DNA of 64,000 bases from Belliella buryatensis. Lineage in GTDB: Bacteria > Bacteroidota > Bacteroidia > Cytophagales > Cyclobacteriaceae. The DNA lies in NCBI RefSeq assembly GCF_900188245.1, contig NZ_FZOK01000005.1:124001-188000 (forward strand), written 5' to 3'. The position numbers were made by a program, and so were the translations under genes. Numbering within the stretch: the stretch's first letter is position 1; the number at the start of each line of letters is the position of its first letter. The notes under the pieces were generated by a model. That model was not told the DNA's origin. It worked only from the letters and a program-made list of their open reading frames with translations, and did no database searches. Below, piece by piece: positions 1-64,000 of the stretch.

Positions 1-394
1 ATCAGGATTGGAGCTGATGGATGATAAAAATTCTATGTTGATCGAAAAGATTATTAACATCATTGTAGAAATGGTACATTACTCTGATGATGTACCTAAG
101 GTAAACTTCTCAGTATTTCTTAGTGAAAAAATGGGACAGGACTACCACAAGTTGGCAGGAATTTTTTCAAAAACTAAAGGCATGACAATTGAACAATTCA
201 TCATCAATCATAAGGTGGAGCGAATCAAAGAACTTATCATATATGATGAACTGAATTTTACCGAAATCTCCCACATCATGCATTATAATAGTATTTCACA
301 TTTGTCTAGGCAGTTTAAGCAGGTGACTGGTTTGACTCCTTCTTTTTTCAAATCCATGAGCCATAGGCAACGCTTCAACTTGGAGGATTTATAA
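1..394 (+). CDS. AraC-family transcriptional regulator, C-terminal part (5' end outside window)
   Basis: This is the C-terminal DNA-binding half of an AraC/XylS-type regulator. The reading frame is open from base 2 and the residues before the first ATG (S-G-L-E-L-M-D-D-K) still look like family sequence. In a common Bacteroidota family of about 190 residues the equivalent segment follows a ferredoxin-like N-terminal domain, so the true start lies upstream of the window. Two helix-turn-helix motifs are visible: one around GMTIEQFIINHKVERIKELI and a second around LNFTEISHIMHYNSISHLSRQF, ending in the typical GLTPSFFK. The target is unknown. The next gene is a cupin about 250 bp downstream on the same strand, too far to assume an operon. 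Confidence 0.85.
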   Translation, partial: SGLELMDDKNSMLIEKIINIIVEMVHYSDDVPKVNFSVFLSEKMGQDYHKLAGIFSKTKGMTIEQFIINHKVERIKELIIYDELNFTEISHIMHYNSISHLSRQFKQVTGLTPSFFKSMSHRQRFNLEDL

Positions 395-640
395 GTTTGA
401 TTCAATTTATATTCCTAATCATACAACAATCTACCCTAATTCTATAATGATAAAGCCTGTATTTATGCTCACCTTTAGACTAGGTAACATTTTCAAGTAA
501 TAGCATTTTATTTATTGTTTTGAAGGAGAATTTATGAATAAAGTAAATTCGATACTCGATAGAAAATGGTATAGAAAATTCGAAATCTTTTACTAATAAA
601 TTAGATTATTAAGATGTATAAATGTCTAAAATCAGAGATA

Positions 641-985
641 ATGAAAAATATTGAAGTAGTAGAAAAAGGTAAAGTACACATCATCATCGAAATCATTGAA
701 TATATTCCTAATGCAGTAGTTAGTAAGACAATAATCAAAAAAACTACTGGGAATATTACAGCAACTTCGATAGCTATAGGTGAAGAAGTGGAAGAAAAAA
801 CAATTCCATTTGATACCTATGTTCAAATTATCGATGGAGCTGCAGAGGTGAATATTGATGACAAGACCATCTATCTTAATTTGGGAGAAGGTATAGTGAT
901 TCCAGCGCATTCACAACATAGTTTTACAGCTAATGAACAGTTTAAAATGATTACAACGGTGATCAAAAGTGGATATGAGGAATAG
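641..985 (+). CDS. small cupin-domain protein
   Basis: This is a single-domain cupin of 114 residues, roughly the whole length of the small RmlC-like cupin family. Cupin motif 1 is degenerate (around IPFDTYVQIIDGAAEVNI) and motif 2 is GEGIVIPAHSQHSF, where histidines in the PAHSQH segment are candidate metal or ligand contacts. I chose the ATG at 641 because relatives begin close to the MKNIEVV segment. An ATG at 614 would add nine residues that look unlike the family. The substrate is unknown; proteins of this kind are often small-molecule sensors or isomerase-like enzymes. It stands alone between the AraC regulator and hisH. Confidence 0.75.
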   Translation: MKNIEVVEKGKVHIIIEIIEYIPNAVVSKTIIKKTTGNITATSIAIGEEVEEKTIPFDTYVQIIDGAAEVNIDDKTIYLNLGEGIVIPAHSQHSFTANEQFKMITTVIKSGYEE

Positions 986-1199
986 TTATAAATACTTATT
1001 TGATGACATTGGTGTCTGTTCTCTTGAATAAGAAATAAAATAATCTTTTTTGAAATCTATTTGATTAAATCCCTAATCGGGATGAATTATTTTTAAATTT
1101 GCAGGCTTAAGAAATGAAAGTACAGGACTTGAGAAATCGGGTACTGAAAACCCCAAGATCTCTCTGGTAGTTTTCGGGCCTAAAATCAAAATTGCATCC

Positions 1200-1793
1200 A
1201 TGCAAGTAGCAGTAATAAAATACAACGCAGGTAATGTTCAGTCAGTGCTTTATGCCTTAGAAAGGCTGGGAGCAGAGGCCATTCTGACAGATGATTTGGA
1301 GCAAATTTCAAAAGCTGATAAAGTCATTTTCCCTGGACAAGGGGAAGCAAGTACGGCCATGCGTTACCTCAAAGAAAAACAACTAGATCAATTGATTCCC
1401 AACTTGAAGCAGCCGTTTTTTGGCGTTTGCTTGGGACAACAATTGCTTTGTGAGCACTCTGAAGAAAATGATACCCCGTGTTTGGGTGTATTTCCTGTTA
1501 AAGTGAAGAAATTTGTACCTGAAAATCCCATGGATTTTAAAGTGCCCCATGTAGGTTGGAACAATTTATTCGATCTCAAAACCCCACTTTTGGCAGGCCT
1601 GAATGATGAATCATTTGTCTATTATGTGCATAGCTATTACTGCGAGTTGAGTGAGTATACTATAGCATCGACTAATTATGTGTTGGACTTTGCTGGATTG
1701 ATGCACAGGGATAATTTCTACGCAATGCAAGCCCATCCAGAGAAAAGCGGATTGGTAGGAGAGCGAATCTTGAGAAATTTCTTGAGCCTGTAA
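1200..1793 (+). CDS. hisH: imidazole glycerol phosphate synthase, glutaminase subunit HisH
   Basis: HisH hydrolyses glutamine and channels ammonia to HisF, which makes imidazole glycerol phosphate and AICAR from PRFAR in histidine biosynthesis. The class I amidotransferase triad is visible: Cys77 in GVCLGQQ, and His179 with Glu181 in AHPEKS. At 197 residues it matches the family length. The ATG at 1200 gives the expected N-terminus (MQVAVIKYNAGN). It is followed by hisA, hisF and hisIE on the same strand, while hisG, hisD, hisC and hisB are not in the window, so the pathway is split or continues elsewhere. A possible TAAATTTG minus-7 box lies at 1094-1101 but no well-spaced minus-33 element was found. 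Confidence 0.97.
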   Translation: MQVAVIKYNAGNVQSVLYALERLGAEAILTDDLEQISKADKVIFPGQGEASTAMRYLKEKQLDQLIPNLKQPFFGVCLGQQLLCEHSEENDTPCLGVFPVKVKKFVPENPMDFKVPHVGWNNLFDLKTPLLAGLNDESFVYYVHSYYCELSEYTIASTNYVLDFAGLMHRDNFYAMQAHPEKSGLVGERILRNFLSL

Positions 1794-2083
1794 ACTGTAC
1801 AGAGTACAAAGTATAATTTACAAAGAAACGAGAAGCAACATAAGTAGGCAAGAGACGATATGCGAGAATCAAGAAGCGAGAGTCAAGACAGGATAGCGAG
1901 AGATATAAGTGTATCTGCGACTACGTCACCTCAATCTTGAGAGCACTGGGAGAGAGGTCTTCAAATCTTAAAACTTTCTAATTTTCCAAGAATCTTGTGA
2001 TTTTAAATTTTCCCAATTCTTTATTTTCCCTAATCTAAAATCTACAATCTCCCCGACCCCTCGGGGCTAAAATCTACAATTAA
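1794..2083 (+). repeat. hisH-hisA spacer with degenerate purine-rich repeats
   Basis: These 290 bp hold no credible gene. The first half is purine-rich and built from degenerate units such as GAGAATCAAGAAGCGAGAGTC, preceded by ACTGTACAGAGTACAAAGTA. The second half is pyrimidine-rich (CTTAAAACTTTCTAATTTTCC). A short hairpin CCCCGA-CCC-TCGGGG lies near 2051-2066. Similar purine-rich and GTAC-containing text recurs in the hisA-hisF and hisF-hisIE spacers, so it is best read as a dispersed intergenic repeat. Confidence 0.6.
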
Positions 2084-2797
2084 ATGTACATTATTCCCGC
2101 CATAGACATCATCGGAGGTAAGTGTGTTAGACTTACACAAGGTGATTATAACCAAAAGAAAGAATACCATGACAGCCCATTGGAAATGGCCAAGCGTTTC
2201 GAGGATGCTGGAATTAAGAGATTGCATTTAGTGGATTTAGATGGTGCAAAAGCGAAGAAAATTATCAATAAAGAAGTCTTGAGCTCTGTCACTTCTGGCA
2301 CGTCACTTAAAGTAGATTTTGGTGGTGGGGTGCAATCAGATGAAGACATTGCATTGGCTTTCGAATTGGGAGCGCATCAATTGACTGGTGGTAGTATTGC
2401 AGTGAAAAATCCTACGCTCTTTGAATCATGGATAGCAAAATATGGCGGAGAAAAGATCATTCTAGGAGCAGATGCCAAAGATAGGAAAATTGCAATTTCA
2501 GGTTGGGAGGAAACGACCTCCATGGACTTGATAGATTTCATCAAAGATTATCATGCCAAGGGAATCAGCTATGTAATCTGTACAGACGTCGCCAAAGATG
2601 GTTTGCTTCAGGGGCCATCAGTGGACTTGTACAAAGAGATCCTTCAAGAAATCCCAAATATCAAATTGATTGCTAGTGGAGGAGTATCCAGTGTTAAAGA
2701 TCTTGAAGAACTCCAAAAAACAGGTGTTTACGGAACTATTGTAGGAAAAGCATACTATGAAGGTAGAATTAGTCTTGAGGAGTTAGCTTCTTTTTGA
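2084..2797 (+). CDS. hisA: phosphoribosylformimino-AICAR ribotide isomerase HisA
   Basis: HisA catalyses the Amadori rearrangement of ProFAR to PRFAR, the substrate of HisFH. It is a (beta/alpha)8 barrel of 237 residues, the normal length. The catalytic aspartates are visible as Asp8 in IPAIDIIGGKCVRL and Asp130 in ILGADAKD. Phosphate-binding glycine loops occur at VDFGGGVQ and ASGGVSS. It lies 290 bp after hisH and 238 bp before hisF. These are long gaps for a his cluster, yet order and strand still suggest joint transcription. Confidence 0.97.
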   Translation: MYIIPAIDIIGGKCVRLTQGDYNQKKEYHDSPLEMAKRFEDAGIKRLHLVDLDGAKAKKIINKEVLSSVTSGTSLKVDFGGGVQSDEDIALAFELGAHQLTGGSIAVKNPTLFESWIAKYGGEKIILGADAKDRKIAISGWEETTSMDLIDFIKDYHAKGISYVICTDVAKDGLLQGPSVDLYKEILQEIPNIKLIASGGVSSVKDLEELQKTGVYGTIVGKAYYEGRISLEELASF

Positions 2798-3035
2798 GAA
2801 AATAGATATGAGACGTGAGATATGAGACACAAGACGCTAGTTTTTAAAATAGAATATCAATTTTCCATGCCGATAACCCCGATAACTATCGAGGGGACCA
2901 ATCCGCGACGGCGGACAAGTTCTTAAAATCTCACAATCAGACGCAAGCCAATCCGCCACGGCGGACAAGCTTTTAAAACATTAAAACCTTTTAACTTTCA
3001 AACCTTCCAACCTTAAATCAATCCCTCAATCCAAA
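2798..3035 (+). repeat. hisA-hisF spacer with purine-rich repeats and two GGCGGACAAG units
   Basis: The 238-bp spacer starts with purine-rich units (GATATGAGACGTGAGATATG) like those in the neighbouring spacers. It then carries a CCCCGATA/TATCGAGGGG hairpin near 2877-2896. Two direct copies of CCAATCCGCSACGGCGGACAAG are spaced about 60 bp apart, and each is followed by a TTTTAAAA or TCTTAAAA tract. The 3' third is pyrimidine-rich. No ORF with family resemblance is present. Confidence 0.6.
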
Positions 3036-3791
3036 ATGCTAACAAAAAGAATCATTCCCTGCTTAGATATCAAAGATGGCCGCACGGTCAAAGGAGTTAA
3101 TTTTGTGGAGTTAAGAGATGCAGGTGATCCTGTAGAATTAGCTAAGATTTATTCAGATGAAGGCGCAGATGAATTGGTATTTCTGGATATCACTGCAACT
3201 GTGGACAAGCGAAAAACATTGGCAGAACTCGTGACCAAAGTAGCAAAAGCCATCAATATACCATTCACTGTGGGAGGAGGAATCTCAACTGTGGAGGATG
3301 TAAAAATTTTGCTAAACGCAGGGGCAGATAAAATCTCCATCAATTCCGCAGCAGTAAAAAATCCAGACATCATCAATGAAATGGCACTTGAATTTGGGAG
3401 CCAATGTATTGTGGTAGCTATAGATACAAGAAATGTCGATGGAATTGACTTTGTGCATACACACGGAGGAAGAAAAGCAACTATCTTGCAAACACAAGCT
3501 TGGGCACAGGAAGTCTGTGAACGAGGTGCTGGAGAGATTCTCTTGACCTCCATGGATCATGATGGTACAAAAGGAGGCTTTGCCAACGAAATCACCGCTG
3601 AAATATCCAGTATGCTTTCTATCCCAGTAATTGCATCTGGAGGAGCAGGAAATATGGCGCATTTCAAAGATGTGTTTACCTTTGGGAAAGCGGACGCCGC
3701 TTTAGCTGCAAGCATTTTCCATTTCAAAGAAATTCCAATTCCGAATTTGAAGAGCTATCTTGGTGGGGAAGATATTGCGATTAGAAAGTGA
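3036..3791 (+). CDS. hisF: imidazole glycerol phosphate synthase, cyclase subunit HisF
   Basis: HisF is the synthase subunit that uses HisH-derived ammonia to convert PRFAR to imidazole glycerol phosphate and AICAR. The 251-residue (beta/alpha)8 barrel shows both catalytic aspartates, Asp11 in [10 protein letters not shown] and Asp130 in VVAIDTR, together with the phosphate loops TVGGGIST and ASGGAGN. The start [11 protein letters not shown] is typical for the family. Its HisH partner is encoded 1.2 kb upstream in the same cluster. Confidence 0.98.
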
Positions 3792-3945
3792 GGCGAGAGG
3801 CAAAAAACTAGAAGCAAGAACCAAGAGGAAAGAAACTGTACGAAGTACCATGTACAAAGTACAAAGCAGTATGTGGTGATATAAAATTTTAGAGACAGAC
3901 GATTGAATTCCTGACATTTAGTTGACAGGTTCGAATATATAAGAT
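3792..3945 (+). repeat. hisF-hisIE spacer, purine-rich repeat
   Basis: This 154-bp spacer begins with purine-rich units (GGCGAGAGGC, AGAAGCAAGAACCAAGAGG). It then has ACTGTACGAAGTACCATGTACAAAGTAC-like text resembling the start of the hisH-hisA spacer. No gene is seen. Confidence 0.5.
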
Positions 3946-4554
3946 ATGAACAAACTGAACATAGATTTTAAGAAGGTGAATGACCTTGTACCAGCCATTA
4001 TTCAAGATGCAGAATCCAATGTGGTATTGATGCTAGGTTATATGAATCAGAAAGCTTTAGACATCACTTTGGAAACAAAGAGAGTTACATTTTTTTCTAG
4101 AACCAAAAACAGACTTTGGACCAAAGGAGAAACTTCGGGGAACTTTCTCAATGTGGTTTCTTTGACTGTTGACTGCGATAATGACACCATCTTGATTAAA
4201 GCCAAGCCCGTTGGGCCAGTTTGTCATACAGGAGATGATACTTGTTTCGCAGAGGAAAACAAGAGTAAAACGCTTTTTATCGATCAATTGAGAGCAATCA
4301 TTAAGGATAGGAAAAACAATCCGACAGACCAGTCTTATACCGCTTCACTTTTTGCAAAAGGCATCAACAAAATAGCTCAGAAAGTAGGAGAGGAAGCTGT
4401 AGAAATTGTGATTGAAGCCAAGGATGACAACAAAGACCTGTTTATGGGAGAGGCTGCAGATTTACTTTTCCACTACCTCATTTTATTAGAGGCCAAAGGC
4501 TATGAACTCGATGAAGTGATGGAAGTGCTGATAGATAGACATCAGAAAAAGTGA
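3946..4554 (+). CDS. hisI: bifunctional phosphoribosyl-AMP cyclohydrolase / phosphoribosyl-ATP pyrophosphatase HisIE
   Basis: This fused enzyme does two early steps of histidine synthesis: pyrophosphate removal from PR-ATP (C-terminal HisE domain) and ring opening of PR-AMP (N-terminal HisI domain). In the HisI part the metal site is seen at residues 77-80 (CDND) and 93-100 (CHTGDDTC). In the HisE part, from about residue 110, the helix motif KVGEEAVEIVIEAK lies around 146-159. The length of 202 residues fits other HisIE fusions. It is the last his gene here, and a hairpin terminator lies 230 bp downstream. Confidence 0.97.
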   Translation: MNKLNIDFKKVNDLVPAIIQDAESNVVLMLGYMNQKALDITLETKRVTFFSRTKNRLWTKGETSGNFLNVVSLTVDCDNDTILIKAKPVGPVCHTGDDTCFAEENKSKTLFIDQLRAIIKDRKNNPTDQSYTASLFAKGINKIAQKVGEEAVEIVIEAKDDNKDLFMGEAADLLFHYLILLEAKGYELDEVMEVLIDRHQKK

Positions 4555-4617
4555 TTTGTGGGTATAAGGGAATGGTGATTTAAGTAAGCATCTAAACTTT
4601 ACGAGGTCTTTTCTTTA

Positions 4618-4738
4618 CCTTGATCCCGAATGGGATCATATGTTTATAGCAACATTCCGACGATACACGATGCGACCCCGTAGGGGTCGAATTCATTTCC
4701 ACTATGATTTTCGCTTGATCTCAATTAATCTTTCATTT
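4618..4738. repeat. intergenic repeat with two short perfect hairpins
   Basis: TGATCCC-GAAT-GGGATCA (4621-4638) and CGACCCC-GTA-GGGGTCG (4673-4689) flank ATGTTTATAGCAACATTC-like text. From memory this combination resembles a dispersed intergenic repeat in Bacteroidota genomes. A 63-codon frame crosses it (4640-4831) but has no family resemblance and overlaps the hairpins, so I do not call it a gene. Confidence 0.55.
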
Positions 4739-4784
4739 TGTTTTTTGCATAAAACAAAAAGCAAAAGTGTTTTTTATAGAGAAC

Positions 4785-4819
4785 AAAAAACCCACCTTGC
4801 CTCCCAAGGTGGGTTTTTT
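4785..4819. terminator. bidirectional intrinsic terminator between hisIE and the rhodanese gene
   Basis: A perfect inverted repeat, AAAAAACCCACCTT / AAGGTGGGTTTTTT with a 7-nt loop, gives a GC-rich stem followed by six T in either direction. It lies between two convergent genes and could end transcription from both. Confidence 0.9.
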
Positions 4820-4851
4820 CAATTCAATTAACCAATACTAAAATCTAAAAT

Positions 4852-6231
4852 TTAAGCACTGTAGTCAGCCCAGCCACCTGCATAGTTCTGAATGTTGTCA
4901 AATCCATTGGCAACTAAAACGGAGTATGCGATCGCTGCTCTGGCACCACTTTGACAGTGAATGATCACAGGCTTATCTTTGGCAATTTTGTCTAAGTTTT
5001 GATCGAGTTTGCCTACAAAATGATTTTCAGCACCTTCGATATGTCCTTTTTTGAATTCAGCTGCACCTCTTACGTCTACGATTTGGGTGTCACCTTTTGC
5101 TCTAGCAGCTTCTACTGCTGCTTTGTCAATGGGTTCAAAAGAAGCAAGGTTGCCCGCTTCATAAGCTGCCAGCTGAGCAGGGGTGATATAGCCAGCTAGA
5201 TTGTCCAATCCAATTCTCATTAGCTTGCGTGTAAGGTCTTCGATCTGGGCTTCTTCAGCTATTAGGTAGAAGCTCTCCTCATAGTTGATGTACCAACCCA
5301 TCCATGTGGAGAAAGAGTTGTTGTTAGTAATACTGAGCGTGCCTTTCAGGAATCCTTTTGCGTAGTCTTGCCAAGGTCTGGTATCGATTACTTTAGCCCC
5401 TGAAGCTTTGACTTGATCAAAATCTGCTTTGCTCAAATTCTTCACTTGTGGCACTTCAGTCAAAAGCCTTCTATCAACTTTGTTCAGCTTCTTCATCATC
5501 GCAAAGTATCTTGGCGGCTCAGGTTGATCTGCTAAGAGTTCTTTGGTAAAGGCTGTTTTATCATTGAGCAGTTGTAGTGCCCAGTTTCGGATTTTTTCAT
5601 AGCCAACGGTGGTACTAGGTACGGCTCCTAGGGCTTTGCCACAGGCAGAACCTGCACCGTGTCCCGGCCAAACTTGGATAAAATCACCCAGCTTGGCGAA
5701 GTCATTCAAGGAATCAAACATCTGTGCTGCTCCGATATCCTGTGTGCCTTTAATCCCAGCTGCCTGTTCAAGCAAATCTGGTCTGCCAACGTCACCTACA
5801 AATACAAAGTCCCCTGTAAATAACATCACAGGCTCACTTGATGCAGGCTTGTCAGTCAATAGGAAACTCACACTTTCAGGTGTGTGCCCAGGAGTGTGGA
5901 TCACTTCAAAATTAAGGTTACCCAACTTAACATTATCTCCACCTTTGATCTTATTGTGAGGGAATTCATATTTCCAATCTTTGTCGCCTTCATCAGAAAG
6001 ATACATCTCTGCACCAGTCAATGCAGCCAACTCTCTAGCACCACTTAAGAAATCTGCATGAATGTGTGTTTCGAAGATATGTGTGATCTTCATGTTGTTG
6101 GCCTTAGCGATTTGTAGATAAGTGTCCACATCTCTTTTAGGATCAATCACTGCTGCTACACCGCCTGCTTGACAACCGATTACGTAACTGGCTTGTGCCA
6201 AACTTTTGTCATAAACTAATTCGAAAAACAT
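4852..6231 (-). CDS. MBL-fold persulfide dioxygenase-like protein with two rhodanese domains
   Basis: This is an ETHE1-type metallo-beta-lactamase fold joined to two rhodanese domains, 459 residues. Such proteins oxidise persulfides (glutathione persulfide or protein-bound sulfane sulfur) to sulfite. The metal motif is THIHADF at 55-61; by analogy with ETHE1 the iron ligands would be His56, His115 (TPGHTPES) and Asp141 (TGDFVF). The first rhodanese domain (about 260-350) has no catalytic Cys and looks structural. The second (about 370-459) keeps Cys426 in HCQSGAR and should be active. No signal peptide is seen, so it is probably cytosolic. It appears monocistronic, and the convergent terminator at 4785-4819 would end it. 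Confidence 0.9.
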   Translation of the reverse strand: MFFELVYDKSLAQASYVIGCQAGGVAAVIDPKRDVDTYLQIAKANNMKITHIFETHIHADFLSGARELAALTGAEMYLSDEGDKDWKYEFPHNKIKGGDNVKLGNLNFEVIHTPGHTPESVSFLLTDKPASSEPVMLFTGDFVFVGDVGRPDLLEQAAGIKGTQDIGAAQMFDSLNDFAKLGDFIQVWPGHGAGSACGKALGAVPSTTVGYEKIRNWALQLLNDKTAFTKELLADQPEPPRYFAMMKKLNKVDRRLLTEVPQVKNLSKADFDQVKASGAKVIDTRPWQDYAKGFLKGTLSITNNNSFSTWMGWYINYEESFYLIAEEAQIEDLTRKLMRIGLDNLAGYITPAQLAAYEAGNLASFEPIDKAAVEAARAKGDTQIVDVRGAAEFKKGHIEGAENHFVGKLDQNLDKIAKDKPVIIHCQSGARAAIAYSVLVANGFDNIQNYAGGWADYSA

Positions 6232-6434
6232 AGTCTCTAATTTTATTCGTTGCTGTTATTTTCTATTTAAATCAAAAAGGGAAATTAAGGATCTATTCCC
6301 TTTTGACAATACAATTTTAGGGAATTTAGGCCTTGGACTTTGTGATAAAAATTACTTAATCGATTTTTTGATTCTATAGAGTTTGTTTATCGAGGATTGT
6401 CATTTTCTGGAATAATTTTCAAAGAATAAAAACG

Positions 6435-8843
6435 CTAGAACCTATAGCTATACCCCAATCTGAATACTTGCGTTTCGAAATAGTCATTAGAATTGAGTGT
6501 AAAATCATTCCCTTCCAACCTGTACCTGATCAACAAGGTATTGAATATATCTGTCGCGTTGAGAAATAACTCTCCATTTCCTTCTTGGATTTTTTTGGTA
6601 ACTCCTCCATCCAAATGATACCGTGATAGAATCCTTCCTTGGGGAACTATATCAGGAGCAAGATAGATTGCCGTCAGCTGAACATCTAAGCTTTTCGGTA
6701 GCTTTAGAAGCCCATTGACTTTTACATTTCCTGTGAAGTTGCTTTCTTCAGATCTACTGAAATTGATATCAGAAGGATAGGCATTATTCAATGAAAAAGC
6801 ACCAATTCTGTTTTGATAGATGTTGGCATTGGAGTTTAGCGTGAATATATCTCCTATTTTTTGAGAAATGACTAGTTCTATACCTGTATTCCAACCCCGT
6901 CCCGCATTTTGATCTATGGTAACCAATCTAGTAGAATTTGGTACTTCGGTTGTGATTCTTGTCAATAGATTAGTGGATGCTCGATGGTATATGGCTCCAT
7001 AGAAATACCCTTGGTCATTGGATTTTTTGTAGCCAGCTTCTACACTTTGTGTGAATTGAGGAATTAAGGTTGGGTTACCAATACTTAAGATTTCGGGGTC
7101 TGCATAGGTTGGAAAGGCTCTGAGATTTTTTTCTTCTGGCCTGTCTACTCTACGATTATAGAAGATTGAGAAATTACTCAGGTCATTGATGTAGTAGGAC
7201 GCTCTCAGGCTTGGAAATGGTTCGAAGTAATCAAAACCAGCACTTTCAAAGACCGCATGATTTGGATCTACCAAATAGTCTACTTTTACATACTCTACCC
7301 TCAAACCTGTCTCTAGTTCCCATTTATTTTTTTCATAGATATAGTTCCCGTAGACTGCAGATAGCCACTCTTGATACTCGGCACTTCCTGCCAAGCCAGG
7401 ATCTAAGATTGAATTGTTCCCTGGAGAGAAAGTGATCAAATTAGGAAAAACTCGTGCTCTCTGCTTGGTGCCCAATTCCATTCTTCCAGCTCTCAGCGGC
7501 TTAATGTAATCCATAGTAAGGTCAAAAATATTTTCGTCAGCAATCAATGCTGTAGTATCCGTTCCAATAAAGTCTAATTCTTCGTTGGTGAAATAAAACA
7601 CTTCATCTTTTCTTCTAAAAGAATAATTGAATGAAGAAGTCAATTGATGACCAGGTTGCTTGAATTTGTAGGTATGGGTGATGGTGGCAAACAATGTTTG
7701 ATTGACCTCGTTTTCGAAGTATTGCCACAACCTTTGTTGCTGATTGGTGAGAGCATTTTGATAGAGGATATCACCTAGGTCAGTATACGCTCTGTAATTG
7801 AACAATCCTGAGAAAGTAAAGGAGTTGTTTTCGTTTGGATTCCAGTCAAGCCCAGTACGGAAGTTGTAGATGGGTTGTGTTCTATTTTCAATATACTGTT
7901 GCCTTATTGCCGTACCGTCTTCAAAGACTCTATCCGTAAATTCGCTTTTCATCATCTGCTGATGCCAGAGTACATCTCCTTGAAAGAAGAAATTGATTTT
8001 GTCTTTTTTATAGTTTAGGGAAAGTGAAGGATTGAGTTTAGGGGTGAATCTATATTGATCTCGAAGTCCTGGAAGGCTTTCTCTTTTTTCAAATAGATTT
8101 CCCAGCCCTGCAATCATTCCTACTTTACCATTCCACCCCTCTTCTTTTTCTTTTTTGAAAATGATATTGATGATTCCAGCATTTCCAGTAGCATCATATT
8201 TTGAAGAAGGGTTATTGATGATTTCGATTTTTTCAATAGAAGAAGCTGGGAAATTTTCTAATCCAGACTGTGCACCTATTCCAGTAATTGCAGTCTGTTT
8301 TCCGTCTAGAAGAATGGCCACTTTATCACTTCCTCTTAGGAATACGGTTCCATTTTGATCTATTGTGATGCCTGGGAGGTTTTGTAGTGCTTGTAAGACA
8401 GATCCACCAAGTTGGCTGATATTCTCTTCCAATGAAAATGTTTTTTTATCCAAAGCTGCTTCAACTTCCTCTCTTGAGCCAGAAACAATCACTTCACTAA
8501 GCTCTTCAGCCATTTCTTCTAAAAATATAGAACTGAGGTCCAAATATTCACTTAAGCGACCTATCTCCAATTTCTCGGATTTAGGTTTGTATCCCACATA
8601 AGAATAAGTGATAAAGTATTGACCAGATTTGATTGGAGAGAGTTTGAAAACACCTGATTCATCTGTGACTGTACCAACCACAAAGCTGCTATCATTTTGA
8701 TTTTTAACCAAAATATTAACATAAGGCAGGGGTTCTCTCTTTTTTGTATCTTTCACCATACCTGATACGACCACACTTTGAGCTTGCAACGAAGCAGAAG
8801 TGAATATGAAGACAATAATCGAAATCGTATTTTTTATTTTCAT
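6435..8843 (-). CDS. TonB-dependent receptor / outer-membrane beta-barrel family protein
   Basis: This is an outer-membrane protein of about 802 residues with a signal peptide (MKIKNTISIIVFIF...SLQAQS), a CarboxypepD_reg-like domain (about 22-105, SGMVKDTKKREPLPYVNI), a plug-like domain (about 135-225, LQALQNLPGITID and IEIINNPSSKYDATGNAGIINII) and a large beta-barrel ending in an aromatic residue (YSYRF). It resembles the OMP_b-brl_3 group rather than the SusC group. I prefer the ATG at 8843, because an upstream ATG at 8879 would put 12 residues before the signal peptide. No SusD partner is adjacent, so the ligand is unknown. Confidence 0.88.
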   Translation of the reverse strand: MKIKNTISIIVFIFTSASLQAQSVVVSGMVKDTKKREPLPYVNILVKNQNDSSFVVGTVTDESGVFKLSPIKSGQYFITYSYVGYKPKSEKLEIGRLSEYLDLSSIFLEEMAEELSEVIVSGSREEVEAALDKKTFSLEENISQLGGSVLQALQNLPGITIDQNGTVFLRGSDKVAILLDGKQTAITGIGAQSGLENFPASSIEKIEIINNPSSKYDATGNAGIINIIFKKEKEEGWNGKVGMIAGLGNLFEKRESLPGLRDQYRFTPKLNPSLSLNYKKDKINFFFQGDVLWHQQMMKSEFTDRVFEDGTAIRQQYIENRTQPIYNFRTGLDWNPNENNSFTFSGLFNYRAYTDLGDILYQNALTNQQQRLWQYFENEVNQTLFATITHTYKFKQPGHQLTSSFNYSFRRKDEVFYFTNEELDFIGTDTTALIADENIFDLTMDYIKPLRAGRMELGTKQRARVFPNLITFSPGNNSILDPGLAGSAEYQEWLSAVYGNYIYEKNKWELETGLRVEYVKVDYLVDPNHAVFESAGFDYFEPFPSLRASYYINDLSNFSIFYNRRVDRPEEKNLRAFPTYADPEILSIGNPTLIPQFTQSVEAGYKKSNDQGYFYGAIYHRASTNLLTRITTEVPNSTRLVTIDQNAGRGWNTGIELVISQKIGDIFTLNSNANIYQNRIGAFSLNNAYPSDINFSRSEESNFTGNVKVNGLLKLPKSLDVQLTAIYLAPDIVPQGRILSRYHLDGGVTKKIQEGNGELFLNATDIFNTLLIRYRLEGNDFTLNSNDYFETQVFRLGYSYRF

Positions 8844-9021
8844 AATAGACTTTTGAAGAAGAACAAACCTAACTTCCAATTTTGAAGAAAATTAGATTAA
8901 TGGAGTTAAACTTAAATAGATTGAGCTACTAATGATATGATATTTGTTACAAAGGATTAAAAAAATCAAATTTGATAACCAGCATTAATAGATAAAATTT
9001 CCGATTGTCCTATATTTGGTG

Positions 9022-9555
9022 ATGAATATGGTATTAAGAGTATTAATCGTCGTTTTTGCAATTGTATTGACTTCTTGTGACAGGGAGCCACTTTTGGTTT
9101 TAGGTATGGAATATCAGGGGGGGAGGATATTCTATATAGATAAGACAGGGAAACATGGACTTATAGCGGCACCAGAAGATTTATCTGGTAGATTTCCTTG
9201 GGGCTGTACTAGTAGAATTATTCCAGGCACAAATTTTACTTTTATAGGTGCGGGACAGAGAAATACCAACAGAATAGTAGAAGTTTGTGAAGAAGTCACA
9301 GCTGCGAGTATGTGCGCAGCATTGGAAGTCAATGGCTTTGACGATTGGTACTTACCATCAAAAGATGAATTGCTTTTGATGTATGAAAACAAAGATTTTA
9401 TTGGCAATATGCGTAATGGAACCTGGGAACCTTATTGGTCTTCTTCCCAATTTGAAATCAGACGACAAGCTATTGTCCACAACTTCGGAACTGGGCGGAC
9501 TACTTTTGAGAATAAAGATCTAGAGTTTTGGGTCAGGCCGATAAGGAGTTTTTAG
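9022..9555 (+). CDS. DUF1566/Lcl-like lipoprotein
   Basis: This is a predicted lipoprotein with a short hydrophobic leader and lipobox (IVLTSC, Cys near residue 19). The body carries GGRIFYIDKTGKHGLIAAPEDLS near its start and GFDDWYLPSKDELLLMY, YWSSSQ and WVRPIRSF towards the end. These are hallmarks of the DUF1566 / Lcl C-terminal domain family, which has a C-type-lectin-like fold and often acts in adhesion or surface binding. The function here is not known. In-frame ATGs at 9022 and 9028 are both plausible, and a TTG at 9016 is possible. It stands alone between two other transcription units. Confidence 0.7.
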   Translation: MNMVLRVLIVVFAIVLTSCDREPLLVLGMEYQGGRIFYIDKTGKHGLIAAPEDLSGRFPWGCTSRIIPGTNFTFIGAGQRNTNRIVEVCEEVTAASMCAALEVNGFDDWYLPSKDELLLMYENKDFIGNMRNGTWEPYWSSSQFEIRRQAIVHNFGTGRTTFENKDLEFWVRPIRSF

Positions 9556-9695
9556 ATCTTCACTACCGTACAAATAAAACTTGCTTTTTTAGTGAAATAA
9601 TGGATTTATGTGTTTTTTGGTTTTCTTTCGTCGCAAGAGAAGCCAAGTATAGATCTAAATTAGATTTCTTTTACCTTTAGTAAAGTTTAAATTTT

Positions 9696-10235
9696 ATGTT
9701 TAATACATTAAAACAAGATTCGACTAAAAGTGAGATTTTTTCTCAAATTGAATTCCAATTAAAAGAATTTCATTTAGAAATTATTGCTTTAGATCAAAAT
9801 AGACCTTGGGGAGGATTTTTTGTGATTGAACCTAACCAGATAGAAAGTTTCACATCTATATTTTTTGAAAAAGAAATCCTTGACCTATCTGGTAGTTCTT
9901 CTTTCAGTCCAAAAATTTTACTTGTTGCTCCTTTTCAAAAGCTTTCTTGGCAATATCATTACAGGAGATATGAATTATGGAATTTAATTGCAGGAAATGC
10001 ATCCTACTGCCGTTCATATACTGATGAGGAAAACGAACCTATAAATATGATTCAGGGAGAAGTAATCAAGCTTGCTCAACGAGAGAGGCATAGACTAATC
10101 GGTTTGGATAATTGGGGGATTATTGCTGAAATATGGGTTCATATAGATCCAAAAAAACCTTCAGACGAGGAGGATATCGTTCGTCTGAAGGATGAATATT
10201 CAAGAAAATCTCCTGAAAAGAAGCTTATTTCATGA
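9696..10235 (+). CDS. mannose-6-phosphate isomerase type II-like cupin protein
   Basis: The 179-residue protein has RPWGGFFVIEP around residue 36 and a cupin core with KILLVAPFQKLSWQYHYRRYELW around 79-101. This resembles the C-terminal phosphomannose isomerase domain of ManC/ManA type II enzymes, where the pattern is P-G-x-x-x-S-x-Q-x-H-x-x-R-x-E-x-W. Here HYRRYELW keeps one of the two usual histidines. It could act on a sugar phosphate, but no sugar-nucleotide genes are nearby. Its last codons (10151-10191) contain a perfect inverted repeat that works as a terminator for the convergent minus-strand gene, so this part of the protein is probably under DNA-level constraint. Confidence 0.7.
   Translation: MFNTLKQDSTKSEIFSQIEFQLKEFHLEIIALDQNRPWGGFFVIEPNQIESFTSIFFEKEILDLSGSSSFSPKILLVAPFQKLSWQYHYRRYELWNLIAGNASYCRSYTDEENEPINMIQGEVIKLAQRERHRLIGLDNWGIIAEIWVHIDPKKPSDEEDIVRLKDEYSRKSPEKKLIS
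10151..10191 (-). terminator. intrinsic terminator of the metalloprotease gene, embedded in the convergent CDS
   Basis: Read on the minus strand this is CCTTCAGACGA, a 12-nt loop, then TCGTCTGAAGG followed directly by seven T. The 11-bp stem is perfect. It starts about 50 bp after the stop of the minus-strand metalloprotease gene and lies entirely inside the 3' coding end of the plus-strand cupin gene. The two genes are separated by only 6 bp. Confidence 0.85.
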
Positions 10236-10241
10236 TTGAGT

Positions 10242-12710
10242 TTATTTGGAAGATGTAAAGTTTACCATTTCAAAATCACAGCTCATGTCATCACTACCGA
10301 TAGGAGCCCCATCTGGTATACTAATTTGAGTTGGAGTACTCAATTCTTCTGGTAGTCTCAAGAATGCTGAAATTTTATCTGCCAGATACATGCGGTGGCT
10401 TTCTTCTATTACTTTGCCTTTTTTTGCACTCTTATCTCCATAGGTATTGAGTTCATTGCTACTGATGTCTTTTAATATTGCTCTAGCCTCTGCTTTGACC
10501 ATAGAGCTTGCTCTAGAATCTTTGGCAAGTTTGATTAAGTGATCAATCATTTTGTTTTGAGTCATCAGCTGAATCTGGCTGTGGTAGTCATTTTTGGAAG
10601 CTGTAGCAAATACTCCAGTTCTTATGGTACCCAAAACAGCATCCAAGGATGGGAGTTTACTGTCAAAGGCATTTTGTTGTGAGATTCGGTTAGCTCTCGC
10701 GGCATCAAAAAGGAAACTGAAAGTCATATCCACTACATTTTCTGCGGGAGCAATCGGGTCGAAATTAGGTCCTGTTCGAGAAGGAAAAGTCTCCCTGTTT
10801 CTCCCATAGCCCATTGGACGCGGAGGAATTAACTCAATGATTTCATTAGGTAAAGCCAAGTTTTCTGGCTTGATGACGGTAATTAATTCATTCAAGGCAT
10901 CCTGTTGTGCCTTGGCATCCAATCTGCTTTGCTTTCTTTGGTTATCTCCTTTGACCTTGTAAGTATAATCCACACCCCCAACTAGTTTGGCTGTTGCTTC
11001 TACTTGGTAGCGATGCATCATATAGAGCGGAACTAGCACTTCTTCAATTAAAGCCTCTGGCTGGTCATTTTCTAAAGCATTTAGACCGAAGCTTTGTAAC
11101 TTTTTGGCCCTGATATCCATCATTCTAGCAAGCTCAATTGATGCAGATTCGCCATTGTCCCAAAGGTGTGCTTGTGGATGGCTACCACTAGAATTCCTAG
11201 AATCAGAATCAGAAATAAAGGTATGTCCCGCAGCATAAGTGTCTTCCAATATTTTATTCAAAAACTGTTTCTCTGGCTGTCCTTCTGGCACGGTGGCATA
11301 ACCGTATTTGATTGCCCACTTGTCCCAATCACCGATTTTGTCATCGTAGGCTTTAGAGAAATCTAAGTCACCTCGATTATTCATTGTGATATAAGGATAA
11401 GGGTAATCCATCACAGAGGCGCGGTTAGTAGGAGAGGAAGCGTATGCGTGGGCTAGACCGATGGTATGTCCAATCTCGTGTGCTGAAAGCTGTCTCAATC
11501 TTGCCAAAGCCATTTCCAACATTTTTGGGTCTTTTGGTTTTCCATCCTCGAATGGCTGCAATAGCCCTTGGGCAATCAGGTAATCTTGTCTCACCCGCAA
11601 CGAACCAAGGCTCACGTGCCCTTTGAGAATTTCACCAGTTCTTGGGTCTCTTACTGAGGACCCATAAGACCACCCTCTAGTCGATCTATGCACCCATTGG
11701 ATGACATTGTACCTCACATCCATGGGGTCAGCTCCTTCAGGCATCAATTCAACCCGAAAGGCATTTTTAAATCCTGCCGCCTCAAAGGCTTCACTCCACC
11801 AGTTGCCCCCTTCGATCAATGCAGAACGAACTGGCTCAGGCGTACCTCTGTCTAAGTAATATACGATCGGCTTGATAGGTTCAGAAATAGCAGCATTTGG
11901 GTCTTTCTTTTCTAATCGATGTCTGGAAATAAATTTCTTTTCCATTGGTTCACCGATTGGGCTAGTGAAGTCTAAATAACTGATATGAAAGTATCCTGCT
12001 CTTGTGTCGAATTCTCTTGGCTGATACTGATCATCTGGTAATTGAATAAATGAATGCCTCTGCCTTACAGTAACAGCTTCTGGTGAAGGTGTTACTGAGC
12101 GAATATAGCTACCTGAGGGAGTACCTGTTACCGTGATAGTAGCTTCGACCTCCGTATTTTGAGGGAAGTTTTTGGTCATAGGCTCATAGATGGCACTTCT
12201 AGAGTTATCTAGTCTATATGTTCCTTGACGAGCAGATCCTAATTTTTCTGCGACTTGATGTGCATCTTGTAAGTAAAAGTTGGTAGCATCTACAATGTGC
12301 TTTCCATTTTCTGTCTTACTGATCTCAAAGCCCCAAATGATAGACTCTGCGAAGGCGTCTTTGACAGATTTGACTTCATCTGGATTGTCACTGTATGCTC
12401 TGAAATCATAATTTTTATGAACCAGAAAAAGTTTATTTCCAGCCTTTCTAAATTCTACGACCCTAGTTCTACCTAATTGACCTCTATCTAATCCGATGTC
12501 ATTGGAGCCTACACCTGCTGGTAAGGAGTTTACGTAAAGGAATTCGTTTTCAAGCTTTGAAATTTCAAGATAGATCTTTCCTTTTTCATCATCCAAATAG
12601 AAGTCTACAAAGCCTTCTTTTTTCTGTAATTTAGAAAGATCAAGGTTTTGGGCTGTTGCTGAACTTATGGTCATAAGGATAGCAAAAACCAAAGTGTAAA
12701 GTGTTCTCAT
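10242..12710 (-). CDS. secreted zinc-dependent metalloprotease (DUF5117/DUF4953-type)
   Basis: This is a large exported protein of 822 residues with a signal peptide (MRTLYTLVFAILMT..., cleavage near ATAQ). The zinc-binding motif HEIGHTIGLAH is at 411-421, that is HExxHxxGxxH with His411, His415, His421 and catalytic Glu412, the extended metzincin-like motif. A following S-V-M-D-Y-P segment resembles a Met-turn. The architecture matches the Bacteroidota family with an N-terminal DUF5117/5118-like region, a protease core and a C-terminal DUF4953-like region. The substrate is unknown; it probably acts in the periplasm or at the cell surface. Its terminator lies inside the convergent gene. Confidence 0.88.
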   Translation of the reverse strand: MRTLYTLVFAILMTISSATAQNLDLSKLQKKEGFVDFYLDDEKGKIYLEISKLENEFLYVNSLPAGVGSNDIGLDRGQLGRTRVVEFRKAGNKLFLVHKNYDFRAYSDNPDEVKSVKDAFAESIIWGFEISKTENGKHIVDATNFYLQDAHQVAEKLGSARQGTYRLDNSRSAIYEPMTKNFPQNTEVEATITVTGTPSGSYIRSVTPSPEAVTVRQRHSFIQLPDDQYQPREFDTRAGYFHISYLDFTSPIGEPMEKKFISRHRLEKKDPNAAISEPIKPIVYYLDRGTPEPVRSALIEGGNWWSEAFEAAGFKNAFRVELMPEGADPMDVRYNVIQWVHRSTRGWSYGSSVRDPRTGEILKGHVSLGSLRVRQDYLIAQGLLQPFEDGKPKDPKMLEMALARLRQLSAHEIGHTIGLAHAYASSPTNRASVMDYPYPYITMNNRGDLDFSKAYDDKIGDWDKWAIKYGYATVPEGQPEKQFLNKILEDTYAAGHTFISDSDSRNSSGSHPQAHLWDNGESASIELARMMDIRAKKLQSFGLNALENDQPEALIEEVLVPLYMMHRYQVEATAKLVGGVDYTYKVKGDNQRKQSRLDAKAQQDALNELITVIKPENLALPNEIIELIPPRPMGYGRNRETFPSRTGPNFDPIAPAENVVDMTFSFLFDAARANRISQQNAFDSKLPSLDAVLGTIRTGVFATASKNDYHSQIQLMTQNKMIDHLIKLAKDSRASSMVKAEARAILKDISSNELNTYGDKSAKKGKVIEESHRMYLADKISAFLRLPEELSTPTQISIPDGAPIGSDDMSCDFEMVNFTSSK

Positions 12711-12777
12711 AGGTCTTTGATTTTAGATGCTTTAAATTACAAAACGTAATCTTGCATCAATTACCGATGGTGGAATT

Positions 12778-14877
12778 TTATCGATTAAACTGGTACCTGA
12801 GTTGAAAAGTGCTTTCAGTTTGTGTGTTTCCAGCAATTGTTTGTAAGCCTGACCCAATTTGCTCCCTGTCTGTGTAGGTCGTTCGTCCAAATCGAGCCCA
12901 AAGAGTTAGTTTAGGATTGACTCGGTATTGACCAAGGAGATAGTAGCGCATTCCTTGTCCATGCAAAGCTGGAATTGAAAATGCCCACAGTACATTGCGC
13001 TCGTAGATGTACTGCCTATTGTCAAAATCATCAGTATCAAAAAGTACAAATCGAGTGGAGATTCTCCATTTTTGAAAATCAGCATTGAGATCTTGGCTGA
13101 TCGCATAGCCATTGCTGACTTGTTTGTTGAAATCAAATCTGCTTCCCATTACTCTCGATTTGATACTCCAATGGGGATTGATCCGGTAATCTAAGTTGAT
13201 GACATAGTTCCATTTTTTTCCTACAGCCAATTGATAAGTACTTTGAGGCCCGAGCATTTCGCTGATATTTCTGGATTTTGACTCTTCTCTAAACTGTGCG
13301 AAAAGCAATACAGCCTTGGAAGGTCGATACGTAAATCTACTGAGCCATTCATGCCCTTCGGAAGGAGCATAGGTTCTGAACTTAAGCCAAGGAAACTTGA
13401 ATTGATCGTAGTAGAATGACCAATTGTAGCGAATAGAAGGTTTGAAATTGAGGCCAATGTATATGCCTTCTTCATTGATAGGTCGGGTGTTTTCTGAGAA
13501 AGCATTACCATAGAAGGTATGGAAATTTCTATCAAACTTCCTCCAAAGAATTGAGAGGTCTACGGCTTTACTCAAGCTACTCATAAGCCCTATGACATGA
13601 CCAGTCCCACCACTTTTTGATACAGCACTTTCGCCGAAGAAGAAGTAATTTTGAAAATTATAAGAGAAATAGGTGCTGTGAATATGATTTTCTTGTCCTG
13701 AAAATTCAAATTGATTATACACTTGTGGGTTCCTTTGAAAGCGTTGGCTGAATCTAGTGAATAGGCTGTTGAACCCAAGTTGCAATTTTTTATTGGGATG
13801 ATTGAATTGAAGGTTTCCACCTAGATTACTTTCTCTGATTTGATCCTTGTAAGCAATCTCAGTAGGTGTACGGTGCAACCCAGAAAGCTGTAAAGAGCTG
13901 ATCAATATTTCCTCTCGCTCCAAAGTATCAACAGCGATTTGTAGCCTCCCATCTCTAGGTGCATGGGATGCTATGATTGTGGCAGTCCAGTTTCCTTCTT
14001 GGTATGTAGTCCCAATTCCTCTGAAAAACCCAAACTCCATCGCTCCTGTATAAGGTCTTAGACCGATGCTACTTCTTCTTACTGTCGTAATTGTCTCCGC
14101 CCCTTTGCCCACAGAAAATCCAGCCCCGTAGACTAATCCTTGTCCAAACTGTGCCTGAAAATCCCCCAGCAAGATTGCTTTCCATTTTTTCTGATTGTAC
14201 AGTGTAAAATGGTAAGAAAGGAAATTGAATCCATAACGCTTGGTAGTAGGATCCCATACGAATTCTTCACCAGGATCTTTGTCAATTGTAAATCCCAAGC
14301 TGAAATCTTTGCTATGTTGAATCCTGAACCTTGCGTAAAGATTGTTTGGATCACCCAAATATCTGCTAGTTAGTCGGCCATTGCTCAGCGTATCAGGAGG
14401 GGTAAATCCGCGCCTTGTTTCCCAAACTCTATTTTGTCTAAAAATAAAGTATGCATCTCGCTCAGTTTTGATTCTTTTTAACAAAGAACGATTAACAAAT
14501 CCTTCGTTTTCAGACAAAGTCACAAAGGGGAGGATTTTGTAAATAGTCTCCATATCAAATCCAGGTATGGCTTGAAGTTCATAAATGGAGATTAGTTGAC
14601 CAAAACTCTCTTTGTAAGTAAAAAAGGAGTTGATTTGGTAGGGGTTTAGAATGAAGATGGACTTGAGTTCCTCTGGAGTAGTTTTGTTGAGATGAATGGG
14701 ATTGAGAAAAAGCTGAAGGAGACTTTCGTACATATCTTCAAACTCCTCCTCCCCTTGCTGCATAGCAAATAATTCTTCAATAAATGCTTCTATATTAATT
14801 TCACCTTTGCGGTAGGTCTGAGCAGGAAGTTCTAGACTCACTAGTACAAGTATCCCTATCAATATCCATTTTGTCAT
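12778..14877 (-). CDS. helix-hairpin-helix domain outer-membrane protein
   Basis: This 699-residue exported protein has a signal peptide (MTKWILIGILVLVSLELPAQ). An N-terminal helix-hairpin-helix region at about 45-125 has repeats of the form LNxTTPEELKSIFILNPYQI and YELQAIPGFDMETIYKILPF, as in ComEA-type proteins. A long C-terminal half rich in alternating aromatic strands ends in QLRYQFNR and looks like an outer-membrane beta-barrel. HHH domains bind DNA or proteins; in this Bacteroidota family the role is unknown. It overlaps the upstream PorV-like gene by 4 bp (ATGA), indicating translational coupling and a shared function. Confidence 0.75.
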   Translation of the reverse strand: MTKWILIGILVLVSLELPAQTYRKGEINIEAFIEELFAMQQGEEEFEDMYESLLQLFLNPIHLNKTTPEELKSIFILNPYQINSFFTYKESFGQLISIYELQAIPGFDMETIYKILPFVTLSENEGFVNRSLLKRIKTERDAYFIFRQNRVWETRRGFTPPDTLSNGRLTSRYLGDPNNLYARFRIQHSKDFSLGFTIDKDPGEEFVWDPTTKRYGFNFLSYHFTLYNQKKWKAILLGDFQAQFGQGLVYGAGFSVGKGAETITTVRRSSIGLRPYTGAMEFGFFRGIGTTYQEGNWTATIIASHAPRDGRLQIAVDTLEREEILISSLQLSGLHRTPTEIAYKDQIRESNLGGNLQFNHPNKKLQLGFNSLFTRFSQRFQRNPQVYNQFEFSGQENHIHSTYFSYNFQNYFFFGESAVSKSGGTGHVIGLMSSLSKAVDLSILWRKFDRNFHTFYGNAFSENTRPINEEGIYIGLNFKPSIRYNWSFYYDQFKFPWLKFRTYAPSEGHEWLSRFTYRPSKAVLLFAQFREESKSRNISEMLGPQSTYQLAVGKKWNYVINLDYRINPHWSIKSRVMGSRFDFNKQVSNGYAISQDLNADFQKWRISTRFVLFDTDDFDNRQYIYERNVLWAFSIPALHGQGMRYYLLGQYRVNPKLTLWARFGRTTYTDREQIGSGLQTIAGNTQTESTFQLRYQFNR

Positions 14878-15695
14878 TTTTTTGAAAAAATATATCCAAA
14901 AGAAAAATGATGTGTGGCACCCAAATATTGATTTTGAGTCATTGCATAATCAATCACAAAGCTCTTCGGCCTAAACCCTAATCCAAAAAACAGATTACTT
15001 GGGTTGGTATTAATTCCAGTGCGCATCCACAACTTTTCCATCAAATTGTATTCTAAGCCTAGCTTCAGCACCGGTTCAAGCAGTATGTCTTTCTCAGCTT
15101 CCAAATTGATGATCAGCTTGTCAGTAGGTAAGTAGGATAGCCCTGATTTGACCACGGTAGGAATATGGTCATTGGATAGTTTACTGACCTTGGCATTGGT
15201 TAGGTTGTAAATATGAGCGCCAAAAAACAAGTTGGGGCTTAATTCAGCAAGCCCACCAAACTCTATTACAGGGACAGCGCTTCTTCCAAAACCTTCAATA
15301 TTGGTCTGTACATAATTGACTTTGACACCAAGGCTTGCAATTCCCATTTGATTAGAAATACCAAAACCTATATGTCTTTGATTAAAATCTTCGTCCCCAA
15401 AAGAAGAAACACTAAGTCCAAAATTGAATCGATCACTGACGATTACGGTGCCCGCTGATAAGGTGGTTAGTTCATTTAGCTGAAATCTATGGTCATAGCC
15501 CACTACGATGGAAGGTTCTGTAATTCTTCCTAATGCTCCTATATTATTGAAAACTGACCAGGTATCTACCAAACTTAGATTTGCATTGCCCATACCCATA
15601 CTTCTTGCTCCTTTGGCATAGGTATCTAAACCACCCTGAGCATAAAGATGTAAGGGGAAAAGTATGAATCCAAGAAAAGTCCATATTCTAGCCAT
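14874..15695 (-). CDS. PorV/PorQ-like outer-membrane barrel protein
   Basis: The 273-residue protein has a signal peptide (MARIWTFLGFILFPLHLYAQ), then the ARSMGMGNANLSLVDTWSVFNN segment typical of PorV/PorQ and UPF0164 barrels, followed by regular beta strands and a barrel-like C-terminus (HHFSFGYIFSKK). PorV and PorQ serve the type IX secretion attachment complex, but this shorter member may have a different job. It is the first gene of a two-gene operon with the HHH barrel protein, overlapping by ATGA. Confidence 0.7.
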   Translation of the reverse strand: MARIWTFLGFILFPLHLYAQGGLDTYAKGARSMGMGNANLSLVDTWSVFNNIGALGRITEPSIVVGYDHRFQLNELTTLSAGTVIVSDRFNFGLSVSSFGDEDFNQRHIGFGISNQMGIASLGVKVNYVQTNIEGFGRSAVPVIEFGGLAELSPNLFFGAHIYNLTNAKVSKLSNDHIPTVVKSGLSYLPTDKLIINLEAEKDILLEPVLKLGLEYNLMEKLWMRTGINTNPSNLFFGLGFRPKSFVIDYAMTQNQYLGATHHFSFGYIFSKK

Positions 15696-15763
15696 GGCAA
15701 AAAGTGATAGCGATGAAACAAGAACTATGAATTTACTTCTTTTATAAGGTAAAGGGAAGGCAT

Positions 15764-15792
15764 TAACCGATTTTAAACACTTAAATCGGTTA
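15764..15792 (-). terminator. hairpin downstream of the BamA/TamA-like gene
   Basis: TAACCGATTT and AAATCGGTTA form a 10-bp stem with a 9-nt loop just after the minus-strand barrel gene. The stem is modestly stable and is not followed by a clear T tract, so termination is only a suggestion. Confidence 0.4.
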
Positions 15793-15809
15793 GCTGAAAT
15801 TTGCGATTT

Positions 15810-17288
15810 TTAAAATGGAGCCTTGAAGTTGAAAAAGAAATTACCCTCACCCAAATTGTTCATAGAATATTCTAGTCGAAATACAATGTCATAAAAAATC
15901 ACCAAATCAAGACCTGGTCCATAGCCAAATAGGTATTTATTAGTCAGCCGTAGGTTTTCAGGTAATCTGTTGCGGTCATTGACATATCCATGGTCAAAAT
16001 TTCCGCTCAGGTATAGCTTTATTGGTAATGTTGAAAATCCATCAAGTGGTACAAAATCCGCAATGGCATATTCAAGATCTAAGAGTTTGAACCTCAAACT
16101 GTTTTTATGAACTAGTAATTGCTGCCCTTCAATCACATTAAATTCATAACCCCTGACGAAATTGGGCATGTAACCAATTCCTCTTACTGAAGTAAATGGC
16201 TGTCTCTTCCCGAAAAAACTATTGACTGTAAGCCCAGAAGCAAGATGGAATTTGTCATTGAGCTCCCAATATCGATTGGCGATTGCTGTAAACTCCCAGT
16301 CTTTGAAATCATCGAATCCAAACAAACCAAATTTGGTCAACCCCAGATTCAAAAGGGCTCCTTGTGTGGGATAAGCATTGTAATTTCTTCTATCATGTCT
16401 GAAATTGTAGGAAGCGACAAAATTACTTAAGGTATTATCACCATGAAGGAAGTAATTTTCATTTTGGGTAAAGACATCTTCATTGATCCTGATATTGTTA
16501 TACCCTAAAGTCACAAAATGAAAATTATAAAAACTACCTCTATAACTGTATCGGATGAAAGAGGAGAAGTTTCTTCTCAGCACATCCTCATTTTCATTGG
16601 TGTAGAATACTTGTCGATTGTTAGCTGATCTAACTGCAATGGTTTTATTTGTTAGATAGGAAAATTGAAACGCTAGCCCGTGCTTTTGCTTTCGGTCAAT
16701 AAATGGAAAGCTATAGAGTAAATCAAAAGCTTGTGTAAACCCAAATTGAGTAGTTAGTCTTAGTTTTTCGTTTCTACCCCCTACATTATTGTGATAGAAT
16801 CTTGCACCATAATTTACCCGCTTGAGACTTCTGTTTTGATTGGTCCACCATTCTGCAAAGTTTCTGTCAGCTAATTCAAAAATAGGAGAGGGGATAAAAT
16901 ACCTTCTTTCATCTACAGTAACCAATATTTCAATTTGTTCATCTCCTGTAATCAAAGGAGTGATTTCTACAGAATTGAAGAGTAGGAGATTAAAGACTTT
17001 TTTCTGATCTGCCTCGATGATGCTGATCAATTCTTCCCAATCATAAGTCAATCCAGGACTTATGTTGAGTTCTCTAAGGATAATATTCTTACGGGTTTTT
17101 TGATTTCCGACTACAAAAATATTATTGATCGTAACTTGCTCAGGAATATCTACAGCCAACCTCAGACTATCTTCAAAAGAATTACCTTGAGCATATCCCT
17201 CCCGAACTATACTCAAAATTGTCACCGAGAAAAATATGAAAAAGAAGTTCCTGAATAGCATTGTTTGATTTTTCCTTTTAGAAACCAT
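15810..17288 (-). CDS. BamA/TamA-family outer-membrane protein
   Basis: This is an outer-membrane protein of 492 residues (or 483 from the internal ATG at 17261, which gives a tidier signal peptide ending in GYAQG). After the leader comes one POTRA-like domain at about 50-130 (ITINNIFVVGNQKTRKNIILRELN-like start, EILVTVDERRYF end). An Omp85-type barrel follows, with FRHDRRNYNAYPTQGALLNLG and the conserved VRGYEF motif in lid loop L6. With a single POTRA it is shorter than BamA and closer to small Omp85 proteins of the lipid- or protein-translocating type. It is separated from the next minus-strand gene by a hairpin, so it is probably monocistronic. Confidence 0.82.
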   Translation of the reverse strand: MVSKRKNQTMLFRNFFFIFFSVTILSIVREGYAQGNSFEDSLRLAVDIPEQVTINNIFVVGNQKTRKNIILRELNISPGLTYDWEELISIIEADQKKVFNLLLFNSVEITPLITGDEQIEILVTVDERRYFIPSPIFELADRNFAEWWTNQNRSLKRVNYGARFYHNNVGGRNEKLRLTTQFGFTQAFDLLYSFPFIDRKQKHGLAFQFSYLTNKTIAVRSANNRQVFYTNENEDVLRRNFSSFIRYSYRGSFYNFHFVTLGYNNIRINEDVFTQNENYFLHGDNTLSNFVASYNFRHDRRNYNAYPTQGALLNLGLTKFGLFGFDDFKDWEFTAIANRYWELNDKFHLASGLTVNSFFGKRQPFTSVRGIGYMPNFVRGYEFNVIEGQQLLVHKNSLRFKLLDLEYAIADFVPLDGFSTLPIKLYLSGNFDHGYVNDRNRLPENLRLTNKYLFGYGPGLDLVIFYDIVFRLEYSMNNLGEGNFFFNFKAPF

Positions 17289-17488
17289 TCCTTCCTTATT
17301 GCCAATTATTTTGATTCTAAGTTTCCACTATCGAATGGGCTTTATTTTTTTTGCAAACTGAAATATAAGGCTTCATCTAGATATTTACGAAAGAGGTACT
17401 GATTTCTTTCTTATAAGTTTGTTGAAAGTTGGAATTATAAGAAGTAAACCTGATGTTATTCCATAAATTTGCCAAATAGCTAATAACC

Positions 17489-17710
17489 TTGAAAACTATC
17501 ATTCGAAAAATTGCCATCTTCCCCGTATTGATTTATCAATACTTGATCTCTCCGCTTTTTCCTGCTGCATGTAGATATACGCCTACTTGCAGTAACTACA
17601 TGAAGCAAGCGATTATGAAACATGGTGTATTCAAAGGCGGATGGCTTGGAATCAAGAGAATAGCAAGTTGTCATCCTTGGGGAGGTCATGGTCATGACCC
17701 TGTTCCTTGA
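17489..17710 (+). CDS. yidD: membrane protein insertion efficiency factor YidD
   Basis: YidD helps the YidC insertase place proteins in the inner membrane. The 73-residue sequence shows the full family signature: [25 protein letters not shown], then [14 protein letters not shown] and [13 protein letters not shown]. The three conserved cysteines are present. The start is a TTG at 17489, with no in-frame ATG before the conserved region. Its 3' end overlaps the 3' end of lgt, on the other strand, by 19 bp. Confidence 0.93.
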
Positions 17711-18816
17711 TTTTTTTCACTCTTCGGCTTAAGTCCTTTTTTAGTTGCTAAGATAATCAGTATAATTCCTCCAATGACCAAAGGAATGCTTAAAGTCTGA
17801 CCCATATTGAACTGAAGCCCTTCTTCGAAATCTACTTGGTTTTCTTTCAAAAATTCCCAAACGAAACGCATCCCAAACACTGAAATTAGGAATAATCCAA
17901 GGAAAAGACCATCAGGGAGTCGTTCCTTATATCTGTTCCAGATCAAATATAAGATAATGAAAATCAGAAGATAAGATATGGATTCATAGATCTGAGTTGG
18001 GTATCTAGTGATCCCGAAAGTTTTGATGGTGGCTAAATAATGGTCTCCACGGTCAACTAAGTCGTAGTTTAGAGCTAAGCTCGGATCTTCTGATAGGTAT
18101 TTTTGAGAACTCCTGAATCTCGTCAATACATATTTGACATCGGTTTCTATAGCCTTTCTCAAAACATCTTCCTCAAAGCCCCCTTTTTCTATTTTGATAT
18201 CAAAATTTACTGGAACAATTCCCTTGCCTACCAATTCACTTTGTCTATCTGCAGGCTTGTAGGCATTGACATCAATTAGAGGAATCCTAAGTGTTTCCAA
18301 TGCCTCTTCTGTATCTCTAGCAAAAACAAACCCAGAGTCAGAATCCGTTGGTTTACCCCCAATTTCAGAATTCATCAAATTGCCCATTCTGATCAAGGCT
18401 CCCGTCATAGCCACCACAATAACAATCCTATCTACTACCCAAAGGTAAGACTGCCCAGGTGTCTTCTTGGCATACATGAATAGAGCCAGCAAAATAGCAA
18501 TGGCGGCACCATGGCTAGCCAGTCCACCTTCCCATACTTTCAGAATATCAATTGGATTGCTGAGGTACTTTTCTGGTTCGTAAAATAAGACATGGCCAAG
18601 CCTCGCACCTATAATTGTAGCTAAAACCATATATATGGTCAGCTTGTCAACTAATTGAGGGTTTTGTCCTTCTTTCTTAAAAATGTAAACCATGACCTGT
18701 TGGGAAATGATGAAGCCCAGTGCAAATAGCAAACTGTACCATCTTAATCTTTCAAATCCAGGAAAAACTGCTGGGTCTGGACTCCAAACCACATAGTTCA
18801 AAATATTATTTATCAT
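17692..18816 (-). CDS. lgt: prolipoprotein diacylglyceryl transferase
   Basis: Lgt transfers diacylglycerol from phosphatidylglycerol to the lipobox cysteine of prolipoproteins in the inner membrane. Motifs seen are [25 protein letters not shown] (with the catalytic-region His) and [16 protein letters not shown], the Lgt signature. At 374 residues it is about 90-100 longer than the E. coli enzyme. The extra sequence is a hydrophilic insertion at about 160-255 between the signature and the [10 protein letters not shown] segment, so it probably lies in the periplasm. This host needs Lgt for the several lipoproteins in this window. It is last in a minus-strand run acpP-fabF-rnc-nadE-lgt. Confidence 0.95.
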
Positions 18817-18889
18817 TTTTTGGTTGATTCTTTTTCAAAGATGTAGATTAATCAGACATTTCCCGAAAAAAACCTACTGAATTTTTCTC

Positions 18890-20737
18890 TTAGATAGTAT
18901 CCAATTCCCTTAACTCTTCTTCATATCCTCCTGATAAAATCGGAAATCTATACCAGGTTTTAGGATCCACACTGAACTCATCTAAATGGAAAGAAGGTGC
19001 AATTCTTTCTCTTTTCCACTGATTTCTTGACCACAACCTGAAGAATTTTTTGATATAACTTTTCAAAAGTGGTTCTTCTAATTCCAAATCTTCTTTTAAA
19101 ATCAGGTATACATCCATAGGAGATCTTCTGTCTCGGATAGCGAGTTTTTCTATTTCTAATATGATACCATAGGGCATCAAATCATCTTCATCGGTTTGGT
19201 GATTATCACTTGGTCTAAGTTCGGCTGATGGCTGAAGTGCATTGACATGTTTTAGTCCGGTATGTCCCAATTCTGTCTCTGCCCAGCGAAGCCATTGAAG
19301 AATGAAAGATTTGTCAACACCAGCTATAGGAGCTATACTTCCAGAAGTATCACCATCCATTGTTGTGTAGCCTACATCACCTTCACTTCTGTTTGATGTA
19401 GTAAGTAAGAGGGCATTGTTGATATTAGCTAGCATCCAGATGATGGGTGATCGAGATCGCGCTTGGATATTTTGTAAAGCCAAATCATCTTTTTCCCACG
19501 TAAGCTTTCTACCAAGTGCATTTTCGATCTTTTCGGTGTATGACTTTACCTCGTCTGTAATTTCCCAATTGTAAAATTTCGCACCTAAACTATCTGCAAG
19601 TCCTTTGGCGCTTTGAAAAGTAGCATAGGAAGAGTTGTCTGAGGCCTGGTAAGCAGTACTGAGCAATTCGTGTACGATTTCTTTTGCAGGGTTATCCGTC
19701 TTAGGTGCTAAACTAAAATTGATTTTTCTTAAAAATTCCTCAATCCCTAATTCTGCAATCCCCCTTTTGACCATTTCGGCTACTAGGATAGCTAAAGTTG
19801 CAGAGTCAGCTCCACCACTCAGGGACAAGACAAATCCTCTACTTTTACTTTTTCGTAAGTAATCAAATAAACCGAGCGAAGCTGCTTGTACGAATTCCTG
19901 ATTTTTATTGTGAATGCTTGAGATTGAAGGATAGTTTTCTTTGTCTTTATCAAATTCAAAGCAAACTATTTGGTAGTCTTGGTAGGATAGTAGTTTGTTT
20001 TTGAGAAGTAATTCTCCATCCTTTGCGACAAGCATCTCACCATCAAAAATCATCTTCCCAGCTTCGTTTCCAAGTAGGTTGATATAAAAGTAAGTTGCAT
20101 TCAAAAGTGAAGAAGAGTTCTTTACAAGCTCTTCTCTTTGAATACTCTTTCCCATGGCAAAGTGACTTGCGCTGGGATTGAAAATAACGTCCATTTTTCG
20201 GTCTTTCAACCTAAACCCTGGTCTGACCTCTCCACGCCAAGCATCTTCACAGATCTCAAACCCATATCTAACCCTATTTTTTTCAAAAATTAGATCTCCT
20301 AGAGGTATGCTTTGACCAAAAAAATCGAATGAAACAATTTGATGTGCTTCCCATGGGGTAAACCATCTGAATTCGTAATGAACACCATCAATTGCCATAA
20401 ACTGCTTGGCTACAAATCCCTTTAGTTCAGTATTTTCTATGATTGCCATACAATTATATACATGTTGCTGTATACGAACTGGCAATCCTATAGCTACTGT
20501 GATACCTTCACAAAGTGGGATAATATGCCTTAGCTGCTTTACTGCCTTTTGTGGATACCAATAACTAAGGTATAAATCTTCACTTCCGTAGCCAGTTATA
20601 GCTAGTTCAGGAAAGCAAAGGAGTTCTATATCTTTTTCTTTAGCTTCAGCAATGGCGACGGTTATATTTTTTAAGTTTCCTGTCCAATCCAAAGGAGTCT
20701 GGTTGACAGTAGCGCAGGCAATTTTCAATCTTGACAT
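18890..20737 (-). CDS. nadE: glutamine-dependent NAD+ synthetase
   Basis: It amidates deamido-NAD to NAD using glutamine. The N-terminal nitrilase-like glutaminase domain (about 1-280) shows the Glu-Lys-Cys triad as Glu44 (FPELAITGY), Lys111 (GFVAKQ) and Cys163 (EICEDAWRG). The C-terminal synthetase domain has the PP-loop SGGADS at 307-312 and the NRSEGDVGYTTMDGDTSG segment. The 615-residue two-domain form is glutamine-hydrolysing rather than ammonia-only. It lies 45 bp after rnc and 73 bp before lgt on the same strand. Confidence 0.96.
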   Translation of the reverse strand: MSRLKIACATVNQTPLDWTGNLKNITVAIAEAKEKDIELLCFPELAITGYGSEDLYLSYWYPQKAVKQLRHIIPLCEGITVAIGLPVRIQQHVYNCMAIIENTELKGFVAKQFMAIDGVHYEFRWFTPWEAHQIVSFDFFGQSIPLGDLIFEKNRVRYGFEICEDAWRGEVRPGFRLKDRKMDVIFNPSASHFAMGKSIQREELVKNSSSLLNATYFYINLLGNEAGKMIFDGEMLVAKDGELLLKNKLLSYQDYQIVCFEFDKDKENYPSISSIHNKNQEFVQAASLGLFDYLRKSKSRGFVLSLSGGADSATLAILVAEMVKRGIAELGIEEFLRKINFSLAPKTDNPAKEIVHELLSTAYQASDNSSYATFQSAKGLADSLGAKFYNWEITDEVKSYTEKIENALGRKLTWEKDDLALQNIQARSRSPIIWMLANINNALLLTTSNRSEGDVGYTTMDGDTSGSIAPIAGVDKSFILQWLRWAETELGHTGLKHVNALQPSAELRPSDNHQTDEDDLMPYGIILEIEKLAIRDRRSPMDVYLILKEDLELEEPLLKSYIKKFFRLWSRNQWKRERIAPSFHLDEFSVDPKTWYRFPILSGGYEEELRELDTI

Positions 20738-20782
20738 AATAATGACTTGATACCTAGAAACAGGAAATTCAAAGATAGTGTT

Positions 20783-21523
20783 CTAAATAGGGATATTTAG
20801 ATTTTCGCAGGCGTTTTTAGAAGCTTCCTGCTCGGCTTTTTTCTTAGTGGCTCCTTTTCCTTGAGCGATGGACTCTCCATCCACTTTGATTTCTATCAAA
20901 AATTCTTTGAAACGCTGCGATCCACTAATGGAAAGTAAGTTGAAATCAATATCCTTTGACTCTTTTTGAGCCCATTCTATTAGCTTACTTTTGAAATTAC
21001 TCGTTGTAGAAATAATGTCATCGACATCAAAATGAATTATAATCCTTTTTAGGACAAAGCGTTTGGTAAAAGCATAACCTCTATCCAAATATATGGCTCC
21101 AATCAATGCTTCTAAAGCATCTCCATTGATGGACTTGTGCCCAGCAATGTTTCGTCCTTTCAATTCTTCATTGATCAATTTAGCAAGGCCAATCTTAACT
21201 GCAATCTGATTTAGTGCTTCTCTATTGACCATCCTAGAGCGGGTTTCAGTCAAAAAGCCCTCATCTCTGTAGGGGAATTTGATGAATAAAAATTCAGCCA
21301 CAATTGTTCCAAGCACAGCATCGCCCAAAAACTCTAATCTTTCATTGGATATTTTGAGACCATTAATACTTTCTTCTGCAATCGAAGCGTGTTTGATAGC
21401 GAGTTTATACAGAGATAAATTAAAAGGCTTGCTACCGACCATATGTTTGATGGCGGCAGCAAGCCTTTTTTCATTTTTATTATAAAACAGCGCTTGAATT
21501 CTGAGTAAACGTGATAGTCTCAA
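20783..21523 (-). CDS. rnc: ribonuclease III
   Basis: RNase III cleaves double-stranded RNA in rRNA and mRNA processing. The signature NERLEFLGDAVLG is at 60-72, a second acidic cluster is at GDALEALIGAIYLD, and a double-stranded RNA-binding domain fills the last 70 residues (SKLIEWAQKES ... GKGATKKKAEQEASKNA). Its start lies 2 bp after the fabF stop, so the two are almost certainly cotranscribed. The acpP-fabF-rnc order is common in Bacteroidota. Confidence 0.96.
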   Translation of the reverse strand: MRLSRLLRIQALFYNKNEKRLAAAIKHMVGSKPFNLSLYKLAIKHASIAEESINGLKISNERLEFLGDAVLGTIVAEFLFIKFPYRDEGFLTETRSRMVNREALNQIAVKIGLAKLINEELKGRNIAGHKSINGDALEALIGAIYLDRGYAFTKRFVLKRIIIHFDVDDIISTTSNFKSKLIEWAQKESKDIDFNLLSISGSQRFKEFLIEIKVDGESIAQGKGATKKKAEQEASKNACENLNIPI

Positions 21524-21525
21524 GG

Positions 21526-22779
21526 TTACTCAGTGATTTTCTTGAAAATGATAGAACAATTGTGTCCACCAAATCCAAAAGTATTACTCAAGGCAGCTCT
21601 AACTTCTCTTTTTTGAGCTTTGTTGAAAGTCAAATTCAAATTACTATCAAAACTTTCGTCATCAGTAAAATGATTAATTGTAGGAGGAATAATATCGTTC
21701 TGTACAGATAAAATAGAAGCAATCGCTTCAATTGCACCTGCGGCTCCAAGAAGGTGACCTGTCATGGACTTGGTACTACTAATGTTGAGTTGATAAGCAT
21801 GCTCTCCAAAAACCTTTTGAATAGCTTTTACTTCACTCACATCACCCAGTGGGGTAGAAGTACCATGAACATTTACATAATCAATCTCTTCAGGATTCAT
21901 TCCTGCATCTTCCAGTGCAAATTTCATCACATTGGCAGCACCTTCTCCTTCTGGATGCGGCGCAGTAATATGATGGGCATCCGCAGTCATTCCACCACCT
22001 ACCAACTCAGCATAGATTTTAGCACCCCTTGCTTTTGCATGCTCGTATTCTTCAAGAATGATAGCTCCAGCTCCTTCACCTAATACAAATCCATCTCTGT
22101 CTTTGTCAAAAGGTCTTGAAGCAGATTGAGGATCTTCATTTCTTTGAGAAAGTGCTTTCATAGCATTAAAACCACCTATTCCAGCTTCAGTCACTGCTGC
22201 TTCAGAACCGCCTGAGATGAAAATATCTGCTTTGCCTAACCTGATGTAATTGAATGCATCTATCAAAGCATTGGTGCCAGAAGCACAAGCAGATACTGTG
22301 ACAAAGTTCGGACCTTTGAATCCATACTTGATGGAAAGGAATCCTGCACTGATATCAGCGATCATCTTAGGGATAAAGAATGGGTTGAATCTCGGAGTTC
22401 CATCACCTTTGGCAAAGTCTACTACTTCATCTTGGAAAGTTTTAAGACCTCCAATTCCAGAGCCCCAAATTACCCCAGCTTTGTGTAGGTTGATTTTTTC
22501 TAGATCTAAACCTGAATCTTTCATGGCCTCTTCCACAGCAATCATTGCATACTGTGTAAACGGATCCATCTTTCTAGCCTCTTTTCTATCAATAAAGTCT
22601 TCGATATTGAGATTTTTTATCTCACAGGCGAATTGCGTCTTGAAAAGAGAGGCATCGAATCTAGTAATAGGCGCAGCACCGCTCACACCATTAGTTAACC
22701 CCTCCCAAAATTCAGGAGCGGTATTTCCTATTGGTGTGAGGGCACCTATACCTGTTACTACAACTCTTCTTAAATTCAT
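21526..22779 (-). CDS. fabF: beta-ketoacyl-ACP synthase II
   Basis: FabF elongates fatty acids by condensing acyl groups with malonyl-ACP. The Cys-His-His triad is visible: Cys165 (VSACASGTN), His305 (NVHGTSTPLGD) and His342 (SMTGHLLGAAG). At 417 residues it has the family length. It lies 22 bp downstream of acpP, its carrier-protein substrate, and directly before rnc. Confidence 0.97.
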   Translation of the reverse strand: MNLRRVVVTGIGALTPIGNTAPEFWEGLTNGVSGAAPITRFDASLFKTQFACEIKNLNIEDFIDRKEARKMDPFTQYAMIAVEEAMKDSGLDLEKINLHKAGVIWGSGIGGLKTFQDEVVDFAKGDGTPRFNPFFIPKMIADISAGFLSIKYGFKGPNFVTVSACASGTNALIDAFNYIRLGKADIFISGGSEAAVTEAGIGGFNAMKALSQRNEDPQSASRPFDKDRDGFVLGEGAGAIILEEYEHAKARGAKIYAELVGGGMTADAHHITAPHPEGEGAANVMKFALEDAGMNPEEIDYVNVHGTSTPLGDVSEVKAIQKVFGEHAYQLNISSTKSMTGHLLGAAGAIEAIASILSVQNDIIPPTINHFTDDESFDSNLNLTFNKAQKREVRAALSNTFGFGGHNCSIIFKKITE

Positions 22780-22801
22780 AAATGAATTTTAAGTGATTAT
22801 A

Positions 22802-23038
22802 TTATTTTACGTTTGCTTCCAGATAGCTGATTGCTTGACCCACAGTACCGATTTGCTCGGCTTGGTCATCTGGAATAGAAATGTTGAATTCTTTTTCGAA
22901 TTCCATGATAAGTTCTACCGTATCTAGAGAGTCAGCACCTAGATCGTTTGTGAAGCTAGCCTCAGGAGTAACTTCAGATTCTTCTACGCCTAACTTATCT
23001 ACGATAATGGCTTTTACTTTTTGTGCAATTTCAGACAT
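22802..23038 (-). CDS. acpP: acyl carrier protein
   Basis: The 78-residue ACP carries the phosphopantetheine site at Ser37 in [15 protein letters not shown]. It is acidic and four-helical, as expected, and carries growing acyl chains for FabF, encoded next. It is the first gene of the minus-strand operon and is divergent from the IPExxxVDY-pyk pair. Confidence 0.98.
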
Positions 23039-23139
23039 TTTGTTATCAGTTTATTTTATAACACTTCGCAAAGAAATATATTTATCCCCTTATTGCCAAA
23101 AAAAACACACAAGTAAATTCAAGATATTCCCGTACCACC

Positions 23140-23168
23140 TTGAAGTTGAAGGAATATTTTTAACTTTG
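23140..23168 (+). promoter_or_regulatory. putative Bacteroidota-type promoter for the IPExxxVDY-pyk unit
   Basis: A TAACTTTG minus-7 box (23161-23168, matching TAnnTTTG) is preceded at 18 bp by TTG (23140-23142), close to the TTTG-N19 consensus of the Bacteroidota primary sigma factor. It ends 19 bp before the ATG at 23188. Confidence 0.5.
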
Positions 23169-23187
23169 TTTTTTAAATTCTTCCTGA

Positions 23188-23616
23188 ATGAAGAAAACAA
23201 AATTACTTGTCGACAACCCCTTTGATTTTGAACTTTTGGGCTTTGTAGCTCCCCTCAAAGACTATAAAATGGCTTGGGTGATCAACAATTGCCTTAATAT
23301 CAATTTGATTAGATCCAAGGATTTTGAGCTTCAGTTTATGGATGATACTGCCTTAATCATTTCTCAATATATGATTGAAAAAGATCATGGCTACCTCCAA
23401 CTTCTTAAAAATAGATCACTAAATGAAAATGGAAGTATTAGGTATCTCGTACCCGAACTTAGAATGATCGATTACTTCCTCCTGCTTCAGGATCTGACCT
23501 TTGAATTGGATATTAATACGTATATTGAGCGCCTATCCAAGAGTCAATACATTCAAAATGTAGTGAAATTGGATATCAACAAGATTAAATCAAAAGAAAA
23601 CCTGTTAACCTATTAA
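23188..23616 (+). CDS. IPExxxVDY family protein
   Basis: The 142-residue protein carries the family-defining motif as LVPELRMIDYFLLLQ around residue 89-103, a conservative variant of IPExxxVDY. The biochemical function of this Bacteroidota family is unknown. It is soluble with no signal peptide. It lies 14 bp before pyk and opposite acpP, an arrangement I recall as conserved in the phylum, which hints at a link to central metabolism or fatty-acid synthesis. Confidence 0.85.
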   Translation: MKKTKLLVDNPFDFELLGFVAPLKDYKMAWVINNCLNINLIRSKDFELQFMDDTALIISQYMIEKDHGYLQLLKNRSLNENGSIRYLVPELRMIDYFLLLQDLTFELDINTYIERLSKSQYIQNVVKLDINKIKSKENLLTY

Positions 23617-23630
23617 AACGAAAATTACCC

Positions 23631-25061
23631 ATGAGTGTAACCAACTTTAACAAGACGAAGATTTTGGCTACTGTAGGCCCAGCCTCTAATAATGAAGAAA
23701 CATTATATAACCTCGCAAATGCTGGTGCAAATGTGTTTAGATTGAATTTTTCACATGGAAATCATGAAGGTCATGCCAAAGTAATCAGCATGATCCGCAA
23801 AATAAATAAAGACCAAAACTTATCGCTAGGAATCCTTCAGGATCTTCAAGGTCCAAAAATAAGAGTAGGTGAAGTGGAAAATAATGGTGTGGAAATCAAT
23901 CCCGGAGATCTGATTACCATTACCAATGATCCAGTGATCGGAACATCTAAGCTTGTCAGCACAGTTTATCAAAATCTTCCAAATGATGTAGCTACGGGGG
24001 ATAGAATTTTGATCGATGACGGTAACTTGGAATTAGTGGTGAATGATACAGATGGCAAAAATGTAAACTGTACTGTAATCCATGGTGGTATATTGAAGTC
24101 AAGAAAAGGGATCAATCTTCCTAATACCAAAGTATCTGCACCATCACTCACTGAAAAGGATATTGAAGATTTAGCCTTTGGTCTTGAAAATGAAGTGGAC
24201 TGGATTGCTTTGTCTTTTGTAAGGTCTGCTGAAGATATTTATGACCTCAGAAAGCGAATTGAAAAAGCTGGTAAGAATTGCAAAATCGTAGCTAAAATCG
24301 AAAAACCAGAAGCTCTTGAGAACATTGATTCGATCATTGAAGCTACTGATGCCATCATGGTAGCTCGTGGCGATTTGGGAGTTGAAGTACCGATGCAGAT
24401 GGTTCCACTTTGGCAGAAGAAAATGGTAGAGAAATGTAAGTTGGCTTGTAAGCCTGTGATCATTGCTACACAGATGCTTGAAAGTATGATTGTCAATCCC
24501 CGTCCAACAAGAGCTGAAACCAATGATGTGGCTACTGCAGTATTGGATGGTGCTGATGCAGTGATGCTTTCTGCAGAGACAGCATCTGGTAATTTCCCCA
24601 TCAATGCTGTGAAAGCAATGAGCTCTATTATTTCTCATATTGAAGCTAATGCAGATGTTTATCACAATCTTTATAAAATCCCAGAAGATGATAAGACTTT
24701 CCTTTCAAACAACTTGATCTTAATGGCATCTAGAATTTCTAGAAATGTTGGTGCAAAGGCTATTGTAGGTATTACATCCTCTGGATTTACAGCGTTTAGA
24801 ATAGCTTCACATAGACCAAAAGCAAATACTTTTATCTTTACTAGAAATAAGCCACTCCTTACTCAATTAAGTTTGGTATGGGGTGTGAGGGCTTATTACT
24901 ATGAAAGTAATGTATCTACTGATGCTACTTTCATGGATATTCAAAGACAACTAAAAACTGATGGCCATGTCAAAGAAGGTGATGTCATTATCAACACGGC
25001 TAGCATGCCACTAAAGGCAAAAGGGAAAACCAATATGATGAAAGTCCATGTAGTGGATTAA
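23631..25061 (+). CDS. pyk: pyruvate kinase
   Basis: Pyk converts phosphoenolpyruvate and ADP to pyruvate and ATP, the last step of glycolysis. Visible motifs are TKILATVGPAS at the start, FRLNFSHG, GDLGVEVP with VARGD and IVAKIEKPEAL, the active-site Lys-Glu segment. ATQMLESM and ETASG follow in the barrel. At 476 residues it has domains A, B and C in the usual order. It is probably cotranscribed with the IPExxxVDY gene, and a perfect hairpin terminator follows after 19 bp. Confidence 0.97.
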   Translation: MSVTNFNKTKILATVGPASNNEETLYNLANAGANVFRLNFSHGNHEGHAKVISMIRKINKDQNLSLGILQDLQGPKIRVGEVENNGVEINPGDLITITNDPVIGTSKLVSTVYQNLPNDVATGDRILIDDGNLELVVNDTDGKNVNCTVIHGGILKSRKGINLPNTKVSAPSLTEKDIEDLAFGLENEVDWIALSFVRSAEDIYDLRKRIEKAGKNCKIVAKIEKPEALENIDSIIEATDAIMVARGDLGVEVPMQMVPLWQKKMVEKCKLACKPVIIATQMLESMIVNPRPTRAETNDVATAVLDGADAVMLSAETASGNFPINAVKAMSSIISHIEANADVYHNLYKIPEDDKTFLSNNLILMASRISRNVGAKAIVGITSSGFTAFRIASHRPKANTFIFTRNKPLLTQLSLVWGVRAYYYESNVSTDATFMDIQRQLKTDGHVKEGDVIINTASMPLKAKGKTNMMKVHVVD

Positions 25062-25080
25062 GAAAAGGTTAAATTAATCT

Positions 25081-25122
25081 AAAAGCAAAAGGTCATTCTT
25101 TACGGGGTGACCTTTTGCTTTT
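25081..25122 (+). terminator. intrinsic terminator after pyk
   Basis: AAAAGCAAAAGGTCA and TGACCTTTTGCTTTT form a perfect 15-bp stem with a 12-nt loop, and the 3' arm ends in a T run. It lies just after the pyk stop. Confidence 0.9.
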
Positions 25123-25237
25123 ACAATTGACCCTGAAAAATCCACAATTCAACCTAGGTAATACCCCGTTGATATATGTATATACATCCATTTTTTATTC
25201 TTTGGGGTTATACAATCGAACATAAACTATATCAACT

Positions 25238-26671
25238 ATGAAAAAAATATTCAATCTTTTCCTTGCTGGTGCAATCCTTTTATTTGCAGCTTCTTGTCAA
25301 GAAGATGAACCAGCACCACAGCCAGCCCCAGACTTAGTAAAAGCTGCTAATGCCGCTGGATTGACAACACTTCTTGCTGCGGTAGAAGCTGTGCCTGGAT
25401 TAGCACCTACTTTATTAAACGCGCAAGCAATTACTGTTTTTGCTCCTACCAATGATGCTTTTGCAAATGCGCTAACCGCTTTTGAAGCTTCTAACCTTGG
25501 CGAATTAGTAGAGAAATTGGGTGGTGTGGAAAATCTCGAAACTGTTTTAGGTTTTCACGTAGTTCCTGCCATTGCTTTCGCAGCTGATTTGAATGCGACT
25601 AATAACTTTACCACTGTTTCTGGACAGGCCTTAACCGTAGCTAGAAACGGTAATGCAGTGACAGTAACAGATGCAAATGGTGATGTTGCCAACGTTGTAG
25701 CTGCCGATGTAGCAATTTCAAATGGCGTGGTACATGTAATCGATAGAGTATTGTTACCGGAAATCGATCTTCCACAGGAGCCAGCTCCAAACTTGGTAGA
25801 TGCTGCAACGGGAGCAGGTTTGACCACATTATTGGCTGCAGTTACTGCTGTTGATGGTTTGGCAACTACATTACTTGGATTGGATGCAATAACAGTATTC
25901 GCTCCTACTAATGATGCGTTTGCTGCTGCCTTAGAAGCTTTCAACGCTGCAAACCTAGAACAATTAGTAGCAAGAATTGGTGGAATTGATAACCTAGAAA
26001 CTGTTTTAGGGTTCCATGTAGTGCCTGCTGTAGCCTTCTCTTCTGACCTACAAGCATCAAATACTTTTACTACAGTAGCAGGTCAAGAATTGACAGTAAC
26101 TGTATCAGGTTCTACTGTAACAGTCACTGATGCAACAGGGAATACAGTAAATGTAGTCGCAGCTGATGTAGCTATTGAAAATGGTGTTGTACACGTGATT
26201 GATGGTGTGCTCCTTCCAGAATTGAATATTCCAAACGTTGTGGAAGCGGCAACAGCTGCTGAGCTATCTATTCTATTAGAAGCGGTGACAGCTGCTGGCT
26301 TGGGAAGTACTTTGCTTGAAGCTGAAGAAATCACAGTTTTTGCTCCTACCAACGAAGCTTTTGGAAATTTACTTACTGCCTTGGAAGTTTCATCACTTGA
26401 AGAGCTAATTGAAGAATTAGGTGCTGAGGCAGTTGTTAAAGTACTAGGTTATCATGTTGTACCGGCTGTTGCTTTCTCTTTTGATTTGAATGAAGGTTCT
26501 CAACAGGTACCTACGCTAGCTGGCGAAAACTTGACAGTAACTAGAACAGGTAATAATGTAACTGTAACTGATTCTGCGGGAACAACTTATAATGTGGTGG
26601 CAGCTGATGTAGTAATATCAAATGGTGTTGTACACGTAATCGATGGCGTAGTACTTCCAAACTTGGATTAA
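25238..26671 (+). CDS. lipoprotein with three fasciclin (FAS1) domains
   Basis: The 477-residue protein has a lipoprotein leader (LLFAASC, Cys20) and three tandem FAS1 domains at about 34-175, 184-325 and 330-475. Each has the H1 box (ITVFAPTNDAF and variants) and ends with the H2 box (NGVVHVIDxVLLPE). The repeats are very similar to one another, so internal duplication is recent. FAS1 proteins are surface adhesion modules. It has its own hairpin terminator, and a 12-bp palindrome ATGTATATACAT lies upstream at 25176-25187. The LytS/LytTR pair that follows and a second FAS1 lipoprotein suggest a regulated surface-adhesion locus. Confidence 0.9.
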   Translation: MKKIFNLFLAGAILLFAASCQEDEPAPQPAPDLVKAANAAGLTTLLAAVEAVPGLAPTLLNAQAITVFAPTNDAFANALTAFEASNLGELVEKLGGVENLETVLGFHVVPAIAFAADLNATNNFTTVSGQALTVARNGNAVTVTDANGDVANVVAADVAISNGVVHVIDRVLLPEIDLPQEPAPNLVDAATGAGLTTLLAAVTAVDGLATTLLGLDAITVFAPTNDAFAAALEAFNAANLEQLVARIGGIDNLETVLGFHVVPAVAFSSDLQASNTFTTVAGQELTVTVSGSTVTVTDATGNTVNVVAADVAIENGVVHVIDGVLLPELNIPNVVEAATAAELSILLEAVTAAGLGSTLLEAEEITVFAPTNEAFGNLLTALEVSSLEELIEELGAEAVVKVLGYHVVPAVAFSFDLNEGSQQVPTLAGENLTVTRTGNNVTVTDSAGTTYNVVAADVVISNGVVHVIDGVVLPNLD

Positions 26672-26685
26672 ATTTATTGAATATT

Positions 26686-26716
26686 AATGCAGAGAAGGTT
26701 AAATCTTCTCTGCATT
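26686..26716 (+). terminator. intrinsic terminator after the FAS1 gene
   Basis: AATGCAGAGAAG and CTTCTCTGCATT form a perfect 12-bp stem with a 7-nt loop, followed by ATTTTACTT. It lies 14 bp after the stop codon. Confidence 0.82.
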
Positions 26717-26784
26717 ATTTTACTTAATAATTAATTTTTTAATCTAAATTTCTGCAGAATTTCAAACCCAACAAATTTAAAGTC

Positions 26785-27825
26785 ATGTTCAACGGCCCAT
26801 ATAAATTTCTTTTTCCGGGCTTATTGGCCATTTATTCCTTCATCAATATAAAGGTGCTTGATGGAGATCGGCTATATCAAGCTGACTTGCCACTTGATAA
26901 ACTATTTTACATCATTTTTATACTTTGTTATGCTGTTTGGTTTGTTAATTCATTTATTGAAAAGTACAAAACCAACATAAAAATCAAGATACAGCCACTT
27001 TTATTACAATTTGGGCTCAGTATCATAGGAGTATTTTTTATCAGTTTATCTTCTATATTAATTACCGAAGCTGCTCTGGGTGAGCCTTTCAGTTATTCGT
27101 TTCAGAACTTGCTTTTGACCAGTGGTTTTGCTTTTAGAATCAATTTATTCCTCAATTGTGTTAATGCGATAATCTATTTCAGTAATAGATATAGAGAAAA
27201 AGCTGTAGAAGCGGAAAAACTTCATTCTCTCAATATAGAGGCTCAACTTGTTTCTTTAAACTCACAGGTAAACCCTCATTTTTTTTTCAATAATCTGAGT
27301 ACTATTTCTTCTTTGATTCATGAAGATCCAAAGTTGGCAGACGAGTACTTACAAAAGCTTTCGATCATATACAGACATATACTTTCGACTAGAGATAAAG
27401 AATTGATTCCATTAAAGGAAGAATTGACATTTTTAGATAATTATATTTCACTTTTAAGTATCAGATTTCAAAAATCTTTGAAATTTTCAAAAAATATTTC
27501 TGAGGATTGTAAAGACTTATTTTTACCTCCTTCAGTACTTCAACTTTTGGTGGAAAATGTTGTCAAACATAACTATTTCACAGAAAAAGAACCTTTGACA
27601 GTATCGATAACATCTGATTGTGAACTGATAAAAATTCACAATAAAAAGCAGAAAAAAGATGTTGTAGAGTATTCTTCTGGTATAGGACTTCAAAACATTT
27701 CGGAGAGATATTCATTTTTAGATAAGAAGATTATCATAAATGATGAAAAAGACTATTTCCAAATAAGCCTACCACTGATCCATGAAGATAGCAATAGTAG
27801 AAGACGAGCCACTTACACTGAATAG
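26785..27825 (+). CDS. LytS-type sensor histidine kinase
   Basis: This is an inner-membrane kinase with about four hydrophobic segments in the first 130 residues and no obvious extracellular sensor domain. The His_kinase domain follows, with the phosphoacceptor His165 in QVNPHFFFNN and a short ATP-binding region (VLQLLVENVVKHN and GIGLQNISERY). The length is 346 residues. Its 3' end overlaps the response-regulator gene by 44 bp, so the last residues are encoded within the regulator's start and the pair is translationally coupled. The stimulus is unknown. Confidence 0.92.
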   Translation: MFNGPYKFLFPGLLAIYSFINIKVLDGDRLYQADLPLDKLFYIIFILCYAVWFVNSFIEKYKTNIKIKIQPLLLQFGLSIIGVFFISLSSILITEAALGEPFSYSFQNLLLTSGFAFRINLFLNCVNAIIYFSNRYREKAVEAEKLHSLNIEAQLVSLNSQVNPHFFFNNLSTISSLIHEDPKLADEYLQKLSIIYRHILSTRDKELIPLKEELTFLDNYISLLSIRFQKSLKFSKNISEDCKDLFLPPSVLQLLVENVVKHNYFTEKEPLTVSITSDCELIKIHNKKQKKDVVEYSSGIGLQNISERYSFLDKKIIINDEKDYFQISLPLIHEDSNSRRRATYTE

Positions 27826-28555
27826 GATTCGAAATATAATTAATGCTCAAAATTCAGACCTTGAAGTCGTTGCTACAGCTCAAAGCAACAAAGAACTTTT
27901 AGAGCTTTTACGCAGTGATGTTCAGATTGATTTGATGCTTTGTGATATACATTTGGCAGATGGCTTAAGTTTCAATGTGCTTAAAGACAATGTTATTTCT
28001 TTTCCAATAGTTTTCGTGACCGCATATGACAAGTATGCTCTTGAATCTTTTGATCATAATTGTGTAGATTATATCCTTAAACCCATTCAGGAAGAACGTT
28101 TGCTCAAGGCATTTGATAAAGTAAAAAACTTGAAGTCTCAATCCTTAGACTTAACTCAAATCAATGCTGATTTATTGAAAAATATGATTTTGGGCTATCA
28201 GTCAAAAGATTTCAAAAAAAGATTCCTGACAAAATCAGGAAGTAAAATCCGATTTGTTAACGCTCAAGATATAGCCTATTTCTATTCTTATGAAGGGATA
28301 ACATATGTCTACGAAAAAGAAACCAAAAAGAAATCAATCATAGACTTCACTTTAAGTGAGCTCGAAGCACAGCATTTAGATCCTTCCAAATTTTTTAGAG
28401 TTAGTAGGTCTGTTATTATTCAATTGGATGATTTGGTGGAAATGAAACCTTATCAAAATGGAAGGATGATGCTGATGATGAACACACAACCTGAAACCGA
28501 TATTATCGTAGCAAGAGATCGAGTGAATGATTTTAAAAACTGGATAAATCAATAA
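27782..28555 (+). CDS. LytTR-family response regulator
   Basis: The regulator has an N-terminal receiver domain with acceptor Asp55 (LMLCDIHLADG) and a C-terminal LytTR DNA-binding domain at about 150-257 (FLTKSGSKIRFVNAQDIAYFYS ... FFRVSRSVIIQLDDL). It is the cognate partner of the overlapping LytS-type kinase. The targets are unknown; the flanking FAS1 lipoproteins and the small membrane protein that follows after 3 bp are the first candidates. Confidence 0.94.
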   Translation: MKIAIVEDEPLTLNRIRNIINAQNSDLEVVATAQSNKELLELLRSDVQIDLMLCDIHLADGLSFNVLKDNVISFPIVFVTAYDKYALESFDHNCVDYILKPIQEERLLKAFDKVKNLKSQSLDLTQINADLLKNMILGYQSKDFKKRFLTKSGSKIRFVNAQDIAYFYSYEGITYVYEKETKKKSIIDFTLSELEAQHLDPSKFFRVSRSVIIQLDDLVEMKPYQNGRMMLMMNTQPETDIIVARDRVNDFKNWINQ

Positions 28556-28558
28556 CAT

Positions 28559-28921
28559 ATGTATAGGTTCTTTTTCACAATAGTGTTGGTATTTGGGCTG
28601 TCTTTTTCTAGTTTTTGTCAAAGTACAGAAAAGGTTAATTTAGATTCCTTGATCAAACAGGTAATTGTACTCGATCAAGAATTGTATCAAGTTCAATTGA
28701 ATTTGAATCAATCTCAAAAACAACTCAAAACGGGTATTTTTATCGCCACAGTAGGATACTCTGTAACCATCTTAGGAGGACAACTACTCGGGTCTAATCC
28801 TGATTTGGGAAAAACTTTACTTTATACTGGTGGAGCTATTGGGATAGGAGGAACTTATACATTGGTGAGGGGCTTCAATAAAATCTCCCTTGGTCCACCA
28901 AGAAAAAGAGTCCATTACTGA
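28559..28921 (+). CDS. small exported or membrane protein of unknown function
   Basis: The 120-residue protein has a signal-like leader (MYRFFFTIVLVFGLSFSSFCQ), a short coiled-coil-like segment rich in Gln and Leu at about 30-55, and two glycine-rich hydrophobic helices at about 58-76 and 85-105, ending in basic residues. I do not recognise a family. It begins 3 bp after the LytTR regulator, so it is probably part of the same operon and may be a membrane accessory of that system. Confidence 0.65.
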   Translation: MYRFFFTIVLVFGLSFSSFCQSTEKVNLDSLIKQVIVLDQELYQVQLNLNQSQKQLKTGIFIATVGYSVTILGGQLLGSNPDLGKTLLYTGGAIGIGGTYTLVRGFNKISLGPPRKRVHY

Positions 28922-29042
28922 AGAAATTATTGATTTTTTTTAATTATTACCGATCTTTTTTATATTTAACTGTAATTCAAGTACATATGAATTTTTCAGG
29001 CTAGGGCTTTCATTATTTTGTTTTCATTTAAATTGTTTAAAT

Positions 29043-30014
29043 ATGAAAAATCTAACCTTCCTTTTTATGTCTTGTCTTATTTTGATTATTAATAATTCTT
29101 GTGGAATTTTTGATAAGGAAGAAGACACATCTCATTTCCCTGTAGATGAATTAGCTAAGTTTGAAGATTTATCAAAATTCTCAGAAATATTTAATAGTCA
29201 TATCACCATAGATTTCACAACTGGTAAAACTATTTTCGCACCATCTGATGAAGCATTTGAAAACTTATTTGCAACATATAAGGTCTCCACAATAGAGGAG
29301 CTTCATAGAAGAGTAGGAGGGAAAGAATATTTTGATGAAGTCTTAGAGTTTCATATTCTTCCAGAAAGGAAGAGACTTCTAGAGTTTAAAGGGGCTAGAG
29401 CATATTCTATCCATGGTCATGAATTGAGGCTTTCATATCTAAATGATACTTTGAGAATTATCAGGGATGGATTTTTTGGCTCCTCCGCTATTATCCAATA
29501 TGATATTCCTGTTCACCAAGGAAGTTCTATTATCCACAAAGTTCACCGGGTATTGAGACCAAATTATGCTTCATTTGTTGAAAGGGACTTGATACAAGAA
29601 GCCAATAGATTAGGATTTCACCAGTTTTTGACTGCCTTGACTTTGATAGATGACCTTAGAGATACTTTGTTGGATCTTTCAGAGGTTACTATATTTATTC
29701 CTACCAATGCAGCATTTCAAAGACTTCTTAATCAATACAGGGTTGATAGTATCGAAAATTTGGTTGCAGCCATGGGGTACGAAAATTTTAAAAAAATGAT
29801 GTTATATCACATTATACCAAAAGTAGTATGGTTTCCTGAAAGAAATTTTGAATATGCATTTCAAACAATGAATGGTTTTCCTGTTCATATAAGGAGATCA
29901 ATTTTTGCAAGCTTGATTTATGATCTCAAAGGGAATGCCGTATCTATTTTAAGTATTGATAATAATTTTAAAAATGGGTACATGCATGTCATTGATTATG
30001 TTTTACAACCTTAA
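29043..30014 (+). CDS. lipoprotein with two divergent fasciclin (FAS1) domains
   Basis: The 323-residue lipoprotein (leader ending in NNSC) has two FAS1-like units. The first, at about 35-180, has KTIFAPSDEAFENL and ends HKVHRVLRP; the second, at about 188-323, has VTIFIPTNAAFQRL and ends MHVIDYVLQP. They are less conserved than those of the three-domain FAS1 protein 2.4 kb upstream. Its stop codon overlaps that of the convergent NFACT gene in a shared TTAA. Confidence 0.85.
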   Translation: MKNLTFLFMSCLILIINNSCGIFDKEEDTSHFPVDELAKFEDLSKFSEIFNSHITIDFTTGKTIFAPSDEAFENLFATYKVSTIEELHRRVGGKEYFDEVLEFHILPERKRLLEFKGARAYSIHGHELRLSYLNDTLRIIRDGFFGSSAIIQYDIPVHQGSSIIHKVHRVLRPNYASFVERDLIQEANRLGFHQFLTALTLIDDLRDTLLDLSEVTIFIPTNAAFQRLLNQYRVDSIENLVAAMGYENFKKMMLYHIIPKVVWFPERNFEYAFQTMNGFPVHIRRSIFASLIYDLKGNAVSILSIDNNFKNGYMHVIDYVLQP

Positions 30015-31573
30015 TCTTGGGGTCCTCGAGGCACGACCATCATAACTTTCTCTTTGTCGACCATTACTGCACCAGGAGCAGCTCCTTTTACTTTTCTGAC
30101 AAATTTCACAGGTGTATAGATGATCGGAGCTATACTTTCATTTTTGTTTTTGGAGTAATAGGCTGCAAGTTCTGCTGCTTTTTCTAATACAGTTTTTGGG
30201 AAATTTAGCCCAGACTTATATTTAATGATGACATGAGAACCTGAGACATCTTTGGCATGCAGCCACAAATCCTCTTTCCAAGCAAAATACCTCAGCATCT
30301 CATCATTTGATTTTGCTGATTTCCCAATCAAAATCTCAAATCCTTCAAACTCAAACCTCTTGAAAGGAACCTGCTCTTGTTTTTCTTTTTCTTTCGATAG
30401 AAGTTGATTTTGTTTGATAAAACTTTTCAAATCCTTGAAGTGAGTAATATCCGAAAGCTCTGCTAACATAGCTTGGATGTTTTCCAGGAGAGCTTCTTTA
30501 TCAGCTAAATTTTGGTAAAGTTGATCGATCTCTATTTTCCTGTTTTTTGATTTTCTGTATAGATTTTCCGCAAATTTTTGTGGGCTAAGACCTCTTTTGA
30601 GCTTAAATATCGCTTGCTCTTGGGTGTAGAAGTTAAAAAGCTCGACCTCTTCAGCGCCTTTAGGGATTTGGTGTAAGTTGGCCATAATCACATCCGCAAG
30701 CTGCGAGGGAGCAGTCTCTTTTTCAAGTGAATTGAGCTTTTCAGTTGTTTTGAGAATGTAAGCTTGAGACTTCTTCTTTTGATCTTCAAAGCTTTTTACC
30801 CAATACTGCTTTTCTTTTTCAAATGCCTGAATGACTACCAAGTATTTGAACAATTCATTGCATGCAGCAATTGGGTTAGATGATTGATATAAAGGCTTTT
30901 TTTCCGGTAGCAAGCTTAAGCTATGCCCTGTATGACCTTTGACAATGGAATACAAAGGTGAATCCAGCATATCCATCATTGACTGCATCAATTCCCACTT
31001 CTTATCAAGACTTGCTTCAATGTACCCTTGAGTTTTTAAATGTTCTCTCGGGATTTTCCCAAGTGTAGGAAGAAATTTTGAAGCATTACCTTCTAGAGCT
31101 ATGAAATTAGCCTTACTCAAGTCTAGATTTTTTGCTAAAACATGAAGCTGTAGCTGATGATCATCTTTGATTTCATTTCTAAAAACTCGTGTAGGCAAAT
31201 CCTCGCCCTTTCGATAGTAGATCACATTGCTCCTGGTTCCATGCAATTTGAAAAGTAACTTATCACCCGATTCCATTATACATACAAATGCCCTTTCAAA
31301 AGGAATTACTTCTATTTTTGAAAATTTTTGGCCTAGTAACTCAGGGAACAAGGATACTGTATTTCGTTTGCCTCGTTTAAATTCATCCGGAAAAGATAGG
31401 CAAGAGATACTTGGTAGTAAATTAGCTCGAATGTAGATTTCTGAATCATCTATGATGCACCCAATCACCAATTCATCTTTATTTTGAGAAAAACACGTGA
31501 CAATCTCTGCATCCCGAAAAGAAACATTGAGTTGAGGACAAAGGAATCTAAGAAAATGATAATTGAGATGCAT
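30011..31573 (-). CDS. NFACT family protein (RqcH/Rqc2-like)
   Basis: The 520-residue protein has the NFACT architecture: an N-terminal NFACT-N domain (about 1-230), a central coiled coil (about 240-390) and a C-terminal NFACT-R (DUF814) domain with FEILIGKSAKSNDEMLRYFAWKEDLWLHAKDVSGSH-type sequence at about 410-450. Bacterial RqcH binds obstructed 50S subunits and adds alanine tails to stalled nascent chains for degradation. Whether this member tails peptides is inferred from the family. It overlaps the upstream MBL gene by 1 bp (TAATG), so the two are cotranscribed. Confidence 0.85.
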   Translation of the reverse strand: MHLNYHFLRFLCPQLNVSFRDAEIVTCFSQNKDELVIGCIIDDSEIYIRANLLPSISCLSFPDEFKRGKRNTVSLFPELLGQKFSKIEVIPFERAFVCIMESGDKLLFKLHGTRSNVIYYRKGEDLPTRVFRNEIKDDHQLQLHVLAKNLDLSKANFIALEGNASKFLPTLGKIPREHLKTQGYIEASLDKKWELMQSMMDMLDSPLYSIVKGHTGHSLSLLPEKKPLYQSSNPIAACNELFKYLVVIQAFEKEKQYWVKSFEDQKKKSQAYILKTTEKLNSLEKETAPSQLADVIMANLHQIPKGAEEVELFNFYTQEQAIFKLKRGLSPQKFAENLYRKSKNRKIEIDQLYQNLADKEALLENIQAMLAELSDITHFKDLKSFIKQNQLLSKEKEKQEQVPFKRFEFEGFEILIGKSAKSNDEMLRYFAWKEDLWLHAKDVSGSHVIIKYKSGLNFPKTVLEKAAELAAYYSKNKNESIAPIIYTPVKFVRKVKGAAPGAVMVDKEKVMMVVPRGPQD

Positions 31574-32340
31574 TAGGCAATATCAATTTTCAATCCATCA
31601 AAAGCTAATCTAATATGATCTGGCAATTGCTTTTCAACATCAGCATGGGTACCCAATTTATGGCTGATGTGTGTGAAATATGCCTTCTCAGGTTTCAAAA
31701 GTTCAACCATAGCAACAGCCTCTTCTAAAGTGAAATGAGAAATATGATGGTTCAATTGGAGCGCATTGAGTACCAAAACTTTACTACCCTTTATTTTTTC
31801 TAGCTCTCTGGGAGCAATAGTCTTTGCATCTGTGATATAAGTGAAATCCCCAATTCTAAATCCCAATACAGGTAAGCGATAATGCATGACTTCTATAGGC
31901 TGGATTTTGACACCTTCTACTTCAAAGATCTTCTCTTTAGATATCGTTTTGGCCATTACTTGAGGTACGCCTGGATATTTGACTTCTTCAAAAATATAAG
32001 AAAATTCTCTTTTGATCTGATTCAATACTTTAGTTGTAGCATAGACTGGCATGTCTTTCTTTTGCATGAAGTTAAAAGGCCTGATGTCATCCAATCCTGC
32101 AGTATGGTCTTTGTGTTCATGAGTGAATATCACAGCGTCTAACTTATTGAATTGCTCTCTTAGCATTTGAGCTCTGAAGTCTGGCCCAGTATCTATGACC
32201 AAGCTTTTACCCTCAATCTCTATATGAATGGAGGATCTAAGTCTTTTGTCCCTAAAGTCGAGGGAAGCACATACAGGGCAATTACAACCGATGACTGGTA
32301 CGCCCTGTGAAGTTCCTGTGCCTAAAAATGTTACTCTCAA
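31573..32340 (-). CDS. PhnP-like MBL-fold metal-dependent hydrolase
   Basis: The 255-residue protein starts MRVTFLGTGTSQGVPVIGCNCPVC, where the Cys cluster resembles the structural zinc site of PhnP. It carries the metal motif THEHKDHTAGLDD around 92-104 and distal histidines in NHHISHFT and THISHKLG. Family members hydrolyse cyclic phosphodiesters or cyclic phosphate esters. No phosphonate genes are nearby, so the substrate is uncertain. It sits in a tight minus-strand operon, overlapping the gene before it by 4 bp and the NFACT gene by 1 bp. Confidence 0.85.
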   Translation of the reverse strand: MRVTFLGTGTSQGVPVIGCNCPVCASLDFRDKRLRSSIHIEIEGKSLVIDTGPDFRAQMLREQFNKLDAVIFTHEHKDHTAGLDDIRPFNFMQKKDMPVYATTKVLNQIKREFSYIFEEVKYPGVPQVMAKTISKEKIFEVEGVKIQPIEVMHYRLPVLGFRIGDFTYITDAKTIAPRELEKIKGSKVLVLNALQLNHHISHFTLEEAVAMVELLKPEKAYFTHISHKLGTHADVEKQLPDHIRLAFDGLKIDIA

Positions 32341-32615
32341 AGTTTCAAAACGGTTTGTTGTAATTCACCGAGGAAGTCTTGATTCTTTTTATCTGTAAAT
32401 TCATTGGGCTTGAAACTTAGCTCTTTGATGATATCTACCAAAGTATTAATCTTTCCTTCCAAGGTGTAGTATTTGTTGATGATGACGATTTTGTTATCCT
32501 TTAGGATACAATATCCTGATTTGAAATTCCCTTTTTCATATCTCAGAATATATTCAGACGAGGCAAATAAGTTCTCGAGTTTGTCGAGGTAGTTCTTTGT
32601 ATACTTAACTGCCAT
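32337..32615 (-). CDS. conserved small cytoplasmic protein of unknown function
   Basis: The 92-residue soluble protein begins MAVKYTKNYLDKLENLFA and has a short beta-hairpin-like centre (GYCILKDNKIVIINKYYTLEGK) followed by a helix. There is no signal peptide or known motif. I recall it as a conserved small Bacteroidota protein but know no function. It overlaps the following PhnP-like gene by 4 bp, so it is part of an operon with that gene and the NFACT gene. Confidence 0.75.
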   Translation of the reverse strand: MAVKYTKNYLDKLENLFASSEYILRYEKGNFKSGYCILKDNKIVIINKYYTLEGKINTLVDIIKELSFKPNEFTDKKNQDFLGELQQTVLKL

Positions 32616-32637
32616 GATTCATCAATATTACAAAATA

Positions 32638-33015
32638 CTAGGATAAATGTTTTTTGACAGTAGCAAGTAGCTTATCATAATCCAAAGGCTTTTGGACGTA
32701 GTCATTCAGTCCAGCTTTTTTGAAATCATCCAAAGTGTAATTTTTATAATTACCAGTTATCGCGATAATTGGAACTGATGATTTTTTCTTGTCATCCAGT
32801 TGTCGGATTGCCTTTGTACATGCTATGCCATCCATAATAGGCATATTGATGTCCATCAAAATAAGGTCAAAATCCTCTTTTTCAAGTTTCTCCATTACTT
32901 GTTTACCATTTTTGACCGCAGTGATGCTGTATTTTTCAAACATCAATACATTCTTTGTCAAGTTGATGATTACAGAACTGTCTTCTGCAACGAGTACTTT
33001 TTTTGCTTCCATCAT
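32638..33015 (-). CDS. single-domain response regulator (CheY-like)
   Basis: The 125-residue receiver domain has Glu-Asp at 11-12, the phosphoacceptor Asp55 (LILMDINMPIMDG), a Thr in AITGNY and the conserved Lys in VQKPLDY. No output domain is present. It overlaps the upstream receiver-Hpt gene by 4 bp (ATGA), and the two probably form a phosphorelay pair in which the Hpt passes phosphate to or from this receiver. Confidence 0.92.
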   Translation of the reverse strand: MMEAKKVLVAEDSSVIINLTKNVLMFEKYSITAVKNGKQVMEKLEKEDFDLILMDINMPIMDGIACTKAIRQLDDKKKSSVPIIAITGNYKNYTLDDFKKAGLNDYVQKPLDYDKLLATVKKHLS

Positions 33016-33767
33016 GGATTAAAATGTTCAGATTGGTTGATGTAGGTTTTAAACGAGTCAAATAACTCCCTCAAAATTAGATAATCTTTTAAAGTATTAT
33101 CAAAAATGCCATTTTTTATATTTTTTTCAAACTCTTTACAACAATTATAGACTTTTTGTGCGCCCAACGTGCCTGAGTTGCCCTTGATGATGTGAAGCTT
33201 CTCTCCAATGGACTCATAGTCTTTTGTCTTTAAAAGCTGTTCTGTTTCATGAAGTAGGGATTCAGTCTCTTCGATGAAGTCAGTATAGACCGCATGGATA
33301 TTTTCTATGGAATTGTACTTCTGCAACTGCTTTAGCACCTTTTCGTCTAAAGTATCCAGATTTTCTCTTTCTACTCCTGATATTTCTCCATCTATTTTAA
33401 TTTCCTCTTTCAGGTGTTGCGAGATAGTCTCAAGAAATAATTTTGGTTTGATAGGTTTCGCAATAAAATCACTGAATCCTGTAGACAAGAAATAATCTTT
33501 GTCATTCTGCTCCGCGTAAGCAGAGATGGCAATGATAGGTGAATCTGTCAGGTTTTCATTTCTTATCTTTTTCATAGCAGTGATCCCATCCATTACAGGC
33601 ATTTGAATATCCATCAATACAAGATCAAAATTCCCATTTTTCAATTTCTCTAATGCAATCTTCCCATTTTGAGCAATGTCAAAATTATACACCTGCCCAA
33701 TAATATGCTCAAACACTCGTCTGTTCAATGCATTGTCATCGACTATTAAGACATTTTTGCTTTTCAT
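33012..33767 (-). CDS. response regulator with receiver and Hpt domains
   Basis: The 251-residue protein has a receiver domain at 1-120 with Asp53 (LVLMDIQMPVMDG), then a histidine phosphotransfer domain at about 145-245 with His192 in LHIIKGNSGTLGA, the HxxKGxSxxxG motif. This is a phosphorelay intermediate and needs a separate hybrid kinase, not present nearby. It is translationally coupled to the single-domain receiver. Confidence 0.92.
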   Translation of the reverse strand: MKSKNVLIVDDNALNRRVFEHIIGQVYNFDIAQNGKIALEKLKNGNFDLVLMDIQMPVMDGITAMKKIRNENLTDSPIIAISAYAEQNDKDYFLSTGFSDFIAKPIKPKLFLETISQHLKEEIKIDGEISGVERENLDTLDEKVLKQLQKYNSIENIHAVYTDFIEETESLLHETEQLLKTKDYESIGEKLHIIKGNSGTLGAQKVYNCCKEFEKNIKNGIFDNTLKDYLILRELFDSFKTYINQSEHFNP

Positions 33768-33822
33768 TTTGCAATTATTGGTAATTTCGTGGCTTTATTG
33801 GTGCTTTTGAATAAGAGAAATT

Positions 33823-34734
33823 GTGAAGGATAAGAAATATTTGATTGTAATTGTCGGGCCTACTGCGGTGGGTAAGACAGATCTCTGCATAAATTTAGGT
33901 AAAATATTTAAGACAGAAATTATTTCTTCTGATAGTCGACAGTTTTTTAAAGAAATGAACCTTGGAACGGCAAAACCAAGCCTTGATGAATTGAAATCAG
34001 TGAAGCACCATTTAGTTAATTCACATTCAATTTTCGAACCTTATGATGTCAAGGCTTTTGAAAAAGATGTTTTAACTATACTCGAAAATATATTTTCTTC
34101 AAAAGATGTAGCAATCATGACCGGAGGGTCTGGACTTTATATTGATGCTATTTGCAATGGATTCGATGATATTCCTGATATAGACCCTACAATACGAGCA
34201 GGCATTATCAAAAAGTTTGAAGAAAAAGGCTTGACTTATCTTCAAGATAGGGTTGCTAACATCGATCCTGATTATTATGAAATTGTAGATAAAAACAACC
34301 CACAAAGACTCATGCGGGCAATAGAAGTATTCGATGGGACAGGTCATACTTTTAGCAGTTTCAGAAAGAGAAAGAAAATAGAAAGGCCTTTTCATATTAT
34401 CAAAATAGGACTGGAACGAGATAGAGAAGAACTCTACGATAGGATTGATCATCGCATGGACTTGATGATAGCTAAAGGTTTGTTTGAAGAAGCAGCCGAA
34501 TTATATCCTTACAAGCACCTAAATGCTTTGCAAACAGTTGGGTATTCGGAGATTTTCGGTTATTTAGACGGAGAGTATGATAAGGAAGAGGCTGTCAGGT
34601 TGCTCAAAAGGAATTCTCGTCGTTATGCCAAAAGGCAATTGACTTGGTTTAGAAAAGATGAAAGTATCAGATGGTTTTTACCTAATCAAGAAAAGGATAT
34701 CTTAGATTTTATTAAAGGTCATATAGCTTTGTAG
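33823..34734 (+). CDS. miaA: tRNA dimethylallyltransferase
   Basis: MiaA adds a dimethylallyl group to N6 of A37 in tRNAs that read UNN codons. The P-loop GPTAVGKTD is at 12-20, followed by SSDSRQFFKEMNLGTAKPS (substrate binding) and the RLMRAIEVFDGTG region. The start is a GTG at 33823, giving 303 residues. The final codons and the stop form one arm of a 19-bp inverted repeat that acts as its terminator and also encodes the end of the convergent gene, with which it overlaps by 16 bp. Confidence 0.95.
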   Translation: MKDKKYLIVIVGPTAVGKTDLCINLGKIFKTEIISSDSRQFFKEMNLGTAKPSLDELKSVKHHLVNSHSIFEPYDVKAFEKDVLTILENIFSSKDVAIMTGGSGLYIDAICNGFDDIPDIDPTIRAGIIKKFEEKGLTYLQDRVANIDPDYYEIVDKNNPQRLMRAIEVFDGTGHTFSSFRKRKKIERPFHIIKIGLERDREELYDRIDHRMDLMIAKGLFEEAAELYPYKHLNALQTVGYSEIFGYLDGEYDKEEAVRLLKRNSRRYAKRQLTWFRKDESIRWFLPNQEKDILDFIKGHIAL

Positions 34735-35072
34735 CCAAATATTTTGGCTACAAAGCTATATGGTTTTTTTGTGATTAATTGATTGTGTTGTAGTCTAATC
34801 AATTTGGCTTGATTGAGAGGTGATTTTACAAAAGTGTCATATTCAGTTAAATTTGCTGTGTTTAGCTTGGTTTTGACTTCTTGGATAGAGGCTTGAATTG
34901 AAGCTAAGTCAGCATTACATGCAGGCTTTCCTGATATTTTGCTTAAGCCTACGACCACACTTTCCAATAAGGAATCAAATTGTTGTTTTTTGTTTACAAA
35001 TGACTGCCTAACAACCATCATGAAAAGCATCGTTGCACCACCCAAAGTCAAGAATATTGGAATAAAACCCAT
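34719..35072 (-). CDS. small membrane-anchored protein downstream of pfkA
   Basis: The 117-residue protein has one N-terminal transmembrane helix (IPIFLTLGGATMLFMMVV), then a helical soluble part with a putative coiled coil and a conserved-looking C-terminus (PYSFVAKIFGYKAI). The function is unknown. It starts 8 bp after the pfkA stop, so the two form an operon. The last 6-7 codons lie inside the miaA terminator palindrome, and the CDS ends overlap by 16 bp. Confidence 0.75.
   Translation of the reverse strand: MGFIPIFLTLGGATMLFMMVVRQSFVNKKQQFDSLLESVVVGLSKISGKPACNADLASIQASIQEVKTKLNTANLTEYDTFVKSPLNQAKLIRLQHNQLITKKPYSFVAKIFGYKAI
34721..34770 (+). terminator. miaA terminator made of coding sequence from both convergent genes
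   Basis: ATATAGCTTTGTAGCCAAA (34721-34739) and its exact reverse complement (34743-34761) form a 19-bp stem with a 3-nt gap, followed by GG and seven T. The left arm contains the miaA stop codon, and the whole palindrome lies inside the C-terminal coding end of the minus-strand membrane-protein gene. Confidence 0.88.
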
Positions 35073-35080
35073 TTTATTTT

Positions 35081-36055
35081 TTAAATACTTAATATTTCAA
35101 TTAATCTCAAATGATCGCCTTTAAGGGGTTTCGTTTTTCCTATGCAATCTGCAAAAGAGGTATAGGCTACATCTCCATTTACTACACCTGCCATACAATT
35201 AGCCTCTCCGTTTAGTAATCCTTCTACAGCAGCCATCCCACACCTTGAAGCCAAGACGCGATCTCTTGCTGTAGGGTTACCTCCTCGCTGAATATGCCCT
35301 AGTGTCGTTACTTTGAACTCTTTATCCTCGTCATTGATTTTAACCTTCACCTTTTCCATGATGAGATCCGCATTACCCTCTTCATCCCCTTCTGCTACTA
35401 CGATAATGCTTGAGGATTTAGATTTTCTTAGATTTTTAAGAGATTTTACTACTTTCTTGAGATCGGTTTCTGTTTCTGGTACCATTACAAATTCAGCTCC
35501 CCCTCCGATTCCACATTCCACTGCAATATAACCACTATCTCTACCCATCACTTCGATGAAGAAAATTCTATCATGAGCAGCAGCAGTATCTCTGATTTTA
35601 TCGATTGCTTCCAAAGCTGTATTTACAGCAGTATCAAAGCCAATGGTATAATCAGTACCATATATATCATTGTCAATAGTTCCAGGACAACCAATAGTTG
35701 GAATTCCATATTCTTCATAAAAAACTTTGGCACCAGTGAAAGTTCCATCTCCACCGATTGCCACAATCCCATCTATTCCTAGAGATTTTAACTGCTGATA
35801 AGCTTTCTCTCTTCCCTCTTTGGTCCGGAATTCCTCACTTCTTGCAGATTTCAAGATTGTACCCCCTCTTTGAATAATATTACTTACGGAGTGAGAATGC
35901 ATCCTTTTAATATTACCGCTAATCATGCCGTCATAGCCATATGTGATGCCATAGACCTCTAGTCCATGAAAAATAGCTGTTCTAACAACAGCCCTGATAC
36001 AGGCATTCATTCCTGGAGCATCTCCCCCAGAGGTAAAAACTGCAATTTTTTTCAT
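35081..36055 (-). CDS. pfkA: ATP-dependent 6-phosphofructokinase
   Basis: PfkA phosphorylates fructose-6-phosphate, the committed step of glycolysis. The 324-residue sequence shows TSGGDAPGMNACIR at 8-21, AIGGDGTFTGA, and GCPGTIDNDIYGTDYTIGFDTA with the catalytic Asp. The Gly in PGTIDND points to ATP rather than pyrophosphate as donor. EVMGRDSGYIA and the C-terminal GHIQRGGNPTARDR segment complete the fold. It is followed after 8 bp by the small membrane protein. Confidence 0.97.
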   Translation of the reverse strand: MKKIAVFTSGGDAPGMNACIRAVVRTAIFHGLEVYGITYGYDGMISGNIKRMHSHSVSNIIQRGGTILKSARSEEFRTKEGREKAYQQLKSLGIDGIVAIGGDGTFTGAKVFYEEYGIPTIGCPGTIDNDIYGTDYTIGFDTAVNTALEAIDKIRDTAAAHDRIFFIEVMGRDSGYIAVECGIGGGAEFVMVPETETDLKKVVKSLKNLRKSKSSSIIVVAEGDEEGNADLIMEKVKVKINDEDKEFKVTTLGHIQRGGNPTARDRVLASRCGMAAVEGLLNGEANCMAGVVNGDVAYTSFADCIGKTKPLKGDHLRLIEILSI

Positions 36056-36294
36056 TGTTTTAATAGGTTTTTGAACCTCAAAAATACTATTAATTCAATG
36101 TCTTTGTTTAGAAAAGAGGAAAAGTTTTAATGGTGTACGAGTTATTAGTAGAATGAGGTAATAGGTTTTTGTAATCCTTCAAAATCACTTCTGTCATTAA
36201 TCTTATTGATGTGAATTTGTCTACATGTCTACAGTCCACTACATATTAAAAGTTCATAAAATCAATAGAAATGTCTTCAAAACAGGGTTGAAAT

Positions 36295-36320
36295 AGCCAG
36301 TCCCCAAAAGGGGGCTGGCT
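36295..36320 (-). terminator. hairpin downstream of ssb
   Basis: AGCCAG-T-CCCC, a short A-rich loop, GGGG-G-CTGGCT forms a 10-bp stem with one mismatch just after the minus-strand ssb stop. The following minus-strand bases (TATTTCAACC) are only weakly T-rich. The remaining bases up to the pfkA start (36056-36290) hold nothing else I can identify. Confidence 0.5.
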
Positions 36321-36328
36321 CGCTCGAT

Positions 36329-36679
36329 TTAGGACTCTACGGTTGATTTTTCACCTAAAAGGAGCACCTCGTCGGCAATTACTTCAGTGTAGTATTTTTT
36401 ATTGCCGTCCTTATCTTCATACGACTTGCTGCTAAGCTTACCAACGATTCCTATTTCTGAGCCCTTATCTGTATATTTTTCAATAATAGATGCAGCTTTG
36501 TCCCATGCAGATACATTATGCCAGGTAGTTTCTTCTACCCGCTCGCCTTTCGCGTTTTTGTAATACTCATTGGTAGCCATTCTGAAGTTGGCTTTGATTT
36601 TACCACTTTCGAAGTGATTGATTTCTGGCTTAGCTGCCAATCTCCCGATTAGCTGAACTCTGTTTTTGATTCCGCCCAT
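36329..36679 (-). CDS. ssb: single-stranded DNA-binding protein, short form
   Basis: The 116-residue protein is a single OB-fold domain with typical SSB sequence (NRVQLIGRLAAKPEI, FRMATNEYYKNAKGERVEETTWHNVSAW, GSEIGIVGKLSSKSYEDKDG). It ends at about the OB-fold boundary (LLGEKSTVES). The usual flexible tail and acidic DDDIPF-like tip that recruit repair proteins are missing. This suggests a secondary SSB paralogue rather than the main replication protein. It stands alone with a hairpin after it. Confidence 0.9.
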   Translation of the reverse strand: MGGIKNRVQLIGRLAAKPEINHFESGKIKANFRMATNEYYKNAKGERVEETTWHNVSAWDKAASIIEKYTDKGSEIGIVGKLSSKSYEDKDGNKKYYTEVIADEVLLLGEKSTVES

Positions 36680-36896
36680 GATTTTTTTATTTGGTTAAAG
36701 ATGAATTGAATAACTGTTGATGGATCAACGACTCGAATTTCTATCACTTCCCTTTTAATTGTCGGGCATTAAGTGTTTATAACCGTTTATAAACGATTAA
36801 ATCGGATAATTCTTTCCAATCCATATCTTAACCCAACTTAGATTTTTTTCATGAAATTTTGTAGCTTAGCTAGGCAACCAAAATAAATCCAAAAAT

Positions 36897-38180
36897 ATGA
36901 AGAGAACACTAATGCTAAGTTTGGCAATGCTGCTGATCACCCAGTTTACCTTTGCCCAAAGAACCTTTATCCATGCAGGAAAGCTAATTGATGTGAAGAA
37001 TAATCAAATGCTCTCAGAAATGACCATCATCATAGAAGGAGAAGTCATAACTGAAGTTCAAAAAGGTTATACGACTCCTGGTAGATCTGATATATTGATT
37101 GATTTGAAGACAAAAACAGTCATGCCAGGCTTAATGGATATGCATGTACACATGGAAAACGAAACAAGTCCGAGAAGGTATTTGGATAGATTTGTTGATA
37201 ATGAAGCTGATATAGCATTTAACTCTGTCATATTTGCCAAAACTACCCTTATGGCGGGATTTACTACAGTAAGGGATTTAGGAGGTTCAGGGGTGAATAT
37301 TTCACTTCGAAACGCCATTAATGCCGGCAAGGTAGAAGGACCTAGGATAATTACTTCTGGGAAATCTATAGCCCCTACAGGTGGACATGCAGATCCTACT
37401 AATGGAATGCGCAGGGATTTAATGGGAGATCCTGGCCCTGAAATTGGTGTAATCAATGGTGTAGCAGATGCAAGAAAGGCTGTCCGACAACAAGTGAAAA
37501 ATGGTTCTGACGTAATCAAAATAACAGCTACAGGAGGTGTTTTGAGCGTAGCCAAAGATGGAAATGCACCTCAATTTCAACAAGATGAAATCAATGCAGT
37601 GATTGAAACAGCTACAGATTTTGGTATTCATGTAGCAGCACATGCTCATGGTGATGAGGGGATGAAAAGGGCAGTAATTGGTGGTGTCCACTCTATCGAG
37701 CATGGAACTTATATGTCTGAGGAAACCATGGATATGATGATTAAAGCTGGCACTTGGTATGTACCAACCATCACAGCAGGAAAATCGGTCGCAGATTATG
37801 CTCGTATTCCGGGATACTATCCTGCTCCTGTCAAGACGAAGGCAGAAACTATCGGGCCGTTGATACAGAGTACATTTGAAAAAGCTTATAAACGAGGAGT
37901 TAAAATTGCCTTTGGAACTGATGCAGGTGTGTTTCCTCATGGAGAAAACTACCGCGAATTCCTCTATATGACTGAAGTTGGAATGCCAAATTTGGAGGCG
38001 ATTCAAACAGCCACACTTCGGTCCGCAGAATTGTTGGGAATGGAAGATAAAATTGGTAGCATAGAAAAAGGAAAATTGGCTGATATCATTGCTGTTTCTG
38101 GAGATCCAGGGAAGGATATCAATGTCATGAAAGATGTAATATTTGTGATGAAAGAAGGTAAAGTTTACAGGATGGATTGA
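36897..38180 (+). CDS. secreted amidohydrolase (imidazolonepropionase/prolidase-like)
   Basis: The 427-residue protein has a signal peptide (MKRTLMLSLAMLLITQFTFAQ) and a metal-dependent amidohydrolase barrel. Visible metal ligands are His83 and His85 (MDMHVHMEN), a Lys in SDVIKITATGG that may bridge the metals, histidines in VAAHAHGD and SIEHGT, and the Asp in FGTDAGV. The closest relatives are the Xaa-Pro dipeptidase/imidazolonepropionase-like amidohydrolases, which cleave dipeptides or cyclic amides. It is probably periplasmic and monocistronic, with its own terminator. Confidence 0.88.
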   Translation: MKRTLMLSLAMLLITQFTFAQRTFIHAGKLIDVKNNQMLSEMTIIIEGEVITEVQKGYTTPGRSDILIDLKTKTVMPGLMDMHVHMENETSPRRYLDRFVDNEADIAFNSVIFAKTTLMAGFTTVRDLGGSGVNISLRNAINAGKVEGPRIITSGKSIAPTGGHADPTNGMRRDLMGDPGPEIGVINGVADARKAVRQQVKNGSDVIKITATGGVLSVAKDGNAPQFQQDEINAVIETATDFGIHVAAHAHGDEGMKRAVIGGVHSIEHGTYMSEETMDMMIKAGTWYVPTITAGKSVADYARIPGYYPAPVKTKAETIGPLIQSTFEKAYKRGVKIAFGTDAGVFPHGENYREFLYMTEVGMPNLEAIQTATLRSAELLGMEDKIGSIEKGKLADIIAVSGDPGKDINVMKDVIFVMKEGKVYRMD

Positions 38181-38200
38181 TGGGTTGACCTAATTTACAG

Positions 38201-38233
38201 AAAGAGGTTTACCATATAAACCTCTTTCTTTTT
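38201..38233 (+). terminator. intrinsic terminator after the amidohydrolase gene
   Basis: AAAGAGGTTTA and TAAACCTCTTT form a perfect 11-bp stem with a 5-nt loop followed by CTTTTT, 20 bp after the stop. Confidence 0.85.
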
Positions 38234-38295
38234 GATGGATATTTTTTGCTTTTAGAAAATACTGTTAAATTGTTTGGGTATTCAATTGTTTGACC

Positions 38296-40305
38296 ATGAG
38301 ATATTTGGTGTGTTTTTTCTTTTTTGCTTGTTTTGAGTCTATCGCTCAAACGGCAAAATTAGATAGTCTTCAGACTATTGTTTCCCAAAATAAAAAAGAT
38401 ACGGTCCATGCCAAGGCCCTTTTAAATCTAGGAATCAACCTAGAACGATCAGATCTGAAGCGCTCCACGGAAAGCTACTGGGCAGTTTTGAACATGAAGA
38501 ATGATCCTGCTTTCAATAAATTCAAAACCACTGCAGCAGTCCGATTGGCAGGGAATTATTCAGCAACAGGTAAGCTGGATTCTGTTGATTATTATTTTGA
38601 AAAAGCCGAAGCACTGCTACAATTCAATCCTAATGACTTGAAACTCGCCTATGCGCTATATATTGGGAAAGGGATTCATTATAACAGAATCGGGAAATAT
38701 GATATTGCGCTATCGAATTATCAAAAGGCTCTAGCTCTAGACCATCAAATCATTGGACAAGATAATGTGGCAGGACTGTATATCAATTTGGCCAATGTAC
38801 ATAGTAGTTTGAATGACCAGAATTCCAGAATGCAATCAGCATACAAAGCTTTGGAGATTTTTGAAAAGACCCAAAATAAAACAGGCTTGTCTTTCGCCTA
38901 TAATTTATTGGGAAATGTATATTATCATTTGAAAAATTATAATGAAGCGGAAAAGAAATTCCTACAATCTCTTGAGTATAGAAAGCTCCTAGGGGATAAA
39001 AGAGGGGAGGCTGTAGTGATTGGGAATTTGGGCAATATCTATTCGGATATGGGTTATTTTGAGGAAGCCATTACTTATTTTTCAAAAGCCAAAGAGATAA
39101 ATGAATCATTGGGTCTGAACAATCAGGTTGGGGAAAACCTGATCAATTTAGGCAAGAATTATGAAAAGATGGGTGATTATGAATCCTCCTTATCGCATTT
39201 TCAAGAAGCCCAAAATGTGTTCGAAACAGCGGGGATCAAAACCTATGAGGCCGTTATTCTTGCTGATATGGGCAAAGTTCAAAGATTGCTCTCTAAAGAC
39301 AAAGAAGCATACAACAGTTTATTGGCCGCTTCTAAAATTACTTCAAATGAAAAGGACTACGGGAATGCCGTGACGGCTTATAAAAATCTCAAAGAATACT
39401 ACCAGGAAAAAGGTGAATATCGGCAAGCCTTGGAAGCCCAATCCAAAGAATATGCTTATCGGGACTCCATTGGAATCAGTGCATTGCAGGCACAGCTCAA
39501 GGAACTGGAATCAAGGTATGCGCTTGATCTGAAAGAAAATGAAATCAGCCTGCTAAAGACAGAAAAAGAACTGGATAGGGTAGAACTTGATAGGCGAAAA
39601 GCGAACCAAAACCTGATTCTTGCTGTCTTTATCTTTTTGATTTTACTGGCAGGTATTTTGGTCAACAAATACCGGATTGTGGGGCGAACCAAGAGACTTT
39701 TGGAAGTGGAAAAACTGCGAAATTCCATAGCACGGGACCTTCATGATGACTTGGGAAGTACCCTCTCCAGTATCCACATTCTTTCTCAGATGGCATTGCA
39801 AAAAGAGGATCAGGCTAGCAAAAACCTTTTTTCAAAAATCAATACCCAGACGGCCTCTATGATGGACAAATTAAGCGATATCGTCTGGTCCATTAACCCC
39901 AATAATGATGATCTTGATCAATTACTTAGCAAAATGCAAGAGTTTGCAGCAGAGATCTTAGAACCCAAAGGCATTACTTGCCAATTTGAAGTGGGAAAGG
40001 GGGCTGAACATGTCAAACTCGATTTGGAAAAAAGAAGAAACCTTTTCTTGATTTTCAAGGAGGCCTTAAACAATGCCGCAAAGTACGCTGACAGTAAACA
40101 CCTTGAAATCAAACTTAAGGTGGAAGACCACAAACTCAATTTGTTGATCAAAGATGATGGTAAAGGCTTTGACCTTCACCAAACAAAAAAAGGCAATGGC
40201 CTTTTCAATATGCAGCAAAGAGCCAGTATGATGGGGGGCAGTATGACCATCGAAAGCTACCCAGAGATGGGTACCTCCATTCAACTAAGAGCTCCTATTA
40301 CATGA
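38296..40305 (+). CDS. TPR-containing sensor histidine kinase
   Basis: The 669-residue protein has a signal-like leader (MRYLVCFFFFACFESIAQ), a periplasmic region at about 30-400 made of roughly seven tetratricopeptide repeats (for example GLYINLANVHSSLND and AVVIGNLGNIYSDMGYFEEA), a coiled coil, one transmembrane helix at about 438-456, and a HisKA_3 domain with His483 (IARDLHDDLGSTLSS). An HATPase domain (DDGKGFD, GNGLFNMQQRA) follows. The ATG at 38296 is preferred to the TTG at 38290. The NarL-type regulator 110 bp downstream is the likely partner. TPRs suggest that it senses a protein or peptide. Confidence 0.92.
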   Translation: MRYLVCFFFFACFESIAQTAKLDSLQTIVSQNKKDTVHAKALLNLGINLERSDLKRSTESYWAVLNMKNDPAFNKFKTTAAVRLAGNYSATGKLDSVDYYFEKAEALLQFNPNDLKLAYALYIGKGIHYNRIGKYDIALSNYQKALALDHQIIGQDNVAGLYINLANVHSSLNDQNSRMQSAYKALEIFEKTQNKTGLSFAYNLLGNVYYHLKNYNEAEKKFLQSLEYRKLLGDKRGEAVVIGNLGNIYSDMGYFEEAITYFSKAKEINESLGLNNQVGENLINLGKNYEKMGDYESSLSHFQEAQNVFETAGIKTYEAVILADMGKVQRLLSKDKEAYNSLLAASKITSNEKDYGNAVTAYKNLKEYYQEKGEYRQALEAQSKEYAYRDSIGISALQAQLKELESRYALDLKENEISLLKTEKELDRVELDRRKANQNLILAVFIFLILLAGILVNKYRIVGRTKRLLEVEKLRNSIARDLHDDLGSTLSSIHILSQMALQKEDQASKNLFSKINTQTASMMDKLSDIVWSINPNNDDLDQLLSKMQEFAAEILEPKGITCQFEVGKGAEHVKLDLEKRRNLFLIFKEALNNAAKYADSKHLEIKLKVEDHKLNLLIKDDGKGFDLHQTKKGNGLFNMQQRASMMGGSMTIESYPEMGTSIQLRAPIT

Positions 40306-40316
40306 TTCCTCTCCAT

Positions 40317-40335
40317 CACATGATTGTGGTATTTC
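40317..40335 (+). repeat. CACATGATT-box copy 1, divergent
   Basis: CACATGATTGTGGTATTTC lies in the gap between the kinase and regulator genes, 80 bp before the regulator ATG. It differs at two or three positions from the consensus CACATSATTAGGGTATTG seen repeatedly between 41 and 57 kb. Confidence 0.45.
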
Positions 40336-40414
40336 CTAACATATTGATTTTTATGATATTTATTTCAATAAGAGGAGTTTGCCATAAAACAAAGTTCCAT
40401 TGAATACCAAGAAT

Positions 40415-41044
40415 ATGTCCAATAAGGTTTTATTATACGAAGACAACGACCTTCTCCGCGAAAGCATCAGCAGCATGGTGGTGTTGGATGAGGGTATGGA
40501 GTTGTTGGGGGCTTATGGTCATGCCAATGAGGTGGAAGAACAAGTAAAGAGCTTTAAGCCTGATCTGATTTTGATGGATATTGAGATGCCGGGAAGGTCA
40601 GGCATAGAGGCTACTAAATTAGTGAAGAAATTTTTGCCCGAAACTTTTGTGTTGATCCTGACTGTTTTTGATGATTCTGAAAATGTGCTGAATGCCATTA
40701 AAGCAGGAGCTTCAGGGTATTTATTGAAAAAGTACATTGCAACACGGTTGTTTTCGGCGGTAGAGGAAATTATGGAGGGAGGTGCTCCCATGTCTCCTGC
40801 TGTAGCTAAGTTAGTGATACAGTCCATGCAAAAACCTCAACATACGGTTGATTATGGTTTGACTGAACGAGAAAAAGATGTGCTGCTTTCATTGAGTAAA
40901 GGCAATAGCTTCAAGCTGATTGCTGCCGACTGCAAAATCAGTATTGATACCGTCCGTACGCATATCAAGCATATTTATGAAAAGCTTCAGGTGCATTGTC
41001 AGACAGAGGCAGTTTCCAAGGCGATTAATGAAGGATTGGTTTAA
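40415..41044 (+). CDS. NarL/FixJ-family response regulator
   Basis: The 210-residue protein has a receiver domain with acceptor Asp55 (LILMDIEMPGRSG) and a C-terminal LuxR-type helix-turn-helix at about 145-205 (LTEREKDVLLSLSKGNSFKLIAADC, then IDTVRTHIKHIYEKL). The ATG at 40415 gives the expected start MSNKVLLYEDND, in preference to an upstream TTG at 40400. It pairs with the TPR kinase. The CACATSATTAGGGTATTG boxes upstream of several nearby genes would be candidate operators, but that is untested. Confidence 0.94.
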   Translation: MSNKVLLYEDNDLLRESISSMVVLDEGMELLGAYGHANEVEEQVKSFKPDLILMDIEMPGRSGIEATKLVKKFLPETFVLILTVFDDSENVLNAIKAGASGYLLKKYIATRLFSAVEEIMEGGAPMSPAVAKLVIQSMQKPQHTVDYGLTEREKDVLLSLSKGNSFKLIAADCKISIDTVRTHIKHIYEKLQVHCQTEAVSKAINEGLV

Positions 41045-41045
41045 A

Positions 41046-41079
41046 AACCATTGAGTCCGTCGCGACGGACTCAATGGTT
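41046..41079. repeat. 34-bp perfect palindrome after the NarL-type regulator
   Basis: AACCATTGAGTCCGTCG is followed immediately by its exact reverse complement. It begins right after the regulator stop and may act as a terminator hairpin, though no T tract follows. The TTGAGTCCGT core also occurs in the repeat element near 56.58 kb, so it may be part of a dispersed family. Confidence 0.7.
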
Positions 41080-41156
41080 GAAGAGTAGCAGGCGTTTGAG
41101 ATTGATTAAAAAAAAATATGAGTTGATACTCTTAGATAACTTGTCCCGGGTATCGG

Positions 41157-41209
41157 GATTAGGGTATTGGTTGAGACCTGCCAGGTCTAATCCCCTGATT
41201 AGGGTATTG
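41157..41209 (+). repeat. two direct GATTAGGGTATTG copies flanking a short palindrome
   Basis: GATTAGGGTATTG occurs at 41157-41169 and again at 41197-41209. Between them is the perfect palindrome AGACCTG-C-CAGGTCT (41174-41188). Another palindrome, CCCGGGTATCGGG, lies just upstream near 41146. The second box copy ends 55 bp before the cytochrome gene ATG. Confidence 0.75.
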
Positions 41210-41264
41210 TGAAGGACTTTTGAAAGCTGTAACTTGTGTAAGTGATTGAAAATAAAGTGTTAAG

Positions 41265-42815
41265 ATGAAAATCAAAGAATGGCTTTCTAGACTCCCCTTG
41301 TGGCTGTATGGCTGCATGCTGCTACCTCTACTCGCTTTTGGGTTGAGCAAACAAGATGCTTCCTATTTTTCTTTTTCAGATATCCCCCGCATCTGGACGG
41401 ATGAAGCCATGAAGGATTGGGAGTTGCCCAATTCAAACCCGGAATATTCAGCACAGCCAGTATCGGAGGAGTTTTATTATAAACTCCCTGAAAGGGTCAT
41501 CTACAAGACTTATCCTGTCTATCACCCTGACCATGAACCGGAAGGGTATTGGGAATGGTTGCATGAACAGGAAGCAGAGATTGTATTGGATGAAAGTAAA
41601 TTGCTGACAGAGGAGGATTATATCAAGGCCGGGGAATTGCTTTTTGATTATCCCATTGACACTTTAGGGGCGGTGATCAATACCCAACATGTCCGAAACA
41701 AGGATTTTTATTCAGCCACAAATATGCCCTTGACTCCTGAAGGAATCATGCCTTTTGCGCAGTGGATCGTGGGTGGAAAAGGGAAAGTCTATTTAGGGAA
41801 TTTGTCCTGTGCCATGTGCCATACCCGGGTAATGGATGATGGATCCCTTTTGAAAGGTGCCCAAGGCAACTGGCCTGGAGATAAGGCCTTTGCCTTTGCC
41901 CTGGAATCTGATGGGGTTTCTGAAAGGGGAGTGCAGGGGATTACCAATATTCTGTTTGGAAGCCCTTTTGCAGATGGTGATCCGCATGGGAAACTCCTTT
42001 CCAGTGGAAGAGAAGCAATTATTGAAGCGTATAAAGCTGTACCCGAAGGAGCCTTTGGTAGACAAGGGACCAGTATCCTATATCCACCTCAAGCCCCGAA
42101 TCTTATTGGTGTAAAAGACAGGAAATACCTTGACCATGGAGGTTTGGGGCAGCATCGAAATATAGAGGACATGATGCGCTATATCGCCATGAACCAGGCT
42201 TTGGACTTTTTGAATTTTTATGGGGACTACAATTCCATTGGACTGACCAAAGAAAGGCTCAAAAGTGGTGAACCCATTTTTTTTCCTGGAACCCATGACC
42301 GACATTCTGATGCGCAGTTATATGCCCTTGCCAAGTACGTGTATTCTTTGACGCCACCTGAAAACCCAAACAAGCCTTCAGCCATCAGCGAAAGCGGTAA
42401 AATCATTTTTGCCGAGCAGGGTTGTGTGACCTGCCACACCCCACCGCTTTTTACCAATAATAAATTGACGCCCTCCGATGATTTTGAAATACCGGATGAA
42501 CACTATGACAAATATGATATCTTCGGTATTTCTGTGGGCACTGATCCGGATTATACCATGAAGACCAGAAGAGGGACGGGTTATTACAAAGTACCTTCTT
42601 TATTGGGTTTATGGTACAGAGGACCTTTCCTGCATGATGCTTCCTTGGCCAAATTGGAGGACTTGTTTGATCCGGCACGATTGAGAGATGACTATGTACC
42701 TACAGCCTTCAAGCCCCATGATGTGAAGACCAAGGCAGTCAAGGGACATGAATTTGGGATGGATTTGAATGAAATGGACAAGAAGGCGTTGATTGCTTAT
42801 TTGTTAACGCTTTAA
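41265..42815 (+). CDS. dihaem c-type cytochrome (cytochrome c peroxidase-like)
   Basis: The 516-residue protein has an N-terminal membrane anchor (LPLWLYGCMLLPLLAFGL) and two haem c motifs, CAMCH at 182-186 and CVTCH at 387-391. The spacing of about 200 residues and segments such as GTGYYKVPSLLGLWYRGPFLHDASLAKLEDLFDP near the end fit the dihaem cytochrome c peroxidase / MauG superfamily. The axial ligands and the substrate cannot be fixed from sequence alone. It would act in the periplasm as an electron-transfer or oxidising enzyme. Base usage looks richer in GC than that of its left-hand neighbours. Confidence 0.88.
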   Translation: MKIKEWLSRLPLWLYGCMLLPLLAFGLSKQDASYFSFSDIPRIWTDEAMKDWELPNSNPEYSAQPVSEEFYYKLPERVIYKTYPVYHPDHEPEGYWEWLHEQEAEIVLDESKLLTEEDYIKAGELLFDYPIDTLGAVINTQHVRNKDFYSATNMPLTPEGIMPFAQWIVGGKGKVYLGNLSCAMCHTRVMDDGSLLKGAQGNWPGDKAFAFALESDGVSERGVQGITNILFGSPFADGDPHGKLLSSGREAIIEAYKAVPEGAFGRQGTSILYPPQAPNLIGVKDRKYLDHGGLGQHRNIEDMMRYIAMNQALDFLNFYGDYNSIGLTKERLKSGEPIFFPGTHDRHSDAQLYALAKYVYSLTPPENPNKPSAISESGKIIFAEQGCVTCHTPPLFTNNKLTPSDDFEIPDEHYDKYDIFGISVGTDPDYTMKTRRGTGYYKVPSLLGLWYRGPFLHDASLAKLEDLFDPARLRDDYVPTAFKPHDVKTKAVKGHEFGMDLNEMDKKALIAYLLTL

Positions 42816-42834
42816 ACATTGATATTGATGGATA

Positions 42835-42912
42835 TTGGATATTTAGATATTGTCGTAGCCCCGTGGCGATCGTCAGGTAATCATTGCGTTCGTTGCGAGA
42901 ACTTTAACTACT
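42835..42912 (+). repeat. decayed box plus hairpin element upstream of the YceI-like gene
   Basis: TTAGATATTGTCGTAGCC resembles the end of the ATTAGGGTATTGTAGGC box seen at 52 kb. It is followed by GTGGCGATCG and, at the right end, CATTGCGTTCGTTGCGAGAAC, whose reverse complement (GTTCTCGCAACGAACGCAATG) resembles the TTCACGCAACG terminus of the other elements. I read it as an eroded copy. Confidence 0.4.
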
Positions 42913-42953
42913 TAAGTGAGAAAATTGACTTTAGAAGTCGTTTGTTACTATTT

Positions 42954-43454
42954 ATGCTAATATTCTTTTTGATAGTGCCGCTTCTACTTCCTGCACAGTC
43001 TATAAAACCTACAAACCCTATTCAATTTAAAATCAAAAATGCAGGCATAATCGTGGATGGAACGATCTCAGATTGGGAAGTAATGGTTGATTTTGATCCA
43101 AAGAAATTAGCTCAATCGAGCATTCGGGGAAAAGCGAATCCTGAGAGTATCCAAACCGGAATCAAGTTAAGGGACAAGCACCTACATGGACGAGAGTATT
43201 TTCATATCCAAAAATTTCCTTTCATTAGCTTAGAATCAAAGTCTTTACGATCAAATGGGAAGAATGCTTTTATTGGGATTTTTGAGTTGCAGATCCGGGA
43301 TGTGAAAAGGGAAATTGAGATCCCTTTTACCCTAACCCAAACGGGAAAGCAACAGAAGTTTAAAGGTGAGTTCACAATTGATCGCTTGGATTATGGTTTA
43401 GGGGAAAAGAGTTTGGTGCTTTCGGATGAAGTGAAGGTGGTGATTGAGTTTTAG
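42954..43454 (+). CDS. YceI-like exported protein
   Basis: The 166-residue protein has a signal peptide (MLIFFLIVPLLLPAQ) and a lipocalin-like core resembling YceI: VKRE at the polyisoprenoid-pocket strand, DKHLHGREYF (family DxHLx-x-x-x-FF), and a repeated-strand end (IDRLDYGLGEKSLVLSDEVKVVIEF). YceI proteins bind isoprenoids or lipids in the periplasm. I start it at 42954, because the open frame back to 42819 runs through the eroded repeat element. Its location 138 bp after the cytochrome gene suggests cotranscription, and YceI proteins often accompany cytochromes. Confidence 0.8.
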   Translation: MLIFFLIVPLLLPAQSIKPTNPIQFKIKNAGIIVDGTISDWEVMVDFDPKKLAQSSIRGKANPESIQTGIKLRDKHLHGREYFHIQKFPFISLESKSLRSNGKNAFIGIFELQIRDVKREIEIPFTLTQTGKQQKFKGEFTIDRLDYGLGEKSLVLSDEVKVVIEF

Positions 43455-43462
43455 GTTTTGGT

Positions 43463-43587
43463 TTCACGCGGCGAGCGCAACGGTTTTAACGCAACGGCCG
43501 CAACGGGAGAAACGCAAAGGTCGCCACGGTAAGGAACTCTATATTACGTCGCGCTCGTGGCGTTCATCGTTGCGCACGTTGCGTGAA
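43463..43587. repeat. hairpin element copy A (TTCACGC...GCGTGAA), left of the GxxExxY gene
   Basis: The 125-bp element starts TTCACGCGGCGAGCGCAACG and ends with the near reverse complement of TTCACGCAACGTGCGCAACG, so the termini form imperfect inverted repeats of about 20 bp. The left half carries repeated (A)CGCAACGG units. It lies between the YceI-like stop and the GxxExxY start. A frame through it (43444-43668) is rejected as a gene. Confidence 0.8.
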
Positions 43588-43664
43588 CTTTTTATTCGAT
43601 TATTTAAACGTTTATCTAAAAGTGAAATCATTGATCTTAGATATTTATTTACTTTTTTTAAAGG

Positions 43665-44042
43665 ATGAATGAAAATGAAATAGCAAAGATAATCCTTGAT
43701 AAGGCTTTTGAAATTCATAGAAACCTGGGACCAGGATTACTAGAGTCTGTTTATGAAAAAGCTTTAGAGTATGAATTGATTCAGGCTGGTGTTTTCGTAG
43801 TATCCCAAGTGCCGGTTCCATTAATTTACAAAGAAATAAAGTTTGAAGCAGGGTTTCGTTTAGATTTGCTGGTAGAAAATAAAGTCATCATAGAAGTCAA
43901 AGCCAATGATGGCTTAGCCCCTGTCCACTTTGCTCAAACTTTGACCTATTTGAAACTTTCAGCTAAGAAGCTGGGATTGCTGTTAAATTTTAATGTAAAA
44001 TACCTGAAAGATGGGATTCATAGAATAGCCAATAACCTTTAG
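43665..44042 (+). CDS. GxxExxY protein, PD-(D/E)XK nuclease-like
   Basis: The 125-residue protein carries the family motif as G24-L-L-E27-S-V-Y30 and a PD-(D/E)XK-type core, Asp67 (FRLDLLVENK) with Glu77-Val-Lys79 (IIEVKA). It also has the conserved QTLTYLKLSAKKLGLLLNFN end. The family function is not established; the fold predicts a nuclease. The gene is bracketed by hairpin element copy A (77 bp upstream) and copy B (53 bp downstream), which also occur elsewhere in the region without the gene. That makes it a candidate partner for repeat mobility or repeat-targeted cleavage. Confidence 0.88.
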   Translation: MNENEIAKIILDKAFEIHRNLGPGLLESVYEKALEYELIQAGVFVVSQVPVPLIYKEIKFEAGFRLDLLVENKVIIEVKANDGLAPVHFAQTLTYLKLSAKKLGLLLNFNVKYLKDGIHRIANNL

Positions 44043-44094
44043 TTTATTGGTTCAATTAAGCCCTGCATTTTATTTTTTTTTAACTGGAAAAGAG

Positions 44095-44194
44095 TTCACA
44101 CGGCGGGCGCCACGGAATTACGCAACGGGCGCAACGAAGTTGAAAATGTGACTCGTTGCGCCCGCCGCATTCATCGTTGCGGTCGCTGCGTGAA
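44095..44194. repeat. hairpin element copy B, right of the GxxExxY gene
   Basis: The 100-bp element starts TTCACACGGCGGGCGCCACG and ends CGTTGCGGTCGCTGCGTGAA. Internally ACGCAACGGGCGCAACGA on the left faces TCGTTGCGCCCGCCGCAT on the right, so most of the element can fold into one long stem. It ends 10 bp before the stop of the truncated antitoxin gene. Confidence 0.8.
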
Positions 44195-44203
44195 ATAATA
44201 TTC

Positions 44204-44446
44204 TCAAGCAGCAGAATCCTCGATTGGAATGATCCTATCCAGTTCATTAACTTTCTGATTTTGTTCTTTTCCAAGATCATATTCATCTTGTAATCCTAAC
44301 CAAAATTTTGGGCTTGTGCCGAAAAATTTACCGAATCGAAGTGTGGTGTCTGCGGTTATTTTTCTATTGCCTTTTATGATTTCAGAAACGCTTGTTTGAG
44401 GAATAAATATTTTCTTAACCAATTTATAGACCGAAATCCCCAAAGA
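44204..44446 (-). pseudogene. HigA-type antitoxin, N-terminally truncated
   Basis: The sequence matches the HigA/VapI addiction-module antitoxin family from LGISVYKLVKKIF through QTSVSEIIKGNRKITADTTLRFGKFFGTSPKFWLGLQ to an intact C-terminus (79 residues from a TTG at 44443). The usual N-terminal segment, about 15-20 residues of the HPGEILxEEFLxP type, is absent. A stop lies four codons upstream of the TTG. No HigB toxin gene is present. The break coincides with the CACATGATTAGGGTATT box at 44449-44465, so this looks like a remnant cut at that box. Confidence 0.7.
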
Positions 44447-44448
44447 AT

Positions 44449-44465
44449 CACATGATTAGGGTATT
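44449..44465 (+). repeat. CACATGATTAGGGTATT box at the truncation point of the antitoxin
   Basis: CACATGATTAGGGTATT matches the consensus at every position of its length. It abuts the lost 5' end of the antitoxin gene on the left and lies 82 bp before the secreted peptidase-like gene on the right. Confidence 0.75.
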
Positions 44466-44547
44466 TTTGTTAGTAATTTCATTGCGTAGCTTTAGGTACA
44501 AAACGTTGCAGGAAATTATGATTTTGAAATCTTCCTATTGCTTAAAG

Positions 44548-45438
44548 ATGAAAATTAAGTTTTTGATACTCTATGTGGTTTTGCTGGGATTTTGCTACTT
44601 AAGCAAAGCCCAAGATAAACCTTTACTCTTGGAATGGAGTATTGGCGAAACGGCTGTTTTTTACAGCCAGGACCAGGAGGTTTCTGCCCAGTTTTCAGGT
44701 GAAATCTGCTATGAAGCCAATAGTTTTTTCCAAAGAACCTTGGAGGAATTGGAAGTTGAATTCAAGGTTTATGTGCTTTCCAAGGAGGATTGGCCACATT
44801 ACACTGACCCAAATTTGATTTACGGAATGCCTCACTTTATACCTAACGAAAAAAGATTATTAGTGGCGGCGGAGGATAATACATTTTGGAGGATGCAGCT
44901 TCCTGACTTTTCTTCATTATCCTCACCTTACAAGGAGCTTTTTCCAATGACTTATAGTCTAAATGATGAAGTAAGTAGCAGGTACTTTTTTGATTTATTG
45001 CCAGTCCACGAACTCGGGCATGCATGGGCTTCTAAAGCAGGGCTTAATACCCAAAGAAACTGGCTTTCAGAGATACTGTGTAACCTGATGCTACATACTT
45101 TTATTGCGGAAGAAAGGGGGGAATTCCTAGGGGCTTTGGAGCTCTTACCCATGTATTGGTCCAAAGAGGACCAATACAATTATACCTTCAGATCCCTTGA
45201 ACAGTTTCAAGACAATTATTGGGAAATAGGAACGCAGTCCCCTCGGAATTATGCATGGTATCAGTATAGGTTTCATGATGCTGCTAGAAAGCTTTACAAT
45301 GAAGGTGGTGCAGATGTATTAATCAATCTTTGGTTGTTTCTTTTGAATAACCAAGAGACTTTGGACGATGATGCATTGTTGTCCGGATTACGAGATGATG
45401 TGCATCCTTTTTTTGAAGAATTATGGAATGAGTGGTAA
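44548..45438 (+). CDS. secreted HExxH protein, putative metallopeptidase (paralogue 1)
   Basis: The 297-residue protein has a signal peptide (MKIKFLILYVVLLGFCYLSKAQ). Its HELGH motif is at 154-158, with Glu175 sixteen residues later in NWLSEILCN, a gluzincin-like HExxH-x16-E arrangement. Other family-like segments are LIYGMPHF and NYAWYQYRFHDAARKLY. I know no named family for it, so peptidase activity is inferred from the motif. It is a paralogue of the protein at 51097-51984 (shared LIYGMPH, HEL-x-H, EI-x-CNL, NY-x-WYQ-x-RF). I start at 44548, because the longer frame from 44452 begins inside the CACATGATT box. Confidence 0.78.
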   Translation: MKIKFLILYVVLLGFCYLSKAQDKPLLLEWSIGETAVFYSQDQEVSAQFSGEICYEANSFFQRTLEELEVEFKVYVLSKEDWPHYTDPNLIYGMPHFIPNEKRLLVAAEDNTFWRMQLPDFSSLSSPYKELFPMTYSLNDEVSSRYFFDLLPVHELGHAWASKAGLNTQRNWLSEILCNLMLHTFIAEERGEFLGALELLPMYWSKEDQYNYTFRSLEQFQDNYWEIGTQSPRNYAWYQYRFHDAARKLYNEGGADVLINLWLFLLNNQETLDDDALLSGLRDDVHPFFEELWNEW

Positions 45439-45486
45439 TAGCTTTCTAGAGAGAATGATTCAGTTTGAAAACTTTACCAATGAATT

Positions 45487-46800
45487 ATGAAATTGGCAAT
45501 TGCCTTAATAAAAACTATTGGTTTTATGAATTTTGAGCAAGTTAAAATTTATTGGTTGATTTTAATCCTTTTGATTTCCTGCACTAGCCATGTAGAGCTA
45601 AGTCATGAAGATTTGGTTGCCAAAGTGCTGAAAGAAGCTCCGCTGATTGATGGACACAATGATCTATTGATCCATTTTATCTGGTGTAAAGCATGTCCGA
45701 GAGAGTTGGATGACTATAAATTAGATACCATTTCGGATGGTCATATTGATATTCCCCGATTGCGCAAGGGAGGTGTGGGGGCACTGCTGATCAATATTTT
45801 TGGTAGAGGCAAAGAGATGAATGAATATCTGCAAGGTTGGGATTTGATCTATAGAATAGAGGAGAAGTATGCCGATGATTTCAAGGTTGCAGTTACTTCT
45901 TCTGAAGTCAGGCAGGTGATGAAAAGTGGCAAGATTGCCATCATTCCATCCATGGAACATACCTATGAATTGGTGGATGATCTGGGGAGATTGAGGACAT
46001 TATACCGATTGGGTTTACGCTCTGTGATTTTGGCTTATAACAACAATAACATTGCAGATGGGGCTTTCGATGAACCCATTCATGATGGTCTGAGCGATTA
46101 TGGGAAAGAATTGGTATTGGAAATGAACCGCCTGGGTATCATGATCGACCTTTCCCATATTACAGAAAAAGGAATGCTGGATGTACTGGAAATCACGAGG
46201 GCTCCTGTCATATTCAGCCATGCCAATGCAAGAGCCCTTACCGATACCGAAAGAAATGCGTCAAATCAGGTACTTTTGAAATTGAAGGAAAACGGAGGAT
46301 TGATTATGTTGACACCGGTCAACTATTTTACCACTCAAGAAGCCCATGATTATTTTTTGGTGAAGCTCGATAGCATGGGCAAGGCCTTTCAAGAAAAGTA
46401 TCCTAATCCTGACCAGATGTCTGACGAAGAGATTGAATTAGCTGATGCTGAATGGGATGCTTGGGAAGCAGCCAATCCACATCCTAAAGTAACGGTCAAG
46501 GATTTTGTAGATCATTTTGATTATGTGAAAAATATGATCGGTGTAGATCATATAGGTATTGGAAGTGATTTTGATGGGATGAGTTACTTGATTGAGGGGT
46601 TAGAGGATGCCAGTACATTTCCGAATATCCTTTTGGAGTTGGCCAACAGAGGTTGGACAGAAAAGGAGCTGAAAAAGGTGACCCAAGAGAACTTTTTAAG
46701 GGTCTTTGAAGCAGTGGAACAAAAGTCCGCTGAACTACAGAAAATTGAAGGGCCTAGAATTGCTAAAGTGACATCTGAAAAAATGCAAAGGGTACCTTAA
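45487..46800 (+). CDS. membrane dipeptidase, peptidase family M19
   Basis: This is a renal-dipeptidase-like zinc enzyme of 437 residues. The M19 metal site is seen as HND in PLIDGHNDLLIHF, the bridging Glu in PSMEHTYEL, histidines in DLSHITEKGM and FSHANARAL, and the Asp in HIGIGSDFDG. A hydrophobic leader with a lipobox (LILLISC) makes it a probable lipoprotein; an ATG at 45526 gives a cleaner leader than the one at 45487. M19 enzymes cleave dipeptides, including those with a D-residue at the C-terminal position. The convergent neighbour is a D-aminoacylase-like amidohydrolase, which fits use of D-amino acid peptides. Confidence 0.92.
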   Translation: MKLAIALIKTIGFMNFEQVKIYWLILILLISCTSHVELSHEDLVAKVLKEAPLIDGHNDLLIHFIWCKACPRELDDYKLDTISDGHIDIPRLRKGGVGALLINIFGRGKEMNEYLQGWDLIYRIEEKYADDFKVAVTSSEVRQVMKSGKIAIIPSMEHTYELVDDLGRLRTLYRLGLRSVILAYNNNNIADGAFDEPIHDGLSDYGKELVLEMNRLGIMIDLSHITEKGMLDVLEITRAPVIFSHANARALTDTERNASNQVLLKLKENGGLIMLTPVNYFTTQEAHDYFLVKLDSMGKAFQEKYPNPDQMSDEEIELADAEWDAWEAANPHPKVTVKDFVDHFDYVKNMIGVDHIGIGSDFDGMSYLIEGLEDASTFPNILLELANRGWTEKELKKVTQENFLRVFEAVEQKSAELQKIEGPRIAKVTSEKMQRVP

Positions 46801-46817
46801 ATTACGGATTAAATTAA

Positions 46818-48380
46818 TCATTCATTCACAGTTCTTCTTATGGCTTTTCCAGGTCTCGCGTCTAACACCAAATCCCCATTTTCAATGATCAATTCACCAT
46901 TCACAAGTACGAATTTCATTCCAACAGCAGGCAATTGAGGCTCTGTGAAAGTTGCCTTATCCTGTACAGTTTTTTCATCGAAAATTATGATATCAGCATC
47001 CATTCCGGTTTGGATTCGTCCCTTGTATTTCATCTGATCTACAGATTGCTCTAAAATCTTTGCTGGATACAAGGAGGATTTGGCAATTGCTTCCATCATA
47101 CTCAAGACCCCTCTTTCTCTTACATAGTGACTCAACAACCTGGTGTAAGTGCCTGCACTTCTCGGATGTGCGAAGGCATTTTCATTTAAGGGCCATATGT
47201 TATCATCAAAATAGTCGTCTGTCTCAATATCTACCCAAGGCATAGCATCCGAAGCAATTACTCCTCCGGGAAATAAAACAGATTCATCCAAAATAGACTC
47301 GTCTCTCGGCATATACAAAAACCTAAAAACCACAACAGAACCAGGCTTTTCATTCCTGACCTTTTGAAATTCATCTTCAGTTAAAGGCTTGCCATTTAAT
47401 TCAATCTGCTCAGCCTTGATATCTTTTTTTTCTCTTGCCTCTTCGTTGAAAAGAGCAGCACCTATTGTTGTGCTCGAAGCTCCATATGTATAACTTTCAG
47501 TAGTAATAGGAAGTCCTGCGTTTTGGGCGCTTATGATCATGTTTTTTGTCGTTTTCACATCTCTCAAACTACTACTGTTTAGATGGCAGATGTGGCTCTG
47601 ACTACCGGTAGCAGCAGAAAATGCAATGATTTGCCCAACATATTCCGCAGCAGATTTGGGATCATTTGGAAAATCTCCGCTGATATGCGTAAATGTTGGG
47701 ACACCATAATCAGACGCCAATTGATGAACGGCCAAAAGCTCCTTGAATCCACCACCTGGAGCATAACCAGCATTGATTCCAATACCAATTGAGCCTTGTT
47801 TAATCCCTTCTTCTTCTATCAGTCGGATAATATTTTCTATTTGGGATGGACTTGCAGCATCTCTTACCCAGCTTCTTAATGAAAATGCTTCCTGAAACCA
47901 TTTCAAATTTGGCTCCATAGGTATATCTTCTAAGGTTTCAATTCTTGCAAAAGTCCATGCGGCTGCTGTTCCATAGTTTAGTATTCTTCCTTGCTCTTCC
48001 ATTTGTTTGTACCACGGATCCACGGGCAAGATGCCGGACTCTAACTCAAGGGCAGTGGTTACTCCATCAAAAGCCTGCATTCGATCAGCTGTTAAAGTTT
48101 GCCCATGAGCATGGAGATCAATAAAGCCGGGTGCTACCACCAGCCCTTCCGCATCGATTGTTTTTAATCCTTCTATTGTGCTTTCTGTAATGATTTTAAT
48201 TGACCCATTTTTGATTCCTATATTTCTTATTCCATCTAGCTCAGTTTCCGGATCAATAACTCTCCCATTTAAAATTACAACATCAAAATCATTATGATTT
48301 TCTCCTTTTGGTGTACAATAGCCAAATATCAATAGGAGGGAAAATAAAATAAGTACGTGGTTTGGGAAGTGGATTTTCAT
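46818..48380 (-). CDS. N-acyl-D-amino-acid deacylase-like amidohydrolase (lipoprotein)
   Basis: The 520-residue protein has a lipobox leader (LLLIFGYC, Cys22) and an amidohydrolase barrel with VAPGFIDLHAHGQ (HxH), HISGDF and HICHLNSS metal histidines, and an Asp in GGVIASDAMPW. The order and length fit D-aminoacylase / N-acyl-D-glutamate deacylase enzymes, which remove acyl groups from N-acyl-D-amino acids. Lipidation would place it in the periplasm, unlike cytosolic relatives. It converges on the M19 dipeptidase gene with a 17-bp gap. A degenerate box-like sequence (CAATCATTAGGGATATT, 48404-48420) lies just upstream of its start. Confidence 0.85.
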   Translation of the reverse strand: MKIHFPNHVLILFSLLLIFGYCTPKGENHNDFDVVILNGRVIDPETELDGIRNIGIKNGSIKIITESTIEGLKTIDAEGLVVAPGFIDLHAHGQTLTADRMQAFDGVTTALELESGILPVDPWYKQMEEQGRILNYGTAAAWTFARIETLEDIPMEPNLKWFQEAFSLRSWVRDAASPSQIENIIRLIEEEGIKQGSIGIGINAGYAPGGGFKELLAVHQLASDYGVPTFTHISGDFPNDPKSAAEYVGQIIAFSAATGSQSHICHLNSSSLRDVKTTKNMIISAQNAGLPITTESYTYGASSTTIGAALFNEEAREKKDIKAEQIELNGKPLTEDEFQKVRNEKPGSVVVFRFLYMPRDESILDESVLFPGGVIASDAMPWVDIETDDYFDDNIWPLNENAFAHPRSAGTYTRLLSHYVRERGVLSMMEAIAKSSLYPAKILEQSVDQMKYKGRIQTGMDADIIIFDEKTVQDKATFTEPQLPAVGMKFVLVNGELIIENGDLVLDARPGKAIRRTVNE

Positions 48381-48536
48381 GGGAAAAAAGGTTAAGTTAT
48401 ATCAATCATTAGGGATATTAAGTACTGCTCTGGAATTGATGGTTTCAATACTTTTATTTTTCCGACATTAAAATAATAAATATTTCGATAAATAACTGAA
48501 AAATTTTAAGAATTAACCTGATGGAATAATTCACCT

Positions 48537-48554
48537 CACATCATTAGTGTATTG
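48537..48554 (+). repeat. CACATCATTAGTGTATTG box before the deiminase fragment
   Basis: This copy differs from CACATSATTAGGGTATTG at one position. Recognisable deiminase coding sequence begins only about 10 bp after it, so the box marks the breakpoint of that gene. Confidence 0.7.
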
Positions 48555-48558
48555 GTAG

Positions 48559-48774
48559 CCAAGTGAATTTTTGGTCACAAATGGCGTAGTGGTGACATCT
48601 TCCTATGCCAGAGATGAAGCTTCTGTCAAGCGGGAAAAGGAAGTAGAAGCATTATTCAAACAAGCATTTCCCGGACGTGAAATTGTGTTCGTTGATGCCA
48701 TGCCGCTGAATTGGCAGGGTGGAGGCATTCATTGCAGTACACAACAGGAACCCAAAAGGAGAGGATTGAAGTAA
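48559..48774 (+). pseudogene. C-terminal fragment of an agmatine/peptidylarginine deiminase-family gene
   Basis: From about 48565 the frame reads EFLVTNGVVVTSSY and continues to NWQGGGIHCSTQQEP, the C-terminal part of the PAD_porph/agmatine deiminase family including the catalytic Cys in GGGIHC. The first roughly 80% of the gene is missing and a stop lies just upstream. An intact homologue (52213-53502) lies 3.5 kb away but is not identical in this part (GGGGIHCYTKQVP). The fragment is probably not functional. Confidence 0.8.
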
Positions 48775-48805
48775 AGCAGGGCTTACATCATGCTTTCTTG
48801 AAAAA

Positions 48806-49045
48806 CTATTTTATAAAAATGCTTTTTGTAAAAACTATTTTATTAATCAACCGAGTGCTGTCCATCATGTTACTAGTCCAAAGTTTGGGGACTTCATGAT
48901 GGATGATACTTATGTTTTTGAGGTAGGTGGAGGCAGCAAAACCACCGACCAAATCCAAGGGATCCCCAACGCTTACCTTGCCCTTGACATCGAAAGTGGA
49001 AATGGCAAAAGAATCCCTTTATGCCTATTTGGAATGCTGTACTGA
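48806..49045 (+). pseudogene. C-terminal remnant of an AAA ATPase of the DUF4143 type
   Basis: One frame reads PSAVHHVTSPKFGDFMMDD then YVFEVGGGSKTTDQIQGIPNAY and ends IPLCLFGMLY before a TGA. This matches the C-terminus of Bacteroidota ATP-binding proteins with a DUF4143 domain, where a GDF..D.KY.FEVGGK..TF.QI...IPLW.FGFLY pattern is usual. The N-terminal ATPase part is absent. The upstream bases are AT-rich with a near-duplicated AAAACTATTTTAT, suggesting decay. The rest of the 48.4-49.2 kb gap holds no other gene. Confidence 0.65.
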
Positions 49046-49097
49046 TTGTGAGTTCTAAACAGACGTTTAATAGAAGGTTTTTATATGAATGTTTTGA

Positions 49098-49245
49098 ATG
49101 AAAAATCATTCATTGAGACCAATTTAATATATTAATGAATGAAATATCACTCAAATTGTTTTTGTTGATTTGAATAAAATTTATATATTTGTATGAAAAA
49201 TAAGTCATAATAGCTAAATTAATATTATAATGAATGACTTTTCAT
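49098..49245 (+). promoter_or_regulatory. hipBA promoter with repeated ATGA-N4-TCAT operator-like palindromes
   Basis: A textbook Bacteroidota promoter is present: TTTG (49161-49164), 19 bp, TATATTTG (49184-49191). It is surrounded by ATGA-N4-TCAT half-site pairs at 49098-49109, 49139-49150 (last base C) and 49234-49245 (inside the first codons), plus a wider ATGA-N8-TCAT at 49193-49208. HipB-type antitoxins repress their own operon through repeated palindromes, so these are candidate operators. Confidence 0.7.
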
Positions 49246-49574
49246 ACATATCATATATAAGTGATGGAGCGCTTCTCAAAAAAATAGGGGGCTTTGTCAA
49301 ATCCCGCAGGATTGAGCAAAACCTCACGCAAGACGAGGTGGCAGACCGGGCTGCGATCAGTCGGTCTACGCTTAGTTTACTGGAAAGGGGAGAGAATATT
49401 GCCCTGACCAATCTATTGAAAGTTTTGCGGGTATTGGATGCACTGTATGTGTTGGAGCATTTTCAAGAGGTTAAGCCTATAAGTCCTATGCAGCTCGCCA
49501 AAGAAGACGAAGTGAAATGGAAAAGGGCTTCCAAAAGCAAAAAGTCTTCACCTAAAGATGATCTGGGATGGTAA
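49230..49574 (+). CDS. hipB: HipB-type antitoxin / XRE-family regulator
   Basis: The 114-residue protein has a Cro/CI-type helix-turn-helix at about 18-72 (VKSRRIEQNLTQDEVADRAAISRSTLSLLERGENIALTNLLKVLRVL) and a basic C-terminal tail (KRASKSKKSSP). HipB binds its operon operators and neutralises the HipA kinase. It overlaps the hipA start by 7 bp, as usual for these modules. The start ATG at 49230 overlaps one of the ATGA-N4-TCAT palindromes. Confidence 0.9.
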   Translation: MNDFSYISYISDGALLKKIGGFVKSRRIEQNLTQDEVADRAAISRSTLSLLERGENIALTNLLKVLRVLDALYVLEHFQEVKPISPMQLAKEDEVKWKRASKSKKSSPKDDLGW

Positions 49575-50854
49575 GGACGGCATTTGTCAAGCTCTGGGGT
49601 CAGCGCATAGGTGCGGTGGTATGGGATGAAAGTCAGGAGTTGGCTTTTTTCGAATACGACCGAAGGTTTGCCTCAGGGAAACTGGATATCTCCCCTGTTC
49701 GGATGCCGCTGGGAACTCGCATTTACAGCTTCCCGGAATTGAGGAGAAATGCAACATTCAAAGGTCTTCCTGGTTTGTTGGCGGATTCCTTACCTGATCG
49801 CTATGGGAATGAATTGATTAATGGATGGCTTGCCCGCAATGGTAGGCCAGAAAACTCCCTGAATCCTGTAGAATTACTTTGTTTCATCGGAAATAGAGGC
49901 TTGGGTGCTTTGGAGTTTGAGCCTTCTACGCTGCCGGCTCAAGAGCAAGGGCAATTATTGGAGCTATCGAGTCTGATCGAGACTACCAAAAAGTTGTTGG
50001 AGAGTAGGGAGCAATTTGAAATGCACACAGATCAAGGTATGCGAGATGTCATGCTGAATGTATTGAAGATGGGGACTTCAGCAGGAGGGGCAAGACCAAA
50101 AGCCATCATCGCGTACAATGAATCTACAGGGATGATCCGATCGGGTCAGACTTTGCAGGATGCTGGATTTGAGCATTGGTTGATCAAGTTTGACGGGGTC
50201 AATGACACGCAGTTTGGTGAGACCTTTGGTTATGGACGGGTGGAGATGGCTTATTATGCTATGGCGATAGATGCGGGTATTGAAATGGCTCAAAGCAGGC
50301 TGATTGAAGAAGAGGGCAGGGCACATTTTATGACCAAGCGTTTTGACAGGGTGAATGGAACTGACAAGCTCCACATGCAGACTTTTTGTGCTTTGCAGCA
50401 TTTTGATTTTAACAATGTCAGTAGCTACAGCTACGAGCAGTTGTTTCAGACCATGCGCCAACTGCGGCTTACCTATGCCGAGGCAGAGCAATTGTTCCGC
50501 AGGATGGCATTCAATGTCCTAGCGCGCAACTGTGATGACCATACCAAGAACTTTGCTTTTCTGATGGATCAGGAGGGAAAATGGAGTCTTTCTCCTGCCT
50601 ATGATATTTGCCATGCGTATAGACCAGATAGTGTTTGGGTCAGTCAGCATTGCTTGAGTATCAATGGCAAAAGGAAAGATTTTGTGATGGATGATTTTTT
50701 GACCATTGCCAAGCAAAACTCCATCCGAAACCCTCAAGGCATTATCCAAGGAGTGCAGGAGATTGTTTCCAATTGGATAGAGTATGCCGGAAAGTATAAG
50801 GTGAATGCAAAGCTTGCTGAGGCGATTGCTGCTACTTTGGTGAAATTGGTGTAG
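49568..50854 (+). CDS. hipA: HipA-type serine/threonine kinase toxin
   Basis: HipA phosphorylates a translation target (glutamyl-tRNA synthetase in E. coli), causing dormancy. The 428-residue protein has the HipA_C kinase domain with SAGGARPKAII (nucleotide loop), HWLIKFDG, TKRFDR, then NCDDHTKN at 321-328 with the catalytic Asp, and LSPAYDI as the metal-binding segment. The N-terminal subdomain (GxLxxSP... FEGLLPDSLPDRYG-like) is present, so the protein looks complete and active. It is paired with HipB. The local GC is higher than in the flanking AT-rich spacer, consistent with horizontal gain. Confidence 0.92.
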   Translation: MVRTAFVKLWGQRIGAVVWDESQELAFFEYDRRFASGKLDISPVRMPLGTRIYSFPELRRNATFKGLPGLLADSLPDRYGNELINGWLARNGRPENSLNPVELLCFIGNRGLGALEFEPSTLPAQEQGQLLELSSLIETTKKLLESREQFEMHTDQGMRDVMLNVLKMGTSAGGARPKAIIAYNESTGMIRSGQTLQDAGFEHWLIKFDGVNDTQFGETFGYGRVEMAYYAMAIDAGIEMAQSRLIEEEGRAHFMTKRFDRVNGTDKLHMQTFCALQHFDFNNVSSYSYEQLFQTMRQLRLTYAEAEQLFRRMAFNVLARNCDDHTKNFAFLMDQEGKWSLSPAYDICHAYRPDSVWVSQHCLSINGKRKDFVMDDFLTIAKQNSIRNPQGIIQGVQEIVSNWIEYAGKYKVNAKLAEAIAATLVKLV

Positions 50855-50900
50855 GGGCTGCTTTTTGATTAATTTTTCTACTTCTCAAAACTTCACACAT

Positions 50901-51025
50901 CACATCATTGGGGTATTGTTAGCTATTGGAATTTCAGGGAAATTTATGGGTGATATTTCACGCGACGATCACGAAGGATATTACGTAACGGGATTTTATT
51001 AAATTCATAGTGTTCGCTGTGTGAA
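50901..51025 (+). repeat. composite repeat C: CACATCATT box plus TTCACGC hairpin element
   Basis: The box CACATCATTGGGGTATTG (50901-50918) is followed by GAATTTCAGGGAAATTTATGGG and then a short hairpin element of 69 bp (50957-51025) running from TTCACGCGACGATCACGAAGG to GTTCGCTGTGTGAA. It is the shortest hairpin copy. It lies between hipA and paralogue 2 of the HExxH proteins. Confidence 0.75.
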
Positions 51026-51096
51026 TCCAACTACTTGGAAATCATGGTCACAAATCAATTAATTTCTTAAATAAATCTAAAAAACAAATTATATCC

Positions 51097-51984
51097 ATGA
51101 AGACGCTTCTTTTCCCCCCCTTTCTGGTATTGATAAGCCTTCAAAGTTTTTCTCAGGATTTTTCCGACCTGAGATATTATGAAGCTGGTAATATCAATCT
51201 CTTCTATTCGCATGAAACAGAAGATAATCCTTTGTTTTTAGGTGTATTGACCAATGATGCAAATAGGTTCTATTCTAAAACTCTGGGAGAAAAGGAGTTG
51301 AAAGTAAATTTGCTTGTCCTAAACAAGGACGATTGGGGGATATATACCAGTAAGCAGTTGATTTATGGAATGCCCCATTGGCGTCGTACAGACAATGCTA
51401 TCATCGTGTCTTCTGATGATAATTTTTTTTGGGCTGCCCATTTGCCAAATCCCAATACGCTACAATCTCCTGACAAGGAGTTATTTGAAGAAACATATGG
51501 AACGGAAAATGGAGGAATGAGTGCCAGGTTTTTTTTCGATCTGGGCACTATCCATGAATTGTTTCATCTATGGCTTTTTAATGGTCAAAGAGAATCGCAG
51601 CGGATATGGCTGGAAGAAATATTTTGTAACCTGGCTGCTTTCGCCTATACACAAACAGAAAGACCCGAGTGGGTAAGTGGGTTAAAAGTATTGGCCGATT
51701 ACCAGGTTGCGAATGATAAAGCTCCCCATCAATATAGGAGTTTGGAGACTTTTGAAGAGAATAGAATGAAAATTGTAATGGAAGCTCCCCAAAATTACGG
51801 TTGGTACCAATTCCGATTCATTCAGGCGGCTAGTCAGCTATATGATGAAGCTGGGGTAGAGGTTATGAAGAAACTTTGGGATTTTCTTGGGGAATACCAA
51901 GAGAAACTGTTTGAAGATGAACTGAAAAATAAACTTACCTCAGAAGTTCATCCCTATTTCAAAGTTTTGATGGAAGAGTGGTGA
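51097..51984 (+). CDS. secreted HExxH protein, putative metallopeptidase (paralogue 2)
   Basis: The 295-residue protein has a signal peptide (PFLVLISLQSFSQ end). HELFH is at 153-157, with Glu174 in WLEEIFCN sixteen residues later, the same spacing as in the paralogue at 44548-45438. Both share LIYGMPHW/F, a DDNFFW/EDNTFW segment, SARFFFDL/SRYFFDL, NYGWYQFRF/NYAWYQYRF and V-H-P-x-F near the C-terminus. Two diverged copies in one region suggest gene duplication followed by separate roles. The substrate is unknown. A box-plus-hairpin element precedes it. Confidence 0.78.
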   Translation: MKTLLFPPFLVLISLQSFSQDFSDLRYYEAGNINLFYSHETEDNPLFLGVLTNDANRFYSKTLGEKELKVNLLVLNKDDWGIYTSKQLIYGMPHWRRTDNAIIVSSDDNFFWAAHLPNPNTLQSPDKELFEETYGTENGGMSARFFFDLGTIHELFHLWLFNGQRESQRIWLEEIFCNLAAFAYTQTERPEWVSGLKVLADYQVANDKAPHQYRSLETFEENRMKIVMEAPQNYGWYQFRFIQAASQLYDEAGVEVMKKLWDFLGEYQEKLFEDELKNKLTSEVHPYFKVLMEEW

Positions 51985-52040
51985 TAATAGTTGATTCTAT
52001 TAATTAGGAGCTAATGTTAGTATATTTTTAAAAATCGAGT

Positions 52041-52197
52041 CACATCATTAGGGTATTGTAGGCAACTTGAAATTGAGGGAAATTTAGGGGTATGGTTTCA
52101 CGCAACGGACGCAAAGATAAAAACGCAACGGGCGCAACGGGATTGTTTTATAATCGCCGCGTTCTCTGCGCTTTTCTTTGCTCACGCTGTGTGAAAC
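52041..52197 (+). repeat. composite repeat D: CACATCATT box plus TTCACGC hairpin element
   Basis: The box CACATCATTAGGGTATTG (52041-52058) is followed by GAAATTGAGGGAAATTTAGGGG and then the hairpin element bounded by GTTTCAC (52095-52101) and GTGAAAC (52191-52197). The left arm contains CGCAACGGACGCAAAG and CGCAACGGGCGCAACGG; the right arm, read in reverse complement, has GCAAAGAAAAGCGCAGAGAACGCGG. The element ends 16 bp before the deiminase ATG. Confidence 0.82.
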
Positions 52198-52212
52198 AAA
52201 AATCATCAAACC

Positions 52213-53502
52213 ATGAAAAACTCAATAATCTTTGTCTTTTTGATAGTTTTAATTTCTTCCTGCAAGAAAGAGCAAAGAGACCCTGCCATATTTTACTATC
52301 CGGCTGAATGGGAACCACAGGAAGCTATGTTAATGGGTTGGACGGAAAGGCAACCGGAATTTTTTCCATTGGTTGTCGATTTGGCACGCGCACTTGAAGG
52401 TTCTACATCTGTCATTTTTGTATCAGATACCAGTGAAAATCCTGTGGTTTTCAAAGAATACCTATTGGAAAATGGCTTAGATACTGCAGCATATACTTTT
52501 ATATCTTTACCCGTATGGCAAGCTGTGGCACTAAGAGACGTTGGCCCAGTGTACCTGATCAATGGGCTGGGGGACACAAAAGCAGTGGACTATAGGTGGT
52601 CGTTTCAGGATTTTTTCGAACGGTTTTTAATCGAGAAAGGTGTGGATCCGGACACAGCTAAGGCCGATGCTTCATTTTTCAACAGAAATCAAAAAACGGA
52701 CAGTTTGATAGCTGCAAGAGAGGGACTAGAGGTGCTTGTCTCTCCTTTGAATTTAGATGGTGGTGCAATAGAGGTGAATGGGAAAGGAAGTATTTTGTTG
52801 AATGAGGATTGGATGTTTAAGGTTAATCCGGAATTGTCCAAACTCAGCATTGAAGAGGAACTCAAGCGTACTTTAGGGGTCCATCATTTTATTTGGGTAG
52901 GAAAAGGTTTGGTCGAAGATAGTGATCCAACGGAATTCATTGTTCCTGGATATGTTGCCGTTGGTACCGCCGGTCATACCGATGAATATATTCGATTTGC
53001 CAATGCGAATACCATTTTGCTGGCTTGGGTGGATGAAGAAGAAAAAGATGTACATCCTGTTCATGCTGAAAACTACCGAAGGCTACAGGAAACGTATGAT
53101 ATTTTGGTCAAAACAAAAGATCAGGATGGAAAACCATTCAAGATCATCAAAGTTCCTTTGCCGGATCTGCGGTACAGGCCTAATATTGTTGTAGAGGGCT
53201 GGGCAATAAGTGATTCGACTATTGGGAACAAGTATTTTCTCCCCCACCAAAAGGTGGCATTAGGAGATACCCTGCAATACCTTTCTGCTTCCTCTTACCT
53301 CAATTTTTTGATTTCCAATGATAAGGTGCTCTTGCCAACTTATTTGGCAGTTGGTAGCTCTACAGAAAAAGAAGAACACGTCGAAGAGATTTTTTCAAGT
53401 TTATACCCTGATAAACAATTGGTCTGGATAGATGCTACAGTTTATAATTGGGGAGGTGGAGGAATACATTGCTATACTAAGCAGGTGCCTAAAGTGAATT
53501 GA
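52213..53502 (+). CDS. lipoprotein agmatine/peptidylarginine deiminase-family enzyme
   Basis: The 429-residue protein belongs to the PAD_porph/agmatine deiminase family, which hydrolyses guanidino groups to ureido products. Active-site segments are LRDVGPVYLIN, NLDGGAIEVNGKGS, GHTDEYIRF with His and Asp, and Cys420 in GGGGIHCYTKQ. Unlike cytosolic agmatine deiminases it has a lipobox leader (LIVLISSC, Cys17), so it should sit in the periplasm or at the surface like Porphyromonas PPAD. The substrate could be agmatine or peptidyl-arginine. No polyamine genes are adjacent. An M3 peptidase gene follows 48 bp later. Confidence 0.87.
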   Translation: MKNSIIFVFLIVLISSCKKEQRDPAIFYYPAEWEPQEAMLMGWTERQPEFFPLVVDLARALEGSTSVIFVSDTSENPVVFKEYLLENGLDTAAYTFISLPVWQAVALRDVGPVYLINGLGDTKAVDYRWSFQDFFERFLIEKGVDPDTAKADASFFNRNQKTDSLIAAREGLEVLVSPLNLDGGAIEVNGKGSILLNEDWMFKVNPELSKLSIEEELKRTLGVHHFIWVGKGLVEDSDPTEFIVPGYVAVGTAGHTDEYIRFANANTILLAWVDEEEKDVHPVHAENYRRLQETYDILVKTKDQDGKPFKIIKVPLPDLRYRPNIVVEGWAISDSTIGNKYFLPHQKVALGDTLQYLSASSYLNFLISNDKVLLPTYLAVGSSTEKEEHVEEIFSSLYPDKQLVWIDATVYNWGGGGIHCYTKQVPKVN

Positions 53503-53550
53503 GAACAAAAGCTTTTAATGAATTGATGAAAACCATAAAATATTAAAAAA

Positions 53551-55647
53551 ATGAACACAAAATTTACATTTCTTATTTTTGGGCTTTTGCTAATCATAAA
53601 ACCTTCACTCGCCCAAAACCCCTTACTCGAACCCTTCGACACCCCCCACGGCATCATCCCTTTCGATAAGGTGGAACCGGAGCATATTTTACCTGCCTTT
53701 AATGTTGCCTTGGAAGAAGATAGGAAGCAGGTACAGGCAATTATTGATAACTCAGAGACCGCCACTTTCAACAATATCATCGCCGCATATGCAAAGATTG
53801 GGAGAAATACAGGCATGATATCAGGCTATGCAAATGCAATGGCTGCTGTCAATGGCAATCCCGAGATATATCAGACGGTAGGCATGGTCAGCCACCTAAG
53901 CAGCGCCTTTTCTAATGAATTGCTTTTCAATGAAAAACTTTTCGAGAGGGTAAAGGAGGTTTATCTACAAAAGGAAAGCTTGTCATTGACTCCGGAGGAA
54001 CTGACCCTGCTGGAGAACTATTACCGCTGGTTTGCCCGAAATGGCAATGACCTTTCAGAAAAAGAAAAAGAGCGTCTGAAAGAGATAAGAAGTCGTTTGA
54101 CTGAACTGAGCACCATTTTTGGTCAGAATGCTATACAGGATAGGGACCGTACATTTTTCCACCTTACACAAGAAGAAGACCTGGCCGGACTGCCCGAAAG
54201 GATAATTGCTTCAGCTGCAGAATATGCGAAGAGTAAAAATACTGATGGATGGGCTTTCCCTATTTCAGGCCCTTCAACAGGAGACTTCATGAGGTACGCA
54301 GATAATAGAGCATCAAGAGAAAAGCTTTTGAAGTTATCGTGGCAAATCGGAAACAACCCCAATGAATTCAATAATCTTGATATTGCCAAAGAGCTATTGA
54401 ACCTTCGTCTTGAAATGGCCCAACTGCTAGGTTACAATTCTTTTGCCGAATATGAGCTTGAAGAAAGTATGGCAGAAACGCCAGAGCAAGTAATGACTTT
54501 TCTTGACACATTCAAGGACAAGGTAAAACCCATAGCAGAAAAGGAAATAGAAAATCTGCATGCATTTGCCATTTCTCAAGGCTTTGATGATGTGATCCGA
54601 CATTGGGATTTTGCTTATTTCAACAGGAAATACAGGGAGGGGATTTTTGAATTTAACACCGACGAGGTTAAGCCCTGGTTGCCTGTGGGACATGCCATCG
54701 AGGAAATTTTTTCTATGGTATCTGAAATGTGGGGGCTGGAGTTCAGGGAAAACCAAAGCTTGCCAAAAATGCATCCCCAAATGCTTCCTTACGAGGTGTT
54801 TGATGCAAACGGGGATGTAAAAGCGGTATTGTATCTTGACCTTTATGAGAGAGCAGGAAAAGTAGGTGGAGCATTTGCCGGGGCAATCCGTGCACAAAAT
54901 AAAGAAAGCGGGCAAAATGAAATTCCTTTGATAGGCCTTGTGTGTAACTTTAGAAATCCTTCCATAGATAATGAGGCATTTTTAAGTTTAGGTGAACTCA
55001 GTACTTTTCTGCATGAATTGGGTCATGCCTTGCATTATATATTGTCAGATGTAACCTATAGAAACCTATCTGGTACAAACTTAAAGTACAGTGATTTTAT
55101 AGAGGTTCCTTCCATGTTGCTGGAAAAGTGGGCTTATGAACCGGATTTTCTGGCAAGGGTGGGCAGGCATTACCAAACAGGTGAAGCGCTCCCACAAGAA
55201 ATGATTGATAAAATCATACGCAATGAAAAGGAAGGCAGGGCACTTTCAGAAATGCGGTTAACTATTGCTGATGCTGCCCTCGATATTGCCCTGCACGATA
55301 TGCGTATGCCTTTTGAAGGTGATCTTTGCGGTTGGGAAAGGGACTTTACCCAAAACTATTCCTTGTTTCCTTCGGTAGAAAACGCATGCTATATCCCGTC
55401 ATTTCGTCACATATTTTCCAATGGGTATGCTTCCGGTTATTACACCTATACTTGGTCAGACATGATGTCTTGGGATATTTTCAATGAGTTTAGAAAAAAT
55501 GGCATTTTCGATCCAACCACAGCCAAAAGGCTGGAAAAGGAGATATTGTCGAAAGGCGGTACTGTTCATCCAGGAGAGTTATTCAAAAACTTTATGGGAA
55601 GGGATATGAGTATAAATGCATTTTTGGAGAGTTTTGATGATCAATAG
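53551..55647 (+). CDS. M3-family peptidase (peptidyl-dipeptidase Dcp / oligopeptidase A-like)
   Basis: The 698-residue protein has a signal peptide (LLLIIKPSLAQ) and then the M3 fold. The zinc motif HELGHALH begins at residue 488, with a Glu about 25 residues later in FIEVPSMLLEKW. The downstream YASGYYTYTWSDMMSWDIF segment is a hallmark of M3 peptidases. It begins like other exported Dcp enzymes with NPLLEPFDTPHGIIPFDKVEPEHI. It would trim short peptides in the periplasm. It follows the deiminase gene by 48 bp and precedes a membrane-protein gene by 11 bp, so the three may be one operon. Confidence 0.93.
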   Translation: MNTKFTFLIFGLLLIIKPSLAQNPLLEPFDTPHGIIPFDKVEPEHILPAFNVALEEDRKQVQAIIDNSETATFNNIIAAYAKIGRNTGMISGYANAMAAVNGNPEIYQTVGMVSHLSSAFSNELLFNEKLFERVKEVYLQKESLSLTPEELTLLENYYRWFARNGNDLSEKEKERLKEIRSRLTELSTIFGQNAIQDRDRTFFHLTQEEDLAGLPERIIASAAEYAKSKNTDGWAFPISGPSTGDFMRYADNRASREKLLKLSWQIGNNPNEFNNLDIAKELLNLRLEMAQLLGYNSFAEYELEESMAETPEQVMTFLDTFKDKVKPIAEKEIENLHAFAISQGFDDVIRHWDFAYFNRKYREGIFEFNTDEVKPWLPVGHAIEEIFSMVSEMWGLEFRENQSLPKMHPQMLPYEVFDANGDVKAVLYLDLYERAGKVGGAFAGAIRAQNKESGQNEIPLIGLVCNFRNPSIDNEAFLSLGELSTFLHELGHALHYILSDVTYRNLSGTNLKYSDFIEVPSMLLEKWAYEPDFLARVGRHYQTGEALPQEMIDKIIRNEKEGRALSEMRLTIADAALDIALHDMRMPFEGDLCGWERDFTQNYSLFPSVENACYIPSFRHIFSNGYASGYYTYTWSDMMSWDIFNEFRKNGIFDPTTAKRLEKEILSKGGTVHPGELFKNFMGRDMSINAFLESFDDQ

Positions 55648-55658
55648 AATAGGTTTAT

Positions 55659-56396
55659 ATGAAACACCTAAACTCCAGCTTTTACTTGATTATCACCATC
55701 CTGCTTCTGCTATTGGTGTTGTTAGGCTTTGGTCCTAGGTTTTATCTGCGACCTTTTTTCGATCAGCCAAGGCATTTGCAAATGGCGCAATTGCCTATCT
55801 ATTTAATCCTTCATGGAATGTTGATGACTTTGTGGTACATTTTGCTCCTGGTACAGTCTGCCTTGGTGAATACCAAAAACATCAAACTACACATGAGGCT
55901 GGGCTGGGTATTGGGCGTGATTGCCATTCTTGCTGTCATATTTGCAATTCCTGTGATGATGGGCTTTGCGCCAAGGATGATGTCATTGGGGTTCTTGGAT
56001 GTCAATAATGCAGAAAGACTATGGCTTCAAAATGTGATGTGGACGAATGATTTATTGGCTTTGATTACTTTCTCAGGTATGGTGGGTATTGGATTTTTCA
56101 ATCGGAAAAACAAGAGTTTACACCGTACCATGATGCTTTTTGCTTCCATGGCTTTTACAGGTCCTGCCACAGGCAGATTGTTTGAATGGATGGCTCCTGC
56201 ACTTTTTATGGAAGGTACGGTGCTGGTATTTGTTTTATTTCCATTGTCCGTTGTGATACACGATTGGGAGAAAGAAAAGAAATTTCCCAAGTATCCCTTA
56301 TGGGGGCTGTTGGCGCTAATAATGATGATAACCTTGACCTTTCTGTTGCCATCTTTTGAATTTTGGACATCGCTTTTTAGAAGTCATTTGAGGTGA
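55659..56396 (+). CDS. polytopic membrane protein of unknown function
   Basis: The 245-residue protein has about seven hydrophobic segments (for example IITILLLLLVLLGFGP, YLILHGMLMTLWYILLLVQ, VLGVIAILAVIFAIPVMMGF and LVFVLFPLSVVI). A His in ILHGMLMTLW and another in KLHMRLGW could bind metal or haem. It looks like DUF2306-type or related Bacteroidota membrane proteins, but I cannot assign a function. It lies 11 bp after the M3 peptidase stop. Confidence 0.65.
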   Translation: MKHLNSSFYLIITILLLLLVLLGFGPRFYLRPFFDQPRHLQMAQLPIYLILHGMLMTLWYILLLVQSALVNTKNIKLHMRLGWVLGVIAILAVIFAIPVMMGFAPRMMSLGFLDVNNAERLWLQNVMWTNDLLALITFSGMVGIGFFNRKNKSLHRTMMLFASMAFTGPATGRLFEWMAPALFMEGTVLVFVLFPLSVVIHDWEKEKKFPKYPLWGLLALIMMITLTFLLPSFEFWTSLFRSHLR

Positions 56397-56423
56397 ACAA
56401 ATTTCACTTTCAATACTATCTAT

Positions 56424-56621
56424 CACATGATTAGGGTATTGTGGGCGTGATGAATTTCAGGGAAATTTAGGAAAATGGTTTCACGCACACCTTGTCCCGA
56501 GCATCGGGAGAGCGCAACGAAAAAAAGAGAATCTTGTCCTCAAAATTGGGAGAACGCACCTGAATGATATAATTAAATCGTTGAGTCCGTTGCGTTTCCC
56601 TTTGCGCCCGCCGCGTGAAAC
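56424..56621 (+). repeat. composite repeat E: CACATGATT box plus TTCACGC hairpin element with nested palindromes
   Basis: The box CACATGATTAGGGTATTG (56424-56441) is followed by GAATTTCAGGGAAATTTAGG and then the hairpin element from GTTTCAC (56478-56484) to GTGAAAC (56615-56621), 144 bp. Inside are two related units, CTTGTCCCGAGCATCGGGAGAG and CTTGTCCTCAAAATTGGGAGAA, each able to fold. These look like a small palindrome inserted into the element and then duplicated. Confidence 0.8.
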
Positions 56622-56670
56622 CCAAAACCAAAATCAAATGAAAAAAACCTAACTTTTCCCAATAACAAGA

Positions 56671-56703
56671 AACTTTTCCAAAGTTTTGAACTTTGGAAAA
56701 GTT
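56671..56703. repeat. 15-bp perfect inverted repeat upstream of the DUF418 gene
   Basis: AACTTTTCCAAAGTT and AACTTTGGAAAAGTT are separated by TTG and end 20 bp before the ATG. A partial copy (AACTTTTCCC) lies at 56651. It would form a strong hairpin in the leader. From memory it resembles a palindrome dispersed in Bacteroidota genomes. With composite repeat E it fills most of the 56.4-56.7 kb gap. Confidence 0.75.
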
Positions 56704-56723
56704 TAACCCTAAACCTATACACT

Positions 56724-57959
56724 ATGGAAACACTTACCCCTTTGTCACCATCCAGAAGAATCGACTTGGTAGATTCCTTGAGAGGATTTGCTATTTTCGG
56801 AATTCTTATGGTCAACATGCCAGCTTTTTTCAAACCAGCCGTGGAGCTGATTATGTTACCTTCTTTTGGAGAAAGTACCATGGAGATCCTTTCCAATGGT
56901 TTTATTTACTTCTTTTTCACTGGAAAATTCTTTGTCTTGTTTTCGCTCTTATTTGGATTTGGATTCTATATCTTCCTTCATAAAGACGGAGAGGTAAGCA
57001 AAGAGAGTATCAGTTTGTTTCGGAAGAGGCTTTTTTGGCTCTTGATTATTGCCATTTTACATATTGTATTGATTTGGGAAGGGGATATTCTATTTTACTA
57101 TGCACTATTTGGATTTTTATTGATCCTGTTCAGAAAGTCCTCTACCAAGAAAATCATCATCTGGATGCTGGTATTTTTATTGATCCCAATAGTTTTTGTA
57201 GGTTTGATCAGCATGCTGCCTCAATTTTTGGCTTCCAACCCAGAAGCATCGCAGGCAATGGAGAAAGGCAGTATGGAGCAATTGGCTGCTACCCAAGATT
57301 TAGCCCAAAGAGCGTATCTGGTGTACAATTCCGGATCTTACAACGAAGTTATTCAGATGAATATTGAGCAATGGCTTTTCCTTATATCTGGGATTATTAT
57401 TTTCTATCCCACCTGTATGGTCATGTTCTTGATGGGCTTGTTGATAGGAAGAAGTGGTTTTTTTACCCGAACCAAGGAGTATGAACAGCAACTCAAGAAA
57501 GTCTTTTGGCTAACACTACCCTTTGGTGTATTTTTAAATCTAGGTCTCTTACTTTCTCTTGCCAATGCCAGTCCGGCTTCTTTGGATCATTGGGCTTTTA
57601 TCGGAAGGACCACGGGAATTTTAGGAGGGATAGTGATGATGTTTACTTATGTTTCAGGTTTTATCATGTTGTACAATCGAGGGAAGTTTGCAGGACTGTT
57701 TTCGGGCTTTTCAGCCGTAGGAAGAATGGCACTTACCAATTACATTTCACATTCAGTGATCGCTTTGTTGCTTTTTAGATTAGGTTTTTTTGGGTTATTT
57801 GGAGAACTTGAAGTGTGGCAGGGGATTTTGTTGGTTTTAGCTATTTTTAGTTTCCAAATATCCTTTAGCAAATGGTGGCTGAGTAAGTATAGGTTTGGTC
57901 CACTAGAGTGGCTGTGGAGAGTGCTGACTTATAGAGAAATAAACGTATTTAAAAAATGA
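56724..57959 (+). CDS. DUF418 family membrane protein
   Basis: The 411-residue polytopic protein begins with RIDLVDSLRGFAIFGILMVNMPAF, the usual N-terminus of DUF418 proteins (acyltransferase-3-like membrane fold). It ends with the DUF418 domain at about 240-405, including VGRMALTNYISHSV and WLSKYRFGPLEWLWRVLTY. The function is unknown; proposed roles are in transport or membrane-lipid modification. The next gene, an SDR oxidoreductase, starts 4 bp later, so the two are probably cotranscribed. Confidence 0.9.
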   Translation: METLTPLSPSRRIDLVDSLRGFAIFGILMVNMPAFFKPAVELIMLPSFGESTMEILSNGFIYFFFTGKFFVLFSLLFGFGFYIFLHKDGEVSKESISLFRKRLFWLLIIAILHIVLIWEGDILFYYALFGFLLILFRKSSTKKIIIWMLVFLLIPIVFVGLISMLPQFLASNPEASQAMEKGSMEQLAATQDLAQRAYLVYNSGSYNEVIQMNIEQWLFLISGIIIFYPTCMVMFLMGLLIGRSGFFTRTKEYEQQLKKVFWLTLPFGVFLNLGLLLSLANASPASLDHWAFIGRTTGILGGIVMMFTYVSGFIMLYNRGKFAGLFSGFSAVGRMALTNYISHSVIALLLFRLGFFGLFGELEVWQGILLVLAIFSFQISFSKWWLSKYRFGPLEWLWRVLTYREINVFKK

Positions 57960-57963
57960 TACA

Positions 57964-58752
57964 ATGAAATTTCAAAACCACATCGTCTGGATTACAGGAG
58001 CTTCCTCAGGGATAGGACTCCACTTGGCAAAAGCTTTTGCTAAAGAAGGTGCCATCATTGCAGCCTCGGCGAGAAGAATGGCATTACTTGAAGCGCTTGT
58101 TCTGGAAATAAAACAGGAAGGAGGAAGTGCACAAGCTTTTTTTTGTGATGTGATGGATGAGCAATCCATCGAAAAGTGCATGCATGATATTGTTCAAGCT
58201 TTTGGAAAATTGGATGTCTGTGTTGCCAATGCAGGTGGAGGGGTTATGGGGAAAATTGAAAAGCTTTCTGCAGACGAATGGGATAGACAATTACGGTTGA
58301 ATGTGACAGGACTTGCACTTACAGCCAAATATGCCCTTCCCGAACTTCGAAAAACTAATGGCCGGCTTGCTTTAATTGGAAGTGTAGCAGCTTTCGTTCC
58401 CAATCCCAATCTAGGTGCTTATGGAGCTAGCAAGGCGGCAGTACAAAACATCGGAGAGACTTTACAATCTGAGTTATTGGGTTCGGGGGTCAGTTGTACG
58501 ACGATCCATCCTGGATTTGTGGACAGCAATATCACACGGGTGGATAATGATGGAAATTTTCATCCAGAAGCCAAGGATCCTAGACCTGCGAATCTGATAT
58601 GGCCCACAGAAAAAGCAGCTGTAGCCATGGTTAAATCGATTTCCAAACGGAAAAAGATGGTAGTTATCACAGGTCATGGAAAAGTGATGTATGCTATTTC
58701 AAGATTAGTTCCAGGAATATTGAGGAAGATGATGGCGAAGATGAATGGGTAG
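57964..58752 (+). CDS. short-chain dehydrogenase/reductase
   Basis: The 262-residue classical SDR has TGASSGIG at 11-18 for cofactor binding, ANAGGG at about 89-94, and the catalytic Ser140, Tyr153 and Lys157 (YGASK). An Arg at ASARR after the second strand suggests NADPH preference. The C-terminal part (HGKVMYAISRLVPGILRKMMAK) resembles the membrane-associated end of the DltE/YqjQ-like subgroup. The substrate is unknown. It follows the DUF418 gene by 4 bp. Confidence 0.92.
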   Translation: MKFQNHIVWITGASSGIGLHLAKAFAKEGAIIAASARRMALLEALVLEIKQEGGSAQAFFCDVMDEQSIEKCMHDIVQAFGKLDVCVANAGGGVMGKIEKLSADEWDRQLRLNVTGLALTAKYALPELRKTNGRLALIGSVAAFVPNPNLGAYGASKAAVQNIGETLQSELLGSGVSCTTIHPGFVDSNITRVDNDGNFHPEAKDPRPANLIWPTEKAAVAMVKSISKRKKMVVITGHGKVMYAISRLVPGILRKMMAKMNG

Positions 58753-58826
58753 GTATCAATAAATTCGCCTCCTATTCTTTTTTTCTTTTCTAGCATGTAT
58801 CTTTAATCCATCCCAATGAACAAACT

Positions 58827-59912
58827 ATGAAATCAGCAATTTTCAGAATATTTTTTATTTGCGGATTGGTAATCGCATGTAATCCTCCTTTAGAAACCAT
58901 ACAGCCAACAAAAAAAAATATCTCAGAATCAGTTTTTGCTTCAGGACTAATAAAGGCTAAAAATCAGTACCGCGCCTATGCCAATTCCAATGGAATTCTC
59001 CTATCAATATTAGTGGAAGAAGGCCAGCTTGTAAAAGAGGGGCAAATTCTTTTGGAGGTTTCCAACGAATCTGCAAAATTTTCGCGAGAGTCGGCCGAAC
59101 TGGCTAGAAATTTCAATGATCGTAAAGAGAATGAACTAAAGATCAAAGAACTGGAAGTAAGTATAGAGTTTGCGAAAAATAAGTTTGAAAATGATTCTTT
59201 GCTTCTGATAAGACAAAAAAACCTCTGGTCAAAGGGTATTGGTACTGCAAATGAGCTGGAACAAAGGCAATTAAATTTCCAAAATTCTAAAACTCAATTT
59301 TTATCAGCCCAACTTCGATATCAAGATTATAAGAGGGAACTAGAGTTTAATGAGCGCAATGCATCCAAAAATTTAGCGATTTCAAAGTCCTTGGAAGGGG
59401 ACTTGATGTTAAAAAGTAAAATTGATGGAAAAGTGTATGCTCTTTTGGTAGAAAAAGGTGAAATGGTCAATCCTCAAACTCCATTGGCAATCATTGGTAG
59501 TGACGAGGATTTTATCCTTGAGATGCAAATAGACGAGTACGATGTAGTGAAAATACAATCTAATCAAAGGGTTTTGATCAAAATGGATAGTTACAGGGGC
59601 GAAGTTTTTGAAGCTAAGATAACAAAAATCAATCCCATCATGGATGAACAAACCAAAAGCTTTACCGCAGAAGCTGAATTTGTAAAAGGGCCTAAAGTGC
59701 TTTATCCTAATATGAATTTTGAAGCTAATATTTTGATTCAAACCAAAGAAAATGCACTGACGATCCCTCGTGCTTATCTTTTTAAAGATCAATATGTCAT
59801 TGACTCAAATAAAGATACAATACAAGTGGAAGTTGGTCTCAAGGATTACCAACTTGTGGAGATTAAAAGTGGGATTTCAGAGCAGACCATATTGATAAAA
59901 CCTAGCTTATGA
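58827..59912 (+). CDS. HlyD-type periplasmic adaptor (membrane fusion lipoprotein)
   Basis: The 361-residue protein has a lipobox leader (CGLVIAC, Cys18), a split biotinyl-lipoyl-like domain (ASGLIKAKNQYRAYANSNGILLSILVEEGQLVKEGQ and LKSKIDGKVYALLVEKGEMV), a central alpha-helical coiled coil at about 85-185, and a beta-barrel domain. It is the adaptor of the ABC system encoded by the next two genes. Its stop overlaps the permease start by 4 bp (ATGA). No TolC-like gene is adjacent. Confidence 0.92.
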   Translation: MKSAIFRIFFICGLVIACNPPLETIQPTKKNISESVFASGLIKAKNQYRAYANSNGILLSILVEEGQLVKEGQILLEVSNESAKFSRESAELARNFNDRKENELKIKELEVSIEFAKNKFENDSLLLIRQKNLWSKGIGTANELEQRQLNFQNSKTQFLSAQLRYQDYKRELEFNERNASKNLAISKSLEGDLMLKSKIDGKVYALLVEKGEMVNPQTPLAIIGSDEDFILEMQIDEYDVVKIQSNQRVLIKMDSYRGEVFEAKITKINPIMDEQTKSFTAEAEFVKGPKVLYPNMNFEANILIQTKENALTIPRAYLFKDQYVIDSNKDTIQVEVGLKDYQLVEIKSGISEQTILIKPSL

Positions 59913-61168
59913 GGTTTGCTTTGATTTTCGAAATAGCCAAAGCTTTGATGCTTGCCCGCATGAAGCAGACAATGGTTGCCGCAGTTGGTGTAACCTTTAG
60001 CATTACGATGTTTATAGCACTTTTAGGATTTATGAATGGACTCAATGACCTCTTGGATGGATTGATCCTAAACCGTACACCACATATCCGCTTTTATAAT
60101 GAAATTAAACCTAGTGAAGAGCAACCAGTTCAATTTTTTGAAGAATTACAAGGTTATTATAACATAATCCGATCAGTAAAGCCTTCAGGTGCAAGGGTAA
60201 ATATTTACAATAATGAAGCCATCATAACAACACTCAAAGATGATCCAAGAGTATTGGGTGTAGCTCCCAAAATCAACGTACAGGTCTTTTTCAACGTAGG
60301 CAAAGTGGATATTCCAGGGTCCTTAAATGGGATTGATGTAGCTGAAGAAGACAGACTCTTTGCATTCAGTGATTACGTGGTAGCAGGCGATTTTATGGAG
60401 TTGCAATACACCACAAACAGTATCATTCTTGGAAAAGGAGCCGCCGACCGCATAATGGCCGAAATTGGAGATTATGTACAAGTGACCACAGCTCAGGGAA
60501 ATAGACTGCTTTTGAAAGTCGTTGGTTATTATCAGTCAGGTTTGGGAGAACTGGATAATATTCAATCCTATGTTTCGCTAGGTACAGCCCAAAAAATGAT
60601 AGGGGAGGGATCTTCTTTCGTTACTGATATTCAAGTCAAAATGCATGATTTCATATTGGCTCCTAAGACTGCTAAAGAGTATAGTGCAATTTTTAATATC
60701 CAGGCAGATGATATTCAGACGGTCAATGCCCAATTTGAAACAGGTTCAGACATCCGCTCTATGATCAGCTATGCGGTGGGAATTACGCTTTTGGTGGTAT
60801 CCGGTTTTGGGATTTACAATATCCTCAACATGATGATCTATGAAAAAATGGATACCATCGCCATTCTAAAAGCTATAGGATTTTCTGGTATGGATGTACA
60901 ACATATATTTACGACAATTGCCTTATGCATAGGTTTTGTTGGAGGATTACTTGGACTATTTTTTGGCTATATGGTTTGCTTGGGAATTGAGCGGATTCCT
61001 TTTGAGACAGAGGCATTACCTACGATTAAGACTTTTCCAGTTAACTTCAATCCAAAGTATTATATGATAGGAGCGATCTTCAGTTTGGTAACGACCTATT
61101 TTGCAGGGTTTTTTCCCTCTCGTAAAGCAAGTAATATTGATCCAGTAGAAATCATCCGAGGAAAATAG
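59909..61168 (+). CDS. FtsX-family ABC transporter permease
   Basis: The 419-residue inner-membrane protein has an N-terminal transmembrane helix (AAVGVTFSITMFIALLGFMNGL), a large periplasmic MacB_PCD domain at about 45-280, and three C-terminal helices with the FtsX signature (ISYAVGITLLVVSGFGIYNILNMMIYEKMDTIAILKAIGFSG), ending FPSRKASNIDPVEIIRG. It belongs to the MacB/LolCE type VII group, which performs mechanotransmission rather than classical transport. It forms an operon with the adaptor and the ATPase. Confidence 0.94.
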   Translation: MRFALIFEIAKALMLARMKQTMVAAVGVTFSITMFIALLGFMNGLNDLLDGLILNRTPHIRFYNEIKPSEEQPVQFFEELQGYYNIIRSVKPSGARVNIYNNEAIITTLKDDPRVLGVAPKINVQVFFNVGKVDIPGSLNGIDVAEEDRLFAFSDYVVAGDFMELQYTTNSIILGKGAADRIMAEIGDYVQVTTAQGNRLLLKVVGYYQSGLGELDNIQSYVSLGTAQKMIGEGSSFVTDIQVKMHDFILAPKTAKEYSAIFNIQADDIQTVNAQFETGSDIRSMISYAVGITLLVVSGFGIYNILNMMIYEKMDTIAILKAIGFSGMDVQHIFTTIALCIGFVGGLLGLFFGYMVCLGIERIPFETEALPTIKTFPVNFNPKYYMIGAIFSLVTTYFAGFFPSRKASNIDPVEIIRGK

Positions 61169-61169
61169 C

Positions 61170-61856
61170 ATGCAAAAGCAAAAAGTCATAGAAGCTATCA
61201 GCATCAACAAGTACTTTTACAGTCCAGTAAAAGTTCAGGTGCTCAAGGATGTTTCTTTTTCAGTTAATAAAGGTGAGTTTGTCTCTGTGATGGGAAAGTC
61301 TGGTTGTGGCAAATCAACTCTTCTATATGTGCTTTCGACAATGGATACGGATTATGAAGGCAAGCTATTATTAAATGACCAACTGATTACAGGTCAGCCT
61401 TCTCATAACCTTTCCATTTTAAGGAATGAAAAAATAGGCTTTGTTTTTCAGTTTCATTATTTGATTCATGAATTCTCAGTTTTGGAAAATGTAATGATTC
61501 CTGGACTGAAGCTCAATAAATTATCCAGAGAAGCAGTTGAGCACGAGGCCATGGAAAAACTCCGTATATTCGATATGCAAGACCATGCCTTGAAAAAAGC
61601 GAATCAATTATCAGGAGGTCAAAAACAGCGGGTCTCTATCGCAAGGGCCTTAATCAATAACCCTTTGATCATCATGAGTGATGAACCTACGGGGAATTTG
61701 GATAAGAAAAACTCCGACTTGGTTTTTGGAATCTTTCGGGACTTGGTTCAAGAATTTCACCAGACCATGTTGATGGTTACCCATGATGCAGAGTTAGCTG
61801 AAAAGACTGATAGAACAATTTGGATGGAGGATGGGAGGATTATTTCCCATTACTAA
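61170..61856 (+). CDS. ABC transporter ATP-binding protein (LolD/MacB type)
   Basis: The 228-residue ATPase has Walker A GKSGCGKST at 42-50, a Q-loop in VFQFHYLIHEFSVLENV, signature LSGGQKQR, Walker B LIIMSDEPTGNLD and the switch His in MVTHD. It starts 1 bp after the permease stop, so it completes an adaptor-permease-ATPase tripartite system. Possible substrates are a lipoprotein, peptide or small molecule; nothing nearby settles this. Confidence 0.96.
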   Translation: MQKQKVIEAISINKYFYSPVKVQVLKDVSFSVNKGEFVSVMGKSGCGKSTLLYVLSTMDTDYEGKLLLNDQLITGQPSHNLSILRNEKIGFVFQFHYLIHEFSVLENVMIPGLKLNKLSREAVEHEAMEKLRIFDMQDHALKKANQLSGGQKQRVSIARALINNPLIIMSDEPTGNLDKKNSDLVFGIFRDLVQEFHQTMLMVTHDAELAEKTDRTIWMEDGRIISHY

Positions 61857-62057
61857 GCAATCAATGAGATTTTGAAGTAAATCTAGAGCGTCTTTGAATT
61901 GCATATTACGTTTGACGATTTGAGTAAAGAACCTTATTGAAAAGTGGAAAAAGTAATACTTACTATTGAATCAATCTTTTGAGTATATCCGACCTTTTCG
62001 CCATCAGAAAGGTATCCGGGAGATATAAGGATTTGGATGACTTAGATAATTTAGATT

Positions 62058-62642
62058 ATGACAAAATATAAAATTGGAAGAGTGTTTTTATTTGTAGGAT
62101 TGATTTTAATATGGAGTCATCCCATACAGGCCCAGTCCCAGCCCACCATTCTGATCACCTACCACTCCCTATCCGGTAAAACCAAAGCCATGGCCGAGTC
62201 AGTAGCTAAAGGTGTGGCCGAAGTCCAAGGCGTTGAATATATCCTCAAACCCATAGCGGAGGTAACTGAAGACGAAATTCTACAGGCCTCAGCAATCATC
62301 TTAGGTTCTCCTGTTTACAATGCCAATATGACACCCGAAGTACAATCCTTTATCAATTCTTGGCCTTTTGAAGGTCGCCCTATGAAAAACAAACTAGGAG
62401 CAGTGTTTGTGACTGGAGGAGGTTTTTCGATTGGAGAAGAAGCAGTGATGTTCAGTATGATCAGGGCCATGATGATCCATGGAATGATCATCGTAGGAGG
62501 AGATGAGTTGGAAGCTGCTTTCGGTGCTTCGGCAATTACAGGAGAAGGAGATTTTGAAGGTATAGAGGTTCATGAGATTTTTTTGAGAAAAGCTGAGGGT
62601 TTGGGGAAAAGAATAGGGGAATTGAGCAAAAATAAAGATTGA
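62058..62642 (+). CDS. exported flavodoxin/WrbA-like protein
   Basis: The 194-residue protein has a flavodoxin fold. TYHSLSGKTKAMAESVAKG is the FMN phosphate loop (about 33-51), LGSPVYNANM the second FMN loop, and VTGGGFSIGEEAVMFSM the third. These fit WrbA/NAD(P)H:quinone-type flavodoxin-like proteins. An N-terminal signal peptide (FLFVGLILIWSHPIQAQ) is odd, because FMN proteins of this group are normally cytosolic; export would need Tat or periplasmic FMN loading. I am confident about the fold and less so about location. A terminator follows. Confidence 0.85.
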   Translation: MTKYKIGRVFLFVGLILIWSHPIQAQSQPTILITYHSLSGKTKAMAESVAKGVAEVQGVEYILKPIAEVTEDEILQASAIILGSPVYNANMTPEVQSFINSWPFEGRPMKNKLGAVFVTGGGFSIGEEAVMFSMIRAMMIHGMIIVGGDELEAAFGASAITGEGDFEGIEVHEIFLRKAEGLGKRIGELSKNKD

Positions 62643-62663
62643 TTTAATGTTAAGAAATAAAAA

Positions 62664-62693
62664 GGTCTTATGAGCGAATAAGATCATTTTTTT
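62664..62693 (+). terminator. intrinsic terminator after the flavodoxin-like gene
   Basis: GGTCTTAT, loop GAGCGA, ATAAGATC gives an 8-bp stem with one G-U pair. It is extended by AAAAA against A-T pairs and followed by seven T (62687-62693). Confidence 0.75.
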
Positions 62694-62730
62694 ACCATCC
62701 TCAATTACATATTACTAATACAACTCCAGT

Positions 62731-62760
62731 GTTGTTTATATTATGTTAACATTAAATTTG
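62731..62760 (+). promoter_or_regulatory. putative promoter of the TonB receptor gene
   Basis: TAAATTTG (62753-62760) matches the TAnnTTTG minus-7 box, and TTG at 62732-62734 lies 18 bp upstream. This gives a leader of about 60 nt before the ATG at 62827. An AAGGAGG lies 29 nt before the ATG, and ATCTTC / GAAGAT plus CGAC / GTCG could fold a hairpin around the start codon. Confidence 0.5.
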
Positions 62761-62826
62761 TATAAGATAATGATTAGAAAATATTAAGAAAATAAGGAGG
62801 TAATCTTCGACGACTACATTTGTCGC

Positions 62827-64000
62827 ATGAAGATCAAGTTATTGTTATTATCATTTTTACTGATTGGTTCTTCTGATTCGTTTGCTGCCAAAATCATTGG
62901 AAAGATCAGAGATACATCAAGTAAGGAGCTGCTCATAGGAGCATACGTCAGCATCACCAATAATTCAAGCCAGGAAGTTTATAGAACCATCACTGGCTTA
63001 GATGGTACCTACAATTTATCAAATATTCCTAAAGGCGTCTATTCCCTGGAAGTTTCTTTCATGGGGTATGCTAGTTTCCGCGAAATCATTGAATTTACTA
63101 CTGATAATACGACTTTATCAATAGATTTTGATTTGGAATCTGATGACGCGGTACTTTCTGAAGTGATTGTGTCAGCTGGTGTAAAGGGTACAGATATTCA
63201 AGCGAGACAACTAGAAAAAAACTCAGCTAGTGTTTTGAATATCATTTCAGCAAGACAAATTCAGCTTTCGCCTGACATTACAGTTGCCAACGTGATTCAG
63301 AGAGTGTCAGGTTTGTCTATTGAAAGAAACGCCAGCGGTGACCCTCAGTATGCAATCGTCAGAGGTATGGACAAAAGGTACAACAACACCTTGGTCAACG
63401 GAATCAAAATCCCTTCTCCTGATAACGAAAACAGGTTTGTTCCCTTAGATATTTTTCCAGCTGTACTACTTGAGAGATTGGAGGTTTATAAATCCCTTAC
63501 AGCCAACATGGAAGCTGACGCAATAGGCGGAACGGTCAATATGATCATGAAGAGCGCTCCAAATCAATTGATGTTAGAAGGTGATATTCAATTAGGCTAT
63601 AATCAATTGAACTTAGATCGACCTTTTCAAACCTACGATAGGTCTTATCTCAATAGACGCTCACCAAAGGAGAGATTTGGGGACAATTATCGTGCGACCC
63701 CAGCTGACTTTCCTGTTGAAAATATGATCAATAAAGGTATTACAACGCTTCCTGATATTTTCGCAAATTTAACTTTTGGTAATAGATATCTAGACAATAA
63801 ACTTGGTGTGATGCTTGGAGGTAGTTTTCAGAATTCCTACAGGCCTGTTTCCAACTACTTTTATGATCCAGGTGTTAGTTTCTTGCCTGGAAACCCACTT
63901 TTGATGCGGGAGTTGATCGAAAGGGAAACTAGCTCTCAGCTTCAAAGAACTGCTTTTCATGGTAAATTAGATTATGCTATTAATCCTAAGCACAGCATTA
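62827..64000 (+). CDS. TonB-dependent receptor, N-terminal part (runs off the window)
   Basis: The frame is open from the ATG at 62827 to the window end, 391 codons. A signal peptide (MKIKLLLLSFLLIGSSDSFA) is followed by a CarboxypepD_reg-like domain (about 22-105, IIGKIRDTSSKELLIGAYVSI). The TonB plug domain at about 125-255 has RQIQLSPDITVANVIQRVSGLSIE and EVYKSLTANMEADAIGGTVNMI. The start of the barrel is then seen. The AADAIGG-like segment is typical of the TonB-dependent receptors near TIGR01782/OM_channels. No partner is visible yet, so the ligand is unknown. Confidence 0.9.
   Translation, partial: MKIKLLLLSFLLIGSSDSFAAKIIGKIRDTSSKELLIGAYVSITNNSSQEVYRTITGLDGTYNLSNIPKGVYSLEVSFMGYASFREIIEFTTDNTTLSIDFDLESDDAVLSEVIVSAGVKGTDIQARQLEKNSASVLNIISARQIQLSPDITVANVIQRVSGLSIERNASGDPQYAIVRGMDKRYNNTLVNGIKIPSPDNENRFVPLDIFPAVLLERLEVYKSLTANMEADAIGGTVNMIMKSAPNQLMLEGDIQLGYNQLNLDRPFQTYDRSYLNRRSPKERFGDNYRATPADFPVENMINKGITTLPDIFANLTFGNRYLDNKLGVMLGGSFQNSYRPVSNYFYDPGVSFLPGNPLLMRELIERETSSQLQRTAFHGKLDYAINPKHSI

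Follow-up and report, generated by a model that had tools for sequence, protein, structure and literature searches.

The window analysed here, a stretch of 64,000 nucleotides of Belliella buryatensis, comes from a 3.88 Mb genome (G000) in 52 contigs. It carries, at 43665-44042 (+), a gene for a 125-aa protein with a PD-(D/E)XK nuclease fold. In profile searches this protein scored above the curated cut-offs of both PF13366 PDDEXK_3 (E-value 2.6e-38, 137.7 bits, cut-off 35) and TIGR04256 GxxExxY (E-value 2.1e-40, 131.4 bits, cut-off 22) and is thus a member of the GxxExxY family. The gene is bracketed by two hairpin elements, H1 upstream (43463-43587, 125 bp) and H2 downstream (44095-44194, 100 bp), both with TTCAC...GTGAA ends; H1 lies 77 bp before the ATG and H2 52 bp after the stop codon. 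The preliminary description of this DNA had already reported a GxxExxY nuclease-like gene between two such elements, 77 and 53 bp away, and apart from the second spacing this layout is exactly what we find. Both elements fold as hairpins over nearly their whole length, and their arms are built from 7-nt words of the CGCAACG type, the class to which H1 is assigned, paired about 9 nt apart. When folded as single-stranded DNA and compared with 200 dinucleotide shuffles, H2 is better than all of them (z -3.55; 0/200 as good), and H1 (z -1.81) is only moderately better than chance, because 7 of its 200 shuffles fold as well. The hairpin-gene-hairpin unit has a YceI-like gene (PF04264) and a HigA-type gene as neighbours. 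The latter, a HigA-type antitoxin gene (TIGR02607) at 44204-44443 (-), follows directly after H2, and by eye the stretch beyond H2 differs among relatives.

The window protein looks like an active nuclease of the RecB/Cas4 type, judging by its conserved residues and predicted structure. An AlphaFold2 model based on a 122-row alignment has a pLDDT of 95.5. Columns G24, E27, Y30, E77, K79 and N108 are invariant in the family, and D67, H88, Q91 and Y95 are nearly so, with D67, Q91 and Y95 conserved in at least 90% of the sequences. Among them are the predicted active-site residues, those of the motifs known as D-ExK and QxxxY. The PF13366 match, the confident model, invariant E77 and K79 and the conserved D67 place the protein among PD-(D/E)XK enzymes, although the structural matches are weak by E-value: every Foldseek match has an E-value above 0.001. 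The best of these is SSO0001 (E-value 1.7e-3), which we take to be a Cas4 protein; a tRNA-intron endonuclease ranks second, and LHK and lambda exonucleases are also found. A search by sequence among solved structures returned no relative up to an E-value of 1. The likeness to Cas4, RecB and lambda exonuclease thus lies in the predicted fold and in the D-ExK and QxxxY residues. In contrast to those enzymes, the window protein stands alone at 125 aa, has the conserved GxxExxY helix and is associated with repeats.

Hairpins of the same kind also occur in the window without the gene. Two dispersed copies, at 52097-52195 (z -3.12) and 56480-56619 (z -2.63), fold better than their shuffles, whereas a third at 50957-51025 is decayed, with only its ends kept and folding no better than shuffles (z +0.26). 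Thus, of the gene-less copies previously listed at 50957, 52095 and 56478, the latter two stand as hairpins and the first survives as a remnant. The strict double-word pattern CGCRRCGNNCGCRRCG has 12 matches in G000, a modest copy number, five of them inside H1 and H2, and the reversed control pattern has none. A separate motif, CATNATTAGGGTATTGT, is present at window positions 41194, 44451, 48539, 50903, 52043 and 56426; allowing up to three mismatches, it has 9 matches in the window against 0.87 expected. Three of its copies begin 54 bp ahead of the hairpins at 50957, 52097 and 56480.

Is the presence of repeats beside GxxExxY genes general? The preliminary description had proposed comparing the flanks of such genes with those of other genes, and the outcome of this comparison is strongly positive. 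We fetched 80 relatives solely by protein similarity; according to the record titles, they come from Bacteroidota, Ignavibacteriota and others. Of the 72 relatives with full flanks, 44 carry two or more CGC-type words in the 300 bp on each side, but only 3 of 290 control ORFs from those loci do. We also used a test free of any word, in which the left and right 200 bp were compared with each other, in direct and inverted orientation, and against shuffles. By this test, flank repeats exceeded shuffles in 56/75 relatives (75 of the 82 similarity-search genes could be included) versus 26/317 control ORFs (p 3e-31). For further GxxExxY genes, all 64 of which entered the test, the proportion was 44/64 versus the same 26/317 (p 4e-24); these counts include orthologous loci, and 31 of the 64 genes were picked by us from nine related, mostly hairpin-rich genomes. 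Split by origin, the 44 positives comprise 22/29 best matches per other family genome, 19/31 hand-chosen genes and 3 of the 4 GxxExxY genes of G000 itself. YceI-like genes scored 1/18. Y1 transposases, which serve as a positive control because they are known to sit among REPs, scored 17/27 (27 of 30 sampled). Since repeats exceed shuffles without any word being assumed, and controls are low, the association is not a matter of local chance, and we regard it as firm. Left and right flanks often repeat each other directly, the mean flank-versus-flank score being 40.5 for direct and 22.4 for inverted orientation. A strict self-hairpin is present in 32/284 flanks (4 in shuffled ones), and a loose cut-off is passed by 28/289 shuffled flanks too. 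The common feature of the flanks is therefore repeated words more than complete hairpins.

Complementary arms around a small ORF bring to mind an RNA-level role, in which the hairpins would be terminators or processed RNA and the protein would act on the transcript, in the manner of 23S rRNA intervening sequences or tRNA-splicing endonucleases. The second-ranked structural match, one of several tRNA-intron endonucleases obtained, is compatible with this, and so are the similar arms beside four-helix-bundle (TIGR02436) genes, presumably the family of 23S rRNA intervening-sequence proteins, which were positive in 17/28 cases in the word-free test (28 of 30 sampled). However, RNA pairing would favour G.T over A.C mismatches in the arms, and when flanks were compared with their own reverse complements, the two were balanced on the gene strand: 695 G.T and 759 A.C at the loose cut-off (p 0.24), and 76/108, 38/61 and 30/37 at stricter ones. 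Such strand symmetry gives no sign of selection for RNA pairing. Moreover, Rfam had no match within 43400-44300, the one stretch searched, and the top fold matches are mostly DNA nucleases. With neither a wobble excess nor an Rfam match in that stretch, we rejected an RNA function; as an explanation it seems improbable, and the evidence leans toward DNA rather than RNA as the substrate. The accessible part of PMC4990558 describes 23S rRNA intervening sequences as having a small ORF (S23p, TIGR02436) in the loop of complementary arms. The resemblance is in the small ORF between such arms, but GxxExxY is a different protein family, has different words and lies between protein genes, not within 23S rRNA. 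The TIGR02436 loci of relatives (L085-L114) likewise adjoin ordinary protein genes, with arms of other short words. The possibility that four-helix-bundle genes share the GxxExxY word was discarded, as other words were found there, and the open-access literature on these genes gave no match.

The words in the arms fall into six classes: CGCAACG, CGCAAAG, CACAGAK (CACAGAT/G), CACAAAG, ACCATTAAG (ACCATTA/CATTAAG) and CACATAG. Both the classes and the class threshold were set after looking at the flanks; 113/141 loci belong to one class and 28/141 reach no class above the threshold. When mapped onto the protein tree, the word labels of the 113 loci require 10 changes, whereas 300 shuffles required at least 36 (mean 39.9). 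The 39 labelled loci obtained outside the similarity search require 9 changes versus at least 15 in shuffles. With one labelled locus retained per group sharing any neighbour gene (78 of 94 groups, class 'none' dropped), the tree still needs 10 changes, and 500 shuffles at least 24. Counting 'none' as a state raises the number to 27, a figure that stands without a shuffle comparison. A Mantel test of flank 6-mer similarity against protein distance gave r -0.265 beside the gene, with 0/999 permutations as low, and r -0.054 at 600-850 bp from it (91 and 66 of the 94 groups, respectively). Since the distant flanks also gave 0/999, a weak background of relatedness exists. Among the four GxxExxY genes of G000, the window copy alone belongs to the CGCAACG class; one of the other three is CGCAAAG, one CACAAAG, and one reaches no class above the threshold. 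One genome can hold several classes (three in G000, four in G004), so the word goes with the lineage of the protein to a greater degree than with the host. The co-variation of word and protein is firm, like the flank association, and it favours recognition of the word by the protein.

The same words are unevenly distributed among 118 family-level genomes, of which 77 have GxxExxY genes. The strict double word occurs in 32/118 genomes, and low counts can be chance, because the reversed control pattern also matches 18/118, 1 to 3 times each. A GxxExxY gene is present in 29/32 double-word genomes versus 48/86 others (p 0.0004), and in 14/14 genomes with at least five matches versus 63/104 others (p 0.002). 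The dependence is sharper for the ten genomes with a close cognate, defined as a protein with at least 65% identity along almost its full length: each of the ten has at least one double-word match versus 22/108 other genomes (p 7e-7), and 8/10 have at least five versus 6/108 (p 2e-7). These genome counts take in the hairpins beside GxxExxY genes themselves. The six word-rich genomes without an intact close cognate are G041, G052, G055, G063, G070 and G122, the last of which (84% over 50 aa) was kept out of the cognate class. In other words, the earlier expectation that the repeats track the gene is borne out by these associations, but only in part, given those six genomes and the background of the reversed control. 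As for the copies themselves, a 37-nt hairpin core with up to three mismatches was found at 6 places in G060, where a short hairpin subtype of 46 nt recurs nearly unchanged, at 3 in G073, 3 in G042 and 1 in G063, and at none in the six other genomes searched. In 20 chosen stretches of G004 and G060, three of the 21 word clusters fall within an ORF predicted mechanically.

It could be argued that another enzyme, for example a Y1 (RAYT) transposase, moves the hairpins and that the GxxExxY gene is a passenger. Y1 genes are indeed above the cut-off in all seven relatives searched and, as noted, have flanking repeats of their own. G000, however, has a single Y1 match, located elsewhere and below the cut-off. 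Furthermore, the CGCAACG word occurs once in 30 Y1 loci, and only 2/30 reach three copies of any of the six GxxExxY words. A RAYT was rejected as the driver on these grounds, the Y1 genes of G000 and the seven relatives being flanked by other repeats and G000 lacking a Y1 above the cut-off; a passenger role for the GxxExxY gene thus appears highly improbable. The Y1 loci of these eight genomes (L236-L265) have REPtron-like flanking repeats with other words.

Comparison of orthologous sites reveals three allele states, no hairpin, hairpin only and hairpin-gene-hairpin, at two loci. At the YceI locus, 12 genomes were read: six have hairpin-gene-hairpin (G000, G117, G004, G073, G060 and G042), three a single hairpin (G116, G041 and G070) and three no hairpin (G063, G115 and G045). 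A single in-frame TGA is present in the G004 gene, within the part that aligns with the window protein. In G116, the lone hairpin is 0.93 identical to H1 of G004 and continues into what, in G004, is the sequence downstream of H2. In a DNA tree of the locus, in which some forks are weak and G060 sits on a long branch, the hairpin-only G041 and G116 nest among hairpin-gene-hairpin genomes, so that gene loss between two hairpins is the simpler reading. This clearest orderable case thus looks, from the tree, like loss between two hairpins and not insertion. The second locus, read in six genomes, is bounded by a 707-aa oxidoreductase gene upstream and a heparinase-type gene downstream. Here G060 has hairpins on both sides of the gene, G063, whose neighbour is 98% identical, has a hairpin only, and G115, G047, G059 and G044 have none; in Algoriphagus aquaeductus (L012) the place behind the same 707-aa oxidoreductase upstream gene is occupied as well. 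No clean empty site with a target-site duplication was found at the two loci, the hairpin-less alleles being too diverged to show one. Among 12 recovered elements (87-125 nt, TTCAC starts), G000 H2 is most similar to G117 H1 (0.85), which in turn is most similar to G117 H2 (0.88); G000 H1 is 0.74 identical to G004 H1. H1 and H2 types have therefore changed place.

Hairpins also bound genes other than GxxExxY. A gene at 51097-51984 sits between the hairpin copies at 50957 and 52097; it has no Pfam match, and in G004, G073, G060 and G042 the equivalent place has one word cluster and nothing that matches the gene, so these hairpins lie at junctions of gene gain or loss. In G060 (L297, 1452-2073), two complete hairpins some 500 bp apart enclose a 141-aa ORF; this ORF is not GxxExxY and by eye has a signal-peptide-like start.

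These observations bear on what we consider the strongest rival explanation, an inherited unit without recognition, in which recombination-prone repeats accompany the gene, the nuclease serves another purpose (for example cruciform resolution or defence), and the words are alike by descent and local duplication. It would fit the mutual direct repeats of the flanks (40.5 versus 22.4), and the passage from hairpin-gene-hairpin to hairpin is what plain recombination between direct repeats would give. Hairpins bracketing other genes, such as 51097-51984 and the 141-aa ORF of G060, and the six genomes rich in words but lacking an intact close cognate, point the same way. However, at about 40% protein divergence we would expect neutral non-coding flanks to have lost their words, which nevertheless persist across orders. 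The words also differ between paralogues of one genome, and gene-less copies are dispersed in genomes with the cognate gene. Taken together, these points make inheritance alone rather unlikely.

The explanation to which we give a slight preference is that the GxxExxY nuclease recognises the word of its own hairpins and probably drives their copying and exchange. If this is the case, the gene and its hairpins would form one genetic unit, similar to a REPtron but with an unrelated enzyme. A RecB/Cas4-like PD-(D/E)XK protein would read the short word that recurs in its own hairpin arms and would nick or cut the hairpins as folded single-stranded DNA or cruciforms. Repair of such cuts may copy hairpins between sites and keep flanking copies alike, and the gene would persist inside repeats acted on by its protein, the hairpin-gene-hairpin state collapsing to, or arising from, a single hairpin. 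Binding, cleavage, a DNA substrate and the protein as the cause of spread are all putative here. The original suggestion, which made the gene either the partner of the repeats or the source of a protein recognising the hairpin, is thus supported in part. Flank enrichment is strong, and the coupling of word and phylogeny favours recognition; as regards mobilisation by the protein, which is putative, the clearest allele case looks like loss.

How does such a unit compare with known systems? According to the accessible part of PMC6006769, REPtrons consist of a single-gene enzyme flanked by palindromic repeats with gene-less copies dispersed, and the RAYT repeat type is specific to the protein subclass. 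Both properties are found here: the GxxExxY gene is flanked by repeats that occur elsewhere without the gene, and the repeat type co-varies with the protein subclass. However, the enzyme is PD-(D/E)XK and not HUH Y1, and no Y1 is encoded in the unit. The repeats differ as well, being about 46-125 nt long with a TTCAC start and 7-nt words about 9 nt apart, whereas REP/RAYT repeats are palindromes of 20-40 nt with a GTAG/GTGG foot that is missing from the GxxExxY hairpins. Having neither an HUH enzyme nor a GTAG foot, the GxxExxY unit is not a RAYT system by membership. Homing endonuclease genes are likewise single small nuclease genes, and their insertion disrupts their own recognition site in a conserved host sequence. 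The GxxExxY gene resembles them in being a small nuclease gene that stands alone, with empty-like (hairpin) and occupied (hairpin-gene-hairpin) alleles at one site, but differs in that the putative target is retained twice at an occupied site and the clearest polarity is that of loss. MITEs of DDE transposases have terminal inverted repeats and a target-site duplication; in the GxxExxY hairpins inverted ends are present, and the hairpin-less alleles are too diverged for a duplication to show.

Outside the main sample, nine loci were assessed by eye. In Gemmatirosa, one locus (L266) is flanked on both sides by a long hairpin with the word GCAGAGG, and another (L281) has a downstream hairpin. 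Complementary arms are seen in Bacteroides finegoldii (L277) and Bernardetia (L268), and short ones in Treponema (L269); the repeats are mainly direct in Prevotella (L278) and Fusobacteria (L280), only weak words are seen in Persicobacter (L279), and only the left half in Sphingomonas (L267). GxxExxY genes were found in eight plasmid records, the widest query giving 10 places (7 records were retrieved by the window protein and 8 by each of three other queries), and phage records gave no match to the window protein. Cargo of phages or mobile plasmids was rejected as an explanation, there being no phage match and the plasmid records all being typed as non-mobilizable. The accessible parts of the literature naming GxxExxY hold nothing on repeats. 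In the open-access papers searched, we found none on the function of GxxExxY or PF13366 proteins, no match to five arm-word strings, and no printed link between the gene and the hairpins.

A bolder reading, somewhat less likely than not, would make GxxExxY proteins a second class of repeat-propagating enzymes, evolved independently of the RAYTs and spread over several phyla, with each clade having its own word and a readable code leading from protein to word. If true, it would account for a class of hairpin repeats made of short words and would bring an enzyme type other than HUH into the systems that propagate repeats. GxxExxY genes are common in the family (77/118 genomes), and the finding is broader than the single window. 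If the flanking words are the target, every sequenced locus would provide both the enzyme and its substrate, making function directly testable, and the specificities of many uncharacterised nucleases would be on record in the flanking DNA.
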